From Gammaproteobacteria bacterium (GTDB taxonomy: Bacteria; Pseudomonadota; Gammaproteobacteria; Pseudomonadales; Azotimanducaceae), in NCBI GenBank assembly GCA_026708185.1, contig JAPOVK010000050.1, positions 1-64,000 on the forward strand: 64,000 nt of DNA, given 5' to 3'. The translations under genes were made by a program, and so were the position numbers. How positions within the stretch are numbered: position 1 is the stretch's first letter; every line of letters starts with the position of its first letter. The notes beneath the pieces were generated by a model. The model was not told the origin of the DNA. It made no database searches and saw only the letters and a program-made list of their open reading frames with translations. This document shows positions 1 through 64,000 of the stretch, piece by piece.

Positions 1-165
1 AGCGCGAGGGGCCCGCCCCTCGCAAGAAAGAGCCCTCAGCCGGGGAGCGCGAGGGGCCTGCCCCTCGCAAGAAAGAGCCCTCAGCCGGGGAGCGCGAGGG
101 GCCTGCCCCTCGCAAGAAAGAGCCCTCAGCCGGGGAGCGCGAGGGGCCTGCCCCTCGCAAGAAAG
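1..165. repeat. Tandem repeat, 45-bp unit, about 3.7 copies, each with a hairpin core GCGAGGGGCCTGCCCCTCGC; may continue left of the window
   Basis: agcgcgaggggcctgcccctcgcaagaaagagccctcagccgggg repeats at 1, 46, 91 and 136 (last copy truncated at 165); copy 1 has ccc in place of cct. Confidence 0.97.
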
Positions 166-236
166 GCCATCGACGTTGAGGCGGACGGCGGAGCGCCGAT
201 GCCCGCGCCGCGGTCGATGTGAATGTCGGTAAGCGT

Positions 237-815
237 TCACCGGTTATGTCGTTGCAGCCGCGCCTCCAGTTCCGCGATGCGTTCCGCGGCCTGTTGCGCC
301 GCCGCCTCGGCGGCCATGCGCGCACGGCGTTCGTTGCTGCGGCCGGCCTCTGCTTCCAAACGGCTGGCCTCAGCCTTTGCACGTGCACTCTCCGCCTCGT
401 GGCGTGCGGCTTCTGTTCGTTGGAGTTGAGCCTCCGCTTGCTGGCGGGCCACGGCCTCCTCGTCGTAGGTGACGTACGAGTTCCGTTTCCGATTCGATAC
501 GTCGAAGACCACGAACACGTCTGGTGCGAGCCTGTCCACGATCGGTTTGCCGTGCGCGTCGAGCAGCACCTCGCCATGCTCGTCCACCCGCAGGTAGTGC
601 ACGAACATGCCGGCCTGCACGGCGACGTCCGCACGTTGCGCGTAGTGACCTCGCAGGCCGTAGAAGGCGTAGCCGAGCGGCTCGAGCTGATAGTCGGTCT
701 CAGCCAAAAGCTCGTCGTCCTCGTAGGGCAGTTCGGCCTCGGTGGGAAGACGCCACGCCGGGTCGATGCGCGGCAAGCGCGGGAAGTCGCGGATGGCGGG
801 TTCGGCCATAGCCAT
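237..815 (-). CDS. Truncated Uma2-family protein: N-terminal part joined directly to a C-terminal coiled coil, catalytic core absent
   Basis: MAMAEPAIRDFPRLPR...APDVFVVFDVSNRKRNSYVTYDE then EAVARQQAEAQLQRTEAARHEAES...; resembles the Uma2 at 57561 but lacks the ExxS...DxxxKxxxY...GVxEY segment. Confidence 0.65.
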   Translation of the reverse strand: MAMAEPAIRDFPRLPRIDPAWRLPTEAELPYEDDELLAETDYQLEPLGYAFYGLRGHYAQRADVAVQAGMFVHYLRVDEHGEVLLDAHGKPIVDRLAPDVFVVFDVSNRKRNSYVTYDEEAVARQQAEAQLQRTEAARHEAESARAKAEASRLEAEAGRSNERRARMAAEAAAQQAAERIAELEARLQRHNR

Positions 816-982
816 ACTCCGTGGTGTTCCGCCGCGAGCAAGGCCGCTCGCCCGCAGCGTGACGAGGCGACCGTACCACAGCGGCGGCGTCGAGATGCCG
901 GGCGCGCATCGGGGCCGCTCACGAGATGATGACGGCTCCATCCTGCCGCTCCAGGATGGACGGGCGCGATGGCCGATCTCTT

Positions 983-1035
983 CCATGCAACAAACACCAA
1001 AGGGAGCGTAGCGACCGTCGGTGGTTGTTGCATGG
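983..1035. repeat. Hairpin element copy A: 16-nt arms, 21-nt loop
   Basis: CCATGCAACAAACACC (983-998) / GGTGGTTGTTGCATGG (1020-1035), one mismatch. Confidence 0.85.
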
Positions 1036-1037
1036 GA

Positions 1038-1132
1038 GGTCGGCGTGGCCTTGGGCCGGAGTCGGCGCGCCGCAAGCGGCGCGCGCCGGTGCCGAGCGAA
1101 CGCGAGGTACCGGACACGGCTATGGGGCGCTC
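1038..1132. repeat. Dispersed repeat copy A, directly after the hairpin
   Basis: ggtcggcgtggccttgggccggag...ggtgccgagcgaacgcgaggtaccggacacggctatggggcgct is shared with 29492-29567. Confidence 0.9.
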
Positions 1133-1189
1133 GTTTACATGTAGGACATAGGCCCTTCGACCTCAAGGCACTTCACCCGGGTCGACGCG

Positions 1190-2512
1190 CTACTCGTAGC
1201 GCTGGCGTATATCGGCAAGTCCCGCGTCGAGTTCGTCCCTGGCCAGGTACCGCCCTCGCACCATCACCGCCTCGATGGAACGACTGTTGTCGATGTCGGC
1301 CAGCGGGTCGTTGCGCAGCACGACCAGGTCGGCGTCGCGTCCGGGCAGGATGCTGCCCCACGTCTCACCCATCCCGTAGAACTCGGCGGGCACGGTCGAG
1401 CCGGACGCGATGGCTTCGAAGGGGCTCATCCCCGACGCGACCATCGCGGCCAGTTCGCGGTGGATCGAGAAACCCGGCGTGTTGAAGATCTGCGGCGAGT
1501 CCGAGCCGAGTAGGATCGGCACGCCGGCGTCGTGCGCGGCGCCGATGAGGCGCTTGCGCAGGCTCAAGAAACGCGCCGCGGATTCCGGCGTGAACCCGCG
1601 CGCCGAGCCGGCGACCGCGCGCGAGTAGCTCTGGCGCAGGTTCTCTGGCAGGTAGGCGTAGTCCTCGCGGGCCTGCTGCGCGGCTAGGTCCCCGGCGACG
1701 TTCTCCAGCAACGTCTCAGTGGGCACCACGGCGGCCCCGGAAGCGGTCAGCGCGTCGATCAGGGCCGGAATCCGACCACTCTCGACGTCGGGCACGAGGT
1801 CCGCGCCGAACCAGGACCCCTGCCGGTCGGCTAGGCGCGCCGGTGCCACGAGCGTCTCCACGAAGCCGTCGAGGTGGTCGATGGTCTGTTGCTTGGCCGC
1901 GAGGCTGTCGAGCAAGCCGACGGCACCGGTGACATGCCCGGCAAAGGCGATGCCGGCCTCGTTCGCCGTCTGCGCGACGGCGTGGAAGGCGGCTTCGGAC
2001 AGACCCGGATGGATCTTCAGGAAGTCGTAGCCGGCTGCAAGCTGGTCGCGTACGCGCTGTTCCGCGGTGGCCACATCGCGCACGCTGCCCCCGCTGAACG
2101 ACGGCCCCGAGATCATCAGCGCAGGGCCGAGGACGTCGTGGGCGGCGATGGCGTCGCGAAGTTCGAGATGGGTCGGGTGGCCCATCATCCCGCGGGCCCG
2201 CGTGACGCCGTTGGCCACCCACAGGAACAGCACGTCCTCGCGATAGCCCGGGTTGTCCATGCGCGGCACGGGGACGTGCGCGTGCATTTCCGTGAGGCCG
2301 GGGATGACGTACATGCCGTCGAGATCGATGGTTTCGGCGTCGGGGGCCGCAGGTCCCGACGCGAAGGTGCCGTCGTGGACCACGATGTCGAGCACTTCGT
2401 ACGTCGGACCCGAGTCCATGGTGAGCACGCGGGCGTTGGTCAAGGAGAGGTCGGCGCCGTAGGTTGAAGCGGCGAGCATCCCCGCGACTAGGGCCACGAA
2501 CGCGTTGCGCAT
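1190..2512 (-). CDS. Amidohydrolase family protein (imidazolonepropionase-like), secreted
   Basis: Signal-like N-terminus MRNAFVALVAGMLAASTYGA; IPGLTEMHAHVP; LLGSDSPQ; GRDADLVVL. Confidence 0.85.
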   Translation of the reverse strand: MRNAFVALVAGMLAASTYGADLSLTNARVLTMDSGPTYEVLDIVVHDGTFASGPAAPDAETIDLDGMYVIPGLTEMHAHVPVPRMDNPGYREDVLFLWVANGVTRARGMMGHPTHLELRDAIAAHDVLGPALMISGPSFSGGSVRDVATAEQRVRDQLAAGYDFLKIHPGLSEAAFHAVAQTANEAGIAFAGHVTGAVGLLDSLAAKQQTIDHLDGFVETLVAPARLADRQGSWFGADLVPDVESGRIPALIDALTASGAAVVPTETLLENVAGDLAAQQAREDYAYLPENLRQSYSRAVAGSARGFTPESAARFLSLRKRLIGAAHDAGVPILLGSDSPQIFNTPGFSIHRELAAMVASGMSPFEAIASGSTVPAEFYGMGETWGSILPGRDADLVVLRNDPLADIDNSRSIEAVMVRGRYLARDELDAGLADIRQRYE

Positions 2513-2584
2513 GGCGACCACCCCTCTTTCGGCGGCAGGTACGGCATACAACGTACACCGAGTCGGTTTTCTGGTTCAATTGCC

Positions 2585-3658
2585 GTGTCCAAGGACCGCA
2601 AGCACCGAGCGATGACCGAGCGACAGTTGATGTTCACGGAGTCCGAGCTGCTCTCCGACCACGACTACGCCGCGGCGCACGTCATCGACGGGCGCAGGCT
2701 GCACGGCGGCTTCGACGGGGCCGGTAGCTACGTGCCGCCGCGCTCGAAGGGGCGCCGGGTCGCCATCGACAACTGGACTGCGGCGCTCCGGGAACGGGGC
2801 GGCGACCTGCTCGACGCGGACTCGTCGCTGCTCACCGGGCCGCGGGTCCCCAATCCCAAGCAGCAGCGCTACCTGATCGAATGCGGCATCACGCGGCCGT
2901 TCTGGAACGGATTGACGGTCACGGGCAAGATCGAGGGCCGGGGACGCATGATCGCGGAGATGCCGTTTCCGGACATGCAGCGGATCATCGTCGAGGACAT
3001 CAGCGGCATGGCCCTCGGGCATCTCAAGAAGGGCCTCCTGAAGGCTCACGGGATCGACGAGGGCGGTGAACCGGACAAGGGCGTCGGCGGTCACGACGTC
3101 ATGTGGTTCGTGGCTCGCGACCTCGCGTTCGGCGCCGATGCGCACCCGGACATCGAACCGTCCGGCGGGATCGCCCGCCCCGAAGGCGAGGAGCGATACA
3201 TGCCCGAGCTGGAGGTGCCCTACGAGATGGCGCTGCGCTTCCTGATGAACCTGCTGCTGATCGAGTTCCGCGCCGAGATCGGCTTTGCGACCTCGCAGGA
3301 GACCTTCCGCTCGCCGGGGCTGTTCGCCGGCCGGTCCAGCGAGGCCCTCGAAGCAGCGGAGATCGTCGAACGCATCCGCACCGACGAGCGGATCCACGTC
3401 GAGTCGCTGCGGCTCTACTTGGGCGAATTGCGCTCCTTGACGTTGAAGTGCGTCGACGGCGGCACGATCGCCGGCGCCGAGATCGTCGATCGGTTCTGGA
3501 CCGGCCTGGTGCAGTGGGCCACCGTCCTGCAGCCGCGGCTCGCCGCTGAACGCCAGCACGAAGTGCTCAAGGCCGAGATCCTGGCCCAGGAGGACGGGGC
3601 TCGCGTCCTCGCCGGCTTCAACGCGCTCGCGGACGCAGGCTACAGCATGGCGGGTTGA
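2585..3658 (+). CDS. Hypothetical protein, possibly ferritin-like
   Basis: 357-aa ORF, GTG start (ATG alternative at 2612); EIVERIRTDERIHVESLRLYLGEL resembles a ferritin-like helix. Confidence 0.5.
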   Translation: MSKDRKHRAMTERQLMFTESELLSDHDYAAAHVIDGRRLHGGFDGAGSYVPPRSKGRRVAIDNWTAALRERGGDLLDADSSLLTGPRVPNPKQQRYLIECGITRPFWNGLTVTGKIEGRGRMIAEMPFPDMQRIIVEDISGMALGHLKKGLLKAHGIDEGGEPDKGVGGHDVMWFVARDLAFGADAHPDIEPSGGIARPEGEERYMPELEVPYEMALRFLMNLLLIEFRAEIGFATSQETFRSPGLFAGRSSEALEAAEIVERIRTDERIHVESLRLYLGELRSLTLKCVDGGTIAGAEIVDRFWTGLVQWATVLQPRLAAERQHEVLKAEILAQEDGARVLAGFNALADAGYSMAG

Positions 3659-3761
3659 CAACTGTCACGGCAACCGGTGACGGTTGCCGGTACCAGCGCA
3701 CCGGCCCATGGGCATGATGTGGTCATGGATTGTGCGCCGCAGTCAGTCCGACGAATAGGTG

Positions 3762-5015
3762 ATGGACAAGAAGGCACTTCTCAACGAACTGAAAATCGAC
3801 CGGGACGATGCGTCCGGCGGCCGCAAACCGCTGAAATGGCTGGTTGCTATCGCCGTGGTCGGCGGCATCGCCTTCGTCGGCTGGGCCTTCGGCAGGCCGT
3901 ACCTCGCCGGCACGGATGCGGCGGCCGCCGAAGTGCGCACGTTGCTGGTGCGAACATCATCGGCCGCGACACCCGGGGGGAGCGTCCTGGATGCGACCGG
4001 CTACGTGGTGGCACGCCGCCAAGCAACGGTGAGCGCGAAGACCACGGGCAAGGTCATGGAAGTGCTGATCGAAGAAGGCATGACCGTCGAGGAGGGCCAG
4101 CTTCTCGCCGTGTTGGACGCCAGCATCCCCGAAGCGCGCCTTGCGCTCTTCGAGTCGCAGTTGGCGTCCGCACGAGCCCTCGTCGACGAGATCGGGGTAG
4201 ACATTCGCCAGGCCGCGCTCGACTACTCGCGGACCAAGGATCTCGCCGAACGCGACCTTGCGAGCCAAGCCGAGCTGGACCGCGCCCGCCTCGTACTGCA
4301 GGGCCTGCAAGCGCGGCTGAAGCGTACCGAGAGGGACATCGAGGTGGCCGGGCGGTCCTTGGCCGTGCAGCGTCGGGAAGTCGACGATATGCAAATCCGT
4401 GCGCCGTTCGGCGGCGTGGTGATCGCCAAGGCGGCGCAGCCGGGCGAGATGATCTCGCCGATTTCCGCCGGCGGCGGGTTCACGCGCACGGGCATCTGCA
4501 CGATCGTGGACATGGACTCCCTGGAGGTCGAGGTCGACGTCAACGAGGCGTACATCAACCGCGTCTATCCCGACCAGCCGGTGACCGTGACGTTGAACGC
4601 CTACCCCGACTTCCCGATTCCCGCCGCGGTGATCGCGACGATTCCGGCGGCGGATCGCAACAAGGCGACCGTCCGGGTGCGCATCGCGTTTCGCGACCGC
4701 GATCCGCGCGTCCTGCCGGACATGGGCGTCCGGGTCGCCTTCCTGGAGGAGGGCGAGCCGACCGAGGAGAGGGCGACCGCGAAGATCCTCGTACCGAGGG
4801 CTGCCGTGGCAAGCGCGGAAGGCGCCCGTTACGTCTGGGTGGTGAGCGACTTGGGCGACGGCCGGGGCACCGTGGCACGCCGCACCGTCGTCGTGGGGCG
4901 CAGCGAGGGTTCGCGCATCCAGGTCACCGCGGGGCTCTCGGATGGCGAGCGAATCGTGGCCGCGGCGCTTGAGCCCACGCTGCGCGACGGCGACGAGATC
5001 AACCTGATCAACTGA
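3762..5015 (+). CDS. Efflux periplasmic adaptor subunit (HlyD/MacA-like)
   Basis: N-terminal TM, ATVSAKTTGKV, coiled coil, IRAPFGGVVIAKAAQPGEMISP. Confidence 0.9.
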   Translation: MDKKALLNELKIDRDDASGGRKPLKWLVAIAVVGGIAFVGWAFGRPYLAGTDAAAAEVRTLLVRTSSAATPGGSVLDATGYVVARRQATVSAKTTGKVMEVLIEEGMTVEEGQLLAVLDASIPEARLALFESQLASARALVDEIGVDIRQAALDYSRTKDLAERDLASQAELDRARLVLQGLQARLKRTERDIEVAGRSLAVQRREVDDMQIRAPFGGVVIAKAAQPGEMISPISAGGGFTRTGICTIVDMDSLEVEVDVNEAYINRVYPDQPVTVTLNAYPDFPIPAAVIATIPAADRNKATVRVRIAFRDRDPRVLPDMGVRVAFLEEGEPTEERATAKILVPRAAVASAEGARYVWVVSDLGDGRGTVARRTVVVGRSEGSRIQVTAGLSDGERIVAAALEPTLRDGDEINLIN

Positions 5016-5033
5016 CCAACAAGGGGTAGCCGC

Positions 5034-5717
5034 ATGGCAATCGTCGACCTGAAGGACGTGCACAAGAGCTTCACGAAGGGGCGCGAGCGGGTGGAGGTAC
5101 TGCTCGGGATCGACCTCGCCATAGACCAGGGCGACTTCCTCGCCTTGATGGGTCCGTCCGGTAGCGGCAAGACGACGCTGCTGAACATCGTGGGCGGCAT
5201 CGACAGCGCGAGCCAGGGCCACGTCACCGTCGCCGAGGCGAATCTCAACCGGATGAGCGGTCGCGACCTCGCGCGTTGGCGTTCGTCGACGATCGGCTTC
5301 GTCTTCCAGTTCTACAACCTGCTGCCGGTATTGAACGCGCGCCGCAACGTGGAATTGCCGCTCCTTCTCACCAAGCTTTCGGGCAAGCAGCGGCGGAGGA
5401 ACGCGGACACCGCGTTGGAGATCGTCGGCCTTTCGGACCGGGCGAAGCACAAGCCCGGCGAACTCTCGGGCGGACAGCAACAGCGGGTCGCCATTGCCCG
5501 AGCGATCGTGGCGGACCCGCCGATCCTCGTGTGCGACGAACCCACAGGCGACCTGGACCGCGAAACCGCCGAGGAGATTCTCGACCTGCTCGGCATCCTG
5601 AACCGCGACCACGGCAAGACCATCATCATGGTGACGCACGATCCGAAGGCGGCGGACCACGCCCGCCGTACTTTGCATCTCGACAAGGGCCAACTGGTAA
5701 CGGAGGCGGCGGCATGA
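5034..5717 (+). CDS. ABC transporter ATP-binding protein (MacB/LolD type)
   Basis: [12 protein letters not shown] Walker [16 protein letters not shown] signature, [11 protein letters not shown] Walker B. Confidence 0.95.
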
Positions 5718-6877
5718 GCGCACTAGGTCTGATCTGGGCGAATCTGCAGCGCCGCAAGATTCGCACCTACCTGACGATATTCTCGCTACTCGTCGCGTTC
5801 CTGCTGTTCACGGTGCTCCGCACCGTGGCCGTGTGGTTCGAACAGGGCATCGGCGACACCGGCGGCGTGGACCGGCTGGTCGTGACGGCCAAGTACTCCA
5901 TCATCGAAAGCCTGCCCATCAGCCAGCGGGCTGAGATCCTGGCCGTAGACGGCGTCGAGGCCATCACGCACATGACGTGGTTCGGGGGCAACTACCAGGA
6001 TCCGCGCAATTTCTTTCCCAAGTACCCGGTCGAACCCCTCGGCTACTTCGAGATGTTCCCCGAGTACATCATCGATCCGGACCAGCTCAACGCTTTCGCC
6101 AATACGCGCACCGGGGCGGTGGCGCCCGCCGGCATGCTCGAGCAATACGGCTGGCAGGTCGGCGACAAGATCCCCATCGAGGCCGACATCTATCCCATGA
6201 GCGACGGCAGCCGGCTTTGGGAGTTCGACCTCGTGGGCTCGTACACCACCGAGGCAGAGGGTGGCCCGCCGCCGGTATTCCTCTTCCACTACGACTTCTT
6301 TGACGAGGCGCGCCAGTTCGGCCAAGGATCGGTCGGCTGGTGGACGGTGCGCATCGGCGACCCGGAGCGCGCGCCGGAAATATCGAGCACCATCGATACG
6401 CTGTTCGAGAATTCGCTCAATCCCGTCAAGTCCGCCACCGAGGACGAGTTCGGGCGCCAATTCGCGGCGCAGATCGGCGACATCGGCCTCATCACCACGG
6501 GCATCCTCTCGGCCGTGTTCTTCACAATCCTGCTGCTGACCGCCAATACGATGAGCCAGGCGTTGCGCGAGCGCATCCCGGAACTCGCCGTGTTGAAGAC
6601 GGTCGGCTTCTCCAACCTGAAGGTGGCCATGATCGTGCTGGGCGAATCCGTGCTGCTGTGCGCGCTCGGCGGGCTTCTCGGGATTGCTCTGGCCGTGCTC
6701 GCCGCGCCCGGGATCAACCAGGCCATGGCAAGCACTGGCCTAGGCCTCTTCATCATCGGCTGGGAAGTCCCGGCCATCGCCGCCGGCCTCGCCGTGCTGC
6801 TTGGCGTCGCCGTCGGCACGAGTCCGGCCTGGTCGGCGAATCGGCTCTCGATAGCCGATGCGTTGCGGAGGAGTTGA
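5714..6877 (+). CDS. ABC transporter permease (FtsX/MacB family)
   Basis: ATGA overlap with the upstream ATPase; C-terminal [21 protein letters not shown] core. Confidence 0.9.
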
Positions 6878-6880
6878 CCT

Positions 6881-8044
6881 GTGTTCGGACAGATACTCGA
6901 AATCGCCTTGATGAATCTGCGCAACCTGCCGTCGCGGATCGGCAGTTCGTCGGTGATCGTGGTGGGGATCGGTGGCGTGGTGGGCGTGCTGATCGCCATC
7001 CTTGCCATGGCCGCGGGCTTCAAGAGCACGCTTGAACGCGGCGGCGAGCCGGATCGCGCCTTGGTTCTGCGCGGCGGCTCCACCAGCGAACTGTCGAGCG
7101 GCGTGTCGGTAGAGGAGCGCGGCGTGATCGCCAGCATGGAAGGCGTAGTGCTCGCAAGCCCCGAACTCTACGTCGTGGCGGACGTCCCCAAGCGTGCCAC
7201 GGGCACGGACGCCAACCTGATCCTGCGCGGGGTCGCCCAGGCCGCCTTCGATTTGCGCGACGAAGTCGAGATCGTGGAGGGCCGCAATTTCGAACCGGGC
7301 AAGGCCGAGTTGATCGCCGGGCGCAGCGCGCACACCGAGTTCGCCGGCATCGACGTAGGCAACACGGTGCGCCTGCGCCAGAGCGAGCTGACGGTGGTGG
7401 GCATCTTCGAGGCAGGCGGTTCCGCGTACGAGTCCGAACTGTGGATGGACCTGATCTTCGCGCAATCATCCTTCCGGGCCGAGGGCGCCATCAGCTCCAT
7501 GCGTCTGCGCGTGGACTCCCCGGCGCGCATTCCGGAGTTGGCCCAGCAGGTTGAGGATGACCCGCGCCTAGACCTCACCGTGCAGTCCGAGGAGGAGTTC
7601 TTCGCCTCCCAGTCAGCGGATCTCACCAGCACCATCGAGACGTTCGGCTCCGCCGTGGCGACCATCATGGCGATCGGCGCGGTGTTCGCGGCGCTCAACA
7701 CCATGTACTCCGCCGTGGTCACCCGCACGGTGGAGATCGCCACGCTGCGCGCATTGGGCTTCGGAGGATTGCCGGTGGTGATCTCCGTGATGATCGAGTC
7801 GCTGGCGCTAGCGTTGCTCGGCGGCGCGCTTGGCGCGGGGGTGGCTTACCTGGTCTTCGACGGCTTTACGGCCTCGACGCTGAACAACGTCTCGTTCTCG
7901 CAAGTCGCATTCGACTTCGCCGTCACGCCGGAGCTGATCCGGGACGGAGTGACGTGGGCCGTGGTGCTCGGCGCGGTCGGCGGGCTGTTCCCCGCGATCC
8001 GGGCGGCGCGATTGCCGATCACGGTTGCCTTGCGCGGCGAGTAG
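6881..8044 (+). CDS. ABC transporter permease (FtsX/MacB family), second copy
   Basis: GTG start; MYSAVVTRTVEIATLRALGFGGLPVVISVMIESL. Confidence 0.9.
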   Translation: MFGQILEIALMNLRNLPSRIGSSSVIVVGIGGVVGVLIAILAMAAGFKSTLERGGEPDRALVLRGGSTSELSSGVSVEERGVIASMEGVVLASPELYVVADVPKRATGTDANLILRGVAQAAFDLRDEVEIVEGRNFEPGKAELIAGRSAHTEFAGIDVGNTVRLRQSELTVVGIFEAGGSAYESELWMDLIFAQSSFRAEGAISSMRLRVDSPARIPELAQQVEDDPRLDLTVQSEEEFFASQSADLTSTIETFGSAVATIMAIGAVFAALNTMYSAVVTRTVEIATLRALGFGGLPVVISVMIESLALALLGGALGAGVAYLVFDGFTASTLNNVSFSQVAFDFAVTPELIRDGVTWAVVLGAVGGLFPAIRAARLPITVALRGE

Positions 8045-8314
8045 ACGCCGGTTCTAGGATTCGGCGAAGGCTCGCTTCGCGGCGCGTCGTTCGTCGATGC
8101 AGTTGCGGTATTCCGCGGCCCGGCGGACCAACTGGAAGATCCACCCTCCTCGAAGGAGTTCAGGGTCTGGACCAGGCCAAGCCTGCGCGGTGTCGGGGGG
8201 CGCCCGCCATGATCGTCGCCGGCACGACGGCCATCGGTCCGCGCAAGGCCAACTGCTCGCCGCTACGGGCGTTGCGGACGAGGATGCGACGCCCACCGCG
8301 GCCGGAAGACGCAC

Positions 8315-9145
8315 TCAGTGGACCCGGGCGGCCAAGACGTCGCAGAGCGACCCGTGGAGCACCGCGTTCGCCGTCGACCCGGTGAGCAACTGCAGACCAT
8401 GCTTGCCGTGGGTGCCCACGACGATTAGATCGGCGCCGATTTCGCGGGCCAGGTCGTGGACCCGCGGCCCGACGTGACCGGCGAGTTCAAAGACGTCGTC
8501 CTCGTCGATGCCAAAGTTGTCGGCTAGGCGGCCGAGCCGCTCGGCCGCTTCGTTCAGGAGCGGGTCGTAGGAACTTGCGCTGACGTTGCAGACCGCGAGG
8601 TCGGCACCGCAATGCAGCGCGACCCGGTTGGCCTCCTCCATGACCTGGAAGGACTCGTCGCTCAGATCCACGGCGGCGAGGACCTTGCGGTAGGCCGGTG
8701 GCAGATCGGATACCTCATCCTCGATGTGCACGGCGAGCACGTCGCATGGCGTGCCGTGGATCATGGCATTGGATGTCGATGCGAACAGCGCCCGTGCGCC
8801 GTGGTGCCCATGGCTGCCGACGACGACGAGATCCGCGTTTTGGCGTGCGTAGTCATGCAGCGCACCTGCCGCCCGCCCGTCCAGGACGCGGCACTTGGTG
8901 ATCCCGCGCGGCGTGCAAATGCTCTCCAGGTACTCGTCCGCCTGGCGGCGCACCGCGGCATCGAGGGCTTCCGTCGTCTCGAACGTGCCGAGGGTGTAGT
9001 CGTGGTGCTCGTGGTGGAAGACGCTGCAGGCATGCACCGCCTCGATGTGCGCCGGATCCGCCAGTTCGCAGGCCCTAGCCAGGACGGCGTTGGCGGCACC
9101 CTGATGCATGTCCAGACCGACCACGACGCGCTCGAATGCACTCAT
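8315..9145 (-). CDS. Universal stress protein, two tandem UspA domains
   Basis: Two copies of the VVGSHGHHGARALFASTSNAMIHGTPCDVLAV / VVGTHGKHGLQLLTGSTANAVLHGSLCDVLAA motif. Confidence 0.92.
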   Translation of the reverse strand: MSAFERVVVGLDMHQGAANAVLARACELADPAHIEAVHACSVFHHEHHDYTLGTFETTEALDAAVRRQADEYLESICTPRGITKCRVLDGRAAGALHDYARQNADLVVVGSHGHHGARALFASTSNAMIHGTPCDVLAVHIEDEVSDLPPAYRKVLAAVDLSDESFQVMEEANRVALHCGADLAVCNVSASSYDPLLNEAAERLGRLADNFGIDEDDVFELAGHVGPRVHDLAREIGADLIVVGTHGKHGLQLLTGSTANAVLHGSLCDVLAARVH

Positions 9146-9357
9146 GGGTTGGCTCCTCGACTGGTGGCTTGGTTAGGGCGAACGTAACGCCGTCGCGCTA
9201 TGCTTGCGAAGGAACCAATCGCTATAAGAACGCGCCCGCTTAGAACAAACCGGCATTTTTCGGTGATACTTGGGCGGGTGTATGTTGGTTGGCTGGAAGC
9301 CTGTTTGGCTGCCGAGCCACGCTGGCCGGTCGCGGTAGTTTCAAGCATCTGGCCGCG

Positions 9358-9732
9358 ATGTCCGGAGCGGGGGAAGCGATGGAAACGGACGTCACGCTGG
9401 AGCGCGGCGTGGTCGTGGTGGCTGTATCGGGGCGAATCGACTTCGCGGTGGCGGCCGAGTTCGAGGCGCGGTTGCGCCCGTTTCTCAACGTGGCGGAGAT
9501 CCGCGGGCTGATCTTGGACATTGCCGACGTCACCTACGTCAGCAGTGGCGGGTTGCGGGTCATGCTCATGGCGTCGCGTGCGTTGACGCGTCGGTCGGCG
9601 GGATTCGCGGTTTGTTCGCCGTCCGAACCCATCCACGGTCTGCTCGAAGGCACGGGGTTCGCGGAGGTCCTCAACGTCCACGACAACCGCGAATCAGCGC
9701 TCGCCGCGTTCGGCCCAGACGAGGCGACCTAG
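9358..9732 (+). CDS. STAS-domain anti-sigma factor antagonist
   Basis: VVVVAVSGRIDFAVAAEFEARL...GLILDIADVTYVSSGGLRVML. Confidence 0.88.
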   Translation: MSGAGEAMETDVTLERGVVVVAVSGRIDFAVAAEFEARLRPFLNVAEIRGLILDIADVTYVSSGGLRVMLMASRALTRRSAGFAVCSPSEPIHGLLEGTGFAEVLNVHDNRESALAAFGPDEAT

Positions 9733-9736
9733 TGGT

Positions 9737-10207
9737 CTAGAAGATGCCCGCTTCGAGACCGGCGGCCAGGGTCATACCGAGTTCGCGGCAGGCTTCGAGA
9801 TCCGCATCGCACACTTCGCCGCGGGCGATGATCGGTTCCTGCACTTCCTGGAACGGGTAGCCGCCGGCAATCCGGCGGATGGCGCGCAAGGCGCCGCGGC
9901 CGTCGTTTCCAGCACTGACGAAGATCGCGTAGGGCAGGGGCTGGATCTTGCCTTCGACGGCGTAGAACGTGCGGTCGAGAAAGTCCTTCATCCCTCCGGA
10001 CATGTAGCCGAAGTTCTCGGGCGTGCCGAGCAGCAGGCCGTTCGCCCAGAGCAGGTCGTCTGCGCCGGCGTCCTTGGCCATGACAAGACGGGTCTCCACG
10101 CCGTCGATCAAGTCGTCGGTCGCGCCCGCGCAGGCGGCTTCGGCCAGCGCGCGGGTGCGGCCCGTTTGGGTGTGATAGACGATGAGGAGGTGCTTGCCGG
10201 CGCCCAT
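9737..10207 (-). CDS. Flavodoxin/NAD(P)H-dependent FMN reductase-like protein
   Basis: LLIVYHTQTGRTRALAEA; LLGTPENFGYMSGGMKDFLDRTF. Confidence 0.85.
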   Translation of the reverse strand: MGAGKHLLIVYHTQTGRTRALAEAACAGATDDLIDGVETRLVMAKDAGADDLLWANGLLLGTPENFGYMSGGMKDFLDRTFYAVEGKIQPLPYAIFVSAGNDGRGALRAIRRIAGGYPFQEVQEPIIARGEVCDADLEACRELGMTLAAGLEAGIF

Positions 10208-10278
10208 GGTCACGTGCCCTCGTGCGCCGCTTCCGGCGTCACATGTCGGGACGCTAGTATGGTGGCACTGGAGTGGAC

Positions 10279-11481
10279 ATGACCGTGACGCTCGACGACA
10301 TCCGTGCGGCCCGGGACCGACTCGGCGACGCAGTGGTGCGCACGCCACTCGCGAGATCCGAGACGCTCTCTGCGCAACTCCGAGCGGACATCCACCTCAA
10401 GTTCGAGAACCAGCAGTTCACGGCCTCGTTCAAGGAACGCGGCGCGCTGAACCGGCTGTTGCTGTTGCCGGATGCCGCGCGCGAGCGCGGCGTCGTCGCC
10501 ATGTCGGCCGGCAACCACGCGCAGGCCTTGGCGTATCACGGTCGTCGGCTCGGCGTGCCGGTCACCATCGTGATGCCGCGCTCAACGCCGAACGCCAAGG
10601 TCCGGCAGACGCGCGTCTTCGAGGCGGACGTGCTGTTGCACGGCAACGGATTGGCGGAGACCTTCGAGTTCACGCAGCGCCTGGCCGCCGAACGCGACCT
10701 CGTGCTGATCCATCCCTTCGACGACGAGGCGGTGATCGCCGGCCAGGGGACGCTGGGACTCGAGATCTTGGAACAGGCCCCGGATCTCGACACGCTCGTC
10801 ATCCCGGTCGGCGGCGGGGGCCTGATCGCCGGTACCGCCCTTGCCGCGAAGGCGCTGCGTCCGTCAATCACCGTGGTGGGGGTCCAAGCGGACCGGTTTG
10901 GCGCGGCGGCGGCGCTGTTCAACCGCACGGAGCCGGAGCCCGCGCGGCCGGGGACCGTGGCGGAGGGGATCGCCGTAGAGAGGCCGGGGCGGCTCACCAT
11001 GCCGATCATCCGCGAGATGGTCGATCGACTCGTGACCGTGTCCGACGAGGCGATCGAGGACGCCGTGTTCACCCTCCTCGAGATCGAGAAGACCGTAACC
11101 GAAGGTGCAGGGGCGGCGGGCCTTGCCGCCGTGCGCACGGAGCCGTCGCTGGCGCGGGGCAAGACGGCGCTTGTCCTCACGGGCGGCAACATCGACATGA
11201 TGATCCTCTCGTCTGTCCTCCAGCGCGGCCTGGTGCGCACGCGGCGCCTCGTGCGCATGGCGGTAGAAGTACCGGATCTGCCGGGTTCCCTGGCAGGCAT
11301 CACGCGGATCTTGAGCGATCGCGACAGCAACATCGTGGACATTGTCCACCAGCGCGCGTTCGGCGTGTCTACGGTGCGGGCCACCCTTGTCGAGTTGGTC
11401 CTGCAGATGCGCGGCGAGGAGCAGGTCGACGAGGTGCTCAGTTCATTGCGGGCCGCGGGCTACGATGCGCGCCTCGGCTGA
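10279..11481 (+). CDS. ilvA: Threonine ammonia-lyase with C-terminal ACT domain
   Basis: ENQQFTASFKERGALN PLP-lysine motif, VGGGGLIAGTALA, C-terminal ACT-like region. Confidence 0.88.
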   Translation: MTVTLDDIRAARDRLGDAVVRTPLARSETLSAQLRADIHLKFENQQFTASFKERGALNRLLLLPDAARERGVVAMSAGNHAQALAYHGRRLGVPVTIVMPRSTPNAKVRQTRVFEADVLLHGNGLAETFEFTQRLAAERDLVLIHPFDDEAVIAGQGTLGLEILEQAPDLDTLVIPVGGGGLIAGTALAAKALRPSITVVGVQADRFGAAAALFNRTEPEPARPGTVAEGIAVERPGRLTMPIIREMVDRLVTVSDEAIEDAVFTLLEIEKTVTEGAGAAGLAAVRTEPSLARGKTALVLTGGNIDMMILSSVLQRGLVRTRRLVRMAVEVPDLPGSLAGITRILSDRDSNIVDIVHQRAFGVSTVRATLVELVLQMRGEEQVDEVLSSLRAAGYDARLG

Positions 11482-11502
11482 CGCCCCGTAGCCGGGTCCG
11501 GC

Positions 11503-12369
11503 TCATCCCGCCTTGACCTCGTCGACTACCGCAGCGTAGCGATCTAGTGCCGGCAACACCTCGTCGGCCGTGCTTGCGGGCAAGCCGAACGTCACATGGT
11601 CGAACCCCTGACCGATGCGGCCGCGCACCTGCGCCGCGTCCGGCGGCGCGCCGAACAAGGCGAGGTCGAGGTCCTCGACCTTGCGCCCTTTGGCCTCGAG
11701 AGCGGCCTTCAAACGCTCCATGTTCCCGGAGCCCAAGCCGCCGATGGGCAGCCAGCCGTCGGCGTACTCCGCGATGCGGTCGAACACCCAGCGCGAGTTG
11801 GCCCCGATCCAGATCGGCGGACCGCCCGCTTGGACGGGCTTCGGATAGGACCAGATGGGATCGAAGTCCACCCAGTCACCGTGGAATTCCGCCGTGTCGT
11901 TGTTCCAGATCTCGCGCATGGCGAGGACCTTCTCGCGCGTGATCGCCCAGCGATGCCGGTAGTCGGCACCGTGGTTCTCCATCTCCTCGCGGTTCCAGCC
12001 CGCGCCGATGCCGAGGATCGTGCGACCGTTCGAGATCGTGTCGAGGGACGCGATTTCCTTGGCGAGGGTGATCGGATCGCGCTCGATCACGAGGCAGATC
12101 CCGGTGCCGAGCAGCAGCCGTTCCGTGACCGCTGCCGCGGCGGCGAGGGCGACGAACGGGTCGTGCGCATGCCAATAGTCCTTCGGCAGGTCGCCGCCGC
12201 CGGGGAATGGCGTCGCGCGGCTGGCCGGGATGTGGGTGTGTTCCGGGAAGAACAGGCTGTCGAAGCCCCGCTCCTCGGCGGCCTTGGCGACTTCGACGGG
12301 ACCAATGGAGTAGTCGGTCGGGAACATGTGCACGCCGAACTTGGCGTTTTCTAGACCACGGAATGCCAT
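11503..12369 (-). CDS. LLM class (F420-dependent type) oxidoreductase
   Basis: FPEHTHIPASRATPFPGG; LLGTGICLVIERDPITLAKEIASLDTISNGR. Confidence 0.9.
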   Translation of the reverse strand: MAFRGLENAKFGVHMFPTDYSIGPVEVAKAAEERGFDSLFFPEHTHIPASRATPFPGGGDLPKDYWHAHDPFVALAAAAAVTERLLLGTGICLVIERDPITLAKEIASLDTISNGRTILGIGAGWNREEMENHGADYRHRWAITREKVLAMREIWNNDTAEFHGDWVDFDPIWSYPKPVQAGGPPIWIGANSRWVFDRIAEYADGWLPIGGLGSGNMERLKAALEAKGRKVEDLDLALFGAPPDAAQVRGRIGQGFDHVTFGLPASTADEVLPALDRYAAVVDEVKAG

Positions 12370-12391
12370 ATGGGTGCTCCTTCGCGCTTCG

Positions 12392-13162
12392 TTAGATGTC
12401 CGAGAAGTCGCCGTGCCGGCCGGCGCCCTCGTTGAATCGTGTGGCCCCGTGGACGGTCTCGCCGGACTTGATGACCTCGCGGCCGAGCATGGTCTCCTGC
12501 TGCATCGCTTCGTGGAGCGGCTTGCCCCACTGCATGATCACGGATCGGCGGTCGCTTTTGAGGCACCGCTGCGGGAACTTGGTCAGCGAATCCGCGAGGG
12601 CGACCGCGCCGTGCAGCGCTTCGCCGTCGTCCACTAGGCGGTTGGCGAGCCCCATGCGCAAGGCCTCGTCTCCGGCGACACCGCGGCCGGTCAGGATCAT
12701 GTCCATGGCATGGCTTTGGCCGATGAGGCGTGGCAGGCGGATCGTTCCGCCGTCGACGAGGGGTACGCCCCAGCGCCGGCAAAACACCCCGAACACGGCC
12801 GAGCGGGCCGCGACCCGCATGTCGCACCACAGGGCGAGTTCGAGGCCGCCGGCCACCGCGTAGCCCTCGACGGCGGCGACCACGGGCTTGGAAAGTGTCA
12901 TCCGCGTCGGACCCAAGGGGCCGTCGCCGTCCAACGTCACCCGGTTTCCGCGACCGGCGGCGACGGCCTTGAGATCGGCGCCGGCACAGAAGTTGCCATC
13001 GGCACCGGTCAGCACGCACGCCAAGCGCTGCTTGTCCGAGTCGAAGGACCGGAACGCGTCCTTGAGCGCGTTGGCGGTCTCGAAGTCGATGGCGTTGCGG
13101 ACTTCGGGGCGGTTGATGGTGATGACGAGCAGATCGCCGTGCTTCTCGGTTTCGACGGGCAC
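12392..13162 (-). CDS. Enoyl-CoA hydratase/isomerase (crotonase) family
   Basis: VITINRPEVRNAID; GADGNFCAGADLKA; VEGYAVAGGLELALWCDMRVA. Confidence 0.9.
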   Translation of the reverse strand: MPVETEKHGDLLVITINRPEVRNAIDFETANALKDAFRSFDSDKQRLACVLTGADGNFCAGADLKAVAAGRGNRVTLDGDGPLGPTRMTLSKPVVAAVEGYAVAGGLELALWCDMRVAARSAVFGVFCRRWGVPLVDGGTIRLPRLIGQSHAMDMILTGRGVAGDEALRMGLANRLVDDGEALHGAVALADSLTKFPQRCLKSDRRSVIMQWGKPLHEAMQQETMLGREVIKSGETVHGATRFNEGAGRHGDFSDI

Positions 13163-13374
13163 CAGTGACTCCTCTAGATGCCTTGAGAGCGTCCGATTCT
13201 AGCTGACAGGTTGCGTTCCTGACGCTGGCGGGAGAACGCGCCAGCGTTCTCGATCGCGTCGCCGTCAGGCGACGCGCCTTGGCTCTCGCTTTGGGCGTAT
13301 GGTAGCGGTGTTTGCATGCCGTCGCGGAACGCAATGCGGCGACAGCGAGGGGACATGACGACGGAGGAGGGCGT

Positions 13375-14469
13375 ATGCGTTCGTTGGGCTTGACGATGGC
13401 GCTGGTGTTGGGGTTGGTGGCATCGGCCGCCGAGGGTGGGGCGCCGGAAGGCTACACGGTGGCCCGTTTCGACGTGCCTTCGACGGCGGTGGGCAGCGAT
13501 GTTCCCACGTCGGCGTTGCTGCCCCCGGGATTCGACCGCGAGAGCGGCGCCATGCTGCCCCTGGTGGTTTGGTTGCACGGTGGTGGCGGGAATCGCGAGC
13601 AGCTGCCCCAGTATCGTCCGTGGCTCGACGAGTTGACCGCGGATGACGTGATTCCGCCCATGGTCTTCGCATCGTTCTCGACATCGCCGTTCAGTGGTTT
13701 CCTGGGTCCCTGGGAAGAGTTCATCGCCGACGAGTTGCCACAGGCCATGGCCGAACGCTATGGGACCCGGGTAGATCGCGAGGGGGTTGCCGTGGCCGGC
13801 ATCTCCATGGGTGGCTACGGTGCACTGAAAAGCGCGTTCCGATCACCCGATCGGTTTTTCGCAGTTGGCGCCATGGAGCCGTCGGTCGAGCCGACGCTGA
13901 CGACCTTGCCCAACCAGATGCGCAACACGTGGACACGTGGACCGTCGCCGTCACTCGGCGTGGTGGACAACCCGGCGCGCCTAGCGCATGACAATGCCGC
14001 TGCGATCCGCGCAAGTGGCCTCGCCATCTATCTCGAGGTCGGGGACGAGGACTACCTCAACCTGCACGACGGCACGGAGTTTGTGCACCGGGTCCTGTGG
14101 GACCACGACGTCCGCCACGAGTACCACCTCGTGCGCTGGGCGGATCACATCGGGGCGTCCATGCGGCCGCGCTTCGCCGAGATGATGGCGTTCATCGCCA
14201 CTGCACTTGCGGGCGGTCGCAGTGACCCGGTGGCGCCGCCATTGACCGAGGCGGAGCAGGAACTGCTGGCCGTGGTGGCTCGCCGCGCGGCGGCTGGCGA
14301 ACCTGCGCCCGAGGAGTGGTCGGACTACATGCTCGGGCCGCGCGGCCCGACGGTACACGCGCAGGTGTGGGCAGCGCTGCGGGCGCAGGCCGTGAAGGAC
14401 CCGGAATTGGCGCGCGCCTACGCCAGGCTGCCCGCGACTTCGTTGGACGAGGCCGAATCCGAAGACTGA
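13375..14469 (+). CDS. Secreted esterase / alpha-beta hydrolase (PHB depolymerase/esterase-D-like)
   Basis: Signal peptide; LVVWLHGGGGNREQ; VAGISMGGYGALKSAFRSPDRF. Confidence 0.83.
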   Translation: MRSLGLTMALVLGLVASAAEGGAPEGYTVARFDVPSTAVGSDVPTSALLPPGFDRESGAMLPLVVWLHGGGGNREQLPQYRPWLDELTADDVIPPMVFASFSTSPFSGFLGPWEEFIADELPQAMAERYGTRVDREGVAVAGISMGGYGALKSAFRSPDRFFAVGAMEPSVEPTLTTLPNQMRNTWTRGPSPSLGVVDNPARLAHDNAAAIRASGLAIYLEVGDEDYLNLHDGTEFVHRVLWDHDVRHEYHLVRWADHIGASMRPRFAEMMAFIATALAGGRSDPVAPPLTEAEQELLAVVARRAAAGEPAPEEWSDYMLGPRGPTVHAQVWAALRAQAVKDPELARAYARLPATSLDEAESED

Positions 14470-14542
14470 CCGGCGTTCGAGCGAAATCGGGGCTGTTGGG
14501 GACGGGTGAGCCTCAGGGGTGGGACGTCACCTCACGTAACAG

Positions 14543-14585
14543 TTTTGGGGGATTCTGGGCTGTTTCTCCCCAAAAGGTGTTGATT
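14543..14585. terminator. Candidate stem-loop between esterase and membrane protein genes
   Basis: TTTTGGGG (14543-14550) / CCCCAAAA (14578-14585). Confidence 0.4.
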
Positions 14586-14656
14586 AACGTTTCCGGATGG
14601 CGGAGTATCGGCCGCATGCAAGGTTAGCGACGGCAATCGGAGGGGCCGGGCGAACT

Positions 14657-15082
14657 ATGCAATACGTGAACGCGGTCATCGCGGGGGCGCTGGTTCTATT
14701 TGCCGCCGCCTCCTTGGACGCGCCGGCTCAAGCGTCGATGTACGTCATCGGCGCCGCGCTCGCAGCGATCGCGTTCAAACACTGGCTCGGCGTCTGGATG
14801 GTACGCGTACTGGCCATAGGCACGGCCTTGACGCTGTACTGGTACTTCGGCCAGTTCTTCATCCTCGCCGGGGACCTCGAACCCGGCTGGTTCGCTACCG
14901 GGGAGGCCATTCCCGCGCTTACGCTCCTGGTCGCGGGCTTTGCAATGATCCCGGTTCTCTCGGAATACAGTTGTCGGATGAAAGCCAGCGCCCAATGCGA
15001 GCGCGGTCGACGCCAATTCGAGGACCGCAAGCCTTTCCTGAACGCCCTGCGAGCCTCCGAACCCCCTAGCTCCGCCTCCTGA
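14657..15082 (+). CDS. Hypothetical multi-pass membrane protein
   Basis: MQYVNAVIAGALVLFAAASLDAPAQ with several hydrophobic segments. Confidence 0.65.
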   Translation: MQYVNAVIAGALVLFAAASLDAPAQASMYVIGAALAAIAFKHWLGVWMVRVLAIGTALTLYWYFGQFFILAGDLEPGWFATGEAIPALTLLVAGFAMIPVLSEYSCRMKASAQCERGRRQFEDRKPFLNALRASEPPSSAS

Positions 15083-15109
15083 TCCGTTCCAAACACTCCC
15101 GCGGCCGAT

Positions 15110-16063
15110 TCAGGCCGAGGTTGCTGCCGCCCGTACGGCCGGCATGACCTCGTCGAGATAGGCATCCAACGCCTCGGCGTCCCACGGCGCGCGCAACGCG
15201 ACATTGACCGCATCGGCGCCGTTGTCCACGTAGGCCATGATGTGCTCCGCTGCTTTCGCGGGCGTGCACAGGAGCGATCCCTCGGCGATGCGGTCGGCCT
15301 GCGACCCCCAGTCGGCCGCGATCTTCGCGCGCTCCCTCTCGACGCCGGCCGGATCAAGGCACAGATGGAACGCGACATTGGCGCCCCGGCGGATTGTCGC
15401 GGGGTCGCGATCGTCGATCTCGCACCAGTGGTCGAGAACGCTGTTCAGACGACCGAATTCGGCCGCGCTCGTGTAGGCGGCGTTCCAGCCATCGGCGCGG
15501 CGCGCGACGATCTCGAGCGTGCGCCGTTCCCCACGGCCGCCGATCCACAGCGGAAGGCGTTCCTGCACGGGTTTCGGCCAGCATGACGCGTCGTCGACCT
15601 GGAAGTGGCGGCCTGAATAAGTGGTCCGCTCCTGGTTGAGCAGGCTCTGGATGATCTCCGTGGCCTCGTCGAGCATGTCGAGTCTTGTGCCGATGTCGGG
15701 GAAGGCATAGCCATAGGCTGAGGCTTCCCACACGTGCCAGCCAGCGCCGAGGCCGAGCTCGAAGCGCCCGCCGGAAAGGTGGTCCAGCGTGCTCGCGGCC
15801 TTGGCCAGCAGGGCGGGGTTGCGATAGCCGACGTAGAACACTAGGCAGCCGATGCGGGCATGCTCGGTGTCGGCGGCCAGGGCGCCGAGCGTGGCCAATG
15901 CCTCGTAGTGGGGCTGCGTGCCGCCCTGGAAGGGCGCCTCGTAGAAGTGGTCCCAGACTGAGATCCAGTCGACGCCCGCAGAGTCCAGGCGGCGCCACAG
16001 GGCGCGCAGTTCGGCCATGGACAGGTTCTGCTGGCCGACGTGAACACCTAGGGAAACGGTCAT
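15110..16063 (-). CDS. LLM class (F420-dependent type) oxidoreductase
   Basis: ISVWDHFYEAPFQGG; ARIGCLVFYVGYRNPALLAKAASTLDHLSGGRFELGLGAGWH. Confidence 0.9.
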   Translation of the reverse strand: MTVSLGVHVGQQNLSMAELRALWRRLDSAGVDWISVWDHFYEAPFQGGTQPHYEALATLGALAADTEHARIGCLVFYVGYRNPALLAKAASTLDHLSGGRFELGLGAGWHVWEASAYGYAFPDIGTRLDMLDEATEIIQSLLNQERTTYSGRHFQVDDASCWPKPVQERLPLWIGGRGERRTLEIVARRADGWNAAYTSAAEFGRLNSVLDHWCEIDDRDPATIRRGANVAFHLCLDPAGVERERAKIAADWGSQADRIAEGSLLCTPAKAAEHIMAYVDNGADAVNVALRAPWDAEALDAYLDEVMPAVRAAATSA

Positions 16064-16139
16064 TGGGTGCAAGTCCTTATAGCCCGACAGGCGCTAACCT
16101 TAGCCCAAGCTCCCTTGAACCGGATAGGCGTAGCAACCC

Positions 16140-16835
16140 ATGACAGTCACCGACGAGATCAACCACCGATTCGTGCCGCTTGACTACGTCGAGCGGCCCC
16201 CGAACGAGATGACCACCCGGGCGGCCGCGTTCTACACGCTCATGCGGCGGCGGCGAACCGTGCGCGATTTCAGCGACCGGCCTATTCCCGACGGCGTGAT
16301 CGAGCACGCTTTGCTAACCGCCGGCAGCGCCCCGAGCGGCGCCCATCGGCAGCCCTGGCATTTCGTGGCCGTCACCGACCCGGCGAAGAAAGCCGCCATC
16401 CGCGAGGCGGCCGAGAAGGAGGAGCGCGCCTTCTACGGCAAGCGGGCATCCAAGGAGTGGCTGGAAGCCTTAGAACCGCTCGGCACCGACCCGGACAAGC
16501 CGTTCCTCACCACCGCGCCCGTGCTGATCGCGGTGTTCCTGCGCCGGTTCACCTTCGTCCCGGAGACGGCGGGCGAACCGGCGCGGCGCCTCAAGAACTA
16601 CTACACCGCGGAGTCGGTGGGCATCGCCACCGGACTCCTGATCGCCGCGCTGCACAACGCAGGGCTGGCGACTTTGACCCATACGCCGAGCCCAATGGGG
16701 TTCTTGAACGACCTCCTCGGGCGAGGACGCGACGAACGGGCGTACGTGCTGGTCGTGGCGGGCTTTCCTGCCTCGGACGCGCGGGTGCCTGACCTGAAAC
16801 GCTACACGCTCGATGAACTCGCGACGTTCGAATGA
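16140..16835 (+). CDS. Nitroreductase family protein
   Basis: [72 protein letters not shown]. Confidence 0.92.
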
Positions 16836-16844
16836 CGCGCGGCG

Positions 16845-18107
16845 TCACTCCTCGTTCGTTGGCAGGAAGTCGAATCGGGCGACCAACCGCCCGCCGACGT
16901 AAACAGCCAGCGCCGCACTGCCGGCCACGACAGACAGCAAGACCATTCGTCCCACGGGGCCGAACGATGGCGCACTGAATGAGACGAACAGGAATGCCGC
17001 GCAGACGAGTGCCAGCGAACCGAGCTGTGATGGCCGCTTCGCAGTGCGGGTCGGGCGGACGCTGCAGGCCACGATGAAGACGATCAGGCACGTGGCGCAG
17101 AGCAGCAGCGTCTCGTCGAACTGGTTTTCAAGCCCTGGCCTGGATGGCAACTGTGCCCCGAACAGGGCTTGCACGCCGACGAGGGCGACCGCCAACCCGA
17201 ATGTTGCCAACGTCACGATTACCATTCGAGCCGCGAATAGCCTGCCGAGGTCACGTCTTGAGTCCCCGATGCCAAGTTGCCAGGCCGTAGGCAGCCACGC
17301 CGCGGCCACCTTGAGGACCATGAGCGGCGTCAACGAAGCGACAAAGGTGATTATGCCGACGGCCACCGCGGCGAACTCAGCCCAGCTTTCGAACGGGATG
17401 TACGCTCCCACGGCGGTACTCGCCGTAATCCCGATCAGGATCGCCTCGGCAATCCGCATCGGAGGCTGCCCGAAGCCAAGCAAGAAGGTTAGCCCCGCCA
17501 CGCGCGGGTGGAAGTAGCGCCACCGCAACGCGTTGTCGGTGTGCGGTCGCGTCGGCGTGCCGAGCCGCTTTCTCAGCAAGGCAGCGGCCACGATGGCCAG
17601 TACCAATGCAGCCGACTGTGCGGCCGGCAGGGTCACCGGATGCCATGGGATCACGCCCCGATGGTCCGTGATGAGCGTGACGAAAGCGATGGAGACGAGG
17701 GTTATCTTGCCGAACTGCCAAGTGCTACGCCTTCGAGAATAGGTGAAGCAGAGGACGAGGATCGTCCCGCCTAGCGCCGCGAGGCCGAAGGCTGGCGCGA
17801 CATTACCGGCCAAGCCGGAGATCGCGGTCGCCAGGGCCACGACGCCCCACACGATGCCAAGGGCGACCGCCCACGCGGCCGTTGCGTAGCCCGGAACCAG
17901 CGTGGTGGCGTCCCATTGCCGGGCACGACGCAAGCAATCGCTTGCCCAAAGGACGGCGGCGACCGTCGTGCAGATAATGCCACCGTTTCCGGCAGGGAAG
18001 CCGGATGGCGTGGGCAGGAGCGCGAAGATGAGCCCAATGGCCACCAGGATCCAGAGGCCCAAGAAGCGCGCGCTCGGAAACAGGAGCGAGATCGAGGGTA
18101 CCGTCAT
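16845..18107 (-). CDS. ABC transporter membrane subunit (multi-TM)
   Basis: MTVPSISLLFPSARFLGLWILVAIGLIFALL; start overlaps the upstream ATPase stop; many TM segments. Confidence 0.7.
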   Translation of the reverse strand: MTVPSISLLFPSARFLGLWILVAIGLIFALLPTPSGFPAGNGGIICTTVAAVLWASDCLRRARQWDATTLVPGYATAAWAVALGIVWGVVALATAISGLAGNVAPAFGLAALGGTILVLCFTYSRRRSTWQFGKITLVSIAFVTLITDHRGVIPWHPVTLPAAQSAALVLAIVAAALLRKRLGTPTRPHTDNALRWRYFHPRVAGLTFLLGFGQPPMRIAEAILIGITASTAVGAYIPFESWAEFAAVAVGIITFVASLTPLMVLKVAAAWLPTAWQLGIGDSRRDLGRLFAARMVIVTLATFGLAVALVGVQALFGAQLPSRPGLENQFDETLLLCATCLIVFIVACSVRPTRTAKRPSQLGSLALVCAAFLFVSFSAPSFGPVGRMVLLSVVAGSAALAVYVGGRLVARFDFLPTNEE

Positions 18108-18938
18108 GCCGTCACCCCGACGAACAGATCCTCGAGGGTCGTCTCTTCGACGCGACTGTTCGGCGCCAATCCGCACGCTTCGGGATCCCAGACCCAGAAG
18201 CGGTCCCTCTGTCGGCCGAGCACGTGGCGCTCGGGCGGGTACGGCGGAGTGGGCACTGTCACCGCCCGGACCCGCTCTTTGATCTCGTCGAGCGCGGTGT
18301 GGCAGAGGACGCGGCCGTTGTGCAGGATCGCGACGTGGGAGGAGACCCGTTCGATGTCGCTGGTGATGTGGCTGGAAAGCAGGGTCGTCTGGCCCTGGTC
18401 GACGTTCACCTCCATCAAGGTCTTCAGGAAGTCCCGGCGCGCTGCCGGGTCGAGGCTCGCCACCGGCTCGTCGAGAATCAGGAGGTCGGGCCGGTGGCCG
18501 ATGGCGAGGAGGATGGCGACCTTCTGCTGATCGCCCGGCGAGAGGGTGGCGATCTTGCGGTTCCTGAGCCGCCACTCGCGGCGCAAGCGGGACACCAGTT
18601 CCCCGTCCCAGCCGTCCTTGTAGTGGCGTGCCACGAAGTCGACGCAGGCGTCGACGGTCATCCAGCCGAAGCTCTCGAACTGCTGTGGCACGTAGCCGAT
18701 GCGTTTGCGAACGCGCGATGGCGAATTCCACGACGGTGCCCCGAATGCCTCGGCCGTGCCGGCATCGGCTTTCATGAGCCCGAGCGCGACGCGCATGAGC
18801 GTCGTCTTGCCGCTGCCGTTGCGGCCGAGGAGCCCCGTGACGGTTCCCGGTTCGAGGTCGAGATCGACGCCCCTGAGCACGGTGTCCCGGCCGTACTTCA
18901 GGTGTACGCCACCCAGGTTGAGGGGCGATACGGTCATG
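18104..18938 (-). CDS. ABC transporter ATP-binding protein
   Basis: GLLGRNGSGKTTLMRVALGL; TLSPGDQQKVAILLAIG; LLILDEPVASLDP. Confidence 0.95.
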
Positions 18939-19290
18939 TTTCCTCCCAAATTCTCTCGATTTGTGCGATCACGTCGGCGCGCGACATGCCGAGTTCCTTG
19001 GCGTTGGCGACGAGCGCCTGCACCTCCGGTTCCATGGCCAGGGCGCGATCCGCGCCGCACTTGGCGACGACCATGCCGATGCCGGCTCGGCGAACGACGA
19101 TTCCTGCTTGATCGAGCATGGAATACGCCTTGGAGACGGTCATCGGGTTGATTCCAAGGTCCGTTGCGATGGCCCGCACGGAAGGCAGCTTGTCGCCGGG
19201 ACCAAGCGCTCCGGTGGCCACCAGGCGCCTCGTCTGGTCGACGATTTGCCGATAGATCGGCACCCCGGACGATGGATTCAGCAAGAACAC
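18934..19290 (-). CDS. GntR family regulator (YtrA/YhcF-like); start moved to GTG at 19290
   Basis: VFLLNPSSGVPIYRQIVDQTRRLVATGALGPGDKLPSVRAIATDLGINPMTVSKAYSMLD; AGGAAG Shine-Dalgarno-like box before the GTG. Confidence 0.88.
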   Translation of the reverse strand: MFLLNPSSGVPIYRQIVDQTRRLVATGALGPGDKLPSVRAIATDLGINPMTVSKAYSMLDQAGIVVRRAGIGMVVAKCGADRALAMEPEVQALVANAKELGMSRADVIAQIERIWEET

Positions 19291-19300
19291 GCGGCTTCCT

Positions 19301-19328
19301 ATGTGTATTAGGATGAAATAATACACAT
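19301..19328. promoter_or_regulatory. Probable operator of the adjacent GntR regulator
   Basis: ATGTGTATTA (19301-19310) - 8 nt - TAATACACAT (19319-19328), perfect inverted repeat. Confidence 0.8.
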
Positions 19329-19424
19329 GGATACAACCTTGTCAAACCAAGTCTGTGAAACCAAGGTTCCTGCGCACTGGTTGCCGTCCCAGCGGGGCGG
19401 CCTTAGAGTTGCCGTGGCGCCTAC

Positions 19425-22400
19425 ATGGGTCGATTGATGGTGTTCGCCTATTCCCCCCTCGCCGGCGTGGCGCTGGCGGAATTGCGGTCGCTGCGCCGCT
19501 CCGTCCGAACCTGGGTCTTCCTCGGCATCGGCATCGCCGTTGCGTTCACGGCGTACGGCTACTACAGCTACCTGCGTGACGCCTTCGCATTCAACCCGAA
19601 CGCGGGCTTCATGTCGCCCCGTTACACGTCCGCGTATTTCACGATCTACCTGTTGTGGCTCTTCATGGCCGCATTGGTCTTCCTTGCGTTCGACGGGCGT
19701 GGCCGCGACGAAAGGGAGGGGATTGCCGAGGTTGTCGATTCGCGACCGGTGCCGAACCTGGGCTTGTTGACCGGTCGGCTCGTCGCGGTCGTTTTCGTCG
19801 CGCTCGTCCCGCTGCTGGCCGGTCAGGTCCTGATCCAGGCTGTCGGCTTCGTCGCCCAGGCGAGCGGCTTCGACATGCTCGGACCCGTACAGGGCGTATC
19901 GCTCGCCACGTTCGTCCTGGTCGATGCGCTGCCCGCCCTGATCCTCTGGTCGGCCTTCGTGCTGTTCCTTGCGGCAGGCCTCAAGAACCGGCTGGCGGTG
20001 GCCGGCGTTGCCCTCGGGCTGTTGGGTGCGCACATGTGGGCGTTCGCGCTCGTCCCGAGCTACCTGCTCCCGGCCCTGTCGCCGATGACGGTTCACGACA
20101 TCTGGGCATCCGACTTGGCACCGCGGTTCCCGACCGCCGAGAGCTACTCGCAGCGCGTGTCGGAGGTGCTAGTGGCTGTTGGCTTTGTGCTCTTCGCGGC
20201 CAGCGTTTCGCGGCGCAAGGACGGGGCGTCGCGCGGTCGGCAGTTCGGCGTCGGCGTGATCGCCGTTGCCTTGGGAGTCGGCGGCATCGCGACGATCGCC
20301 TACCGCGCGCACGCGAACCTGGTCGAGCGTGGGGAGTGGTTGCAGACCCACGAGGCCGCCGCCGAGACGGGCGAGCCCGAGGCCAATTTGGAGCGCGTAC
20401 GGGCGGTGTTGTCCCTCGACCCGGGCGAGTCCCTGCAACTCGATGCGACGCTGCACATCCGGTCGGGCACGGGTTCGGCGGACATGACGTTCAGTCTGAA
20501 TCCCGGTTTGACCATAGAGGAGCTCACCGTGGACGGCGCTGCCGCGACCTACACGTTCGAGCATGGCCTTCTGACCGTTGCCATGCCGCCGTCGCCTGCC
20601 GGACGCGATGCACGCGTGCTGGCCATTCGCGCCGCGGGATTGCCTGACGCCGACTTCGCCTACCTGGACAGCGCCGTCGACTGGCGTCGCCGGTCGAGCC
20701 GCAACGGCATCCTGTGGTTGGGGACGCAGTCGGGCATCTTCGAGCGCCGATACGTGGCGCTGATGCCGGGCCAGCACTGGCTTCCCGCGCTAGGGGCCAA
20801 TCTCGAGGACAACGCCGGCCGGGATCCGTTCATGCTGGACCTCGAGGTGCGCGTGCCGGAGGCGTGGCTGGTCGCGGCGCCGGGACATCGGGAGACACTG
20901 AGCCCGGGGACATTCCGGTTCCAGCCGGTGGCGCCGGTCGCCCAGGTCGCGGTGTTCGCCGCTCCGTTCGTCCGCCGCGCGGCTACCGTCGCCGGCGTCG
21001 AGGTGGAACTGCTGTTGCACCCTGGCCACACAGACAACATCGATGACTTGGCGCCGGTTGCGGCCCCTCTCAAGGACCATCTCGCCGAGGCCTTGACGCA
21101 GGCGGAGGATCTCGGCGTGCCGTACCCGTACCGGACGTTGGTGGGCGTCGAAGTGCCGGGTCACCTGCGCGGATACGGGGGCGGCTGGGCGCTGGACACG
21201 GTGATGGGTTTGCCGGGCATGGTACTGGTCCGGGAGCACGGCATCCCCCAAGCCCGACTGCCGGTGTATTACCGGCCGTTGTCGGCGGATGGGGCGGACC
21301 AGAGGGCGGCCATGTATCTGATCGCGATGCTCTCCGTGTCGATCCGGGATGACAATGTTGTCCGCGGCATCGCGAGGAACATGTCGGTGTTCCAGGCCGC
21401 GGCCCGTGGGCGGGGCGCCACGGCGCTGGATTTCGTCGTCGAGACGCTTGCGCTGAAGCTACTTGGCGACACAGAGGGCGAGGTTGCGACCGCGCACAGC
21501 AACGACCTTGACGCCGGCTTCGGCGCGACGGTGTCCGGCATGATCCGGGGACTCACGCCCTCCGAGCCACCGCGGAGCGCGTTTCAGTCGCTGTGGTATC
21601 CGGAGCCTTCCTGGCAGGCTGTGCGCACCGAGTCCCTCGCCAACCTCGTGGATTCCGATAGCCCGTTGCAAGCCCTGCGGGTCTTCGGTGTGAAAGGCGA
21701 TGCGGTGGCGAGGATGATCAGGGACGGAATCGGTCGGGAGCGGACAGGCGCGTTGTTGTCCATCCTGCGACAACGGCATGGCGACGGCTACGATGCGGCC
21801 GACTTCGCCGCAGCCGCCCGGGAAGCCGATGCCGACCTCGACGCACTGCTCGGAGACTGGCTCAACCAGGCCGGCCTGCCGGGTTTCCTCGCGTCGCCAG
21901 CGACGGTCTATCGCCTGAGGGATGATGCCGACGGTCAGCCGCGCTACCAGATTCGCCTTCACGTGCGCAACGACGAGCCCTATCCAGGCCTCGTGGCGCT
22001 GGCGCCGCACTTTTCCGGTGCAACCGGCGGTCGGGGGGATCCGGTTCCCATCCCGGGGCGGACCAGTGCCGAGCTTGGCTTGGTGGTCGCCCAGGCGCCA
22101 GAGCACTTCTGGCTGATGCCGTACCTGTCGCTGAACGGTTTCCCCGTCCCTGTGGCACTCCAGAACGACGATGCCGAGGGCGCTCGCGACGTCGCCCCCT
22201 TGGTCGGCGCGCGACCGAGCGACTGGGTGCCGCCGGTTCCCGATGGGATCATCGTTGACGACCTCGATTCTGGCTTCTCGGTCGTCCTCGGCGACGTCTC
22301 GCGGCTTGGCGGAGAGAGGTCACGGCAGCGGCCGGGGACGTCTGATCAGGACTTGCCACCGTACTCCGTGCGCCCAGGAACGTGGATTCGCGCGGCCATA

Positions 22401-22790
22401 CCCGGCGCCTGGGGAAAGTACCGGCGTACGACCGCTGGTGCGCTGCCGGGCGACCAGGGTGCCGTCGCGGTCTTCGAGGCCGAGTTGACCGAGGCCGGTC
22501 GCTGGCGTCTCGATTTCCACGTACCGGAGGCCGAAGTCCCGATGTCGTTCGGAAGCGCCCCGGCCCGATCCTGGCGCGTGTTCGGCGTGCTTGGGCCGAT
22601 GGCAATGCGCCTCGTGCTCGGTGACACCGGAACCCAGGTCGACTTCGACGCCGGCGCGGCAGAACCAGGCTGGAACAAGCTCGGCGAGTTCGAGATCGGC
22701 GATTCACGCGATGCACGCCTTGAGGTGTCGACCCGCACGCCAGGGGAAATGGTGGTCGCCGACGCGATCCGCTGGACGAAGGTTGAATAG
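19425..22790 (+). CDS. Giant ABC-2-type permease / M1-aminopeptidase-like / golvesin-like fusion without HEXXH
   Basis: Multi-TM N-terminus; PYPYRTLVGVEVPGHLRGYGGGWALDTVMGLPGMVLVREHG M1-like region; C-terminal LTEAGRWRLDFHVPEAE...WNKLGEFEIGDSRDARLEVSTRTPGEMVVADAIRW. Confidence 0.7.
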   Translation: MGRLMVFAYSPLAGVALAELRSLRRSVRTWVFLGIGIAVAFTAYGYYSYLRDAFAFNPNAGFMSPRYTSAYFTIYLLWLFMAALVFLAFDGRGRDEREGIAEVVDSRPVPNLGLLTGRLVAVVFVALVPLLAGQVLIQAVGFVAQASGFDMLGPVQGVSLATFVLVDALPALILWSAFVLFLAAGLKNRLAVAGVALGLLGAHMWAFALVPSYLLPALSPMTVHDIWASDLAPRFPTAESYSQRVSEVLVAVGFVLFAASVSRRKDGASRGRQFGVGVIAVALGVGGIATIAYRAHANLVERGEWLQTHEAAAETGEPEANLERVRAVLSLDPGESLQLDATLHIRSGTGSADMTFSLNPGLTIEELTVDGAAATYTFEHGLLTVAMPPSPAGRDARVLAIRAAGLPDADFAYLDSAVDWRRRSSRNGILWLGTQSGIFERRYVALMPGQHWLPALGANLEDNAGRDPFMLDLEVRVPEAWLVAAPGHRETLSPGTFRFQPVAPVAQVAVFAAPFVRRAATVAGVEVELLLHPGHTDNIDDLAPVAAPLKDHLAEALTQAEDLGVPYPYRTLVGVEVPGHLRGYGGGWALDTVMGLPGMVLVREHGIPQARLPVYYRPLSADGADQRAAMYLIAMLSVSIRDDNVVRGIARNMSVFQAAARGRGATALDFVVETLALKLLGDTEGEVATAHSNDLDAGFGATVSGMIRGLTPSEPPRSAFQSLWYPEPSWQAVRTESLANLVDSDSPLQALRVFGVKGDAVARMIRDGIGRERTGALLSILRQRHGDGYDAADFAAAAREADADLDALLGDWLNQAGLPGFLASPATVYRLRDDADGQPRYQIRLHVRNDEPYPGLVALAPHFSGATGGRGDPVPIPGRTSAELGLVVAQAPEHFWLMPYLSLNGFPVPVALQNDDAEGARDVAPLVGARPSDWVPPVPDGIIVDDLDSGFSVVLGDVSRLGGERSRQRPGTSDQDLPPYSVRPGTWIRAAIPGAWGKYRRTTAGALPGDQGAVAVFEAELTEAGRWRLDFHVPEAEVPMSFGSAPARSWRVFGVLGPMAMRLVLGDTGTQVDFDAGAAEPGWNKLGEFEIGDSRDARLEVSTRTPGEMVVADAIRWTKVE

Positions 22791-22876
22791 GTTCAATAGG
22801 TGGCCAGACCGCAGGTTGAACTTAGCGCAAACACGGTAGTCCTATGGGCAGGATGCGGACTACACCCCCTCCGGGG

Positions 22877-22901
22877 CAATTGGAGAGCAGCACACCAATT
22901 G
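22877..22901. repeat. Short hairpin in convergent intergenic region
   Basis: caattgg-11 nt-ccaattg. Confidence 0.5.
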
Positions 22902-22914
22902 ACAGGCCGATCCC

Positions 22915-22962
22915 GCCCCGGCGATAACGCTCCCCTCCCTCCCCAACGCCTATCGCCGGGGC
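22915..22962. terminator. Candidate bidirectional terminator/hairpin between convergent genes
   Basis: GCCCCGGCGATA (22915-22926) / TATCGCCGGGGC (22951-22962), perfect 12-bp stem. Confidence 0.6.
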
Positions 22963-23020
22963 TTCTTCTCCGGCCTTGTTGAGCTGCAGGATGCGGACGG
23001 GGACGTCCGCGTACCACACG

Positions 23021-26000
23021 CTATTGCGGTAGGGGTTGGCGGGGCCTGGAGAGCAGGCGCTTGGCTAACTCCCTGACGGTCGTCGGGGCCCGCGCGATGG
23101 CCTGCATGTAGGGCTGATGCGGCAGCGCCAGCATGGCCGGGGTCGCGACCAGCGTGAGGAGCGTTGCGAAGGTCAGCCCGGAGACGATGGCCTGGGCCAG
23201 CGGTACCCAGAATCCGGAGAGCTGGCCACCGTAGATGATCGTGCGATTGATGAAGTCGATCGACAGGTGGCTGGCGAGCGGCAGCAGGCCGAACACCGTG
23301 GTCACCGTGGTGAGAAGCACGGGCCGGAAGCGCTGAGCGCCGGTGCGCACGATCAGCGAGATCTGGTCGAGTTCCGGGTGGCGTTTGCGGATGTGGTTAT
23401 AGGTGTCGATCAGCACGATGTTGTTGTTCACAACGATCCCCGCCAAGGCAACCACACCGACACCGGTCAGGATCGCGCTGAACGGCATGCGGGTGACCAG
23501 GAGGCCGATCAGCACACCGGCCGTCGACATGACGACCGCGATGAGGATCAACAGGCTCTGGTAGAGGCTGTTGAACTGGGTCACCAGCAGCACGAACATC
23601 AGCAGCAGGGACATGGTCATGGCCACGACGATGAAGGCGATGGACTCGGCCTGCTCCTCGTTGGCGCCACGGAAGGCAACATCGACGCGCGAGTCCAAGT
23701 CCGTCTGGTCGAGCCAGGCCTGGATTTCCTTCACCTTGTCGTCGGCGAGTACACCCGGGGCGACGTTGGCGCGAATGAACATGACGACGCGACCGTCGAT
23801 GCGCTCGATGCTGTCGAGGTTGGGAACCGCTTCGCGGCGAACGAAGTTGGAGATTGGCACCAGTCCCTTGGATGTCGTGATCCGCAAGTCGTCCAAGGCG
23901 CTCAAGCCCCGCGCACTGGGCGGGTAACGCACGCGGATGTCCACCGCGTCGTCGGCCGTGTCCGGCCGGTACTGGCCGACGAGGACGCCATTGGTCACGA
24001 GTTCGACAGCGCGACCCACGAGGGAGACGTCGGCGTTGTAGAGCGCCGCTTGCGCCCGGTCGACGCTGATCTGCCATTCGACGCCGGGCAGGGACCGCGT
24101 ATCCTCGATGTCGCGCAACCCCTCGACCTCGCTGTCCATGTAGTCCCGCACGCGCTTCACCACGGGCCCGATCAGGGTCTTGTCGTCCGCCGTGAACTGG
24201 ATCTGGACCGGCTTGCCGACGGGCGGCCCGTCCTCCTGCTTCTGAACGTCGACGCCGATGCCGACGAGGCTCGCCGTCCGCACCCGCACCTCCTCGAGGA
24301 TCTCGCGGCCGGTGAGCTCGCGCTCGAACTGCTCGTGCAACTCGATGAACATCGTGCCCACGGTGTCGGAGGCGTCGCTAGAACCACCGATCCCGGTGCC
24401 GCCGGAGCCGCCACCGGCTTGCACCCACGTGTTGACGCTCTTGATGCCGGGGATCTCCAGGATGCGTTGCTCCACCTCCCGGACGAGTGCGAATGTCTCG
24501 ACCGCCGCTAGGTTGCCGCGGGCGCGAACCGACACGCGAGCGTACGACGGGTCCGTGTCGGAGAAGAAGGTCATGCCGCGCCCGTACTCGCCGTACGCGA
24601 CGAAGGACGCAACCAGGATGGCGACCGTGGCCAGCACGGTGAGCCCGGCGTGTCGGCACGTCGTTCGCAGTAGACGTGCGTAGATCCCGGTGAAGCCTTG
24701 GAGCTGGGTTGGGTCCCCGTCCTCGAGCAACCTGAGCGTGCGTCGGGAGCGGTCGTTGTGCGGGCTCGGCTTGCCGAAGGTGGCGCCGACGGTCGGGCCG
24801 AAGACCAACGCGTAGAGCAGCGATCCCGTCAAGACGAAGAACACGGTGACGGGCAGGTAGCGCATGAACTTCCCGGACACACCGGGCCAGAACATCAGCG
24901 GCAGGAACGCCGCCAGCGTGGTCGCCACCGACGCCGCAACCGGCCAGAACATCCTTGTGGCCGAGTTGGCGTAGGCCTCGCGCGGCGACATGCCCTCGGC
25001 CATCTTGCGGTCGGCATACTCGGTGATCACGATCGCGCCGTCGATGAGCATGCCGAGGCCGAGCAGCATGCCGAACATGACCATGAAGTTGAACGTGTAG
25101 CCGAGGAGCCACACGAAGACCAGCGCGAAAAGGAACGATACGGGGATCGCCGCGCCCACGATCAGGCCGCTGCGCAGGCCGAGCGCCGCCACCACCAGCA
25201 CCATCACCATGGCGAGCGCGGTGACGATGTTGCCCTGCAGTTCGTTCACTTGGTCGCGTGCGAAGGGCGCCTGGTCCTGGGTGTAGAACAACTCGACGCG
25301 GCTCGGCAGTCGGTCGCGGTAGCTCTCGACGACGGCGCGCACCTGGGCAACCGTGTCGACGAGGTTCGCGTTCGCGCGCTTGGCGACGTCGAGGGAGATC
25401 GTGTCCTTGCCGTTCACCCGCGCGAAACGGTTGCGGTCCTTGAATGTCCGGCGGATATCGGCGATGTCGCTCAAGGTCACTACGGAGTCGCCGTTCGCCT
25501 TCACCGGCAAGTCGACGATGTCGGCCGCATCCTCGATGACGCTCGGCACCTTGACAGCCATGCGGCCCGCGCCCGTGTCGAGCGAACCGGCGGCGATCAA
25601 CCGGTTGTTGCGGACCACGGTGTTGAAGAGCTGCTCGCTGCCGACCTCGTAGGTCTCCATGGCGGCGGGGTCGATGACCACTTCGAGAAGCTCCTCGCGC
25701 TCGCCCTGCAGTTGGACCTCCAAGACGTCGGGCAAGGCCTTGATGTCATCGCGGAGCTCTTGCGCCAGGTTGTAGATCACGCGTTCGCGGACGCCGTCGC
25801 CGACCAGGTTGACTTGGATGATGGCGAAGCCGGAGGCGCTCATCTCGAGGATGAAGGGCTCTTCGGCGCTGGTCGGGAACCACGGCTTGGCGCGGTCGAC
25901 GGCGGCACGCACGTCGTTCAGGGCTTCGTCCAGGTCGTAGTCGGCGTCGAACTCCACCGACATCCGCGCCATGCCCTGGTAGGCGTAGGCGCGCACTTCC

Positions 26001-26239
26001 TCGACGCCTTCGACCGTGCGCATCTCCACTTCCAGCGGTTTGACGAGCAGGCGTTCGGCATCCTCCGGAGAGATGCCCTCGTGCGGCACCGAGACCATGA
26101 ACACCGGCACCTCGATGTTCGGCGACGACTCGATGGGGATCGCGATCCGCGCGGCGACGCCAGCGAAGACCACCATCATCATCAGCAGCAAGGTGGTCCG
26201 CGAGCGCTGAACCGCGGCGTCGATGAGGGGATTGGTCAT
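23021..26239 (-). CDS. Efflux RND transporter permease subunit
   Basis: VFAGVAARIAIPIESSPNIEVPVFMVSVPHEGISPEDAERLLVKPLE; GLGMLIDGAIVITEY; about 1,070 aa. Confidence 0.95.
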   Translation of the reverse strand: MTNPLIDAAVQRSRTTLLLMMMVVFAGVAARIAIPIESSPNIEVPVFMVSVPHEGISPEDAERLLVKPLEVEMRTVEGVEEVRAYAYQGMARMSVEFDADYDLDEALNDVRAAVDRAKPWFPTSAEEPFILEMSASGFAIIQVNLVGDGVRERVIYNLAQELRDDIKALPDVLEVQLQGEREELLEVVIDPAAMETYEVGSEQLFNTVVRNNRLIAAGSLDTGAGRMAVKVPSVIEDAADIVDLPVKANGDSVVTLSDIADIRRTFKDRNRFARVNGKDTISLDVAKRANANLVDTVAQVRAVVESYRDRLPSRVELFYTQDQAPFARDQVNELQGNIVTALAMVMVLVVAALGLRSGLIVGAAIPVSFLFALVFVWLLGYTFNFMVMFGMLLGLGMLIDGAIVITEYADRKMAEGMSPREAYANSATRMFWPVAASVATTLAAFLPLMFWPGVSGKFMRYLPVTVFFVLTGSLLYALVFGPTVGATFGKPSPHNDRSRRTLRLLEDGDPTQLQGFTGIYARLLRTTCRHAGLTVLATVAILVASFVAYGEYGRGMTFFSDTDPSYARVSVRARGNLAAVETFALVREVEQRILEIPGIKSVNTWVQAGGGSGGTGIGGSSDASDTVGTMFIELHEQFERELTGREILEEVRVRTASLVGIGVDVQKQEDGPPVGKPVQIQFTADDKTLIGPVVKRVRDYMDSEVEGLRDIEDTRSLPGVEWQISVDRAQAALYNADVSLVGRAVELVTNGVLVGQYRPDTADDAVDIRVRYPPSARGLSALDDLRITTSKGLVPISNFVRREAVPNLDSIERIDGRVVMFIRANVAPGVLADDKVKEIQAWLDQTDLDSRVDVAFRGANEEQAESIAFIVVAMTMSLLLMFVLLVTQFNSLYQSLLILIAVVMSTAGVLIGLLVTRMPFSAILTGVGVVALAGIVVNNNIVLIDTYNHIRKRHPELDQISLIVRTGAQRFRPVLLTTVTTVFGLLPLASHLSIDFINRTIIYGGQLSGFWVPLAQAIVSGLTFATLLTLVATPAMLALPHQPYMQAIARAPTTVRELAKRLLSRPRQPLPQ

Positions 26240-27396
26240 GAAGGACCGGCGGCTGCGCCTTCTCCGTGCGCGAGTATGGGGAGCTCGTCGGGACTGCCGT
26301 CGGCGCCGGGTGCCTGCATCTCCACAGCGACCCGTTGCCCCGCAACGACGTACTCTTGGCCGACGGTGATCAGTGTGGTCTCCCACGGCAGCCCGGTGAC
26401 CCAGGCACCATCGTGTTCGTCGGCCACCACGTTGACGTGCTGAAAGCGGACCCGCTGGTCGGCATCCACGATTCGCACGCCCAGACGGCCCTCGTCGTCG
26501 AGGGCGAACAGCGCCGGCGAGATCTTGTGCGCGAGCAGCTCGCCGACGCGGATATTGATTTCGGTGGTGACGCCGCTGCGCAACGCGTAGTCCGGGTTCG
26601 GCACGGTGATCTCGATGCGGTACGTCCGTGTCTCGGGCTCGGCCTGCTGGCCCACGAAGGAGATCGGCCCGGTCACTCCTGCGCCGGTCGCGAGTCTCCC
26701 CGTGGTGGGAGACCCGACCGATACGCGATAGACGTCCCGCTCGGCGATCTGGCCGACCAGCAGCATCGGGTCGAGATCGACGATGCGCGCGCAGGCCGTG
26801 CCGGATTGCGCATAGTCGCCGACTTCAAGCTCCACATCCTCGACGATGCCGTCGAAGGGTGCGCGGATGAAGGTCCGCTCGAGGTCGAGAGCCGCCGCTT
26901 CAAGCTGCGCCTGGGCCGTCGCGAGCCGTGCACGTGCCTGGGCGATTGCGGTCGCCGACTGAAAGCCCCGATCCTTGAGCTTCAGGCTGCCGAGGTACTC
27001 GAGTCGCGCTTGGTTGACGCCCTCCTTGCCCTGGGTGATACGGGCCTGGCGGTCTTCCACGGCGATTTGGCACAAGAGATCGCCGGTCTCAACCCGGTCG
27101 CCGCGCTCGACCGGGCGGGCGACCACCCGGCCCCGCGTTTCCGCCTGCACGGCAACCGTGCGCTTGTTCTCCGTGCGACCGCGCACGGAGATCTGTTCGG
27201 GACGCGTGCGCGCGTGGATGACCTTTGCCCGGACGGCCGTCGGCGCCTTGTCGTCGGCGCTCCCGGCGAGCAGTGTATTGGCTTCGGCCAGCGACGGGTG
27301 TTCCGAGACACCTTCTTCTGCGGTCAGGAAACCCGACAGCAGCCAGATTGCGACCGCAACAGTGATGACGAGGGCGGTGATGTAAGTGCCGCGCAT
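26236..27396 (-). CDS. Efflux RND transporter periplasmic adaptor subunit
   Basis: VAVQAETRGRVVARPVERGDRVETGDLLCQI; FIRAPFDGIVEDVELEVGDYAQ; overlaps the RND start. Confidence 0.93.
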   Translation of the reverse strand: MRGTYITALVITVAVAIWLLSGFLTAEEGVSEHPSLAEANTLLAGSADDKAPTAVRAKVIHARTRPEQISVRGRTENKRTVAVQAETRGRVVARPVERGDRVETGDLLCQIAVEDRQARITQGKEGVNQARLEYLGSLKLKDRGFQSATAIAQARARLATAQAQLEAAALDLERTFIRAPFDGIVEDVELEVGDYAQSGTACARIVDLDPMLLVGQIAERDVYRVSVGSPTTGRLATGAGVTGPISFVGQQAEPETRTYRIEITVPNPDYALRSGVTTEINIRVGELLAHKISPALFALDDEGRLGVRIVDADQRVRFQHVNVVADEHDGAWVTGLPWETTLITVGQEYVVAGQRVAVEMQAPGADGSPDELPILAHGEGAAAGPS

Positions 27397-27477
27397 GGAA
27401 GTCCAGCGGAGTGGATTGCTACCAAAAGTAACACATTAGGCCTGCCGCACGCGAGAGCGGCCAGCCAGCGGCAATCG

Positions 27478-27897
27478 CTACCACTCGCCCGTATTGGGCA
27501 TGGAGGCCCAAGGCTCCTTCTGCGGCAGCGGCGCGCCGTCCTGCAGCAACTCAACCGAGATGTTGTCGGGCGACCGGACGAACGCCATGTAGCCGTCGCG
27601 CGGCGGTCGGTTGATGGTCACGCCGCCGGCCATCAGGCGCTCGCAGAGCGCGTAGATGTCGTCCACGCGATAGGCCAGGTGGCCGAAATTGCGGCCCCCG
27701 GCGAGCGTTTCCGGGTCCCAGTTGTAGGTCAGCTCGACCTGTGCCTCGCTGTCGCCGGGTGCGGCGAGGAAGACGAGCGAGAACCGCCCTCCTTCGTTGT
27801 CGATGCGTCGCAGTTCCTCGAGGCCGAGTTTGTTGCAGTAGAAGTCGAGAGACGCGTCGAGGTCGGCAACGCGAACCATGGTGTGGAGGTATTTCAT
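27478..27897 (-). CDS. gloA: Lactoylglutathione lyase (glyoxalase I)
   Basis: MKYLHTMVRVADLDASLDFYCNKLGLEELRRIDNEGGRFSLVFL...VELTYNWD...NFGHLAYRVDDIY. Confidence 0.92.
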   Translation of the reverse strand: MKYLHTMVRVADLDASLDFYCNKLGLEELRRIDNEGGRFSLVFLAAPGDSEAQVELTYNWDPETLAGGRNFGHLAYRVDDIYALCERLMAGGVTINRPPRDGYMAFVRSPDNISVELLQDGAPLPQKEPWASMPNTGEW

Positions 27898-28005
27898 GGT
27901 GAGTCGATCAGGCGGATGTGGCCTACAAGAATAGCCGATCGGACAGCAGCGAGGCGAAGGCACCGGCGGCATCCAAGCTGCGGCCTTGGCGGTGGCTACA
28001 AGAGA

Positions 28006-28086
28006 GAGCCCTCGGCCGGGGAGCGCGAGGGGCTTGCCCCTCGCAGGAGCCCTCAGCCGGGGAGCGCGAGGGGCTTGCCCCTCGCA
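28006..28086. repeat. Two copies of a 40-bp form of the repeat at 1-165
   Basis: gagccctc(g/a)gccggggagcgcgaggggcttgcccctcgc twice; core matches positions 1-165 except CTTG for CCTG. Confidence 0.95.
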
Positions 28087-28095
28087 CAAAGAAAG

Positions 28096-28119
28096 ATGCC
28101 CCGGCCGAAGCCGGGGCAT
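28096..28119. terminator. Strong stem-loop, 10-bp stem with CGAA tetraloop
   Basis: ATGCCCCGGC-CGAA-GCCGGGGCAT. Confidence 0.65.
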
Positions 28120-28120
28120 T

Positions 28121-28145
28121 CCAGGGGGGCGACGCGTCCCCCTGG
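28121..28145. repeat. Second adjacent stem-loop
   Basis: CCAGGGGG-gcgacgcgt-CCCCCTGG. Confidence 0.6.
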
Positions 28146-28329
28146 TTCAAGGGGAGAGCAATGGAGAACTCGTCGCGAGGCAGTACTTTACGGTCGGATT
28201 GTGAATGGCTGTGCAAGGAATAGTGGAATTCCCGTGGACTACTGCTTGTAGCGTCCGATCTCAAGGCGAAACGCACATGTCGGACGCGGGCTAAGATGCG
28301 CGCACAGGCGTTGACTGCGGAGCAAGGGC

Positions 28330-29472
28330 ATGCAGACGATCCCCATCGCAGAACTGTTGCCGGACACGGTCGCCGTGCACGGCGCACTCGACTTCGACAA
28401 GCGTGGCTCCGGTCTTGCGCCACGGCGGCTACCCGCATGGACGCGTCTGCAATTGCCGGCGGTCATGGATGCCATGGTGCGGATGCCGTCCGGCGTGCGC
28501 TTGTGCTTCGCCACGGATTCACGTCGCGTTGGCGTGCACTTCCTGGCGACCAACATGGTCACCCCGCCGCGGTCGAGGCGTCCTGTCGTATTCAACTGCG
28601 AAGCGGCCGATCGACTGCAGGATGGCGCGTCGACCGAAGGCAACGCGATTGTCTTCAACCCCGAAGCTCCCGGCGGATTCGAACTCGTCCGTGGCGAAGC
28701 CGACACCGTCGTTTTCGATGTTCCCACGGGGGCGCCGGTCTGCGAGATCTGGCTGCCGCACAACGCCTTCGTCGAGTTGCGCGCCCTCACGATCGACGAC
28801 GGTGCCACCGTCTCGCCGCCACCCGCCGAGGCGCGACCCCGGTGGATCCACTACGGCAGCTCCATCAGTCACTGCATGGAGGCTCTCGAGCCCGCCAAGA
28901 CCTGGCCCGCTGTGGCCGCCCGGCGCGCCGGCGTGGCGTTGCAGAACCTGGGCTTCGGCGGCCAATGCCACCTCGACCAGTTCGTCGCGCGCACGATCCG
29001 CGACGCCGAAGCGGACATCGTCAGCATCAAGACCGGCATCAACGTGGTGAACATGGACTCGATGCGCGAGCGGGTGTTCGCTCCGGCATTCCACGGCTTC
29101 CTGGACACGATCCGCGAGGCCAAGCCCGACGTGCCCATCGTCGCTATCTCGCCCATCTACTGTCCCAGCGCGGAGACCCGTCCGGGGCCGACCGTGCCGA
29201 ACGAGGAGGGCAAGTTCGTCACCATCGACGGCTTCGAACCTCACCGGGTCGGTTGCCTTTCCTTGACGCGGATCCGCGAGATCCTTGAGAGTGCCGTGGA
29301 TGCGCGGCGCGTCGCGGGCGATGCCAACCTCCACTACGTGGACGGGTTGGATCTCTTCGGTGAGGCCGACGCCGACGACTTGCCGGACGACCTGCATCCG
29401 AATCCGGCCGGCTACGAGCGCATGGGCGAGCGTTTCGCGCCAACGCTCCGCCGGATTGTCGGCAGTCGGTGA
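28330..29472 (+). CDS. SGNH/GDSL hydrolase family protein
   Basis: IHYGSSISHC; IVSIKTGINVVN; DDLHPNPAGYERMGERF. Confidence 0.85.
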   Translation: MQTIPIAELLPDTVAVHGALDFDKRGSGLAPRRLPAWTRLQLPAVMDAMVRMPSGVRLCFATDSRRVGVHFLATNMVTPPRSRRPVVFNCEAADRLQDGASTEGNAIVFNPEAPGGFELVRGEADTVVFDVPTGAPVCEIWLPHNAFVELRALTIDDGATVSPPPAEARPRWIHYGSSISHCMEALEPAKTWPAVAARRAGVALQNLGFGGQCHLDQFVARTIRDAEADIVSIKTGINVVNMDSMRERVFAPAFHGFLDTIREAKPDVPIVAISPIYCPSAETRPGPTVPNEEGKFVTIDGFEPHRVGCLSLTRIREILESAVDARRVAGDANLHYVDGLDLFGEADADDLPDDLHPNPAGYERMGERFAPTLRRIVGSR

Positions 29473-29491
29473 GTGCCGGCGTTCCCGGGCT

Positions 29492-29567
29492 GGTCGGCGT
29501 GGCCTTGGGCCGGAGGCGAAGCCGGTGCCGAGCGAACGCGAGGTACCGGACACGGCTATGGGGCGCT
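29492..29567. repeat. Dispersed repeat copy B, lacking the internal palindrome of copy A
   Basis: ggtcggcgtggccttgggccggag-gcgaagcc-ggtgccgagcgaacgcgaggtaccggacacggctatggggcgct. Confidence 0.9.
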
Positions 29568-29674
29568 TCCATGAAACAAGCCCAAGTCTTGTTGCCTGGC
29601 GGTCGGCGCCGCCTCGCCGCCGGGAGAATTCGCGCAGCGAATTCTCGGGGCGACCGCGAAGCGGTCGCGTCTCG

Positions 29675-29725
29675 CATGGAACATCCGCCAGAGGAAACGC
29701 AGTTCCCGTCGGCGGATGTTCCATG
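29675..29725. repeat. Hairpin element copy B: perfect 15-bp stem, 21-nt loop
   Basis: CATGGAACATCCGCC (29675-29689) / GGCGGATGTTCCATG (29711-29725). Confidence 0.92.
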
Positions 29726-29798
29726 ATCGACGGCGGGGCTGGGCCGAAGGCCGAGTAAGCGCACAGCGGAGCGAAGCGCAGGGCGAGCCGTGGGGCGC

Positions 29799-31001
29799 TC
29801 AGACGACGCCGCTCTCCCGAAGGGCGTTGATCGCCCGCGTGTCGTAGCCGAGTTCCTTGAGAACCGCATCGGTGTGTTCACCGACTTCTGGCGCCTTCTT
29901 GACACCGACGCGGTGGATAGCGTCGACGTTGACCGGGTGGTTGATGACGTAGTCGGCCCCGATGTCGTCCACGGGTTTGGTGATGATGCCGTTGGCCTTG
30001 AGTTGGTGATCCCCGGGAAGGTCGTGGACGCTCCCGACCAGCGACACCGGGACGCCCTCGGCCTCGAAGGTGGCTAGCCAATCCGCGGTTGTTCTGCTCG
30101 CCAGCACCGGGCGAAGGCGGTCGGCAAGGGCTGTACCCGACTGGATACGCGCCTCGCGGGTCGAGAACGCCGGGTCGTCGAGCAGTTCGGCGACGCCCAG
30201 GACTTCGAAGAAGCGCCGTATCTCCGACTCGCTCCGCACGAACGTGAATTGCAGCCAACGCCCGTCCGCGGTCTCGTACATCTCCCGCGTGAAATAGCGC
30301 GGCGCGCGGTTCGGATAGTTCGAGAAGTCGCTGCCGCGAGCGAACTTGGCACCAGCGATGCACGACGCGGCCCAAACACCGTTGGCGATCAACGACGTGT
30401 GCACCATGCTGCCTTCCCCGGTGCGTTCCCGATGCAGGAGCGCCGTGACGATGGACGCATACATCGAGATCGCCGTGGGATGGTCGCCCATGCCCGGCAG
30501 GGAGTGCGCCGGCTTCGCGCCCGGCGCGCGGACCACGTCCATCAGTCCCGAGCGGGACCAGTATGCGACCAGGTCGAAGCCTTCCCGGTCCTTTTCCGGC
30601 CCGTATTCGCCGTAGGCCGTCAGCGACGCGTAGACCATGCGTGGATTGAGGGGCTTCAAATCCTCGTACGTGAGCCCGAGCCGCCGACGCATGTGGAGCG
30701 GATAGTTCGTGACGTAGACGTCGCACCGCGCGACGAGTTTGCGCAAGATCGCCTGGCCCGCCTCGGTCTTGAGGTTAATGGTAATCGAGCGCTTATTGCG
30801 GGCATCTTGGGCCCAGGCATAGTTGATGTCGGCGTTCGGCGTCCCGGGGCCGTGGGCAAGGCGCCGGTAGGCGTCGCCTTCGCCGGGCATTTCGATCTTC
30901 GTCACGTCGGCGCCGTAGTCGGCGAGGATCGTGGACGACACGGGTCCGGCGATCCAGGTTCCTGCGTCGACCACTTTGAGTCCCTCAAACAGTGCGTCCA
31001 T
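29799..31001 (-). CDS. CaiB/BaiF CoA-transferase family protein
   Basis: LKVVDAGTWIAGPVSSTILADYGADVTKIEMPGEGDAYRR; NKRSITINLKTEAG. Confidence 0.93.
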   Translation of the reverse strand: MDALFEGLKVVDAGTWIAGPVSSTILADYGADVTKIEMPGEGDAYRRLAHGPGTPNADINYAWAQDARNKRSITINLKTEAGQAILRKLVARCDVYVTNYPLHMRRRLGLTYEDLKPLNPRMVYASLTAYGEYGPEKDREGFDLVAYWSRSGLMDVVRAPGAKPAHSLPGMGDHPTAISMYASIVTALLHRERTGEGSMVHTSLIANGVWAASCIAGAKFARGSDFSNYPNRAPRYFTREMYETADGRWLQFTFVRSESEIRRFFEVLGVAELLDDPAFSTREARIQSGTALADRLRPVLASRTTADWLATFEAEGVPVSLVGSVHDLPGDHQLKANGIITKPVDDIGADYVINHPVNVDAIHRVGVKKAPEVGEHTDAVLKELGYDTRAINALRESGVV

Positions 31002-31062
31002 CAAGCCCGTCCGCAAAAGTACGCTGTGTATGATGGTCGCGAACCTAAGGGGAGTCGAGCCA

Positions 31063-32667
31063 ATGCGACGTGCCGTGCCTGTGTTGCTTCTTGTGCTGTT
31101 GGTCGCGTGCCGGGCGGAGGAGGCCCAGCCGGAGGTGCAGCCCGAGGCGGCGGATCCGAATGTCGCGGCGACCACGTCCGGGCCGGTGCGCGGTGAAACC
31201 GTCGACGGCGTACGCGTCTTCCGCGGCATCCCCTATGCGTCGCCGCCGGTCGGGGACTTGCGCTGGAAACCGCCCGCTCCGACGACCGCCTGGAGCGAGC
31301 CGCGCGACGCACTGGATTTCGGGACGCCCTGTTGGCAGCCGCGGCTCGAAGGCTTCTACAGCCGGGGCCCAATCGATCGATCCGAGGATTGCCTGTACCT
31401 CAACGTCTGGACGCGGGCCGCCGCAGGCGACGCGCTGCCGGTGATGGTGTGGATTCACGGCGGCGCCCTGCAGATCGGCCACGGTCACCTGCCGATGTAC
31501 GACGGCGGGGCGCTCACCGAAAAGGGCGTCGTGCTGGTCAGCATCAACTACCGACTTGGCGTGATGGGCTTCCTCGCCCACGAGGAGTTGTCCGCCGAAT
31601 CTCCGGAAGGCGCGTCCGGGAACTACGGCATCCTCGATCAGATCGCGGCACTCTCCTGGGTCCGCGACAACATCGCGGCGTTCGGCGGGGATCCCGGCAA
31701 CGTCACCGTGTTCGGCGAGTCGGCGGGCTCCTGGAGCGTCTGCTTGCTCTACGCGTCGCCGCTCGCGGGCGGCCTCGTGCATCGTGCGATCGGTCAGTCG
31801 GGAGGCTGCTTCGCGCCGTATCCGGCACTTGCGGCCGACACGCCGGCCGGACCGTCGGGCCATGCCGTTGGCGCATCGCTTGCCGAAGCCCTGTCCGTCG
31901 AGGACCTGGCGGGGCTGCGGGCCATCGAGGCGGCGGCGCTGTACGAGAAGATCGCCGAGGCCGAGTGGACCGCCAGCGGCCTGGTTTTCGTGGACGGTCA
32001 CCTGCTCCCGGCGGAACCCCGGGCTCTGGTCGAGGCAGGACGGAACAATCGGATCCCGGTGATGGTCGGCTCCAATGCCCACGAGGGGACGACGCTGTTC
32101 GCAGGCATGGGCGAAGTTGACGAAGCGACGTACCAGGCGGGCGTCGAGCAGGCCTGGGGCGATCTCGCCGGCGAGATTCTCGACGCCTACGCCGAAGACG
32201 CTGCGGTCAGCCCCGACACCGCGCAACGCCGGATCCTCTCCGACCAGTACTTCGCCTGGCAGATGCGAGCGTGGGCGCGTGCCCAGACCGCGCAGGGCGA
32301 CCCGGCATGGCTGTACTACTTCTCCCACGTACCGGACCTTGGCGGCGAGTACGGAACCTCGATGGGCGCGTTCCACGCGGCCGAGATTCCGTACGCGTTC
32401 GGCAATCCGACACTGGGTTTCGGCGACGGCGGGGACGAGTTGTCGACCCGGGCCAGCGATCTCGAGGTGACCCGCCTGATGACGGGTTACTGGACCAACT
32501 TCGCGAAAACGGGCGACCCCAACGGCGAAGGTCTGCCGCCGTGGCCGCGGTACGCGGCGGACACCGACCTCACGCTGGAGATCTCGGCGACCCCGCGCGA
32601 GATCGCGGGGTTGCGCAAGGCCAAGCTCGACATCATGGATCGCTTCTACGCCGTTGAGGACGAGTAG
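31063..32667 (+). CDS. Carboxylesterase type B, lipoprotein
   Basis: LLVLLVACRAEE lipobox-like; SEDCLYLNVW; VMVWIHGGALQIGHG; VTVFGESAGSWSVCLL. Confidence 0.93.
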   Translation: MRRAVPVLLLVLLVACRAEEAQPEVQPEAADPNVAATTSGPVRGETVDGVRVFRGIPYASPPVGDLRWKPPAPTTAWSEPRDALDFGTPCWQPRLEGFYSRGPIDRSEDCLYLNVWTRAAAGDALPVMVWIHGGALQIGHGHLPMYDGGALTEKGVVLVSINYRLGVMGFLAHEELSAESPEGASGNYGILDQIAALSWVRDNIAAFGGDPGNVTVFGESAGSWSVCLLYASPLAGGLVHRAIGQSGGCFAPYPALAADTPAGPSGHAVGASLAEALSVEDLAGLRAIEAAALYEKIAEAEWTASGLVFVDGHLLPAEPRALVEAGRNNRIPVMVGSNAHEGTTLFAGMGEVDEATYQAGVEQAWGDLAGEILDAYAEDAAVSPDTAQRRILSDQYFAWQMRAWARAQTAQGDPAWLYYFSHVPDLGGEYGTSMGAFHAAEIPYAFGNPTLGFGDGGDELSTRASDLEVTRLMTGYWTNFAKTGDPNGEGLPPWPRYAADTDLTLEISATPREIAGLRKAKLDIMDRFYAVEDE

Positions 32668-32680
32668 GGCACCGGCCTAG

Positions 32681-34504
32681 TCACTCCGGCTCGAAGCCTA
32701 TTTCGGCAAGACGCCGGATGTGGACATTGGCCGTCCGCGCATCGCGGGCCGCGGCTTCGGAATCGACGAACGGCTCTTCCTCGGCGCAGTAGTGGCCGGC
32801 CCGGACCGGAGCGCTGTAGGTTTCATCGAGCAGGGTGTGAAACCAGATGCGCAGCACGTGCCTCTCGAGGATGCTGGTTCGGCCGTACTCCAGTTGCTGA
32901 ACCAGGAACGGGAACACCTCGAAGAACTCGGGGTCGTACAAGGCAGCGAACACGGCCCGTAGGAGGCGCGCACCGGTGAGTTCAAGGCGCTCGACGTAGT
33001 GGTAGGAGAGAATCTCCAGACCGGTCAGGACGAGCGGATCCTCATCGAAACGGCGAACGAGCTCCCAGAAACGGGGCCGAAGGGAGTCCGCGTCGCACAC
33101 ACCGATGCGCGAGCAGTGGTCGAAGGCCCGTTCCAAGGCTCGATGCATGTCCCCGGCGTGCGTTTCGGCGCCGGGCAGACCGGGGAAGGCCGCTGCGGCC
33201 AGCACCATGGCTTCGACGCTCACCGGAAAGTCGCGCCCGACGGTCAGCGCGTACCGAGCGGCGTACGAGTGGCCCAAGAGCACCCACTGCTTGACTCCGA
33301 GCGCGCGCCGCAGGGCTTCGACGTCCGCGGCGATGGTGCCGCTGTTGTAGTTCTCGAGGTTCCGTCCCTCGGTGTCGAGCCGCGTCTTGCACGCGCGGTA
33401 GGCGGTGCTCCGCACCATGGCGTCCTCGCGCGCAGGGAGCCTTTTGGACAGCCCTTCGCGCAAGCGATCGACGTCATGCCGGCAGTGCAGTCTGGGGTAT
33501 GACATGCCGGTGCCGCGCGGGTCGATAACGTAGAGGTCGCGGCCGGAACCCTGGGCGAGGGCACGGTAGGTGGACCAGATCCAGTAAGGGTCCCGATCGA
33601 AGTCCATGGCGCGACCGGGGCCGCCTGCACCGAGGTGGAGAATAGGGTTGTCCTGCGGCGCTGCGCCACGCGCGCGGAAGCGGACCACGGGAAAGCCTAC
33701 GAGGGGACTCGCGCCGTCGTCGGGATTCTCGTTGACGACGAAGTAGTAGCACGCCTTCGGAGGCCAGGCCCGTTCGTGCTCGAACCAGCACGCGACCTGA
33801 TGCAATCCCGTGCGCGTCCATTGGAGGTCATCGGTTAGAGACCCGTCCGGCAGGTGGAGGCGCAGGATCTCGCCGGCGACGCCCGGGGCGCTGCCCCACA
33901 TGGTCGCGGTTGTCAACGCTGGCCAGCCGTGCGAGGTCCGTCTGCGGGGGTCGGCACCGACTTCGACGAGGGCACGCACCATCGCCGGGGAGTTGTCTCG
34001 GGTGGCGACGTGGAGCGGTGTCCATCCGCTGTCGTCGGCGGCGTTGGGGTCTGCGCCTGCCGCGGCGAGAGCGGCGACCACGTGGGAGGAGTCGGCTTGG
34101 CTTGCGGCGTAGTGAAACGCTGTCCACCCGTCGTCGTCCGCAGCGTTGGGATCCGCGCCAGCCTCGGCCAGCGCGGCGATGACTTGCGCAGGGCGATCGT
34201 TGCCAGCCGCGATGCTGAGCGGGGATGCCACATCATCCCCGACGGCATCCGGGTCCGCCCCCGCCGCAACGAGCATCGCGAACACGTCGAGCGCGTCGGC
34301 GAACTGCGCCGCGTGGTGGAGCGGGGCCCAGCCATCCTCGTCGGGGGACGCGGGGTCTGCACCAGCGGCCAGGCATCGCTGTAGCGTTTCGAGCGATGCC
34401 GATTGGAAGAACGCGGGGGTGTTCCAATCCTCGCACGCGGACTGCCCGCCTGCGGACTGTAGTGGAAGCAGGAGCAGGAACGTCGCGCAAGCGCGGCCAT
34501 TCAT
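32681..34504 (-). CDS. Secreted ankyrin-repeat / alpha-beta hydrolase fusion protein
   Basis: Signal peptide; ANK repeats (AAGADPNAADDDGWTAFHYAASQ, AAGADPNAADDSGWTPLHVATRD); ILHLGAGGPGRAMDF and VLLGHSYAARYALTVGRDFP. Confidence 0.85.
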   Translation of the reverse strand: MNGRACATFLLLLPLQSAGGQSACEDWNTPAFFQSASLETLQRCLAAGADPASPDEDGWAPLHHAAQFADALDVFAMLVAAGADPDAVGDDVASPLSIAAGNDRPAQVIAALAEAGADPNAADDDGWTAFHYAASQADSSHVVAALAAAGADPNAADDSGWTPLHVATRDNSPAMVRALVEVGADPRRRTSHGWPALTTATMWGSAPGVAGEILRLHLPDGSLTDDLQWTRTGLHQVACWFEHERAWPPKACYYFVVNENPDDGASPLVGFPVVRFRARGAAPQDNPILHLGAGGPGRAMDFDRDPYWIWSTYRALAQGSGRDLYVIDPRGTGMSYPRLHCRHDVDRLREGLSKRLPAREDAMVRSTAYRACKTRLDTEGRNLENYNSGTIAADVEALRRALGVKQWVLLGHSYAARYALTVGRDFPVSVEAMVLAAAAFPGLPGAETHAGDMHRALERAFDHCSRIGVCDADSLRPRFWELVRRFDEDPLVLTGLEILSYHYVERLELTGARLLRAVFAALYDPEFFEVFPFLVQQLEYGRTSILERHVLRIWFHTLLDETYSAPVRAGHYCAEEEPFVDSEAAARDARTANVHIRRLAEIGFEPE

Positions 34505-34517
34505 CGAAGGCGCTCCG

Positions 34518-35126
34518 TCACGACTCGCGTGCTTGGGGCTCGGGGGCGATGAGGTGCTGCGTCTCGTTTAAGCTCTTGACGTTGCGTTCTCCCGTCGAGG
34601 CGCACAGGAAGCGGCTGATGCTGGCGTAGCGCACGTCGATGAAGAGGCGTGGCGGCATACCGAGAACCGTCGATGCCCAGACGTTAATCACGCCGCCGTG
34701 GCAGAACACGGCCACGCGCTTACCGCGCTCTGCATCGATGATCGCTTCCATGCCCGCGGCCACCCGGCCGCGAAACACCTCGATGTCGAAGTCGTCGCCG
34801 TAGCCGCCGTCGACGAAGGCCTTCCACGCGGGGTAGTCCTCGGCCTTGAGCTGCTCCATGGGGATGTAGTGGGACGCCGCCCGGTCGTATTCGGCCAGAT
34901 CATCGCGGGTGACCGGTTGCATCGCTCGCCGCTGCGCCAGCGGTGCTGCCGTCTCGACGGCACGACGCATGGGGCTCGTGTAGATCGCGTCGATCCGCTC
35001 GCGGGCCAGCCATTCGCCAACCTGTCGGGCCTCGCGAATGCCCGACTCGGAAAGGGCGGGATCGGCCCGGCCTTGTTCCTGTTCGACCCTGAGCGGCAGT
35101 CCGTGGCGAACGAGTATGAGTTCCAC
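34518..35126 (-). CDS. Histidine phosphatase family protein
   Basis: VELILVRHGLPLRVEQ; LSESGIREARQVGEWLARERIDAIYTSPMRRAVETAAPLA; VFCHGGVI; GTG start assumed (ORF open to 35189). Confidence 0.85.
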   Translation of the reverse strand: MELILVRHGLPLRVEQEQGRADPALSESGIREARQVGEWLARERIDAIYTSPMRRAVETAAPLAQRRAMQPVTRDDLAEYDRAASHYIPMEQLKAEDYPAWKAFVDGGYGDDFDIEVFRGRVAAGMEAIIDAERGKRVAVFCHGGVINVWASTVLGMPPRLFIDVRYASISRFLCASTGERNVKSLNETQHLIAPEPQARES

Positions 35127-35232
35127 ACGCACGATCCCAAGCAACGAAACCAAGCCGCACAGCGTGTACGCCTTGCCGGGCACCGTCAACTAACGGGATA
35201 CTCCGCGCCTTTGCACTTTCAAGGGAGACCCC

Positions 35233-36054
35233 GTGGCCGTCAGCCCATCGAGTACCGAAGAACTGCTGGTCGAACAGCGCGACCGCATCGTCGTCCTCAC
35301 GCTCAATCGTCCGGAGCGGCTGAACGCCATCAGCGGCGCGATGCTCGGCGAGTTGTCGGCGAAGCTGATCGAAGCCAACAAGGATCCGGACACGCGTTGC
35401 ATCGTCCTCACCGGCGCCGGCCGTGGCTTCTGCGCCGGCCTCGACCTCGTCGCCGTCAACGAAGGCGGCATCGGCAGCCGAGCCCAACGCCGGGGCGACA
35501 ACCGACCGCGCGCGCTGTTCGACCTGCGCGATGCGCCGATCAACGTCATGTGGAATATCGACACGCCGGTGATCTGTGCCGTCAACGGCGCGGCGGCCGG
35601 ATACGGCATGGACCTAACGCTGCTCGCGGACATCCGCATCGCCAGTGAGTCGGCCAAGATGGCGGCGGTCACCGCCAAGCGCAACGTCGTGCCGGAAAGC
35701 GGCGGAACCTGGCTGCTGCCGCGGCTGATCGGGTGGGCCAAGGCTGCGGAACTCTACTACCGGGCGCGCACGATCGATGCCCAGGAGTGCCTCGCGATCG
35801 GCATCGTCAACACCGTTGTTCCGAACGAAGAACTGATGCCGACCGCCATGCAATGGGCGGAAGAGATCGCCGACAACGCGCCGATGGCCGTGCAGACCAC
35901 CAAGCGCATGATGCGCATGGGCTTGGAGGAGTCCTACGACACCGCGGTCGATCACTTGATGGTGCACTTGAACGGCATGTTCCAGAGCGACGATTTCCAG
36001 GAGGGCGTGAGCGCGTTCCTCGAACGCAGGAAGCCGAACTTCACCGGGCGGTAG
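35233..36054 (+). CDS. Enoyl-CoA hydratase/isomerase family
   Basis: VVLTLNRPERLNAIS; GAGRGFCAGLDLVAV; VNGAAAGYGMDLTLLADIRIAS. Confidence 0.92.
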   Translation: MAVSPSSTEELLVEQRDRIVVLTLNRPERLNAISGAMLGELSAKLIEANKDPDTRCIVLTGAGRGFCAGLDLVAVNEGGIGSRAQRRGDNRPRALFDLRDAPINVMWNIDTPVICAVNGAAAGYGMDLTLLADIRIASESAKMAAVTAKRNVVPESGGTWLLPRLIGWAKAAELYYRARTIDAQECLAIGIVNTVVPNEELMPTAMQWAEEIADNAPMAVQTTKRMMRMGLEESYDTAVDHLMVHLNGMFQSDDFQEGVSAFLERRKPNFTGR

Positions 36055-36070
36055 GCTGCGCCGAAGTCCC

Positions 36071-36742
36071 ATGCCGGTCTGGTTGTTTGCCGTCGCCGTC
36101 GTGGCCGTTCTCGCGGGGTCGGGCATCGCCCTGAGCTACGGCCTACACGGCGGCGTCAGCGTCGCGTACTGCGTCCTCAGCGTGTTCCTGTCGCTGAACC
36201 TCTTGGTCTCGTATTGGGAGTTCAGCCTGGGGCTACGCCAGGACGTCATCGCCCGGCGCGCAGCCTATTGGCGCGAGCGCGGCGCCGAGACCGGCCGCTC
36301 CCCGGCGTTCGCGTTCCTGACGGCGAGGATCTCGTGGCGGCAGATGTTGTCGCTCGACTGCTGGGCCGACGTCTGGGCAGCCTATGCAAGCTACGACGGC
36401 GCGTACGTGGATCGACGGTCCTACGGCTTCAATGTCGACTTCTACAACGGCGTTTTGCTGGCGCTGCCAGCGTTGTTCCTCTACGTCGCACTCACCGTTC
36501 ACTGGCTACCGGCGATGGCAGTCGGAATCCTCGGTGCGATGCTGTTCGGGCATTGGGTGTACTCGGCGTCGGTGTATTGGCTGAGCTTCTTCGGATCGGG
36601 GAGCCACAGGCCCATCAGTCGCGGCGAGGTGATCGCCTACGTGTGGGCGACCAACGCGCCCTGGATCCTGGCGTCGATGGTCGGGGTCTACGTCTCGATC
36701 CGCTTGATCGTCGACGGTGACTACGGCGTCCTGATGCCCTAA
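36071..36742 (+). CDS. Hypothetical membrane protein
   Basis: 223-aa ORF with several TM segments. Confidence 0.65.
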   Translation: MPVWLFAVAVVAVLAGSGIALSYGLHGGVSVAYCVLSVFLSLNLLVSYWEFSLGLRQDVIARRAAYWRERGAETGRSPAFAFLTARISWRQMLSLDCWADVWAAYASYDGAYVDRRSYGFNVDFYNGVLLALPALFLYVALTVHWLPAMAVGILGAMLFGHWVYSASVYWLSFFGSGSHRPISRGEVIAYVWATNAPWILASMVGVYVSIRLIVDGDYGVLMP

Positions 36743-36747
36743 AGCGG

Positions 36748-37335
36748 CTACCCGGTGCCCCACACCTCGTCGAGCCGGGCGTCCCGCCGGCACCGGAATC
36801 GGTAGTACTTGTAGCGAATGGGATTCTCCAGGTAGTAGTCCTGGTGGTAGTCCTCGGCGTCGTAGAACGCGGACCGCGGCAGGATGCGGGTCACGAAGCG
36901 GGCGCCAAGCTTCTCCTCGAGTTCGCGCTTGGTCCGTTCGGCGAGTGCCATCTCCTCGTCGTCCCCGACGAAGATCGCGGCCCGATAGCTTGAGCCCTTG
37001 TCGCAGAACTGGCCCAGATTGTCGAACGGATCGATGTTCCGCCAGTACACGTCGAGCAACGTGGCGTAGTCGATTTTCTCCGCGTCGTACGTGACCTCAA
37101 CCGCCTCGAGGTGCCCGGTGTCGCCGTAGGTGACCTGCTCGTAGGTGGGATTCTCCGCATGGCCGCCGGTGTAGCCGGACGTGGTGGCGACGACGCCCTC
37201 GAGCTCGTCGAACGGCGGCTCCATGCACCAGAAGCAGCCGCCCGCGAAGACCGCTGTCTTGAGGTCCTCGGCGGAGGCGGGGACCGAGGCGGCGAGCACC
37301 GCCAACACCGTCGAGACGACAACTCGGATAGGCAT
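36748..37335 (-). CDS. msrA: Peptide-methionine (S)-S-oxide reductase with signal peptide
   Basis: TAVFAGGCFWCMEPPFDELEGVVATTSGYTGGHAENPTYEQVTYGDTGHLEAVEV; N-terminal signal-like MPIRVVVSTVLAVLAASVPASAE. Confidence 0.95.
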   Translation of the reverse strand: MPIRVVVSTVLAVLAASVPASAEDLKTAVFAGGCFWCMEPPFDELEGVVATTSGYTGGHAENPTYEQVTYGDTGHLEAVEVTYDAEKIDYATLLDVYWRNIDPFDNLGQFCDKGSSYRAAIFVGDDEEMALAERTKRELEEKLGARFVTRILPRSAFYDAEDYHQDYYLENPIRYKYYRFRCRRDARLDEVWGTG

Positions 37336-37394
37336 GATCTTCCTGGACGGCTTCAAGACTGTGCCGGTTTCGACCGCGCGCCACGGTCGCAAGT

Positions 37395-37913
37395 TCACCG
37401 CTTCAGTCGAGGCCGGCCCATGAAGTCGCCCTTGCCGATGGGCGTGCCCTTCATGCGCAGCATGTCGTAGGTCGTGGTGGCGTGGAAGTAGAAGTTCGGC
37501 AGCGAGAAGGTCAGCAGGAAGTCCTCGGCGTTGAAGGGCATCACCATCTGTCCCATCCGGAACTCCATGGCCTTGCCCGCAAAGCCGTTCACCGTGTCCG
37601 CGTCGTAGGCCGCGAGCCCTTCGCGCGCCTCCGTCACCATGCCGCGCAACCCTGCATAGTCGAAGTCGTTCATGCTCGGCGGTCCGAAAACGCCGGCCTC
37701 GACGCCCTTGAGCGCACCGAGCGAGTGGTGCGTGACGGAAATCACCTGGAACCGGAATGGCAGCATGTCGTCGATGAGGCGCATCTCGACCACGCTGTCG
37801 AGGTCGATGCCGTTGGCCTCGCAGTGGGCGCGGCCCTTGTCGAGTACGCCTTCGACCGCGGGGAGGATTTGCTGAAAGGTGCCGACGGTTGCGTCGTAGA
37901 GAGAGAATGCCAT
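37395..37913 (-). CDS. DUF1993 family protein
   Basis: LYDATVGTFQQILPAVEGVLDKG...MLPFRFQVISVTHHSLGALKGVEAGVF...NFYFHATTTYDMLR. Confidence 0.8.
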   Translation of the reverse strand: MAFSLYDATVGTFQQILPAVEGVLDKGRAHCEANGIDLDSVVEMRLIDDMLPFRFQVISVTHHSLGALKGVEAGVFGPPSMNDFDYAGLRGMVTEAREGLAAYDADTVNGFAGKAMEFRMGQMVMPFNAEDFLLTFSLPNFYFHATTTYDMLRMKGTPIGKGDFMGRPRLKR

Positions 37914-38032
37914 TGCGGCCTCCGGTGGATTGAGGAATTGGTTGAGCGCGCGAGTGTAGCGCAACGCGCTGGTCGGGCCGGGGAAGTGCGTTAGGCTTGT
38001 GGCAGTGGTCCGTCGCGTAAGAGGGTTATCGA

Positions 38033-39979
38033 ATGAAAGCCTTGAAGATCCTTGTGATTCTGGTGCTGGCGTACGTCCTGGTCGTCGCGCTCTTCGAGTC
38101 GTTGCTCGGCTACTTCCAGCCGCAGGCACCGGGGACGGTGGTCATCACGACGTTCGATACCGACGGCGGGGCGCACGATCGCGTGGTCTCGGAACTGGAG
38201 AGCGACGGCAAGATGTATGTCGCGGTGAACCATTGGCCGCGCGCCTGGTATCGGCGCCTGCGGGACGTTCAGATGGTGCGCGTCACGCGGGACGGCGAGA
38301 CGGGGGAATACACCGCGGTGGTCGTCGACGGCGAAGAGCACGACCAGGTGGCGGCGGACAATCCCACGGGCCCCGTGTTCCGCATCCTCACCGGGTTCCC
38401 GCCGCGGTATTTCGTGCGCCTTGACCCGATGGCACCGCCGCTTGACGAGGTGGTCGAAACCGCCTACGGCAAGGTTCGCGGCGCGTTCACGGACGGCACG
38501 CAGGATGGCGCGGTCTTGGCGTACAAGGGAATCCCGTTCGCCGCGCCGCCGGTCGGCGACTTGCGCTGGAAACCGCCGGCACCGCCAGCGCCATGGGAAG
38601 GAGAGCGGGACGCCACCGAGTTCGGTGCGTCATGCCACCAGGCGCCCGCCGCTGACGAGGGTTTCTACGCCCAGCCCGATCTCACCGAGAGCGAGGACTG
38701 CCTCTTCCTGAACGTCTGGGCGCCGGAAGGCCACGTCGATGCTGGGTTCCCGGTGATGGTCTGGATCTACGGCGGCGGTTTCATGGTCGGTTCCTCGAGC
38801 CTGCCGCTTTACGACGGCGAGGCGCTGGCGCGCGCCGGCGTCGTGGTTGTGACCGTCAACTACCGTCTGGGACTGCTCGGCTTCTTCGCCCATCCCGCTC
38901 TGAGCGCCGAGTCGCCGAACGGCGCATCCGGCAACCAGGGCCTCTACGACCAGGTGGCCGCGCTCCAATGGGTGCGCGACAACATCGCCGCGTTCGGCGG
39001 CGATCCCTCGAACGTGACCATCTTCGGCGAGTCGGCTGGATCGATTAGCGTCTGCTACCTGGCCGCGACGCCGCTCGCGGACGGCCTCTTCCAGAAGGCG
39101 ATCGGCCAATCCGGTGGCTGTTTCGCGAGGCACGCTTCGCTGACCAGCACTGAAGGTGTCGTGGTGGACGGCGCGGTGCCCAACCAGCTCGCCGGCTCGG
39201 GCCACGAGATCGGGCTTCAGCTCGCCGCCGCGCTGGGTGCACAAGGCGAGGGGGCCGAGGCCATCGCCGCATTGCGGGAACTGGATGCCGCGACGATGAT
39301 CGGGACGCTCCAGGACGCGGAGGTCGTGGCGCCATGGCGCTCGATCTTCGTCGACGGCCATATGTTCCCGGACCAGATGCGGCGTCTCATGGAAGGCAAG
39401 AAGGGCGTCGCCTACATCCTGGGATCGACCGCCGACGAGGGCACGGCGCTGTTCATGGGGCTGCCTGAAACGTCGCTCGAAGACTGGCAGTCGGGGATTC
39501 GCGAAGCCCAGGGCGAGCACGCGGAGTTGTTTCTCGCGGCCTACGCGGACGACGCAGACGCTTCCCCGTCAAGGGCGACGCAGAACATCATGGGGGACGC
39601 CTTGTTCACCTGGGAGATGCGCACCTGGGCGCGCCTGGCGACCGCGGCCGGCAGCCGCGCCTACCTGTACGTGTTCAACCACGCGCCGGAGGTCGAGGAG
39701 TACGGCCAGTCGCTCGGCGCATTCCACGGATCCGAGATCGCCTACATCTTCGGCAACGGCAGCGACCTGTGGGGCGACACGGACCGAGAACTCTCGGCGA
39801 CGATGCAGGCCTACTGGGTGAATTTCGCGCGGGGCTGGGATCCGAACGGCGACGGGCTCCCGACGTGGCCGGTCTACGGGGACGACGATCTCACGTTCGA
39901 ACTGGACGCCGATCCACAGCCGCTTGCAGCCTTCCGCAACGCCAAGCTCGACGCGCACGAGGCCGCATTGGCGTTCTAG
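38033..39979 (+). CDS. Carboxylesterase type B with N-terminal TM anchor and split-barrel-like extension
   Basis: MKALKILVILVLAYVLVVALFES TM; about 110-aa extension; SEDCLFLNVWAPEG; VTIFGESAGSISVCYL. Confidence 0.85.
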   Translation: MKALKILVILVLAYVLVVALFESLLGYFQPQAPGTVVITTFDTDGGAHDRVVSELESDGKMYVAVNHWPRAWYRRLRDVQMVRVTRDGETGEYTAVVVDGEEHDQVAADNPTGPVFRILTGFPPRYFVRLDPMAPPLDEVVETAYGKVRGAFTDGTQDGAVLAYKGIPFAAPPVGDLRWKPPAPPAPWEGERDATEFGASCHQAPAADEGFYAQPDLTESEDCLFLNVWAPEGHVDAGFPVMVWIYGGGFMVGSSSLPLYDGEALARAGVVVVTVNYRLGLLGFFAHPALSAESPNGASGNQGLYDQVAALQWVRDNIAAFGGDPSNVTIFGESAGSISVCYLAATPLADGLFQKAIGQSGGCFARHASLTSTEGVVVDGAVPNQLAGSGHEIGLQLAAALGAQGEGAEAIAALRELDAATMIGTLQDAEVVAPWRSIFVDGHMFPDQMRRLMEGKKGVAYILGSTADEGTALFMGLPETSLEDWQSGIREAQGEHAELFLAAYADDADASPSRATQNIMGDALFTWEMRTWARLATAAGSRAYLYVFNHAPEVEEYGQSLGAFHGSEIAYIFGNGSDLWGDTDRELSATMQAYWVNFARGWDPNGDGLPTWPVYGDDDLTFELDADPQPLAAFRNAKLDAHEAALAF

Positions 39980-39988
39980 GCCGCGGCT

Positions 39989-41155
39989 GTGCTGCACACG
40001 CTCGCGGTCGCGAACTACCGTTCGCTCCGCGACATGGTCCTGCCGCTCAAGTCGTTGAACGTCGTCACCGGCGCCAACGGCAGCGGCAAGTCGAACCTCT
40101 ACCGGGGCTTGAGGCTGCTCTCGGAGACCGCCTTCGGAACGGCCGTCGAGTCCATCGCAGCGGAAGGCGGCGTCGAATCCGTGCTGTGGGCCGGGCCGGA
40201 GCAGTTCTCACGCCTCGTCAAGAAGGGCCACCATCCGGTGCAGGGCGGGCCGCGCAAGGACCGGATCAACCTCCGTTTCGGCTTTGTGGGCGACGACTTC
40301 GGCTACGCCATCGACTTCGGCTTGCCGACGCCGGTGCCGCAGACCATGTTCGGGAAGGACCCGGAGATCAAGCGCGAAGCGATCTGGCACGGCGAGATGT
40401 GGCACGATCGGCGGGCCGTCGCGGACCGGCGCGCCGGGGTTGTGCGCAGCCGCGACGACAGCGGCGCCTGGCAGGTCGTCGCCCAGCACTTGCCGACCTT
40501 CGACAGCATGCTGTCGAGCGTTGCCGACCCGGTCCGCGCGCCAGAAGTGCTCATGCTCCGGGAACAGATCCGCTCATGGCGCTTCTACGACCATTTCCGC
40601 ACGGATGTCGCCTCGCCGGCCCGCGTGCCGCAAATCGGCGCGCGAACGCCCGTGCTCAGCAACGACGGCCACGACTTGGCCGCCGCCTGGCGCACCATCA
40701 TGGAAATCGGCGACCGGGAGGCCTTGGACACGGCTGTCGCCGATGCTTTCCCCGGGGCGGAGGTGGATGTCGAGAACCCGGGCGGCCGCTTCGCCCTGCG
40801 CTTTTCACAGCACGGCTTGCTGCGCCCGTTGTCCCAGGCGGAACTGTCCGACGGGACCCTGCGCTACCTGCTCTGGATCGCGGCCCTGCTCACGCCAAGG
40901 CCGCCGAGCCTGATGGTGCTCAACGAACCCGAGACCAGCCTGCATCCGGACCTGCTGCCCCCGTTGGGGCGGTTGATGAAGCGGTGCGCGGAAGACACCC
41001 AACTGTGGGTGACGACCCACGCGCCGAGCCTCATCGAGGCGCTGACCGCGGACGGTGTGTGCAACCACCTGGAGCTCGACAAGGACTTCGGCGAGACCTT
41101 CGTCCAGGACCTCGATCCGTTGGACGTGCCACCGTGGCGTTGGCCTACGCGGTGA
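39989..41155 (+). CDS. AAA family ATPase (RecF/OLD-like, ABC-type fold)
   Basis: LKSLNVVTGANGSGKSNLYRGLRLL Walker A; ELSDGTLRYLLW; PSLMVLNEPETSLHPDLLP; LWVTTHAPSL. Confidence 0.88.
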   Translation: MLHTLAVANYRSLRDMVLPLKSLNVVTGANGSGKSNLYRGLRLLSETAFGTAVESIAAEGGVESVLWAGPEQFSRLVKKGHHPVQGGPRKDRINLRFGFVGDDFGYAIDFGLPTPVPQTMFGKDPEIKREAIWHGEMWHDRRAVADRRAGVVRSRDDSGAWQVVAQHLPTFDSMLSSVADPVRAPEVLMLREQIRSWRFYDHFRTDVASPARVPQIGARTPVLSNDGHDLAAAWRTIMEIGDREALDTAVADAFPGAEVDVENPGGRFALRFSQHGLLRPLSQAELSDGTLRYLLWIAALLTPRPPSLMVLNEPETSLHPDLLPPLGRLMKRCAEDTQLWVTTHAPSLIEALTADGVCNHLELDKDFGETFVQDLDPLDVPPWRWPTR

Positions 41156-41164
41156 GGTGCACGG

Positions 41165-41180
41165 CGCGCGGACGTCCGCG
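41165..41180. repeat. Perfect 16-bp palindrome between convergent genes
   Basis: gcgcggacgtccgcgc. Confidence 0.6.
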
Positions 41181-41186
41181 CACCGT

Positions 41187-42830
41187 CTATGCGCGGTGTC
41201 GGAGCACCTGCCCGGCCCGGGCCTCCGTCAGCTCCCCGTCGAGCACATGGATCTCGCCGTTCACCAGGGTCGCCTTGTAGCCGATGCTGCCCTGCGTCAG
41301 GCGCGACGCGCCCGCAGGGAAGTCCATGACGCGGTAGGGGTGCGTCTCCGCGACGGTGTCCGCATCGAAGACGTTGATGTCGGCGCGCATGCCTGGTGAC
41401 AGCGCGCCGCGGTCCGGTAAGCCGAGGATGCGGGCTGCGCCGCTGGTGAGTCGACGGATGCCCTCGCCCATGGTGAAGAGGCCGTCCTCGCGGATCCAGT
41501 GCGACAGCACGAACGTCGCCCAGCCGGCGTCCATCACCATGCCGACGTGGGCGCCGGCGTCGCCGACGCCGAAGAAGACGCCCCCGGCGAAGAGGTCGCG
41601 GAGCGCCTTCAGGTTCTGGTTCTCGCCGACGTGGTTGAAGAGCGCCCGGCCGTCGGTCTCGTCCGAGATACGCAGCAAGGTCTCGGTCCAGTGCTCGCCT
41701 GCGGCATCCGCCATGGACGCGAGGTTGTTGTAGCTCCCGAGCGTGTGGTCCGGCGAGACACCGTCGCCGAGGTAGTACATCCACTCAGGCCGGGTCCAGC
41801 CCTTTTCCCAGCCCCGCGCTTCCTCGATGAGGTTTGCGCGCAAGGCGGGGTCGCGGATCGCGGCAAGCCGCTCGTCGACGCCCATGGCGCGGAGCTTGGC
41901 CCATCGCTCGATGCTGCCGGGCATGAGCGCCTGCACGCCGATCAGCGCGCCGCTTCCCCGCACCTGCGCCACGCCGGAGATGTCGCGTCCGGTTGCGATC
42001 TTGCGGATCGCCGCTAGGCGCTTGTTCCCGGCGTCGTCGTCGAAGCCCTGCAGCGTGGAGTTGAAGAGCATGCGCGCGCCAGTCGCACCGGCGACGTGGT
42101 CGACGTGGTCGAAGCGCATGCCGACGTGCTGGTAGAGCGCGTCGCGGCTTGCGATCTCGTTGCCGATCAGCACCAGTTCGTCGAGTTCGGCGAGAGTGCC
42201 GGGTACCGCACGGCCGTCGGGGATGCGATGGCCGCTGTAGCGGTTGGACGAGAACCCGACGGCGCCGCGGTCGATCGCCTCGCCCACCAGTCGCGCCATC
42301 TCGCGCTTCTCGTCGGCCGTCGCGTCGTCTTCGACGCCGCGCTCGCCCATCACGAAGTAGCGCAGCGCGCCGTGGCCAATCATGCCGGCGATGTTGATGC
42401 CGGGCCGGAGCCGCTCGACGGAGTCCAGGTAGCCGCCGTAGTCCACCCAGTCCCACGGCAGCCCGGTGAGGATCGACTGGCGTGGGATGTCCTCGACGGT
42501 CTCCATCATGCCGGCGAGGAGTTCGCGGTCTTCGGGTCGGCAGGGTGCGAAGGTGACGCCGCAGTTGCCGATCAGGGCCGTCGTGACACCGTGGCAGGAG
42601 ACCGGGCTTACGTGCGGGTCCCAGCAGATCTGCGCATCGAGGTGGGTGTGCAGATCGATGAATCCGGGCGTGACGGTCAACCCTTCGGCGTCGAGTTCGC
42701 GCCGGCCCTTGGCGTCCACCTTGCCGACGGCCGCTATCGTGCCGTCGTCGATGGCGACGTCGGCCGGTACCGGTTCACTGCCTAGGCCGTCGACGACATG
42801 GCCGCCTCGGATCACGAGTTCGTGCGACAT
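41187..42830 (-). CDS. Amidohydrolase, N-acyl-D-amino-acid deacylase-like
   Basis: VIRGGHVVDGLGSEPVPADVAIDDGTIAAVG; TPGFIDLHTHLDAQICWDP; GRAILGLPDRGALSPGMRADINVFD-like C-terminus. Confidence 0.9.
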   Translation of the reverse strand: MSHELVIRGGHVVDGLGSEPVPADVAIDDGTIAAVGKVDAKGRRELDAEGLTVTPGFIDLHTHLDAQICWDPHVSPVSCHGVTTALIGNCGVTFAPCRPEDRELLAGMMETVEDIPRQSILTGLPWDWVDYGGYLDSVERLRPGINIAGMIGHGALRYFVMGERGVEDDATADEKREMARLVGEAIDRGAVGFSSNRYSGHRIPDGRAVPGTLAELDELVLIGNEIASRDALYQHVGMRFDHVDHVAGATGARMLFNSTLQGFDDDAGNKRLAAIRKIATGRDISGVAQVRGSGALIGVQALMPGSIERWAKLRAMGVDERLAAIRDPALRANLIEEARGWEKGWTRPEWMYYLGDGVSPDHTLGSYNNLASMADAAGEHWTETLLRISDETDGRALFNHVGENQNLKALRDLFAGGVFFGVGDAGAHVGMVMDAGWATFVLSHWIREDGLFTMGEGIRRLTSGAARILGLPDRGALSPGMRADINVFDADTVAETHPYRVMDFPAGASRLTQGSIGYKATLVNGEIHVLDGELTEARAGQVLRHRA

Positions 42831-42900
42831 GCGGGGGGCTCTCCGCGTTTTTAGTTCGATGAGATTGTAGCCCGCTGGGACAAGGCGGTCGGGCCTTGAG

Positions 42901-43029
42901 CTAGAGGACGAACGCGTAGATAGCCAAGATGACCACTGCAATCGTGCCGTACAAGATGGCGAGCTTGGTGTGGGCCCACCACGCTCTGTCGAGCTTGAGG
43001 TCGCCTAGAATCACCCTATGCCGTTTCAT
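42901..43029 (-). CDS. 42-aa single-TM small protein
   Basis: MKRHRVILGDLKLDRAWWAHTKLAILYGTIAVVILAIYAFVL; GAGGGA Shine-Dalgarno-like box upstream. Confidence 0.6.
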   Translation of the reverse strand: MKRHRVILGDLKLDRAWWAHTKLAILYGTIAVVILAIYAFVL

Positions 43030-43096
43030 GGCTTGTTCCCTCAGCTTGGTCCGTGCTTGACACGACTGTTTGGGGTAGGCAGCAGTATCCAACCCG

Positions 43097-43261
43097 CTAA
43101 AGCCAGCCGAGCGCCTTGACTGCAGTGCCGAGCGCCGCGACTACGCCGACTGCGGCGATGGCCACTTTCCAAGCATCCATGGTCATGTCGTGCTCCATCT
43201 TGCGGATCTCGACCTTCAGCTTCTCAAGCTCCGTTTCCTTGCGTTTATCATCGTAGTCCAC
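43097..43261 (-). CDS. 54-aa charged-helix plus single-TM small protein
   Basis: VDYDDKRKETELEKLKVEIRKMEHDMTMDAWKVAIAAVGVVAALGTAVKALGWL; GTG start preceded by AAGGGAG. Confidence 0.6.
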   Translation of the reverse strand: MDYDDKRKETELEKLKVEIRKMEHDMTMDAWKVAIAAVGVVAALGTAVKALGWL

Positions 43262-43414
43262 GGGCCCGGCTCCCTTCAAGGCGCGTGCGCGGGTTGACTG
43301 TCAGACCCGCATTCTCGGTGTTCCCCCGTCGGGGCGAAACGGCAATCTGCCCTCACGTTTTGTAAGAGATCGCCCATGCGTGCGACACCAGGCTGTCGCT
43401 CGGCGGATGTGGCG

Positions 43415-44245
43415 CTACGACTGTGCGAGTGCCGTCAGACGCTCAAGGTGGGCGCCAAACCGTTCTGCGCCGGGCCAGCCCAGGTCGTGGTCGGACGCAC
43501 GCGCAAGCTGGACCTGCCAGCGACTGAAGTGCGCGGCTGCCGCCAGGCTCTCGGGCGCTGGCATCGCGACGCCTCGGGATGTCAATCCGGCGCGTACCGC
43601 CGGCCAGTCGAGGCGGATCGATGCGCTAGACAGGATGTCGCCGAGGAACGTCAATCGGTTGCCGGGATAAGCGGTGTCGAAGTCGTACAGGCAAGTGACG
43701 TTGTCGCCGCACACGAGCATGTTGCTTGCCGACCAATCGGTCTTGCACATCATCGGTGGAGCCGCGTCGGCCAGCGCGTCGAAGCCGGCGAGAGCACGGC
43801 GAACCGATGCGCTTTCCCAGTCCGGATGGCGCTTCAAGGTGGCTTTGATTCGGTCCACCGTGGCGGCGATATGCGACCGCGCCGCGGTCTCGTCGGGCGA
43901 CGTGGATGATTCGAAGAACTGGGCGAGTACGGCGCCGTAGTGGGCACTCACGGCCCGGATGGTATCGGCGCTCGCGCCGGATTCGATCACGTCGATCAGC
44001 CGTTTGCCGGCCACGTGAGCCACGGTGATCGTGTCCGGTTCACGACACGCCACCAGCTTCGGGAGGATCGGCACCGCGGTGTACGCGCGGTAGAAGGCGA
44101 GTTCGCGGGCCAGCTTGACGTTGGGCGGATCGCGGTAGTCGTTGTAGCGTTTGGTCACGCAACGCTGGCCGTCGATCGTCTCAATCCGCGCTTCGCTTCG
44201 GGCGCCCTGGGCGATCCTGACCGGGTCCGTCGTGGTGGCGGTCAA
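43415..44245 (-). CDS. Phosphotransferase (aminoglycoside phosphotransferase-like) family
   Basis: MCKTDWSASNMLVCGDNVTCLYDFDTAYPGNRLTFLGDIL; apparent TTG start. Confidence 0.72.
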   Translation of the reverse strand: MTATTTDPVRIAQGARSEARIETIDGQRCVTKRYNDYRDPPNVKLARELAFYRAYTAVPILPKLVACREPDTITVAHVAGKRLIDVIESGASADTIRAVSAHYGAVLAQFFESSTSPDETAARSHIAATVDRIKATLKRHPDWESASVRRALAGFDALADAAPPMMCKTDWSASNMLVCGDNVTCLYDFDTAYPGNRLTFLGDILSSASIRLDWPAVRAGLTSRGVAMPAPESLAAAAHFSRWQVQLARASDHDLGWPGAERFGAHLERLTALAQS

Positions 44246-44257
44246 TGTAACTCCTGA

Positions 44258-45109
44258 CTATCCGGGCGCTTCGGGGAAGCTCGGCAAGGCAGGGTCGACG
44301 ATGGACCACGCGGCCTTCGAGGCCGTGAAGATGTTGGCCTTGGCCCCTGCCTTCGGATCGTCGTCCAGGCAGCCGGCCGGGATCTGCATGTTCTCGGGGT
44401 CCCGACGCCGCGGCACCTGGGAACCGCAGGTGCGGCAGAACGCGGTGCCCTTCACCTTTGCCTCCGGCATCTTGTAGTTGACCACCTGCGCTTCGCCCGA
44501 TAGCCAGCGGAAGGCCTCGTGGCCGACCATGACCATGGTGGCGTGTGCCGCGCTCATCGCGCGTCGGCAGCGCGAGCAGTGGCAGTTGACCATGGCCGCC
44601 GGCTCGCCGTCGTATTCGAACGCGACCGCACCGCAGAGGCAACTGCCACCCGTCGCGCCCGGGGTGCTCGCGGTCCGATTCGGCTGTTCGACAGAGTGCG
44701 CGTCGGGCCCGAATTCCGGTGGATACTCGTCGTGCCGTGGAAGGTCGTCGACGATCGTGTGCCAGGGTGCCATCGAGCCGACGAAAAAGTGCATGCTGGG
44801 CCGCGTGCCCGGATCTTCGGCGACGTTGCCGAGCGGGATCAGCGCGAACGGTCCGCCGGGCGGGCAGGCCGGGACGCCGGAGCCGCAGCGCGGACAGAAG
44901 TTGCGCCAGCCGTGCGATGACGAGCGGTAGTGGGCCGCCTTCTCCTCGCCTTGGCGCCAGTGGAAGTGCTCAGGTGCCGAGACGGCGAAGGTCGCGAATG
45001 CCGCGCCGTGGAACTTTCGGCACATGGAGCAGTGGCAGTGGCCGATCTGGTCGACGGGACCGCTGATCTCGAAGGCGATGTCACCGCACAGGCAGCTTCC
45101 GGTCAGCAT
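44258..45109 (-). CDS. Tandem GFA (CENP-V/GFA zinc fold) domain protein
   Basis: GSCLCGDIAFEISG...HCHCSMCRKFHGAAF...FCPRCGS and GSCLCGAVAFEYDG...NCHCSRCRRAMSAAH...FCRTCGS. Confidence 0.92.
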   Translation of the reverse strand: MLTGSCLCGDIAFEISGPVDQIGHCHCSMCRKFHGAAFATFAVSAPEHFHWRQGEEKAAHYRSSSHGWRNFCPRCGSGVPACPPGGPFALIPLGNVAEDPGTRPSMHFFVGSMAPWHTIVDDLPRHDEYPPEFGPDAHSVEQPNRTASTPGATGGSCLCGAVAFEYDGEPAAMVNCHCSRCRRAMSAAHATMVMVGHEAFRWLSGEAQVVNYKMPEAKVKGTAFCRTCGSQVPRRRDPENMQIPAGCLDDDPKAGAKANIFTASKAAWSIVDPALPSFPEAPG

Positions 45110-45136
45110 GGCGTCCTCCTTGAACCAGACGGTTGT

Positions 45137-46207
45137 TCAGACGTTGGGGATGATGTCGGCGGCGACTCGTTCGAGCACGTCGAAACGGGTGTCGAAGTTG
45201 GGCAGGATCATCACCTGGTCGAGGTCGGCGGCGGCGAGCACGGACAGCCGCTCGATCAGGTCGTCGCGCGTGCCGATCATCGACGACGCCTGGAGGATGT
45301 CGGGCGTTAGGAACTTCTCCTCCTCCGGAAGCACCCAGCAGTTGTGGCCGCCGTGGATGCGTTGGTGGCGACGGTCTGCGGGGTAGGACTCGATCAATGC
45401 GCGATAGTCGTCCCAGATCGCGGCCATGAACCCCGGCGGTCGGCGTCCGAAGTTGCGGAACTGGTCGTAGCTGAAGTGCACTGCGGCCATGGCCATGGCG
45501 CCGCACTCGGCCTTCACGCGGGGCGAGTCGACGGCTTCGCCGGGGTCCAAGACGACCATCGTGGTGAGCGCCGTCGTGTAGTAGCTGCTGCGGTCAATCT
45601 CGCGGCCAGCCTCCTCGGCGCCCGCCTCGATCATGCTCCAGATGCGCGCCATGACGGCGGGGTTGGCCGGCATGGCGAGGACGGCCCCGTCGCCGTGCTT
45701 GCCCGCAAGGGCCAGCGACTTCGGGCCGAATCCGGAGACATACATCGGAATGGGATGGTCGAAGTCGACGAAACCCTTGTCGGGCATGATGTGCCGGATC
45801 GGGCGTTCACCAGGACCTTGGCGGTAGACGGCCTCCTCGCCGCGCAGCAGGGGTCCGATGGTCGCCAGGTATTCGTCGAATGCCGCAATCCGCTGCGGCG
45901 GAAACCCCATCACGCGCATGGCGGTGTTTCCCGCGCCAACGCCGAAGAAGGTCCGCCCGGGCGCCAGCGCATTGATGGTCGCTATGCCGGATGCGTTGTT
46001 CGGTGCGGGCCTCGTCCCCGTGACGGCGACACCGGTGCCAAGGTGGATGGTGCTCGTCCGCGTCGCAGCGAGCGCCAGGGTCGCGTAGCAGTCCGACCAC
46101 AGCATTTGGCTGTCGGCCAGCCACGCGTGCGAATAGCCGAGTTCCTCGGCGCGCACCACGTAGTCGATGTCGTGGACGTGCGAGGCCACGCAGATGCCGA
46201 TGTCCAT
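45137..46207 (-). CDS. LLM class (F420-dependent type) oxidoreductase
   Basis: MDIGICVASHVHDIDYVVRAEELGYSHAWLADSQMLWSDCYATLALAATRTSTIHLGTGVAVTGTR. Confidence 0.92.
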   Translation of the reverse strand: MDIGICVASHVHDIDYVVRAEELGYSHAWLADSQMLWSDCYATLALAATRTSTIHLGTGVAVTGTRPAPNNASGIATINALAPGRTFFGVGAGNTAMRVMGFPPQRIAAFDEYLATIGPLLRGEEAVYRQGPGERPIRHIMPDKGFVDFDHPIPMYVSGFGPKSLALAGKHGDGAVLAMPANPAVMARIWSMIEAGAEEAGREIDRSSYYTTALTTMVVLDPGEAVDSPRVKAECGAMAMAAVHFSYDQFRNFGRRPPGFMAAIWDDYRALIESYPADRRHQRIHGGHNCWVLPEEEKFLTPDILQASSMIGTRDDLIERLSVLAAADLDQVMILPNFDTRFDVLERVAADIIPNV

Positions 46208-46269
46208 GGATGTCCTTGGTCCGGGAGAGAGTGACAGTCTAAGCGCGCCGTGGGCGGGACGCGACGCCG

Positions 46270-47124
46270 TCAATCGGTCGGCTCGCCGAAGGCGATGATC
46301 GACGCCTTGGGCAACGTCGGGTTGCCGAAGTAGGCGATGCTCCCATCGTCGCCGCCCATGACCGCGAGCAGCGCCTCGCGATCCCCCGACAGGTTGACGA
46401 CCTCGTCGCAAGCAAGCGTTTCGGCTTCGAAGTACGCGAGAAGCAGTTCGCCGAGGTCGTAAAGGTGCGTGGGTTGCTGGGCGATGCCGGCCAGCCAACG
46501 GTCCTCGCAGGTGGCCACGAAGGCGCGCACGTAGGGCGGAAGGTTGCGCTCGCGCTGAAGGATGTCGAGCTTGCCGGACTGGATGATCCCCGGGCCGACC
46601 TGCACCGCCGCCTCGAACATGCCCGGGTGGTAGTCGCTGCGCCCGACCACGGCGAGACCGGCGGTGCGTACGCCGAGAATCCGCGTGTAGCCGTGTGGCG
46701 TCAATTCGCTCTCGATCTTGCCGTCCAGTTGCAGGAGCCCCAACGGTGAGACCGGGTTGAACACGGAAACGAAGCCGCTGCCGACGACCAGCCGATTGCC
46801 GCGCTCGAGAATCGCCTCCATGGCACTGACGCCCATGCCGAGGATGCTCGGTTGGTAGTCGGCGCGCCACACGTGGGCGACCAGGACGGTGTCGTCGACC
46901 ATGTCGACATGGATGCGCGGGTCGCTGCCGCGGAGCGCAGCGAGCGTGCCGGCGCCGGAGAGCCGCGTGTCGAAACGCTGCGTGCTCGGCATCGGCAAGG
47001 TGACGACGCCCGAGACCAGCGGCGCCTCGAACCGTGGCGCCGGGTCGTCCTGGCAGGCAGCTAGCCCGCCACCGGCGGCGATCGCCATGATCGCCGCCCG
47101 CGCGGCCTTCGCTGGCTTCGACAC
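46270..47124 (-). CDS. Lipoprotein, phosphodiester glycosidase (NAGPA)-like, low-confidence family call
   Basis: AIAAGGGLAACQDD lipobox; LGVRTAGLAVVGRSDYHPGMFEAAVQVGPGIIQSGKLD...RAFVATCEDRWLAGIAQQPTHLYDLGELLL. Confidence 0.55.
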   Translation of the reverse strand: MSKPAKAARAAIMAIAAGGGLAACQDDPAPRFEAPLVSGVVTLPMPSTQRFDTRLSGAGTLAALRGSDPRIHVDMVDDTVLVAHVWRADYQPSILGMGVSAMEAILERGNRLVVGSGFVSVFNPVSPLGLLQLDGKIESELTPHGYTRILGVRTAGLAVVGRSDYHPGMFEAAVQVGPGIIQSGKLDILQRERNLPPYVRAFVATCEDRWLAGIAQQPTHLYDLGELLLAYFEAETLACDEVVNLSGDREALLAVMGGDDGSIAYFGNPTLPKASIIAFGEPTD

Positions 47125-47147
47125 CTCCCCGTGGTGCCAGCGGGGTG

Positions 47148-49361
47148 CTAGGCGACCTTGATCGGCAGCGCGCGGTGGCGGGTGCCGGTCGCCGCGAACA
47201 GCGCATTCACCAGCGCGGGCGCCACCGGTGGAACACCGGGCTCGCCGACGCCGGCGGGCAGCCGGCCTTGGGCAGGCACCAGTTCCACGGAAGTGGCAGG
47301 TGCTTCGGACATGCGCAGCAGCGGGTAGTCGTGGAAGTTGCTTTGCGCCACCACGCCGTCGGCCATGTCGATCTTGCCGTGCAGGGCGAGCGACAACCCG
47401 AACACGACCGCGCCCTCCATCTGCGCGACGCACGTGTCGGCGTTGACGTAGGTGCCGCAGTCCAGCACGACGTAGGCGTTCGAGACCTTCGGCGTGCCGT
47501 TGACCGCGCTCGCCTCCAGAACCACCGCGACGTAGGAACGGAAGCTGTGGTGAACGGCGAACCCGAGCCCGGTGCCTTCCGGTCGCGGCCGATCCCATTC
47601 CGACAGAGCCCGCACCCGTTCAATGACGTGGCGCAGACGACCGACGTCCAGGCCGTGGCCCTCGGGCGGCTGCATGCCGGGGACCTTGAGTACGCCGCTC
47701 GCCGGCAGGATCTCCAGGCGGTGCTCGATCGGGTCGCGTCCTACCGCCGCGGCCATCTCGTCAGCGAAAACGTTGGCGGAGAACGCGTGGAAGATGTTGC
47801 ACACCGAACGCATCCAACCGACGCGCACGCCCGGACGCAGGCCAGCGAACTCCATGCGCTGGTTCTCGACCGTGTACGGCAGATTGGAGAATCCCATCTC
47901 GAGTTCCCAATCCGCCGGCATGGTGGCGCCACCGTCGAACACGGTGGTGATCGAGGGAAACGCGGTGCGTTCCAGCCACGCCTTGGGGTGGCCGCGCTCG
48001 TCGATCGCCGCGCGGTGGTATTGCGCGCTCGACGCATGGAAGTAGTCGTGGCGGATGTCGTCCTCGCGCGACCATTGCACCCGGATCGGGCGGCCGAGGC
48101 GCTTGGAGAGTTCCACGGCCTCGAGCCCGAAGTCCGGCTTCGACTTGCGCCCGAAGGCGCCGCCGAGCAGCGTCGGGGTGACCGTGACGTTCTCGGGTTC
48201 GTAGCCGAGCCAAGCCGCGACCAGACCGCGGGCGGACTGCGGATCCTGGAACGGCCCGTGGACCACGCACATGCCGCCCGACACGTCCGCGATTGCCACC
48301 GGTGGTTCCATCGGCGCGTGCGCCAGGAACGGCGTCTCGTAGGTTGCGGAGAGTTCCGTCATGCCCTCGGCGAAGACAGCGTCCACGTCGCCCTTCTCGG
48401 AGTCGGGGACCGGCGTGCCCGGCTGGGCCAGCGCCTTGCGCAACTCCTCCTGCAGGGTGTCGCTGGAGAACGTCTGGTTGGGGCTGTCCGTCCACTCGAT
48501 CTCGAGGTCGCGGGCGATGCGCATCGCCGTGTAGGTGTCGTCCGCGACCACCGCGACGCCGCCGACGGGATTGAACACCGGCCCCGCGCTCGCGGACGGG
48601 TCGAGGATCTCGATCCCGAGTAAGCCCGGCGCCGTGTTCGGCTTGTTGAGGATGTTCTTCACGCCGCCGCCGAGCCAAGGACAACGGACCACGACCGCGG
48701 TCGCCATGTTCGGCATCTGGAAGTCCGCGCCGTACGTACCCTTGCCGCGGACGATGTCGGCGGCGTCGACGTGCACGGCATGTTTACCGATGTAGCGGTG
48801 CTCGGCCTCGCTCTTGCGCGGCGGATCTTCCGGTACGGGCAGAGTGGCCGCGATGCCGGCGAGGTCGCCGTAGCCGAGCCGTTGGCCGCTGCCAGCGTGG
48901 ATCACCTCGTGGTTCGTAGCCTCGACCTCGTCGACACCCACCCCCCAATGCTGCGCCGCCGCTTGGCGAAGCATCAGCCGAGCGGCGGCCCCGGCGGTGC
49001 GCAGGCGCTCGTAGTTCAAGAGGATGCTGCGCGACCCGTCGGTGTTCTGGTCGCCGTACTTGGCGTCGCCGTCCGCCTGGTCGACGACCACCCGCGACCA
49101 ATCGGCGTCCAACTCGTCGGCGACGACTTGGGCGAGCGCAGTGCGGATGCCTTGGCCCATCTCCGAGCGGTGCGCGGTGACGTGAACGGTGCCGTCGGGC
49201 TCGAGCGCCAGGAACAGGTTGGGCACGAACGGTTCGGTGGCGACCGGCGGCCTCGGTGTCCGCGCACAACTCGGCAGGCAGGCGCCGAGCACGAAGACGC
49301 CCGATACGCCCAGGAAGTTGCGCCGCGATAGGTCCGGTGAAAGGTTGGTGATGGCGTTCAT
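47148..49361 (-). CDS. Xanthine dehydrogenase-family molybdopterin-binding subunit (isoquinoline 1-oxidoreductase beta-like)
   Basis: Twin-Arg-like [86 protein letters not shown]. Confidence 0.95.
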
Positions 49362-49828
49362 GATGCGTTCCCCCCGGTGCGTTGCGCGGCCGCTTCATGG
49401 ATCGCCGCGCGGATGCGGACGTACGTGCCGCAGCGGCAGAGGTTGCCGGCCATCGCGGTGTCGATATCGGCGTCGGTGGGCGATGCGTTGCCGTCGAGCA
49501 GCGCCGCTGCCGACATCAGTTGTCCCGACTGACAGTAGCCGCACTGCGCAACGTTGTTCTTGACCCAGACTTCGAGAAGCTCCGGGTGCGCGGCCTCCAG
49601 CGCTTCAATGGTGGTGATCGGGACGTCGGCGGCGCCGGACACCGGGAGTTGGCAAGACCTCACCGGGCTGCCGTTGACGTGCACGGTGCAGGCGCCGCAG
49701 TAGCTGCCGCCGCAGCCGAACTTGGTGCCGGTCAGGCCCAAGTGATCGCGCAGCACCCAGAGCAGCGGTGTGTCGGGAGCCACGTCGGCTTCGACGTCGC
49801 GCCCGTTGACGTTGAGTTTCAGTGCCAT
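49358..49828 (-). CDS. (2Fe-2S)-binding subunit of molybdenum hydroxylase
   Basis: [58 protein letters not shown]. Confidence 0.96.
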
Positions 49829-49962
49829 GGAGAAGGCCTTTAAGGTCGCGTGGACAGTTCCGAGGGTACTTGGCGGCACGGTCGACGGCAACGGTCGCGG
49901 GCAATCACCGTGCCGCGCCGAGATCGGTGGACACCCTCAAGGGCCCGCCAGTCCAGATCCTT

Positions 49963-50730
49963 CTAGCGGTCGCCCAGGGCCTTGAGCATCCGCTTCAACG
50001 CGAAGTGGCGATAGCTGCCCAGGATCAACTCCCGGACCTCGTCCCAGTCGATCCGGTCCTCCACGTCGAGGTCGATCCAGCCCCGGTGGCCGATGTAGCG
50101 GGGGATCGTGTAGCGCGGGTCGTCGGTGAGCGTGGCCTGCAGGGCCGCGCCGACCCAGGTCTCGATCGTCATCCGCCGCCGGTAGCGGTGCACCGTCGCG
50201 AAGGTCTTCTTGCCCGCCTTGAACGCCGGTGTGCCGAACTGCCGTCCTTCGCCGGTCTCAGGCAGTTCGGCGCACATCTCGCGCAACCGTTCGAGTTTTT
50301 CGCGGGCGTGGGGGGCGGACAGCGGATCGAACTCCTCCGGATCGATGGTCTCCGTCGGCGGTTCGATGTCGAGCGGCGGGCCGAGCGCCTCGACCAGTTC
50401 GGACGGCGCGACGTTCACGTAGGCCTCGCGCACGCGCATCGCAATGTTGTACCAGTCGTTGCCCTGATCGAGGTGCACACCGAGCCAGCCCTTGGGACCG
50501 ACATACTGGGGCACGAAGTAGTGCTCGGGCTCGCCGCTGACGTGCATCTGCTGAGCGCCTTGGGGTGCGTGCACCCACAGCGCGATGCGACCGTCGCCGT
50601 GGTGGTTGACGGCTAACGTGGCGAAGGTCTTGCCGCGCACCTTGAAGTCCGGCATGCCGTGGCCGGGGCGCACATCCACTTCGGGGAGCGCGCAGACCTC
50701 CTGCACGGCAGCCTTGATGTCCTTACCCAT
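49963..50730 (-). CDS. Tandem MmcQ/YjbR-like domain protein
   Basis: Two related halves: GMPDFKVRGKTFATLAVNHHGDGRIALWV...GPKGWLGVHLDQGNDW and GTPAFKAGKKTFATVHRYRRRMTIETWV...GHRGWIDLDVEDRIDW. Confidence 0.85.
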   Translation of the reverse strand: MGKDIKAAVQEVCALPEVDVRPGHGMPDFKVRGKTFATLAVNHHGDGRIALWVHAPQGAQQMHVSGEPEHYFVPQYVGPKGWLGVHLDQGNDWYNIAMRVREAYVNVAPSELVEALGPPLDIEPPTETIDPEEFDPLSAPHAREKLERLREMCAELPETGEGRQFGTPAFKAGKKTFATVHRYRRRMTIETWVGAALQATLTDDPRYTIPRYIGHRGWIDLDVEDRIDWDEVRELILGSYRHFALKRMLKALGDR

Positions 50731-50797
50731 CGGTCCCCCTTGTCCGGCAGCGGCGTGTCCGGCAGCGGCGCAATGTAACACGCGCTATGATCGGCGA

Positions 50798-51787
50798 ATG
50801 GCTCAGGTGAGAGAGCATCAGCCCATCCGCGTGCAACGGCTGGTGGACCGGCCAATTGTCGGGCCCGACGCGCATCCGAGCATCGGCGCCAACATTCAAG
50901 GTCCGTCCCTGATCCGGGTCCCGGACTGGCTTGCCGACCCGCTCGGGCGCTACTACCTCTACTTCGCCGATCACAAGGGCCGGTACATACGCCTGGCCTA
51001 CGCCGATGCGCTGACGGGACCCTGGCGCATCCATGTGCCGGGCAGCCTGCGTCTTGAGCAGACGCCGTTTCCCAACGAGCCGCCGCCGGTTTCGCCCGAA
51101 GCCGTTCGCCGGGCCGAAGCCCGCAACCGGGAACGCGGTGTGCGCATCGGCCACTCGGTGGCGCATGAAATGGGCACGCCCCACATTGCCTCGCCGGACG
51201 TCCACGTCCACGACGCCGACCGCCAGATCGTCATGTACTACCACGGACTCGAAGCGGCGGGTCGCCAGGTCTCGCGGGTGGCCGTGTCGCACGACGGCAT
51301 CGACTTCGAGAGCCACACCGACATCCTCGGGCAGACGTACATGCGCGTATTCGACTACCGGCGCATCACCTACGCGCTGGCGATGCCGGGCCAGTTCTAC
51401 CGGTCCCGGAACCCGCTGCACGGCTTCGAGGAGGGACCGCTGCTGTTCAACCCGGACATGCGCCACGCCGCCGTGCTCGTGCGCGGCGACACCTTGTACG
51501 TGTTCTGGACGCAGGTGGGGGACGCGCCGGAGCGCATTTTGGTCTCAACGGTCAGCCTCTTGGGCGACTGGATCAACTGGCAGGCCAGCGAGCCTGTCGA
51601 TGTGCTGCGCCCGGAACGTCCGTGGGAAGGAGCCGATGCGCCGCTGGAGCCGTCCTATCGGAGCGTGGCCTACGGTGAGGTCAACCAGTTGCGCGATCCG
51701 GCGATCTACGTCGAGGACGACGCCGTCTACCTGTTGTACGCCGTCGCGGGCGAAAGCGGCATCGCCATCGCCCGCGTCTGGCTCTGA
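50798..51787 (+). CDS. Glycosyl hydrolase-like beta-propeller protein (GH43-like fold)
   Basis: GRYYLYFADHKGRYIRLAYADALTGPWRIH; IVMYYHGLEAAGRQVSRVAVSHDGIDFE; AIYVEDDAVYLLYAVAGESGIAIARV. Confidence 0.7.
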   Translation: MAQVREHQPIRVQRLVDRPIVGPDAHPSIGANIQGPSLIRVPDWLADPLGRYYLYFADHKGRYIRLAYADALTGPWRIHVPGSLRLEQTPFPNEPPPVSPEAVRRAEARNRERGVRIGHSVAHEMGTPHIASPDVHVHDADRQIVMYYHGLEAAGRQVSRVAVSHDGIDFESHTDILGQTYMRVFDYRRITYALAMPGQFYRSRNPLHGFEEGPLLFNPDMRHAAVLVRGDTLYVFWTQVGDAPERILVSTVSLLGDWINWQASEPVDVLRPERPWEGADAPLEPSYRSVAYGEVNQLRDPAIYVEDDAVYLLYAVAGESGIAIARVWL

Positions 51788-51793
51788 CGCCGC

Positions 51794-52828
51794 CTAGGCG
51801 AAGAGTTTCTCCGAGGTCGCTGCGGCGACGAAGTTCTCCTTCAGCACCGTGTAGTCCTGTATGTCGGCGTTGACGACGTCCAAGCCGTGTGCGAGCACGT
51901 AGGCATAGCTGCGCTGGAAGTCGGACAGGTCGGCCTTGAGATAGGACTCGTCGTAGAACCGGTCGAAGATCTTGCCGTTGGCACCGCCGCCCCAGCGGCG
52001 ACCCGCCAGGAGACGACCGACCTTCATGCCAACCAAGGCGATCCCGGCCTCGCGCGCGCGTTTCAGTACCGGCGCAAGGTGCACCATGTCCTCTGTGCCG
52101 GTGAGGATCTTGCGGCTGTTCCAGTCGTACCAGCCGGCCGGCGTGATTGCGATCATGGCCAGGTCGTACCAGCCGGTTTCCGTCGCGGCCTCGAGGCATC
52201 CCTGGGCGTTCTCGTGGGTTGACAGTCCGAGGTAGGTGACCTTGCCGGCGGCCTTCGCGTCCTCGAAGGCGCGATACATCTCTTCTGCGCGGACGATCCC
52301 CGGGTTGTTGGCCGCCATCTGGTAGTAGGCATCGACGTGGTCGGTGTCGAGTTCCTTCAGGCTGCCTTCCATGTAGGCGGTCCAGTTGGCGGCGGCGCGC
52401 TTGGCGACCTCGGTGGTGACCTCGACATCGGCACCGATGTCCACGGGGGCCTTGGAGATGAGGAAGATCTCGTCGCGGTGGCGCTTGGCGAACTCCGCCA
52501 GGTTCTTCTCGGCATCGCCGTAGTAGTCGCTGTAGCCCACGTCGTAGACGTTGACGCCGGCCTGCATGGCGACGTTGAGCAGGCGGTCGTTCGGACGCCG
52601 GGACAACGCCGCGCCGCAGCCGTAGACGAGTCGGCTGGCACGGAACCCGGTGCGTCCGAGCGTCCTGTAGGTCATGCCGGGCCACGCGGCCTTGTCGACG
52701 GACTCCTTCGCCGCCGTCTCCGCGGCGCTGACGTTGCGGGTCTGGAGCAGCACCTGGCCGCCCACGCCGAGCATGGTGAGGAACTGCAGAAACGACCGGC
52801 GGTCGGTTTTCGGTTGCGAACTGGGCAC
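51794..52828 (-). CDS. Aldo/keto reductase with twin-arginine-like signal
   Basis: TDRRSFLQFLTMLGVGG; MTYRTLGRTGFRASRLVYGCGA; NVYDVGYSDYYGDAEKNL; VTYLGLSTHENAQ. Confidence 0.88.
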   Translation of the reverse strand: MPSSQPKTDRRSFLQFLTMLGVGGQVLLQTRNVSAAETAAKESVDKAAWPGMTYRTLGRTGFRASRLVYGCGAALSRRPNDRLLNVAMQAGVNVYDVGYSDYYGDAEKNLAEFAKRHRDEIFLISKAPVDIGADVEVTTEVAKRAAANWTAYMEGSLKELDTDHVDAYYQMAANNPGIVRAEEMYRAFEDAKAAGKVTYLGLSTHENAQGCLEAATETGWYDLAMIAITPAGWYDWNSRKILTGTEDMVHLAPVLKRAREAGIALVGMKVGRLLAGRRWGGGANGKIFDRFYDESYLKADLSDFQRSYAYVLAHGLDVVNADIQDYTVLKENFVAAATSEKLFA

Positions 52829-52993
52829 GGTGGATCCCCCTTGGCTTAACGCGTTGGCAAGCAGCATGTAGAGCAGCCCATAGACTGCTACGGATGCGTT
52901 GCGTTTACAACGCGGTCCTTCGAGTGTTCTAGGACGCCGCTGGCGGCCAACGCTTATGATGGGCGGCACACGCATATCGGGAATCCGCTGACG

Positions 52994-53779
52994 ATGCCTT
53001 ACGCCAAGAACGGGGCCATCGAGATCTACTACGAGACCCACGGTCTCGCCGAGACCCATGGTCTCGCCGATGGCGAGAACCTGGTTTTCGCCCACGGCGC
53101 CGGCGGCAACGCCACGAGCTGGTGGCAGCAGGTTCCGGCGTTCGCGGCTACGCACCGGATCGCCGTCTTCGATCACCGCGGCTTCGCGCGCACTGTCTGT
53201 CCGGCGGAACAGCAGAGCGCGGCCCACTTCGAAGCGGATCTGGTGGCCGTCATGGATGCGGCGGAGATGGACCAGGCGGTAATCGTCTGCCAGTCGATGG
53301 GTGGCTGGACTGGCGTCCGGGCCGCGGTCAACCGGACCGACCGCGTCCGCGCCGTACTGCTGGCCAATACGCCCGGCGCGATCCGCAACGAGACCACCGT
53401 CGCCAACATGGCCCAAATGGCTGAACGGCTGGCTGCGGCGGGCGGCCTCGTGAACCGGGCCTACAGTCCGGAGTTCGCCGAGCGCAACCCGGCGGGGGCA
53501 GTGTTGTACCGCCAGATCTCGGCGTTCAATACGCAGGCGAGGCCGAACATTCGCGACGCGTCCGTCTACGTCACGCCCGAGGCGGTCAAGGCGACGGGCC
53601 TGCCTTTCCTGATGTTGTCGAGCGATTTGGATCCGCTGTTCCCGCCGGCGGTTCTGGAGTCGGTCGCGGCCGACATCGACGCGCCGGTCGAGCGCATCAA
53701 CGGCGCGGGCCACTCGACCTACTTCGAAATGCCGGACGCTTTCAACGCGGTGCTGCGGGACTTTCTCGCCGGACTCTAG
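52994..53779 (+). CDS. Alpha/beta hydrolase
   Basis: LVFAHGAGGNATSWWQQVPAFA; AVFDHRGFARTV; VIVCQSMGGWTGVRAAV; INGAGHSTYFEMP. Confidence 0.92.
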   Translation: MPYAKNGAIEIYYETHGLAETHGLADGENLVFAHGAGGNATSWWQQVPAFAATHRIAVFDHRGFARTVCPAEQQSAAHFEADLVAVMDAAEMDQAVIVCQSMGGWTGVRAAVNRTDRVRAVLLANTPGAIRNETTVANMAQMAERLAAAGGLVNRAYSPEFAERNPAGAVLYRQISAFNTQARPNIRDASVYVTPEAVKATGLPFLMLSSDLDPLFPPAVLESVAADIDAPVERINGAGHSTYFEMPDAFNAVLRDFLAGL

Positions 53780-54546
53780 TCGATGTCCACGCCGACGGGG
53801 CAGTGATCTGAGCCCGTGACGTCCGGCCAGATGAAGGCGTCCACGACTCGCCGCTGGGCGGATGGGGAGGCCAGCACGTAGTCGATGCGCCAACCGACGT
53901 TGTCCGCGCGCGCATTGCCCCACTGTCGCCACCACGTGTAGTGTCCGGCTTCGCCGCGGTGCCGGCGGCGGAAGGTGTCGCTCCAGCCCGCATCGATCCA
54001 GCGCTGCATCTCGGCACGTTCCTCGGGTAGGAAGCCGCTGGTCCTCGCGTTGGTCTTGGGGCGTGCCAAGTCGAGTTCGGTATGCGCGGTGTTGTAGTCG
54101 CCCACGACGTAGACCGGACCGCGTCGGCGCACGAGCTGCAGCCGGTCGAACACCGCCTGGTAAAAGCCGAGCTTGTAGGGCACGCGGCTGTTGTCGCGGT
54201 CTGTTCCGCTGCCCTTCGGGAAGTAGACGCTGGCGATCGCCATGCGGCCAAAGTGGGCGATCAGCAGCCGGCCCTCGACGTCGTATTCCTCGATTCCTAA
54301 GCGCGTCTCGACGCGAGTCGGCGGGTCGCGAGAATACAGGGCCACGCCGCTGTAGCCGAGCCGTTGGGCGGGTGCAAAGACGGCGTGCCAACCCGGCGGC
54401 GAGCGGACGCCGGGCAGAAGTTGCGTCGGTAGCGCGCGCACTTCCTGGAGCCCGACCACGTCGGCACCCGACGCCTCGAGGAAGTCCATGAAGCCTTTCT
54501 TCACGCAGGCCCGCAGGCCGTTCACGTTCCAGCTCACGATGCGCAT
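53776..54546 (-). CDS. xthA: Exodeoxyribonuclease III
   Basis: MRIVSWNVNGLRACVKKGFMDFLEASGADVVGLQEVR; YVVGDYNTAHTELDLARPK; GSDHCPVGVDID. Confidence 0.93.
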   Translation of the reverse strand: MRIVSWNVNGLRACVKKGFMDFLEASGADVVGLQEVRALPTQLLPGVRSPPGWHAVFAPAQRLGYSGVALYSRDPPTRVETRLGIEEYDVEGRLLIAHFGRMAIASVYFPKGSGTDRDNSRVPYKLGFYQAVFDRLQLVRRRGPVYVVGDYNTAHTELDLARPKTNARTSGFLPEERAEMQRWIDAGWSDTFRRRHRGEAGHYTWWRQWGNARADNVGWRIDYVLASPSAQRRVVDAFIWPDVTGSDHCPVGVDID

Positions 54547-54555
54547 GTGTGGCGT

Positions 54556-55815
54556 TTACCGGGTTGGCCGCTCGCAGAGGGCAAACAGGATAGCGCCAAG
54601 GCCGGAGCCTGCGGCCAAGATTGCGAAACCCAAGACGTAGTCGCCGAAGATGTCCGCCATGGCGCCTGCGAACAGCGCCCCGAACGCCATCCCGAACATC
54701 GCGATGAGCGACGAGAAACCCATGATCGTGCCGAACGACGTGGCCCCGAAGTAGTCGGCCCGCAAGGCAACCATGAGCGGGCCGCGGACGCCCCAGGCGA
54801 GCCCGTTGAGCACCGCGAAACCGATCACCATGGCCCAGTCGGTAGCGAATGCCAGAAGTGCGAAGCCGGATCCGTGTCCGAGCATGCAGCCGACGCACAG
54901 CAGGCGCTTGTCGAAGTGGTCGCCCAACCAGCCGCCAAGGAGTTGGCCTGTGATCTGGGTCGCCGTCATTAACATGACGGCGAAGCCGGCCTGGATCGGA
55001 GTAAAGCCCAAGCCCTCCGTGACGTGGGGGATAAGGTGTGCGGTGACTGCGGACACGGTCAGAAGCGCGAGTGCGTGGGCGCTTGAGATGTACCAGAACG
55101 CCCGTGTTCGCATGGCTTCGGTAGGCGTTAGATCGCGGTCGCGCGGGCGCCGCCGGGCGATCACGGGATGTGGTTCGTCCGTGCCGTCGGGTATCTCGCC
55201 GACGTTCTCGGGTCGGTGATGGACCAAATTGACGAGAGGGAGGCCGACCAGCAGCACGACAATCGCCGAGCCCGCCGCCGTCCAGCGCCAGCCGACGAGT
55301 TCGATGGACAGGATCACTAGCGTCACACCCATTCCACCGAACGAAAAGCCCAGTTGGGAGACCGCCACCGCCTTGGCGCGGTGCTGGTCGAACCAGTTGA
55401 CGATGGCGACCGTCAAGGTGGCGAAACCGCCTAGGCTAGAGCCAAGGGCGATCAATGCCCACGCGATGTAAAACACCAAAAGCGTGTCGGTCAGCGCGAA
55501 CAACGCAAAGCCGACAGCAAAGATCGTCAACCCCCAACGGAGTACCGGCCGTGGCCCGAAACGATCCACGAGCCAGCCCTGCAACGGACCGAGCAAACCG
55601 CTTTCTGCACGGGTCAACGCGAATGCGCCGGAAAGCGCCGTCTTGCTCCAGCCGAACTGCGCCTGCAATGCCACGGTGTATGCGCCGAACGAATGCATCA
55701 TCAGCGCGCCCGAGAGCAGTTGTATGCCAGCCGCGCCGATTACCAGCCACCAGCCGTGGAATACGCGGCCACCTGGGCGGACGACGTGGTCAATGCGGGA
55801 GATGGGCGAGTTCAA
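54556..55815 (-). CDS. MFS transporter
   Basis: 419 aa, about 12 hydrophobic segments; SFGAYTVALQAQFGWSKTALSGAFAL; GPLQGWLVDRFGPRPVL. Confidence 0.92.
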   Translation of the reverse strand: MNSPISRIDHVVRPGGRVFHGWWLVIGAAGIQLLSGALMMHSFGAYTVALQAQFGWSKTALSGAFALTRAESGLLGPLQGWLVDRFGPRPVLRWGLTIFAVGFALFALTDTLLVFYIAWALIALGSSLGGFATLTVAIVNWFDQHRAKAVAVSQLGFSFGGMGVTLVILSIELVGWRWTAAGSAIVVLLVGLPLVNLVHHRPENVGEIPDGTDEPHPVIARRRPRDRDLTPTEAMRTRAFWYISSAHALALLTVSAVTAHLIPHVTEGLGFTPIQAGFAVMLMTATQITGQLLGGWLGDHFDKRLLCVGCMLGHGSGFALLAFATDWAMVIGFAVLNGLAWGVRGPLMVALRADYFGATSFGTIMGFSSLIAMFGMAFGALFAGAMADIFGDYVLGFAILAAGSGLGAILFALCERPTR

Positions 55816-56000
55816 ATTCTGGCTCGTCGCGCCCGCGAAAGCCGCCGCCTCATACGGTTGAGGCGCGTCCGGGCAGGACGCGAAACGACGCGGGGATCAA
55901 GCGGCGGTGCGCGAAGCATAGCAAACCGGTGCGTTCGCGCCGCCCTTGCCACCGTGTCCTCGAATACGCGAACCTTGCCGAACCTTGACTGGAGCTGACC

Positions 56001-56474
56001 ATGAAGAAACAAATACCCGCTTGCGTTGCCTTGGCGCTTGGCGTTCTCTTCGCCCCCGTCGCGTCCGCCGCGTCCATTGCCGACCTCGCTTGGATGACCG
56101 GGACGTATTCGGGCCCGGCTGGCCCCGGCGTTCTGGAGGAGAACTGGACCGTCCCGCGGGACGGATCGATCCAGTCCGTGGTGCGCATGACGTCCGGCGG
56201 GCAGACCAGCATGGTCGAGCTCATCGTGATCGAGGAGGAAGACGACACCCTCGTCCTGCGCCTGCAGCAGTGGGATCCCGGCATGAAGCCGCGCACCGAA
56301 GGGCCGACGGTGATGAAACTCACCGAGTTGGGCGACAACACGGTCGCGTTCGGTGTCGTGGGGGAGGGCATGTTCAACACCCTGCGCTATACGCGCGACG
56401 GCGACACGTTCACGATCTCGATCACCAACGCCGACGGGTCGTCGTTCGACATCCCGCTGACCGCCTCCCGCTGA
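56001..56474 (+). CDS. DUF6265-like secreted protein
   Basis: Signal peptide; IADLAWMTGTYSGPAGPGVLEENWTVPRDGSIQSVVRM. Confidence 0.75.
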   Translation: MKKQIPACVALALGVLFAPVASAASIADLAWMTGTYSGPAGPGVLEENWTVPRDGSIQSVVRMTSGGQTSMVELIVIEEEDDTLVLRLQQWDPGMKPRTEGPTVMKLTELGDNTVAFGVVGEGMFNTLRYTRDGDTFTISITNADGSSFDIPLTASR

Positions 56475-56495
56475 CGGACTTCGAAGCGTGCGGCG

Positions 56496-57257
56496 GTGAA
56501 AGTCCAGATCCTCTCCGACATCCACGTCGAGTTCGGCAACCGGATACCGCCGCCCGCGCCGGAGGCCGATGTCGTCGTGCTTGCCGGCGACCTCGCCCCG
56601 TATCGTCCGGAGGTTCTTGAGGACATCGCTGAGACGTTGTCTGGTTGCCGGATTCTCTACGTTCCCGGCAACCACGAGTTCTACGGCGGCGACATCGATG
56701 ACGTACGCGAGGCGATGGCGCGCGATTGCGCGAGACTCGGCATTGAACTGTTGGACCAGCGTGCGCTCACCATCGACCGTGTTCGTTTCATCGGGGCCAC
56801 GCTCTGGACGGACTTTGCGCTCGACGGCGTCGCGGAGGCGGTGGCGGCGCAGCAGACGGCGCGGCAACGGATGCCGGACTTTCGCGTGATCCGCCAAGGT
56901 GGCGTGGCATTCACCCCCGCGGAATCGGTGCGCCGGCACGAGGCCGACCGCGACTTCATTGCAGAGGAACTGCGGAACGCGGCGGACGAGGGCCTCACGA
57001 CCGTGGTGATCACGCACCATGCGCCGTCGCCACGGTCGATCCGGCCGTGGTTCCACGGCAATGCGCTCAATCCGGCGTTCGCTTCACGCCTCGATACGCT
57101 GATCGCCACGTACCAGCCGCCGTTGTGGATCCACGGCCATATGCACGACAGCATCGACGAACAACTCGGTGGGACTCGGGTGGTGGCGAATCCCGGCGGC
57201 TACACGGCGGCGGAGAACCCGCGATTCGACCCGGCTCTGTGTGTCGACGTGGGATGA
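56496..57257 (+). CDS. Metallophosphoesterase
   Basis: VQILSDIHVEF; VLAGDLAPYR; YVPGNHEFYGG; ITHHAPSPRS; WIHGHMHDS. Confidence 0.92.
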   Translation: MKVQILSDIHVEFGNRIPPPAPEADVVVLAGDLAPYRPEVLEDIAETLSGCRILYVPGNHEFYGGDIDDVREAMARDCARLGIELLDQRALTIDRVRFIGATLWTDFALDGVAEAVAAQQTARQRMPDFRVIRQGGVAFTPAESVRRHEADRDFIAEELRNAADEGLTTVVITHHAPSPRSIRPWFHGNALNPAFASRLDTLIATYQPPLWIHGHMHDSIDEQLGGTRVVANPGGYTAAENPRFDPALCVDVG

Positions 57258-57560
57258 CGCTCGTGGCCCGTTTCCGCAGGTCGGCTTCGAGACGATAGCG
57301 CGACTGACGGCGGTCGCGGCCACAAGCACAGCGTTGCAGACCATAACGCCCCCGTCGCTCGGGCGAATGTCTTACACCGATTCGAGACATCGGCCATTCC
57401 GCGCGGTCCCGTCGCTGGCCAGCATGGCGGTCCAACGCTGCCAAGACGCCACCCATGCACCGCGCATCGTCGACGACCGCCGCACCACCCGGGATTGGGC
57501 CCTCCGTCGCCCCTGTGGTACGTTCCCGAACGGCCCGACCGCGCACGACTGGAGAGACAG

Positions 57561-58316
57561 ATGGCCGAACCCGCGCTCGCCTACCCGCCGCGCCCCTGTC
57601 CGGCGCTCGACGCGATCCTCGCGCTCCACGAGGACAGCCTGCCGCCCACGGACCGCGAACCAATGCCTGACGTCGACGAGCAGGAACGCCCCCTCAACTA
57701 CTCGCGCTACGCCATCCGCCGCCACATGCGCCGCGTGGACGACCAGGTCGCCGTCTACGGGGACATGTTCGTCTACTACATAGGCCGCGACGACCGCGGC
57801 GAGCCCGTTAAGAGGTCGGTGGCGCCGGACGTGTTCGTCGTGTACGGCACGCCGTACCGGTTGAACCGGCGGTCCTACGTGCTGTGGGACGAGCCGGAGG
57901 CCGACATCCGTTTCGTGCTGGAGATCGCCTCGAGGAGCACGCGCGCCCACGACCACGGGGCGAAGCGCGACATCTACGCGTCTCTTGGCGTGCGCGAGTA
58001 CTTCCTCTACGACCCGCCGGGTCAGAGGCGTCCGGCGGCGCTCGTGGGCCTGCGGCTGCGCGACGGCGTCTACCGGGAGATCGCGCCCGGCGCGCTGCCG
58101 GACGGCCGCCCGGGGGTGCGGAGCGACGTCGTGGGGCTCGTCGGCTACGTCGCCGAGGGGGGCTGGCTGCGCTGGTTAGATCCGGCGTCGGGCAAGGACC
58201 TGCGCGAATTCGACGAGCACGCGGATCGCGCGGATGCGGCGGACGCTTACGAAAGGCGGGCGGAGGCCGCCGAACGGCGGGTCGCCGAACTCGAAGCCCT
58301 GCTCCGCAAGCGCTAG
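57561..58316 (+). CDS. Uma2 family (PD-(D/E)XK-fold) protein, full length, with C-terminal coiled coil
   Basis: APDVFVVYGTPYRLNRRSYVLWDEPEADIRFVLEIASRSTRAHDHGAKRDIYASLGVREYFLYDP. Confidence 0.92.
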   Translation: MAEPALAYPPRPCPALDAILALHEDSLPPTDREPMPDVDEQERPLNYSRYAIRRHMRRVDDQVAVYGDMFVYYIGRDDRGEPVKRSVAPDVFVVYGTPYRLNRRSYVLWDEPEADIRFVLEIASRSTRAHDHGAKRDIYASLGVREYFLYDPPGQRRPAALVGLRLRDGVYREIAPGALPDGRPGVRSDVVGLVGYVAEGGWLRWLDPASGKDLREFDEHADRADAADAYERRAEAAERRVAELEALLRKR

Positions 58317-58318
58317 GA

Positions 58319-58350
58319 GCAGATGCGGACGGGGAGGTCCGCGCACCACC
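58319..58350. repeat. Short GC-rich repeat between convergent genes
   Basis: gcagatgcggacggggaggtccgcgcaccacc, near-identical to 22986-23016. Confidence 0.6.
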
Positions 58351-58354
58351 GCTG

Positions 58355-59302
58355 TCAGGCGGTGCCGTGGCTCACAACGCCCTTGATGTAATCGCCGATC
58401 TCGCCGGACGTCACGCCCTGCATGAACGTCGGGTAGTCGTCGATGTCGACCACGTGGGTGACCAGCGGTTTGAGGTCGATAACACCCTTGTGGATGAGGC
58501 GGATCGCCGGTGGGAACGGGTCCCGCATCTGCGCGCCCGGCGACGAGTTGACGAGGCTGATGGCTTTGCCGTGCCACGTGCTCGGGTTGAACGTCGCCTT
58601 GTCCCCCTTGATCCAGCCGAACAGGTTGATCCGCCCGGCGCGTCGCACGATGTCGGTGGCTAGATCGAGGCCGGATTGCGCACCGCTGGTGTCGACCACG
58701 GTGTCGATTCCGCGTCCCGCGAGATCCCGCTTGACGTCGTCGAAACCCGGCGCGGTGACGTTGTGCGCCTCGGTAGCGCCCGCCCCGAGTGCCAGGTCAA
58801 GCCGCCTGTCGTCGACGTCGAGGGCGATCAGTTGGTCCGCGCCGACGCCGCGTAGTCCCTGCAGCATCATCAGGCCCATGAAACCGCAACCGACCATGGC
58901 CAGTCGCTCACCGGCCTTCAGTTGACAGTGATCCATGCCGGTCACAACGCACGACACCGGCTCGACGATCCAGTGGTGGTCGGCGAGGTCCGAGTCGGGG
59001 ATGCGGTAGACGCGGTTGGCGGGCATGTTGCGAAGCCTGGCGAAGCCGCCGCCCGCGACGCGGTCGCCGACTTCCCAACCGCTGACGCCCGCGCCGAGCT
59101 TGGCGATGTAACCGACGCCCTCGTGCCCCGGCGGGGCGGCATAGGCCGAGTCGCCGCCGGCGCGGAAGGTCTGCAGATCCCAGGAACAGATGCCGCAGGC
59201 GGCGACTTCGACCTGCACCTGGCCGGGCCCCGGCTCGTCGACGTCCACGTGGACGATTTCGGCGCCACCGCCGGGTGTATAGCGCACGTTCTTGACCTGC
59301 AT
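58355..59302 (-). CDS. Alcohol dehydrogenase-like (MDR) oxidoreductase
   Basis: VAACGICSWDLQTFRAGGDSAYAAPPGHEGVGYIAKLGAGVSGWEVGDRV; LAMVGCGFMGLMMLQGLRGVGADQLIALD. Confidence 0.9.
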   Translation of the reverse strand: MQVKNVRYTPGGGAEIVHVDVDEPGPGQVQVEVAACGICSWDLQTFRAGGDSAYAAPPGHEGVGYIAKLGAGVSGWEVGDRVAGGGFARLRNMPANRVYRIPDSDLADHHWIVEPVSCVVTGMDHCQLKAGERLAMVGCGFMGLMMLQGLRGVGADQLIALDVDDRRLDLALGAGATEAHNVTAPGFDDVKRDLAGRGIDTVVDTSGAQSGLDLATDIVRRAGRINLFGWIKGDKATFNPSTWHGKAISLVNSSPGAQMRDPFPPAIRLIHKGVIDLKPLVTHVVDIDDYPTFMQGVTSGEIGDYIKGVVSHGTA

Positions 59303-59409
59303 GTCGAACCCCGTGGACCAAAGTTGGTCAGAGCCTAAGCGACGGGGAGTGATTGTTCTACCTAGGCGCCGGCGCACCGAGTTCCGCGCAGTCGGACAAC
59401 GGAGACACC

Positions 59410-59775
59410 ATGACCGAATCGGAAGCCTACGACCCGAAACGGGATCTTGAACGGATGAAAGCCGGGATCGAACGGCTGCAGGGCGAGCACGCCGCGGTGA
59501 CGAGAGCCGTCCTTCGGGAGTTGAAGGAAGCGCAGCGCGCTGCGGACGAAGCCTTGCAAGCCCTGATGGCCGTACCCGAGGACGAGGTAACGGAGGACCA
59601 TCCCAAGGCTCTGGCCGTCAAACGCGCCGCGGCGGAGGGCGACCGGGTGAAGAAGGAAGGCAAGGCGAAAATGAAAGAAGCGACCGAGCGCTTCAAACGG
59701 CTGAACGAGGAGATCGTGCAGTCCGCGATGGCGCGTATAGAGGAATGGCAGGGGAAGCGGAAGGACGAAGATTAG
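59410..59775 (+). CDS. Hypothetical coiled-coil protein
   Basis: 121-aa charged helical ORF MTESEAYDPKRDLERMKAGIERLQGEHAAVTRAV. Confidence 0.65.
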   Translation: MTESEAYDPKRDLERMKAGIERLQGEHAAVTRAVLRELKEAQRAADEALQALMAVPEDEVTEDHPKALAVKRAAAEGDRVKKEGKAKMKEATERFKRLNEEIVQSAMARIEEWQGKRKDED

Positions 59776-59787
59776 CGTGCGGTGACT

Positions 59788-60612
59788 TCAGGAGCGCAGA
59801 AAGCCCCCGGGCACCCGGTTGCGCCGCAAGGGCATGTCGGGGTCTCGGCTCTTGATCTCGGGCGGAACGCTGCCAGCCCAGTGTTCGGGTACCGTGTTGG
59901 CACGCCGGTAGTACCAGCCGAGCAACACCGTGCGCCGTTCGGCGGTCGTGTTCGGGTGCGTGCCGTGCAGTAGGCGCGCGTCGCCGATCATCAGTTGGCC
60001 GGCCTTGACGGGGACGTCGACGGCGTCGGGGTGGTCGTAGAACATCCACTCGTTGGTTTCTTCGACCTCGTAGCCGCCGCCCTCGTGGGGCGCGATGAGG
60101 TGCTCGTGCAGGTCGAGACGCCTGAGATGGCTGCCCGGGATCGCGCGCAGACAGCCGTTGGCCACATTGGTATCGGTGAGATACCAGTTGAGGAACACGG
60201 TCTGCGGCCACGGCGACAGGCTGATGGGGTCGTCCCAACGCATCCAGTCCTGGTGCCAGTAGAGCGCGGGCGCATAGGGCGGCTTCGAGATGATCTGGAA
60301 CGTGCCGATGGAGCGGTGGTCGTCGATCTTGAGTGCACGCAGGATCCGGGCCGGGTGGTCGATCAGGAAATCCACCATCTCGTCGCTCGGCTGCTTCAGA
60401 GACGCGGGCGACGTGGTGCGGATTCCTGTGAGCTTGATGTCGGAGCCCTGGTACTTCCATTGGGGCGGGTGTTCCGTGCGTGCGATCCAGTCGTCGGACC
60501 AGCGGCGCAGGCGCTCGAGCGCGCCGTCGGGGAGTAACCCGTCGACGACGCAGTAGCCGTCCTCAAGCAGTTGCTCGCGGGCGGCGGCGATCTGTCGTTG
60601 GTCAAGCGTCAT
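59788..60612 (-). CDS. Phytanoyl-CoA dioxygenase family protein
   Basis: ALYWHQDWMRWDDPISLSPWPQTVFLNWYLTDTNVANGCLRAIPGSH; LLHGTHPNTTAERRTVL. Confidence 0.92.
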   Translation of the reverse strand: MTLDQRQIAAAREQLLEDGYCVVDGLLPDGALERLRRWSDDWIARTEHPPQWKYQGSDIKLTGIRTTSPASLKQPSDEMVDFLIDHPARILRALKIDDHRSIGTFQIISKPPYAPALYWHQDWMRWDDPISLSPWPQTVFLNWYLTDTNVANGCLRAIPGSHLRRLDLHEHLIAPHEGGGYEVEETNEWMFYDHPDAVDVPVKAGQLMIGDARLLHGTHPNTTAERRTVLLGWYYRRANTVPEHWAGSVPPEIKSRDPDMPLRRNRVPGGFLRS

Positions 60613-60658
60613 GCCATGACGAAGTAAACCACATGCGTTGCTCGTCGGTTGAGCTTGC

Positions 60659-61555
60659 TCAGCGGTAGATGTTCGGCTGGCGCGGGAACCGGAAGCGCTT
60701 GTACTCCCACTGGTACTGCTCGGGGTCGCGCCGCACCTGGGTTTCGACGGCCGCGTTCATCGCTCGTACGCTTGCGACGTGGTCGGGGTCGCGGATCGCG
60801 GCGTCGACGGCCTCGATACGGATTGCGAAGCCGCCCTCGACGCGAATGGCGTTGCCGAAGACGATGTCCACGTCGACGCGCTGCAGGAGCTTCGCCACCA
60901 GGGTCATGGTGAACGCCTCTCGACCGAAAAACGGCGCCGCGACGCCGCTGCCGACGATGGGCACCTGGTCCGGCAACACCGCCACCATGCCGCCTCCGCG
61001 CAGCACCTTGATCAACTGCCGGAGGCCGCTCACGGAGTCTGGCGCAGACCGGTGGCCGAGTCGCGCTCGTGCATTGCGTAAGGCCGCGTCGACGATGGCG
61101 GACTTTGGCTTTTCATACAGCGGTGCCAAGGGCGCGACGGTGTTCAGGTAGTAGCCGATGAATTCCCAGTTGCCGAGGTGCAGCGGCATCACGATCAGGC
61201 CGCGGCCAGGGGGACGGTCGCGCAGGAGATGCTCGCCCTCGACGGTCTTGATCAAGGACCCGAGCCGTTCAAGGGGCCAGGTCCACATCGCGACCGCCTC
61301 GAGGACGATCATCGCGGTTTGGCGGATGCTGTCCCGGGCGAGCCGCTCGCGCCAGGCATCGGACCGGTCCGGATAGGCGATGGAGAGGTTGATGCGCGTC
61401 GTACGGACCGCGCGGCCGTTGAGCAGGAACGTGATCCGTCCCGCCACGCTGCCGATCCGTCGCAGCGCTCTGATCGACAGGGGATACAGCAGCCAGCAGA
61501 AGGCGCGAAAGACGGTGACCGCGAGGCGTGCGGCCCATGGCTGTGCCTCGCTCAC
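60659..61555 (-). CDS. Lysophospholipid acyltransferase family (LpxL/HtrB-like)
   Basis: MPLHLGNWEFIGYYL; YEKPKSAIVDAALRNARARLG; GGMVAVLPDQVP; GTG start overlaps hipA stop by 4 bp. Confidence 0.88.
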   Translation of the reverse strand: MSEAQPWAARLAVTVFRAFCWLLYPLSIRALRRIGSVAGRITFLLNGRAVRTTRINLSIAYPDRSDAWRERLARDSIRQTAMIVLEAVAMWTWPLERLGSLIKTVEGEHLLRDRPPGRGLIVMPLHLGNWEFIGYYLNTVAPLAPLYEKPKSAIVDAALRNARARLGHRSAPDSVSGLRQLIKVLRGGGMVAVLPDQVPIVGSGVAAPFFGREAFTMTLVAKLLQRVDVDIVFGNAIRVEGGFAIRIEAVDAAIRDPDHVASVRAMNAAVETQVRRDPEQYQWEYKRFRFPRQPNIYR

Positions 61556-62796
61556 GCGGCGCGGTGGAGCCGTCGGGCGAGTCGCTCGCCGCGTTGCTTG
61601 ACGACGGCGGCGGCTTGCCTTGATGCGACATGGGGCGCCTCGACCTGGTCGACGGCGTCGATCACTGACTCGGTGAGTTCCCTCGCGCGCTGCAGGACGA
61701 GAGACGGGTTCAGGCCGCAGTCCTTGGCGAGCCGTTGAAGGTCGGACCGCCCAACGCGATCCGACTCCCGAGCGCGCCCGATGCGCATGGCCATGCGGGA
61801 GGTCAGCGCGGGATAGGCGACCGTGCAGACGACGTCGTAGAGCGGGGCCATGCGAGCGCGACCGTTGCGGTGGCGCAGCCATGCGAAGTTCTTGACGTGA
61901 GCGTCGTGGTTGCCGATCACCGTATTGAACAGCACGGCATCCAGAAGTCGCCCGATGTCGATCACCGGTGCGGCGGATACGTCGCGTACCAGCGCGAAGC
62001 ATTGGGCGAGTCCCGGCCCGCCCTCGCTTTGATACTTGATCTCGGACCTTACGCCCAGGGCCTGGCAGAAGTCCTCCTGGTGGATTCGACGAATGACACC
62101 GCCTTCGTGTTCGCGGTCGAAACGCTCGACGAGGAGGTAATCGATACCTGAGCTCTGCTTGACAGTACAAGCCGCCGTGGCCAAGCCGGATGCAGCCGCC
62201 AGCTCGAGGCAAAAGGCCTCGTTAAAGACCACGCCTTCATATTCCGGTATCGCGGGCTTCAGGATGTGTGTGCTCGGCGCAGCACCTAGGGGCAGGAAGT
62301 AGTCGTCGCCGTCGACCGCCAAGGCGATCTTGTGCTGCGCCCCGGCGAGGGACATGCGGTAGCCGTCCGTGCCGGCCAGCAGCGGTCGTTGCGGCAGCTC
62401 GGCTAGCAACTCACCGACTTCGGTAGAGCGCAACGGCCGCAGATGGCACCCCAACTCGTCGGGGTGGCAGCCCGATGGGAGTAGGCAGATCGCGCCAGCG
62501 CATTCACCGCCAACAGCTTCCAGAAAGGCGAAATCGTTCTCAGGGCTGACTCCGAGCAGTCGGCCGAGGACGGCGCGGCTGTTGCCCTCCGGGAGGACAC
62601 CGCCGAAGAACGGCGCGCAAAGGCGCTGCGGAAACGGTTCGCGGCGTAAGGGCAGCGAGTGCGAGAGTGCCACTGCCTGTGGATCGTCGAGCCACTCTTG
62701 GGCGTACTGGAAGACCATCCTGCCACTGTCGCGCAGGATCAGATGACCAGCCAGGTCTGCTTGCAGGTAGGCGTCTAGAGTGCGCACGGCGGTCAA
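61552..62796 (-). CDS. hipA: HipA family serine/threonine kinase toxin
   Basis: FFGGVLPEGNSRAVLGRLLGVSPENDFAFLEAVGGECAGAI; MSLAGAQHKIALA; NTVIGNHDAHVKNFAWL; TTG start overlaps hipB stop. Confidence 0.93.
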   Translation of the reverse strand: MTAVRTLDAYLQADLAGHLILRDSGRMVFQYAQEWLDDPQAVALSHSLPLRREPFPQRLCAPFFGGVLPEGNSRAVLGRLLGVSPENDFAFLEAVGGECAGAICLLPSGCHPDELGCHLRPLRSTEVGELLAELPQRPLLAGTDGYRMSLAGAQHKIALAVDGDDYFLPLGAAPSTHILKPAIPEYEGVVFNEAFCLELAAASGLATAACTVKQSSGIDYLLVERFDREHEGGVIRRIHQEDFCQALGVRSEIKYQSEGGPGLAQCFALVRDVSAAPVIDIGRLLDAVLFNTVIGNHDAHVKNFAWLRHRNGRARMAPLYDVVCTVAYPALTSRMAMRIGRARESDRVGRSDLQRLAKDCGLNPSLVLQRARELTESVIDAVDQVEAPHVASRQAAAVVKQRGERLARRLHRAA

Positions 62797-63011
62797 GCCT
62801 GATCGACAGGCGCCTCGAGGACCACGCGCACACCAAGCGCATTCAGAACGTCCAGCGTCTTGCCGATTTCACAGGTGGCTTTGCCTCGCTCCAGGTCGAC
62901 GACGAAGCGCAGGCCCGTGCCGGCTGCGAGGGCCAGTTGCCGCTGGGTTACGCCCAACGCGTTGCGGACGGTCTTGGTGGTATTGCCGATCTGACGGGGC
63001 GAGGCGAACAT
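62793..63011 (-). CDS. hipB: HipB-like XRE-family antitoxin
   Basis: IGNTTKTVRNALGVTQRQLALAAGTGLRFVVDLERGKATCEIGKTLDVLNALGVRVVLEAP. Confidence 0.92.
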   Translation of the reverse strand: MFASPRQIGNTTKTVRNALGVTQRQLALAAGTGLRFVVDLERGKATCEIGKTLDVLNALGVRVVLEAPVDQA

Positions 63012-63030
63012 ACGCTGTCCGACATCTGAT

Positions 63031-63046
63031 GTTCCTGTACGGGAAT
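63031..63046. promoter_or_regulatory. Candidate HipB operator O1
   Basis: gttcctgtacgggaat, 20 bp upstream of hipB. Confidence 0.8.
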
Positions 63047-63080
63047 AGTATGGGTTGAATCGGTGCTAGGCAAGCGGCGT

Positions 63081-63096
63081 GTTCCTGTACGGGAAC
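63081..63096. promoter_or_regulatory. Candidate HipB operator O2
   Basis: gttcctgtacgggaac, 50 bp from O1. Confidence 0.8.
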
Positions 63097-63130
63097 TTCG
63101 GCCCATCTCCGGACAGGCCGCGCAAGATCT

Positions 63131-63146
63131 GTTCCCGCACGGTAAT
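63131..63146. promoter_or_regulatory. Candidate HipB operator O3
   Basis: gttcccgcacggtaat, 50 bp from O2. Confidence 0.7.
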
Positions 63147-63155
63147 CTGGCAGCT

Positions 63156-63560
63156 CTACGACCAGATTCCGATGATGCCGCCCATCAGCGCCGAATACGT
63201 GACCCGGTAGCCCGCCTGGATGCCCCAGAGCTTCCAGCCCCAGCCGCAGAAGGCGTTATCCGATGCCATCGAGGTCGCGATGAAACCGACCCCGGTGATC
63301 AAGCCGAACACGATGCCAGTGATTAGCCCCGTCATCTGCAGCCCCTCCATCAAGGCCGCGACCACGACGCAGGTGACCAGCGCCGCGACAGCGCTCACGA
63401 TGAACGGTTCCGGCGACGGCTGGATCTCGTCCTCAGTCTTGCCGAGCGCGGCAACCCAGGCCTTGCCGAACATCGGGCCGTACCACAGCGCGCCCAGCGC
63501 GAAGGCCGCGGCCGTGGCCACGATGATGGCCCACCAGTTAAGTCCGCCGAAATCGAGCAT
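63156..63560 (-). CDS. DUF1761-like membrane protein
   Basis: LDFGGLNWWAIIVATAAAFALGALWYGPMFGKAWVAALG. Confidence 0.82.
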   Translation of the reverse strand: MLDFGGLNWWAIIVATAAAFALGALWYGPMFGKAWVAALGKTEDEIQPSPEPFIVSAVAALVTCVVVAALMEGLQMTGLITGIVFGLITGVGFIATSMASDNAFCGWGWKLWGIQAGYRVTYSALMGGIIGIWS

Positions 63561-63656
63561 TCCACTCTCCAATGAAGGTGCTTCATTCGCCGCCGAGTAT
63601 CGCAACGCGACGGGTGGGTTGATAGCCTCTGAAAGGAAGCCGTTGCCAGGGGCCCC

Positions 63657-64000
63657 ATGGTCAACAAGGTCATTCTCGACCCCAGCTTCCGCCGCATGGA
63701 GGAGATCTTCCACCCCGACGACCTCGTCCGCCTGCACGCCTGCTGCGACGTGGTGTGGGGGCGAGACGAACCGATGCCGGAGGCGATGTTCGAGGAGCAC
63801 CGCGCCGACGCCTTCGCGGTGGTCACCACGCGTTGGCGCTATGGCGACTTGAGCGAGTTTCCGAACCTGCGCGCGATCATGGAGGTCGGCGGCCGCCATC
63901 CGGGCCCGGCCGCCGTCGACTACGACACGTGCCGCGCAAACGGCATCCGGATCTTAAGCTGCGCACCGGCCTTCGGGCCCATGGTCGCCGAAATGGCGTT
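63657..64000 (+). CDS. 2-hydroxyacid dehydrogenase-like protein, 3' end beyond window
   Basis: Translated by hand: MVNKVILDPSFRRMEEIFHPDDLVRLHACCDVVWGRDEPMPEAMFEEHRADAFAVVTTRWRYGDLSEFPNLRAIMEVGGRHPGPAAVDYDTCRANGIRILSCAPAFGPMVAEMA; absent from ORF track because no stop. Confidence 0.72.
   Translation, partial: MVNKVILDPSFRRMEEIFHPDDLVRLHACCDVVWGRDEPMPEAMFEEHRADAFAVVTTRWRYGDLSEFPNLRAIMEVGGRHPGPAAVDYDTCRANGIRILSCAPAFGPMVAEMA

Follow-up and report, generated by a model that had tools for sequence, protein, structure and literature searches.

The window analyzed here, a stretch of 64,000 nucleotides of gammaproteobacterial DNA, encodes a 1121-amino-acid (aa) protein in which an ABC-2 permease half is followed by an M1 aminopeptidase-like part that lacks its catalytic residues and by a golvesin-like C-terminal domain (Table 1). 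The protein belongs to a family that has expanded strongly, occurs in several species in an operon with an ABC ATPase and an MFP-RND pump, and is under purifying selection. The reading that we favor, and hold to be rather probable, is that these proteins are ABC-2 permeases joined to a cargo-binding periplasmic pseudopeptidase and were ancestrally encoded beside the MFP-RND pump; the substrate and its transport are what we infer.

Table 1. Features of the fusion gene and its neighbors in the window
Feature	Position	Strand	Basis	Remark
Fusion protein: ABC-2 permease half, inactive M1-like part, golvesin-like domain	19425..22790	+	ORF, AlphaFold2 model, Foldseek	1121 aa
Elbow helix and seven TM helices	19425..20369	+	AlphaFold2 model; alignment with second permease half of ABC-2/M1 fusions	Residues 1-315
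Predicted cytoplasmic coupling segment	19689-19781	+	Model; conserved	Residues 89-119
M1 aminopeptidase-like domains I-III without HEXXH	20370..22199	+	Two models; Foldseek; alignment column counts	Residues 316-925
Golvesin-like C-terminal domain	22200..22787	+	Pfam; beta-rich in model	Residues 926-1121
GntR-family regulator	18934..19326	-		Divergent; candidate member of the system only
ABC ATPase	18104..18937	-		277 aa; divergent; possible but unproven partner
Multi-TM membrane protein	16845..18107	-		420 aa; overlaps ATPase gene; no Pfam match
AcrB-type RND	23021-26386	-		Convergent to ORF
HlyD/CusB-type MFP	26236-27396	-		Convergent to ORF

The 1121-aa ORF is real, and its orthologue in a sister species is 90% identical. 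An AlphaFold2 model of the full protein, computed from an alignment of 59 relatives, had a pLDDT of 86.5 and a pTM of 0.85. As the preliminary description had proposed, the N-terminal part is a multi-TM region, and in the model it runs from an elbow helix through TM1 (27-53), TM2 (65-88), cytoplasmic helices (91-106), TM3 (111-147), TM4 (157-185), TM5 (189-209), and a re-entrant helix to TM6 (238-261). This is the six-TM ABC-2 topology with its coupling helix, to which an extra TM7 (270-314) is added; by topology, TM7 should place the rest of the protein in the periplasm. Matches of relatives to the Pfam model ABC2_membrane were weak and under the cut-off.

The M1-like nature of the middle region, also suggested in that description, was borne out by two models and two fold searches. 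When the full model was compared to the PDB with Foldseek, all of the top 50 matches were M1 enzymes (best E, 2.6e-18). Residues 316-925 folded alone (pLDDT 82.8) again retrieved M1 enzymes (best E, 3.5e-23; TM score by query, 0.50 to 0.58), and beta domain I, thermolysin-like domain II, and beta domain III are all present. The rmsd of the superposition on M1 enzymes is high (about 9 A), indicating that the domains are differently arranged. By sequence, the catalytic subdomain taken alone matched weakly, the Pfam (PF01433) and NCBIfam M1 models had no match in the window protein or in five relatives scanned whole, and NCBIfam as a whole gave no match to the 1121-aa protein. A PDB sequence search with the window protein returned nothing and thus missed the M1 part, a PADLOC search was equally empty, and the only match of note in BFVD was a Tupanvirus M1-like protein.

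Of the profile searches suggested by the preliminary description, that for M1 gave no match and that for golvesin gave one under the cut-off. PF25275 (Golvesin_C), the only Pfam model to match the window copy, aligned with its residues 1071-1118 at an E value of 1.4e-4, scoring 22.3 bits where the cut-off is 31.6 bits, and passed the cut-off in paralogues and a distant relative (L010, L012, and L110; E, 1.1e-9, 2e-10, and 2e-11). The golvesin-like C terminus claimed earlier is above threshold in these relatives and sub-threshold in the window copy itself. This domain takes the position that helical domain IV has in PepN-type enzymes.

HEXXH is absent from the whole window protein, in agreement with the earlier observation, and none of 62 full-length relatives has a HEXXH, or a HEXXH-(18 or 19)-E zinc site, in its M1-like part. 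Around residues 624-653, where the HEXXH helix is expected, no His or Glu conservation fits a metal site, and column counts in the alignment show that the third zinc ligand, a Glu, is not conserved either. Near the place of the catalytic Tyr, 42 of 59 sequences have Leu, and YGGGW stands in place of GxMEN, the exact alignment at both places being uncertain. HE..H strings were found at residues 300-310 in three copies, where they fall in the linker that follows TM7 and were taken as chance, and in the split copy L070, where the string falls outside the site.

The nearest outgroup consists of ABC-2 permease/M1 peptidase fusions, found in the same and in other bacterial families; the existence of such fusions, asserted in the preliminary description, is established by nine distinct loci (L104-L109 and L117-L119), all of which keep HExAHQWW. 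Profile-profile comparison of the zinc-less family with these fusions gave a probability of 98.7% (E, 2e-16) over 743 columns and paired the family with the second permease half and the M1 part. Like the family, the fusions have an ABC-2 permease half followed by an M1 part, and an ABC ATPase gene adjoins those copies whose surroundings were read. However, the fusions have two permease halves, the zinc motif, and no golvesin-like part, whereas the zinc-less family has one permease half, no zinc site, a golvesin-like C terminus, many copies, and, in its operon form, MFP-RND neighbors. One genome (G015) contains both. When the fusions were used to root a FastTree tree, the zinc-less family came out as a single group at the end of a long branch, with ATPase-linked copies scattered through the group. 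Alignment to the fusions, as the preliminary description had advised, places the loss of zinc ligands across the whole clade. There is good support for the claim that the peptidase fold is catalytically dead: the fold is evident by structure, and zinc ligands and catalytic Tyr are gone clade-wide and kept in the outgroup.

In the window genome, which comprises 5.13 Mb in 65 contigs, 12 full-length copies are intact. They are 37 to 44% identical to the window copy; contig C3 carries three of them in tandem, and C61 carries two. Matches were found in all 16 genomes of the genus, at 1 to about 20 places per genome among the matches listed, fragments included; sister species reach about 20 copies, again among the matches listed, and some genomes of the same bacterial family have 1 to 4 matches. 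Outside the window genome, only one of the 368 genomes sampled from the class had a full-length match (2 of 53 genomes in the bacterial family of that outlier), as did none of the 398 genomes of the phylum sample. Almost all of the other sampled Proteobacteria lack the zinc-less fusion family. The MAG Gammaproteobacteria bacterium isolate COS4_bin_44 is the nearest named record, and a contig collection scanned with the window protein yielded only the close orthologue.

In its operon form, the family is encoded in the order ABC ATPase, zinc-less fusion protein (one or two copies), HlyD/CusB-type MFP, and AcrB-type RND. This operon is complete in six species (G005, G010, G015, G021, G022, and G370, of which G370 belongs to a different bacterial family), and parts of it can be seen at contig ends in further genomes; a 4-base overlap between the ATPase gene and the permease gene is frequent. 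Most copies, the window copy included, have no linked same-strand ATPase, and the window copy sits outside the operon. The preliminary description had the protein coupled to an ABC system. Gene linkage supports this for the family, as the ATPase gene abuts or overlaps the fusion gene in several species; for the window copy, the coupling is putative, its sole nearby ATPase gene being divergent and part of a GntR-ATPase-permease operon. The overlapping genes of that operon look like a self-contained ABC system, the 420-aa membrane protein probably being the ATPase's own permease. Because it is divergent and has its own permease, we did not accept this operon as the cognate system; likewise, the convergent RND and MFP genes were rejected as partners since the RND is of a different kind from that of the family's operon. 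Both flanking gene sets are kept in the sister species G007 (L039).

Computation shows the order of the domains, the predicted M1 fold, the missing catalytic residues, the expansion of the family, its operon, and purifying selection, and these features suggest the following scheme. The family probably arose from ABC-2 permease/M1 peptidase fusions by losing the zinc site and gaining a golvesin-like domain. Each fusion protein would be an ABC-2 half-permease of the inner membrane with a large periplasmic part attached to its seventh TM, in which the old aminopeptidase cleft and the beta-rich C terminus would bind cargo and not cut it. In the ancestral operon, the ABC ATPase would drive the permease and the adjoining MFP-RND pump would move the cargo over the outer membrane. 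Expansion of the gene within one genus has produced up to about 20 divergent copies, most of which have no ATPase of their own; such copies, that of the window included, are probably served in trans by a shared ATPase and probably bind different things. In a more far-reaching proposal, which we consider rather unlikely, these lineage-specific permeases with their periplasmic pseudopeptidase domains would make up a diversified set of receptors for cargo, with about 20 in each genome, all served by a single ATPase and delivering into a joint ABC-RND export route.

About as doubtful is the alternative that the copies without an ATPase, including the window copy, have lost transport and serve as membrane-anchored periplasmic receptors or scaffolds, the permease being a mere anchor. 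Most copies do lack a linked ATPase, and expansion with a diverging soluble part recalls a repertoire of binding proteins. However, the predicted coupling segment is among the best-conserved parts also in these copies: its mean conservation in unlinked copies is 0.68, compared to 0.44 to 0.58 for the TM helices, and in ATPase-linked copies it is 0.75, again above the TM helices. Moreover, in pairwise Nei-Gojobori comparison of the window copy with its G007 orthologue, dN/dS was 0.18 in the permease, the lowest of all domains, 0.20 to 0.23 in the M1-like parts, and 0.26 in the golvesin-like domain. The overall value of 0.21 argues against decay as well. We consider it very unlikely that the family consists of decaying, functionless repeats, as three broken members in the window genome could imply: 12 copies there are intact and, of six pairs of matching copies from two species, five had a dN/dS of 0.13 to 0.26, the sixth (0.34) being of doubtful orthology. 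The broken members are a frame-split copy on C11 and a truncated copy and a fragment on C22 (L018:5013-8424, L017:4387-6963, and L019:4349-4783, all on the minus strand).

It is also very unlikely that the peptidase part remains active through an unusual metal site or other chemistry. Four polar residues of the M1-like part, E528, H535, E576, and E604, are nearly invariant and could speak for such activity, but H535 is the only near-invariant His, and its counterpart is invariant in the zinc-bearing fusions too. No replacement metal site, for which the preliminary description had left room, is thus evident from the sequences of the M1-like part across relatives; in addition, nothing like HEXXH-E is left, and the catalytic Tyr is mostly Leu.

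The favored reading, a permease with a cargo-binding pseudopeptidase, has partial counterparts among known systems. MacAB-TolC and other ABC exporters that work with an MFP likewise have a large periplasmic part and are encoded beside the MFP; the present family differs in its ABC-2-type permease, its unrelated periplasmic domain, and the RND pump in the same operon. With M1 aminopeptidases (PepN, ERAP1, IRAP, and tricorn factor F3) it shares the fold of domains I-III, while the zinc ligands, GxMEN, and catalytic Tyr are absent, a golvesin-like domain replaces helical domain IV, and attachment to the membrane is through a permease. Most known inactive M1 homologues are eukaryotic. In one of them, yeast Tma108, a substrate-pocket residue is needed for nascent-chain binding (PMC11266112). 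Tma108, which also retains the M1 fold in a noncatalytic role, may serve as a precedent in which an M1-type pocket binds a ligand and no catalysis is known; unlike the present family, it keeps nearly all active-site residues, is cytosolic, ribosome associated, and eukaryotic, and has no permease (PMC11266112). Our literature search, which covered mainly open-access papers, found no report of a clade of zinc-less ABC-2/M1 fusions that combines a golvesin-like end, a single permease half, RND/MFP partners, and a very high number of copies. A disabled M1 fold in up to about 20 copies points to a new use of an inactive enzyme fold. Here, a whole bacterial clade retains the M1 fold under selection minus its zinc site, joined to a transporter and in many divergent copies, and offers a natural series for how a peptidase turns into a binding module. 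The clade also bears on whether one ATPase can serve many permeases, and its operon suggests an ABC transporter and an RND pump acting on one cargo.

No common theme emerged among the neighbors of orphan copies (penicillin-amidase, hydrolase, and others). In two species, the gene upstream of a tandem set directly abuts its first copy (L009:1903-4818 and L051:2331-4790, both on the plus strand); that of L009 encodes a penicillin-amidase-type protein, and a dienelactone-hydrolase-type gene comes after the L009 set. Genes for proteins of 390 to 440 aa without a significant Pfam match lie directly upstream of orphan copies at L052:5124-6302 (-), L016:4548-5879 (-), and L073:3521-4807 (+). Finally, ordinary M1 enzymes are represented in the window genome by a single PepN-like protein (L120; G000:C30:29080-29712, minus strand), which carries HEYFH and GAMEN and is the sole PF01433 match there.
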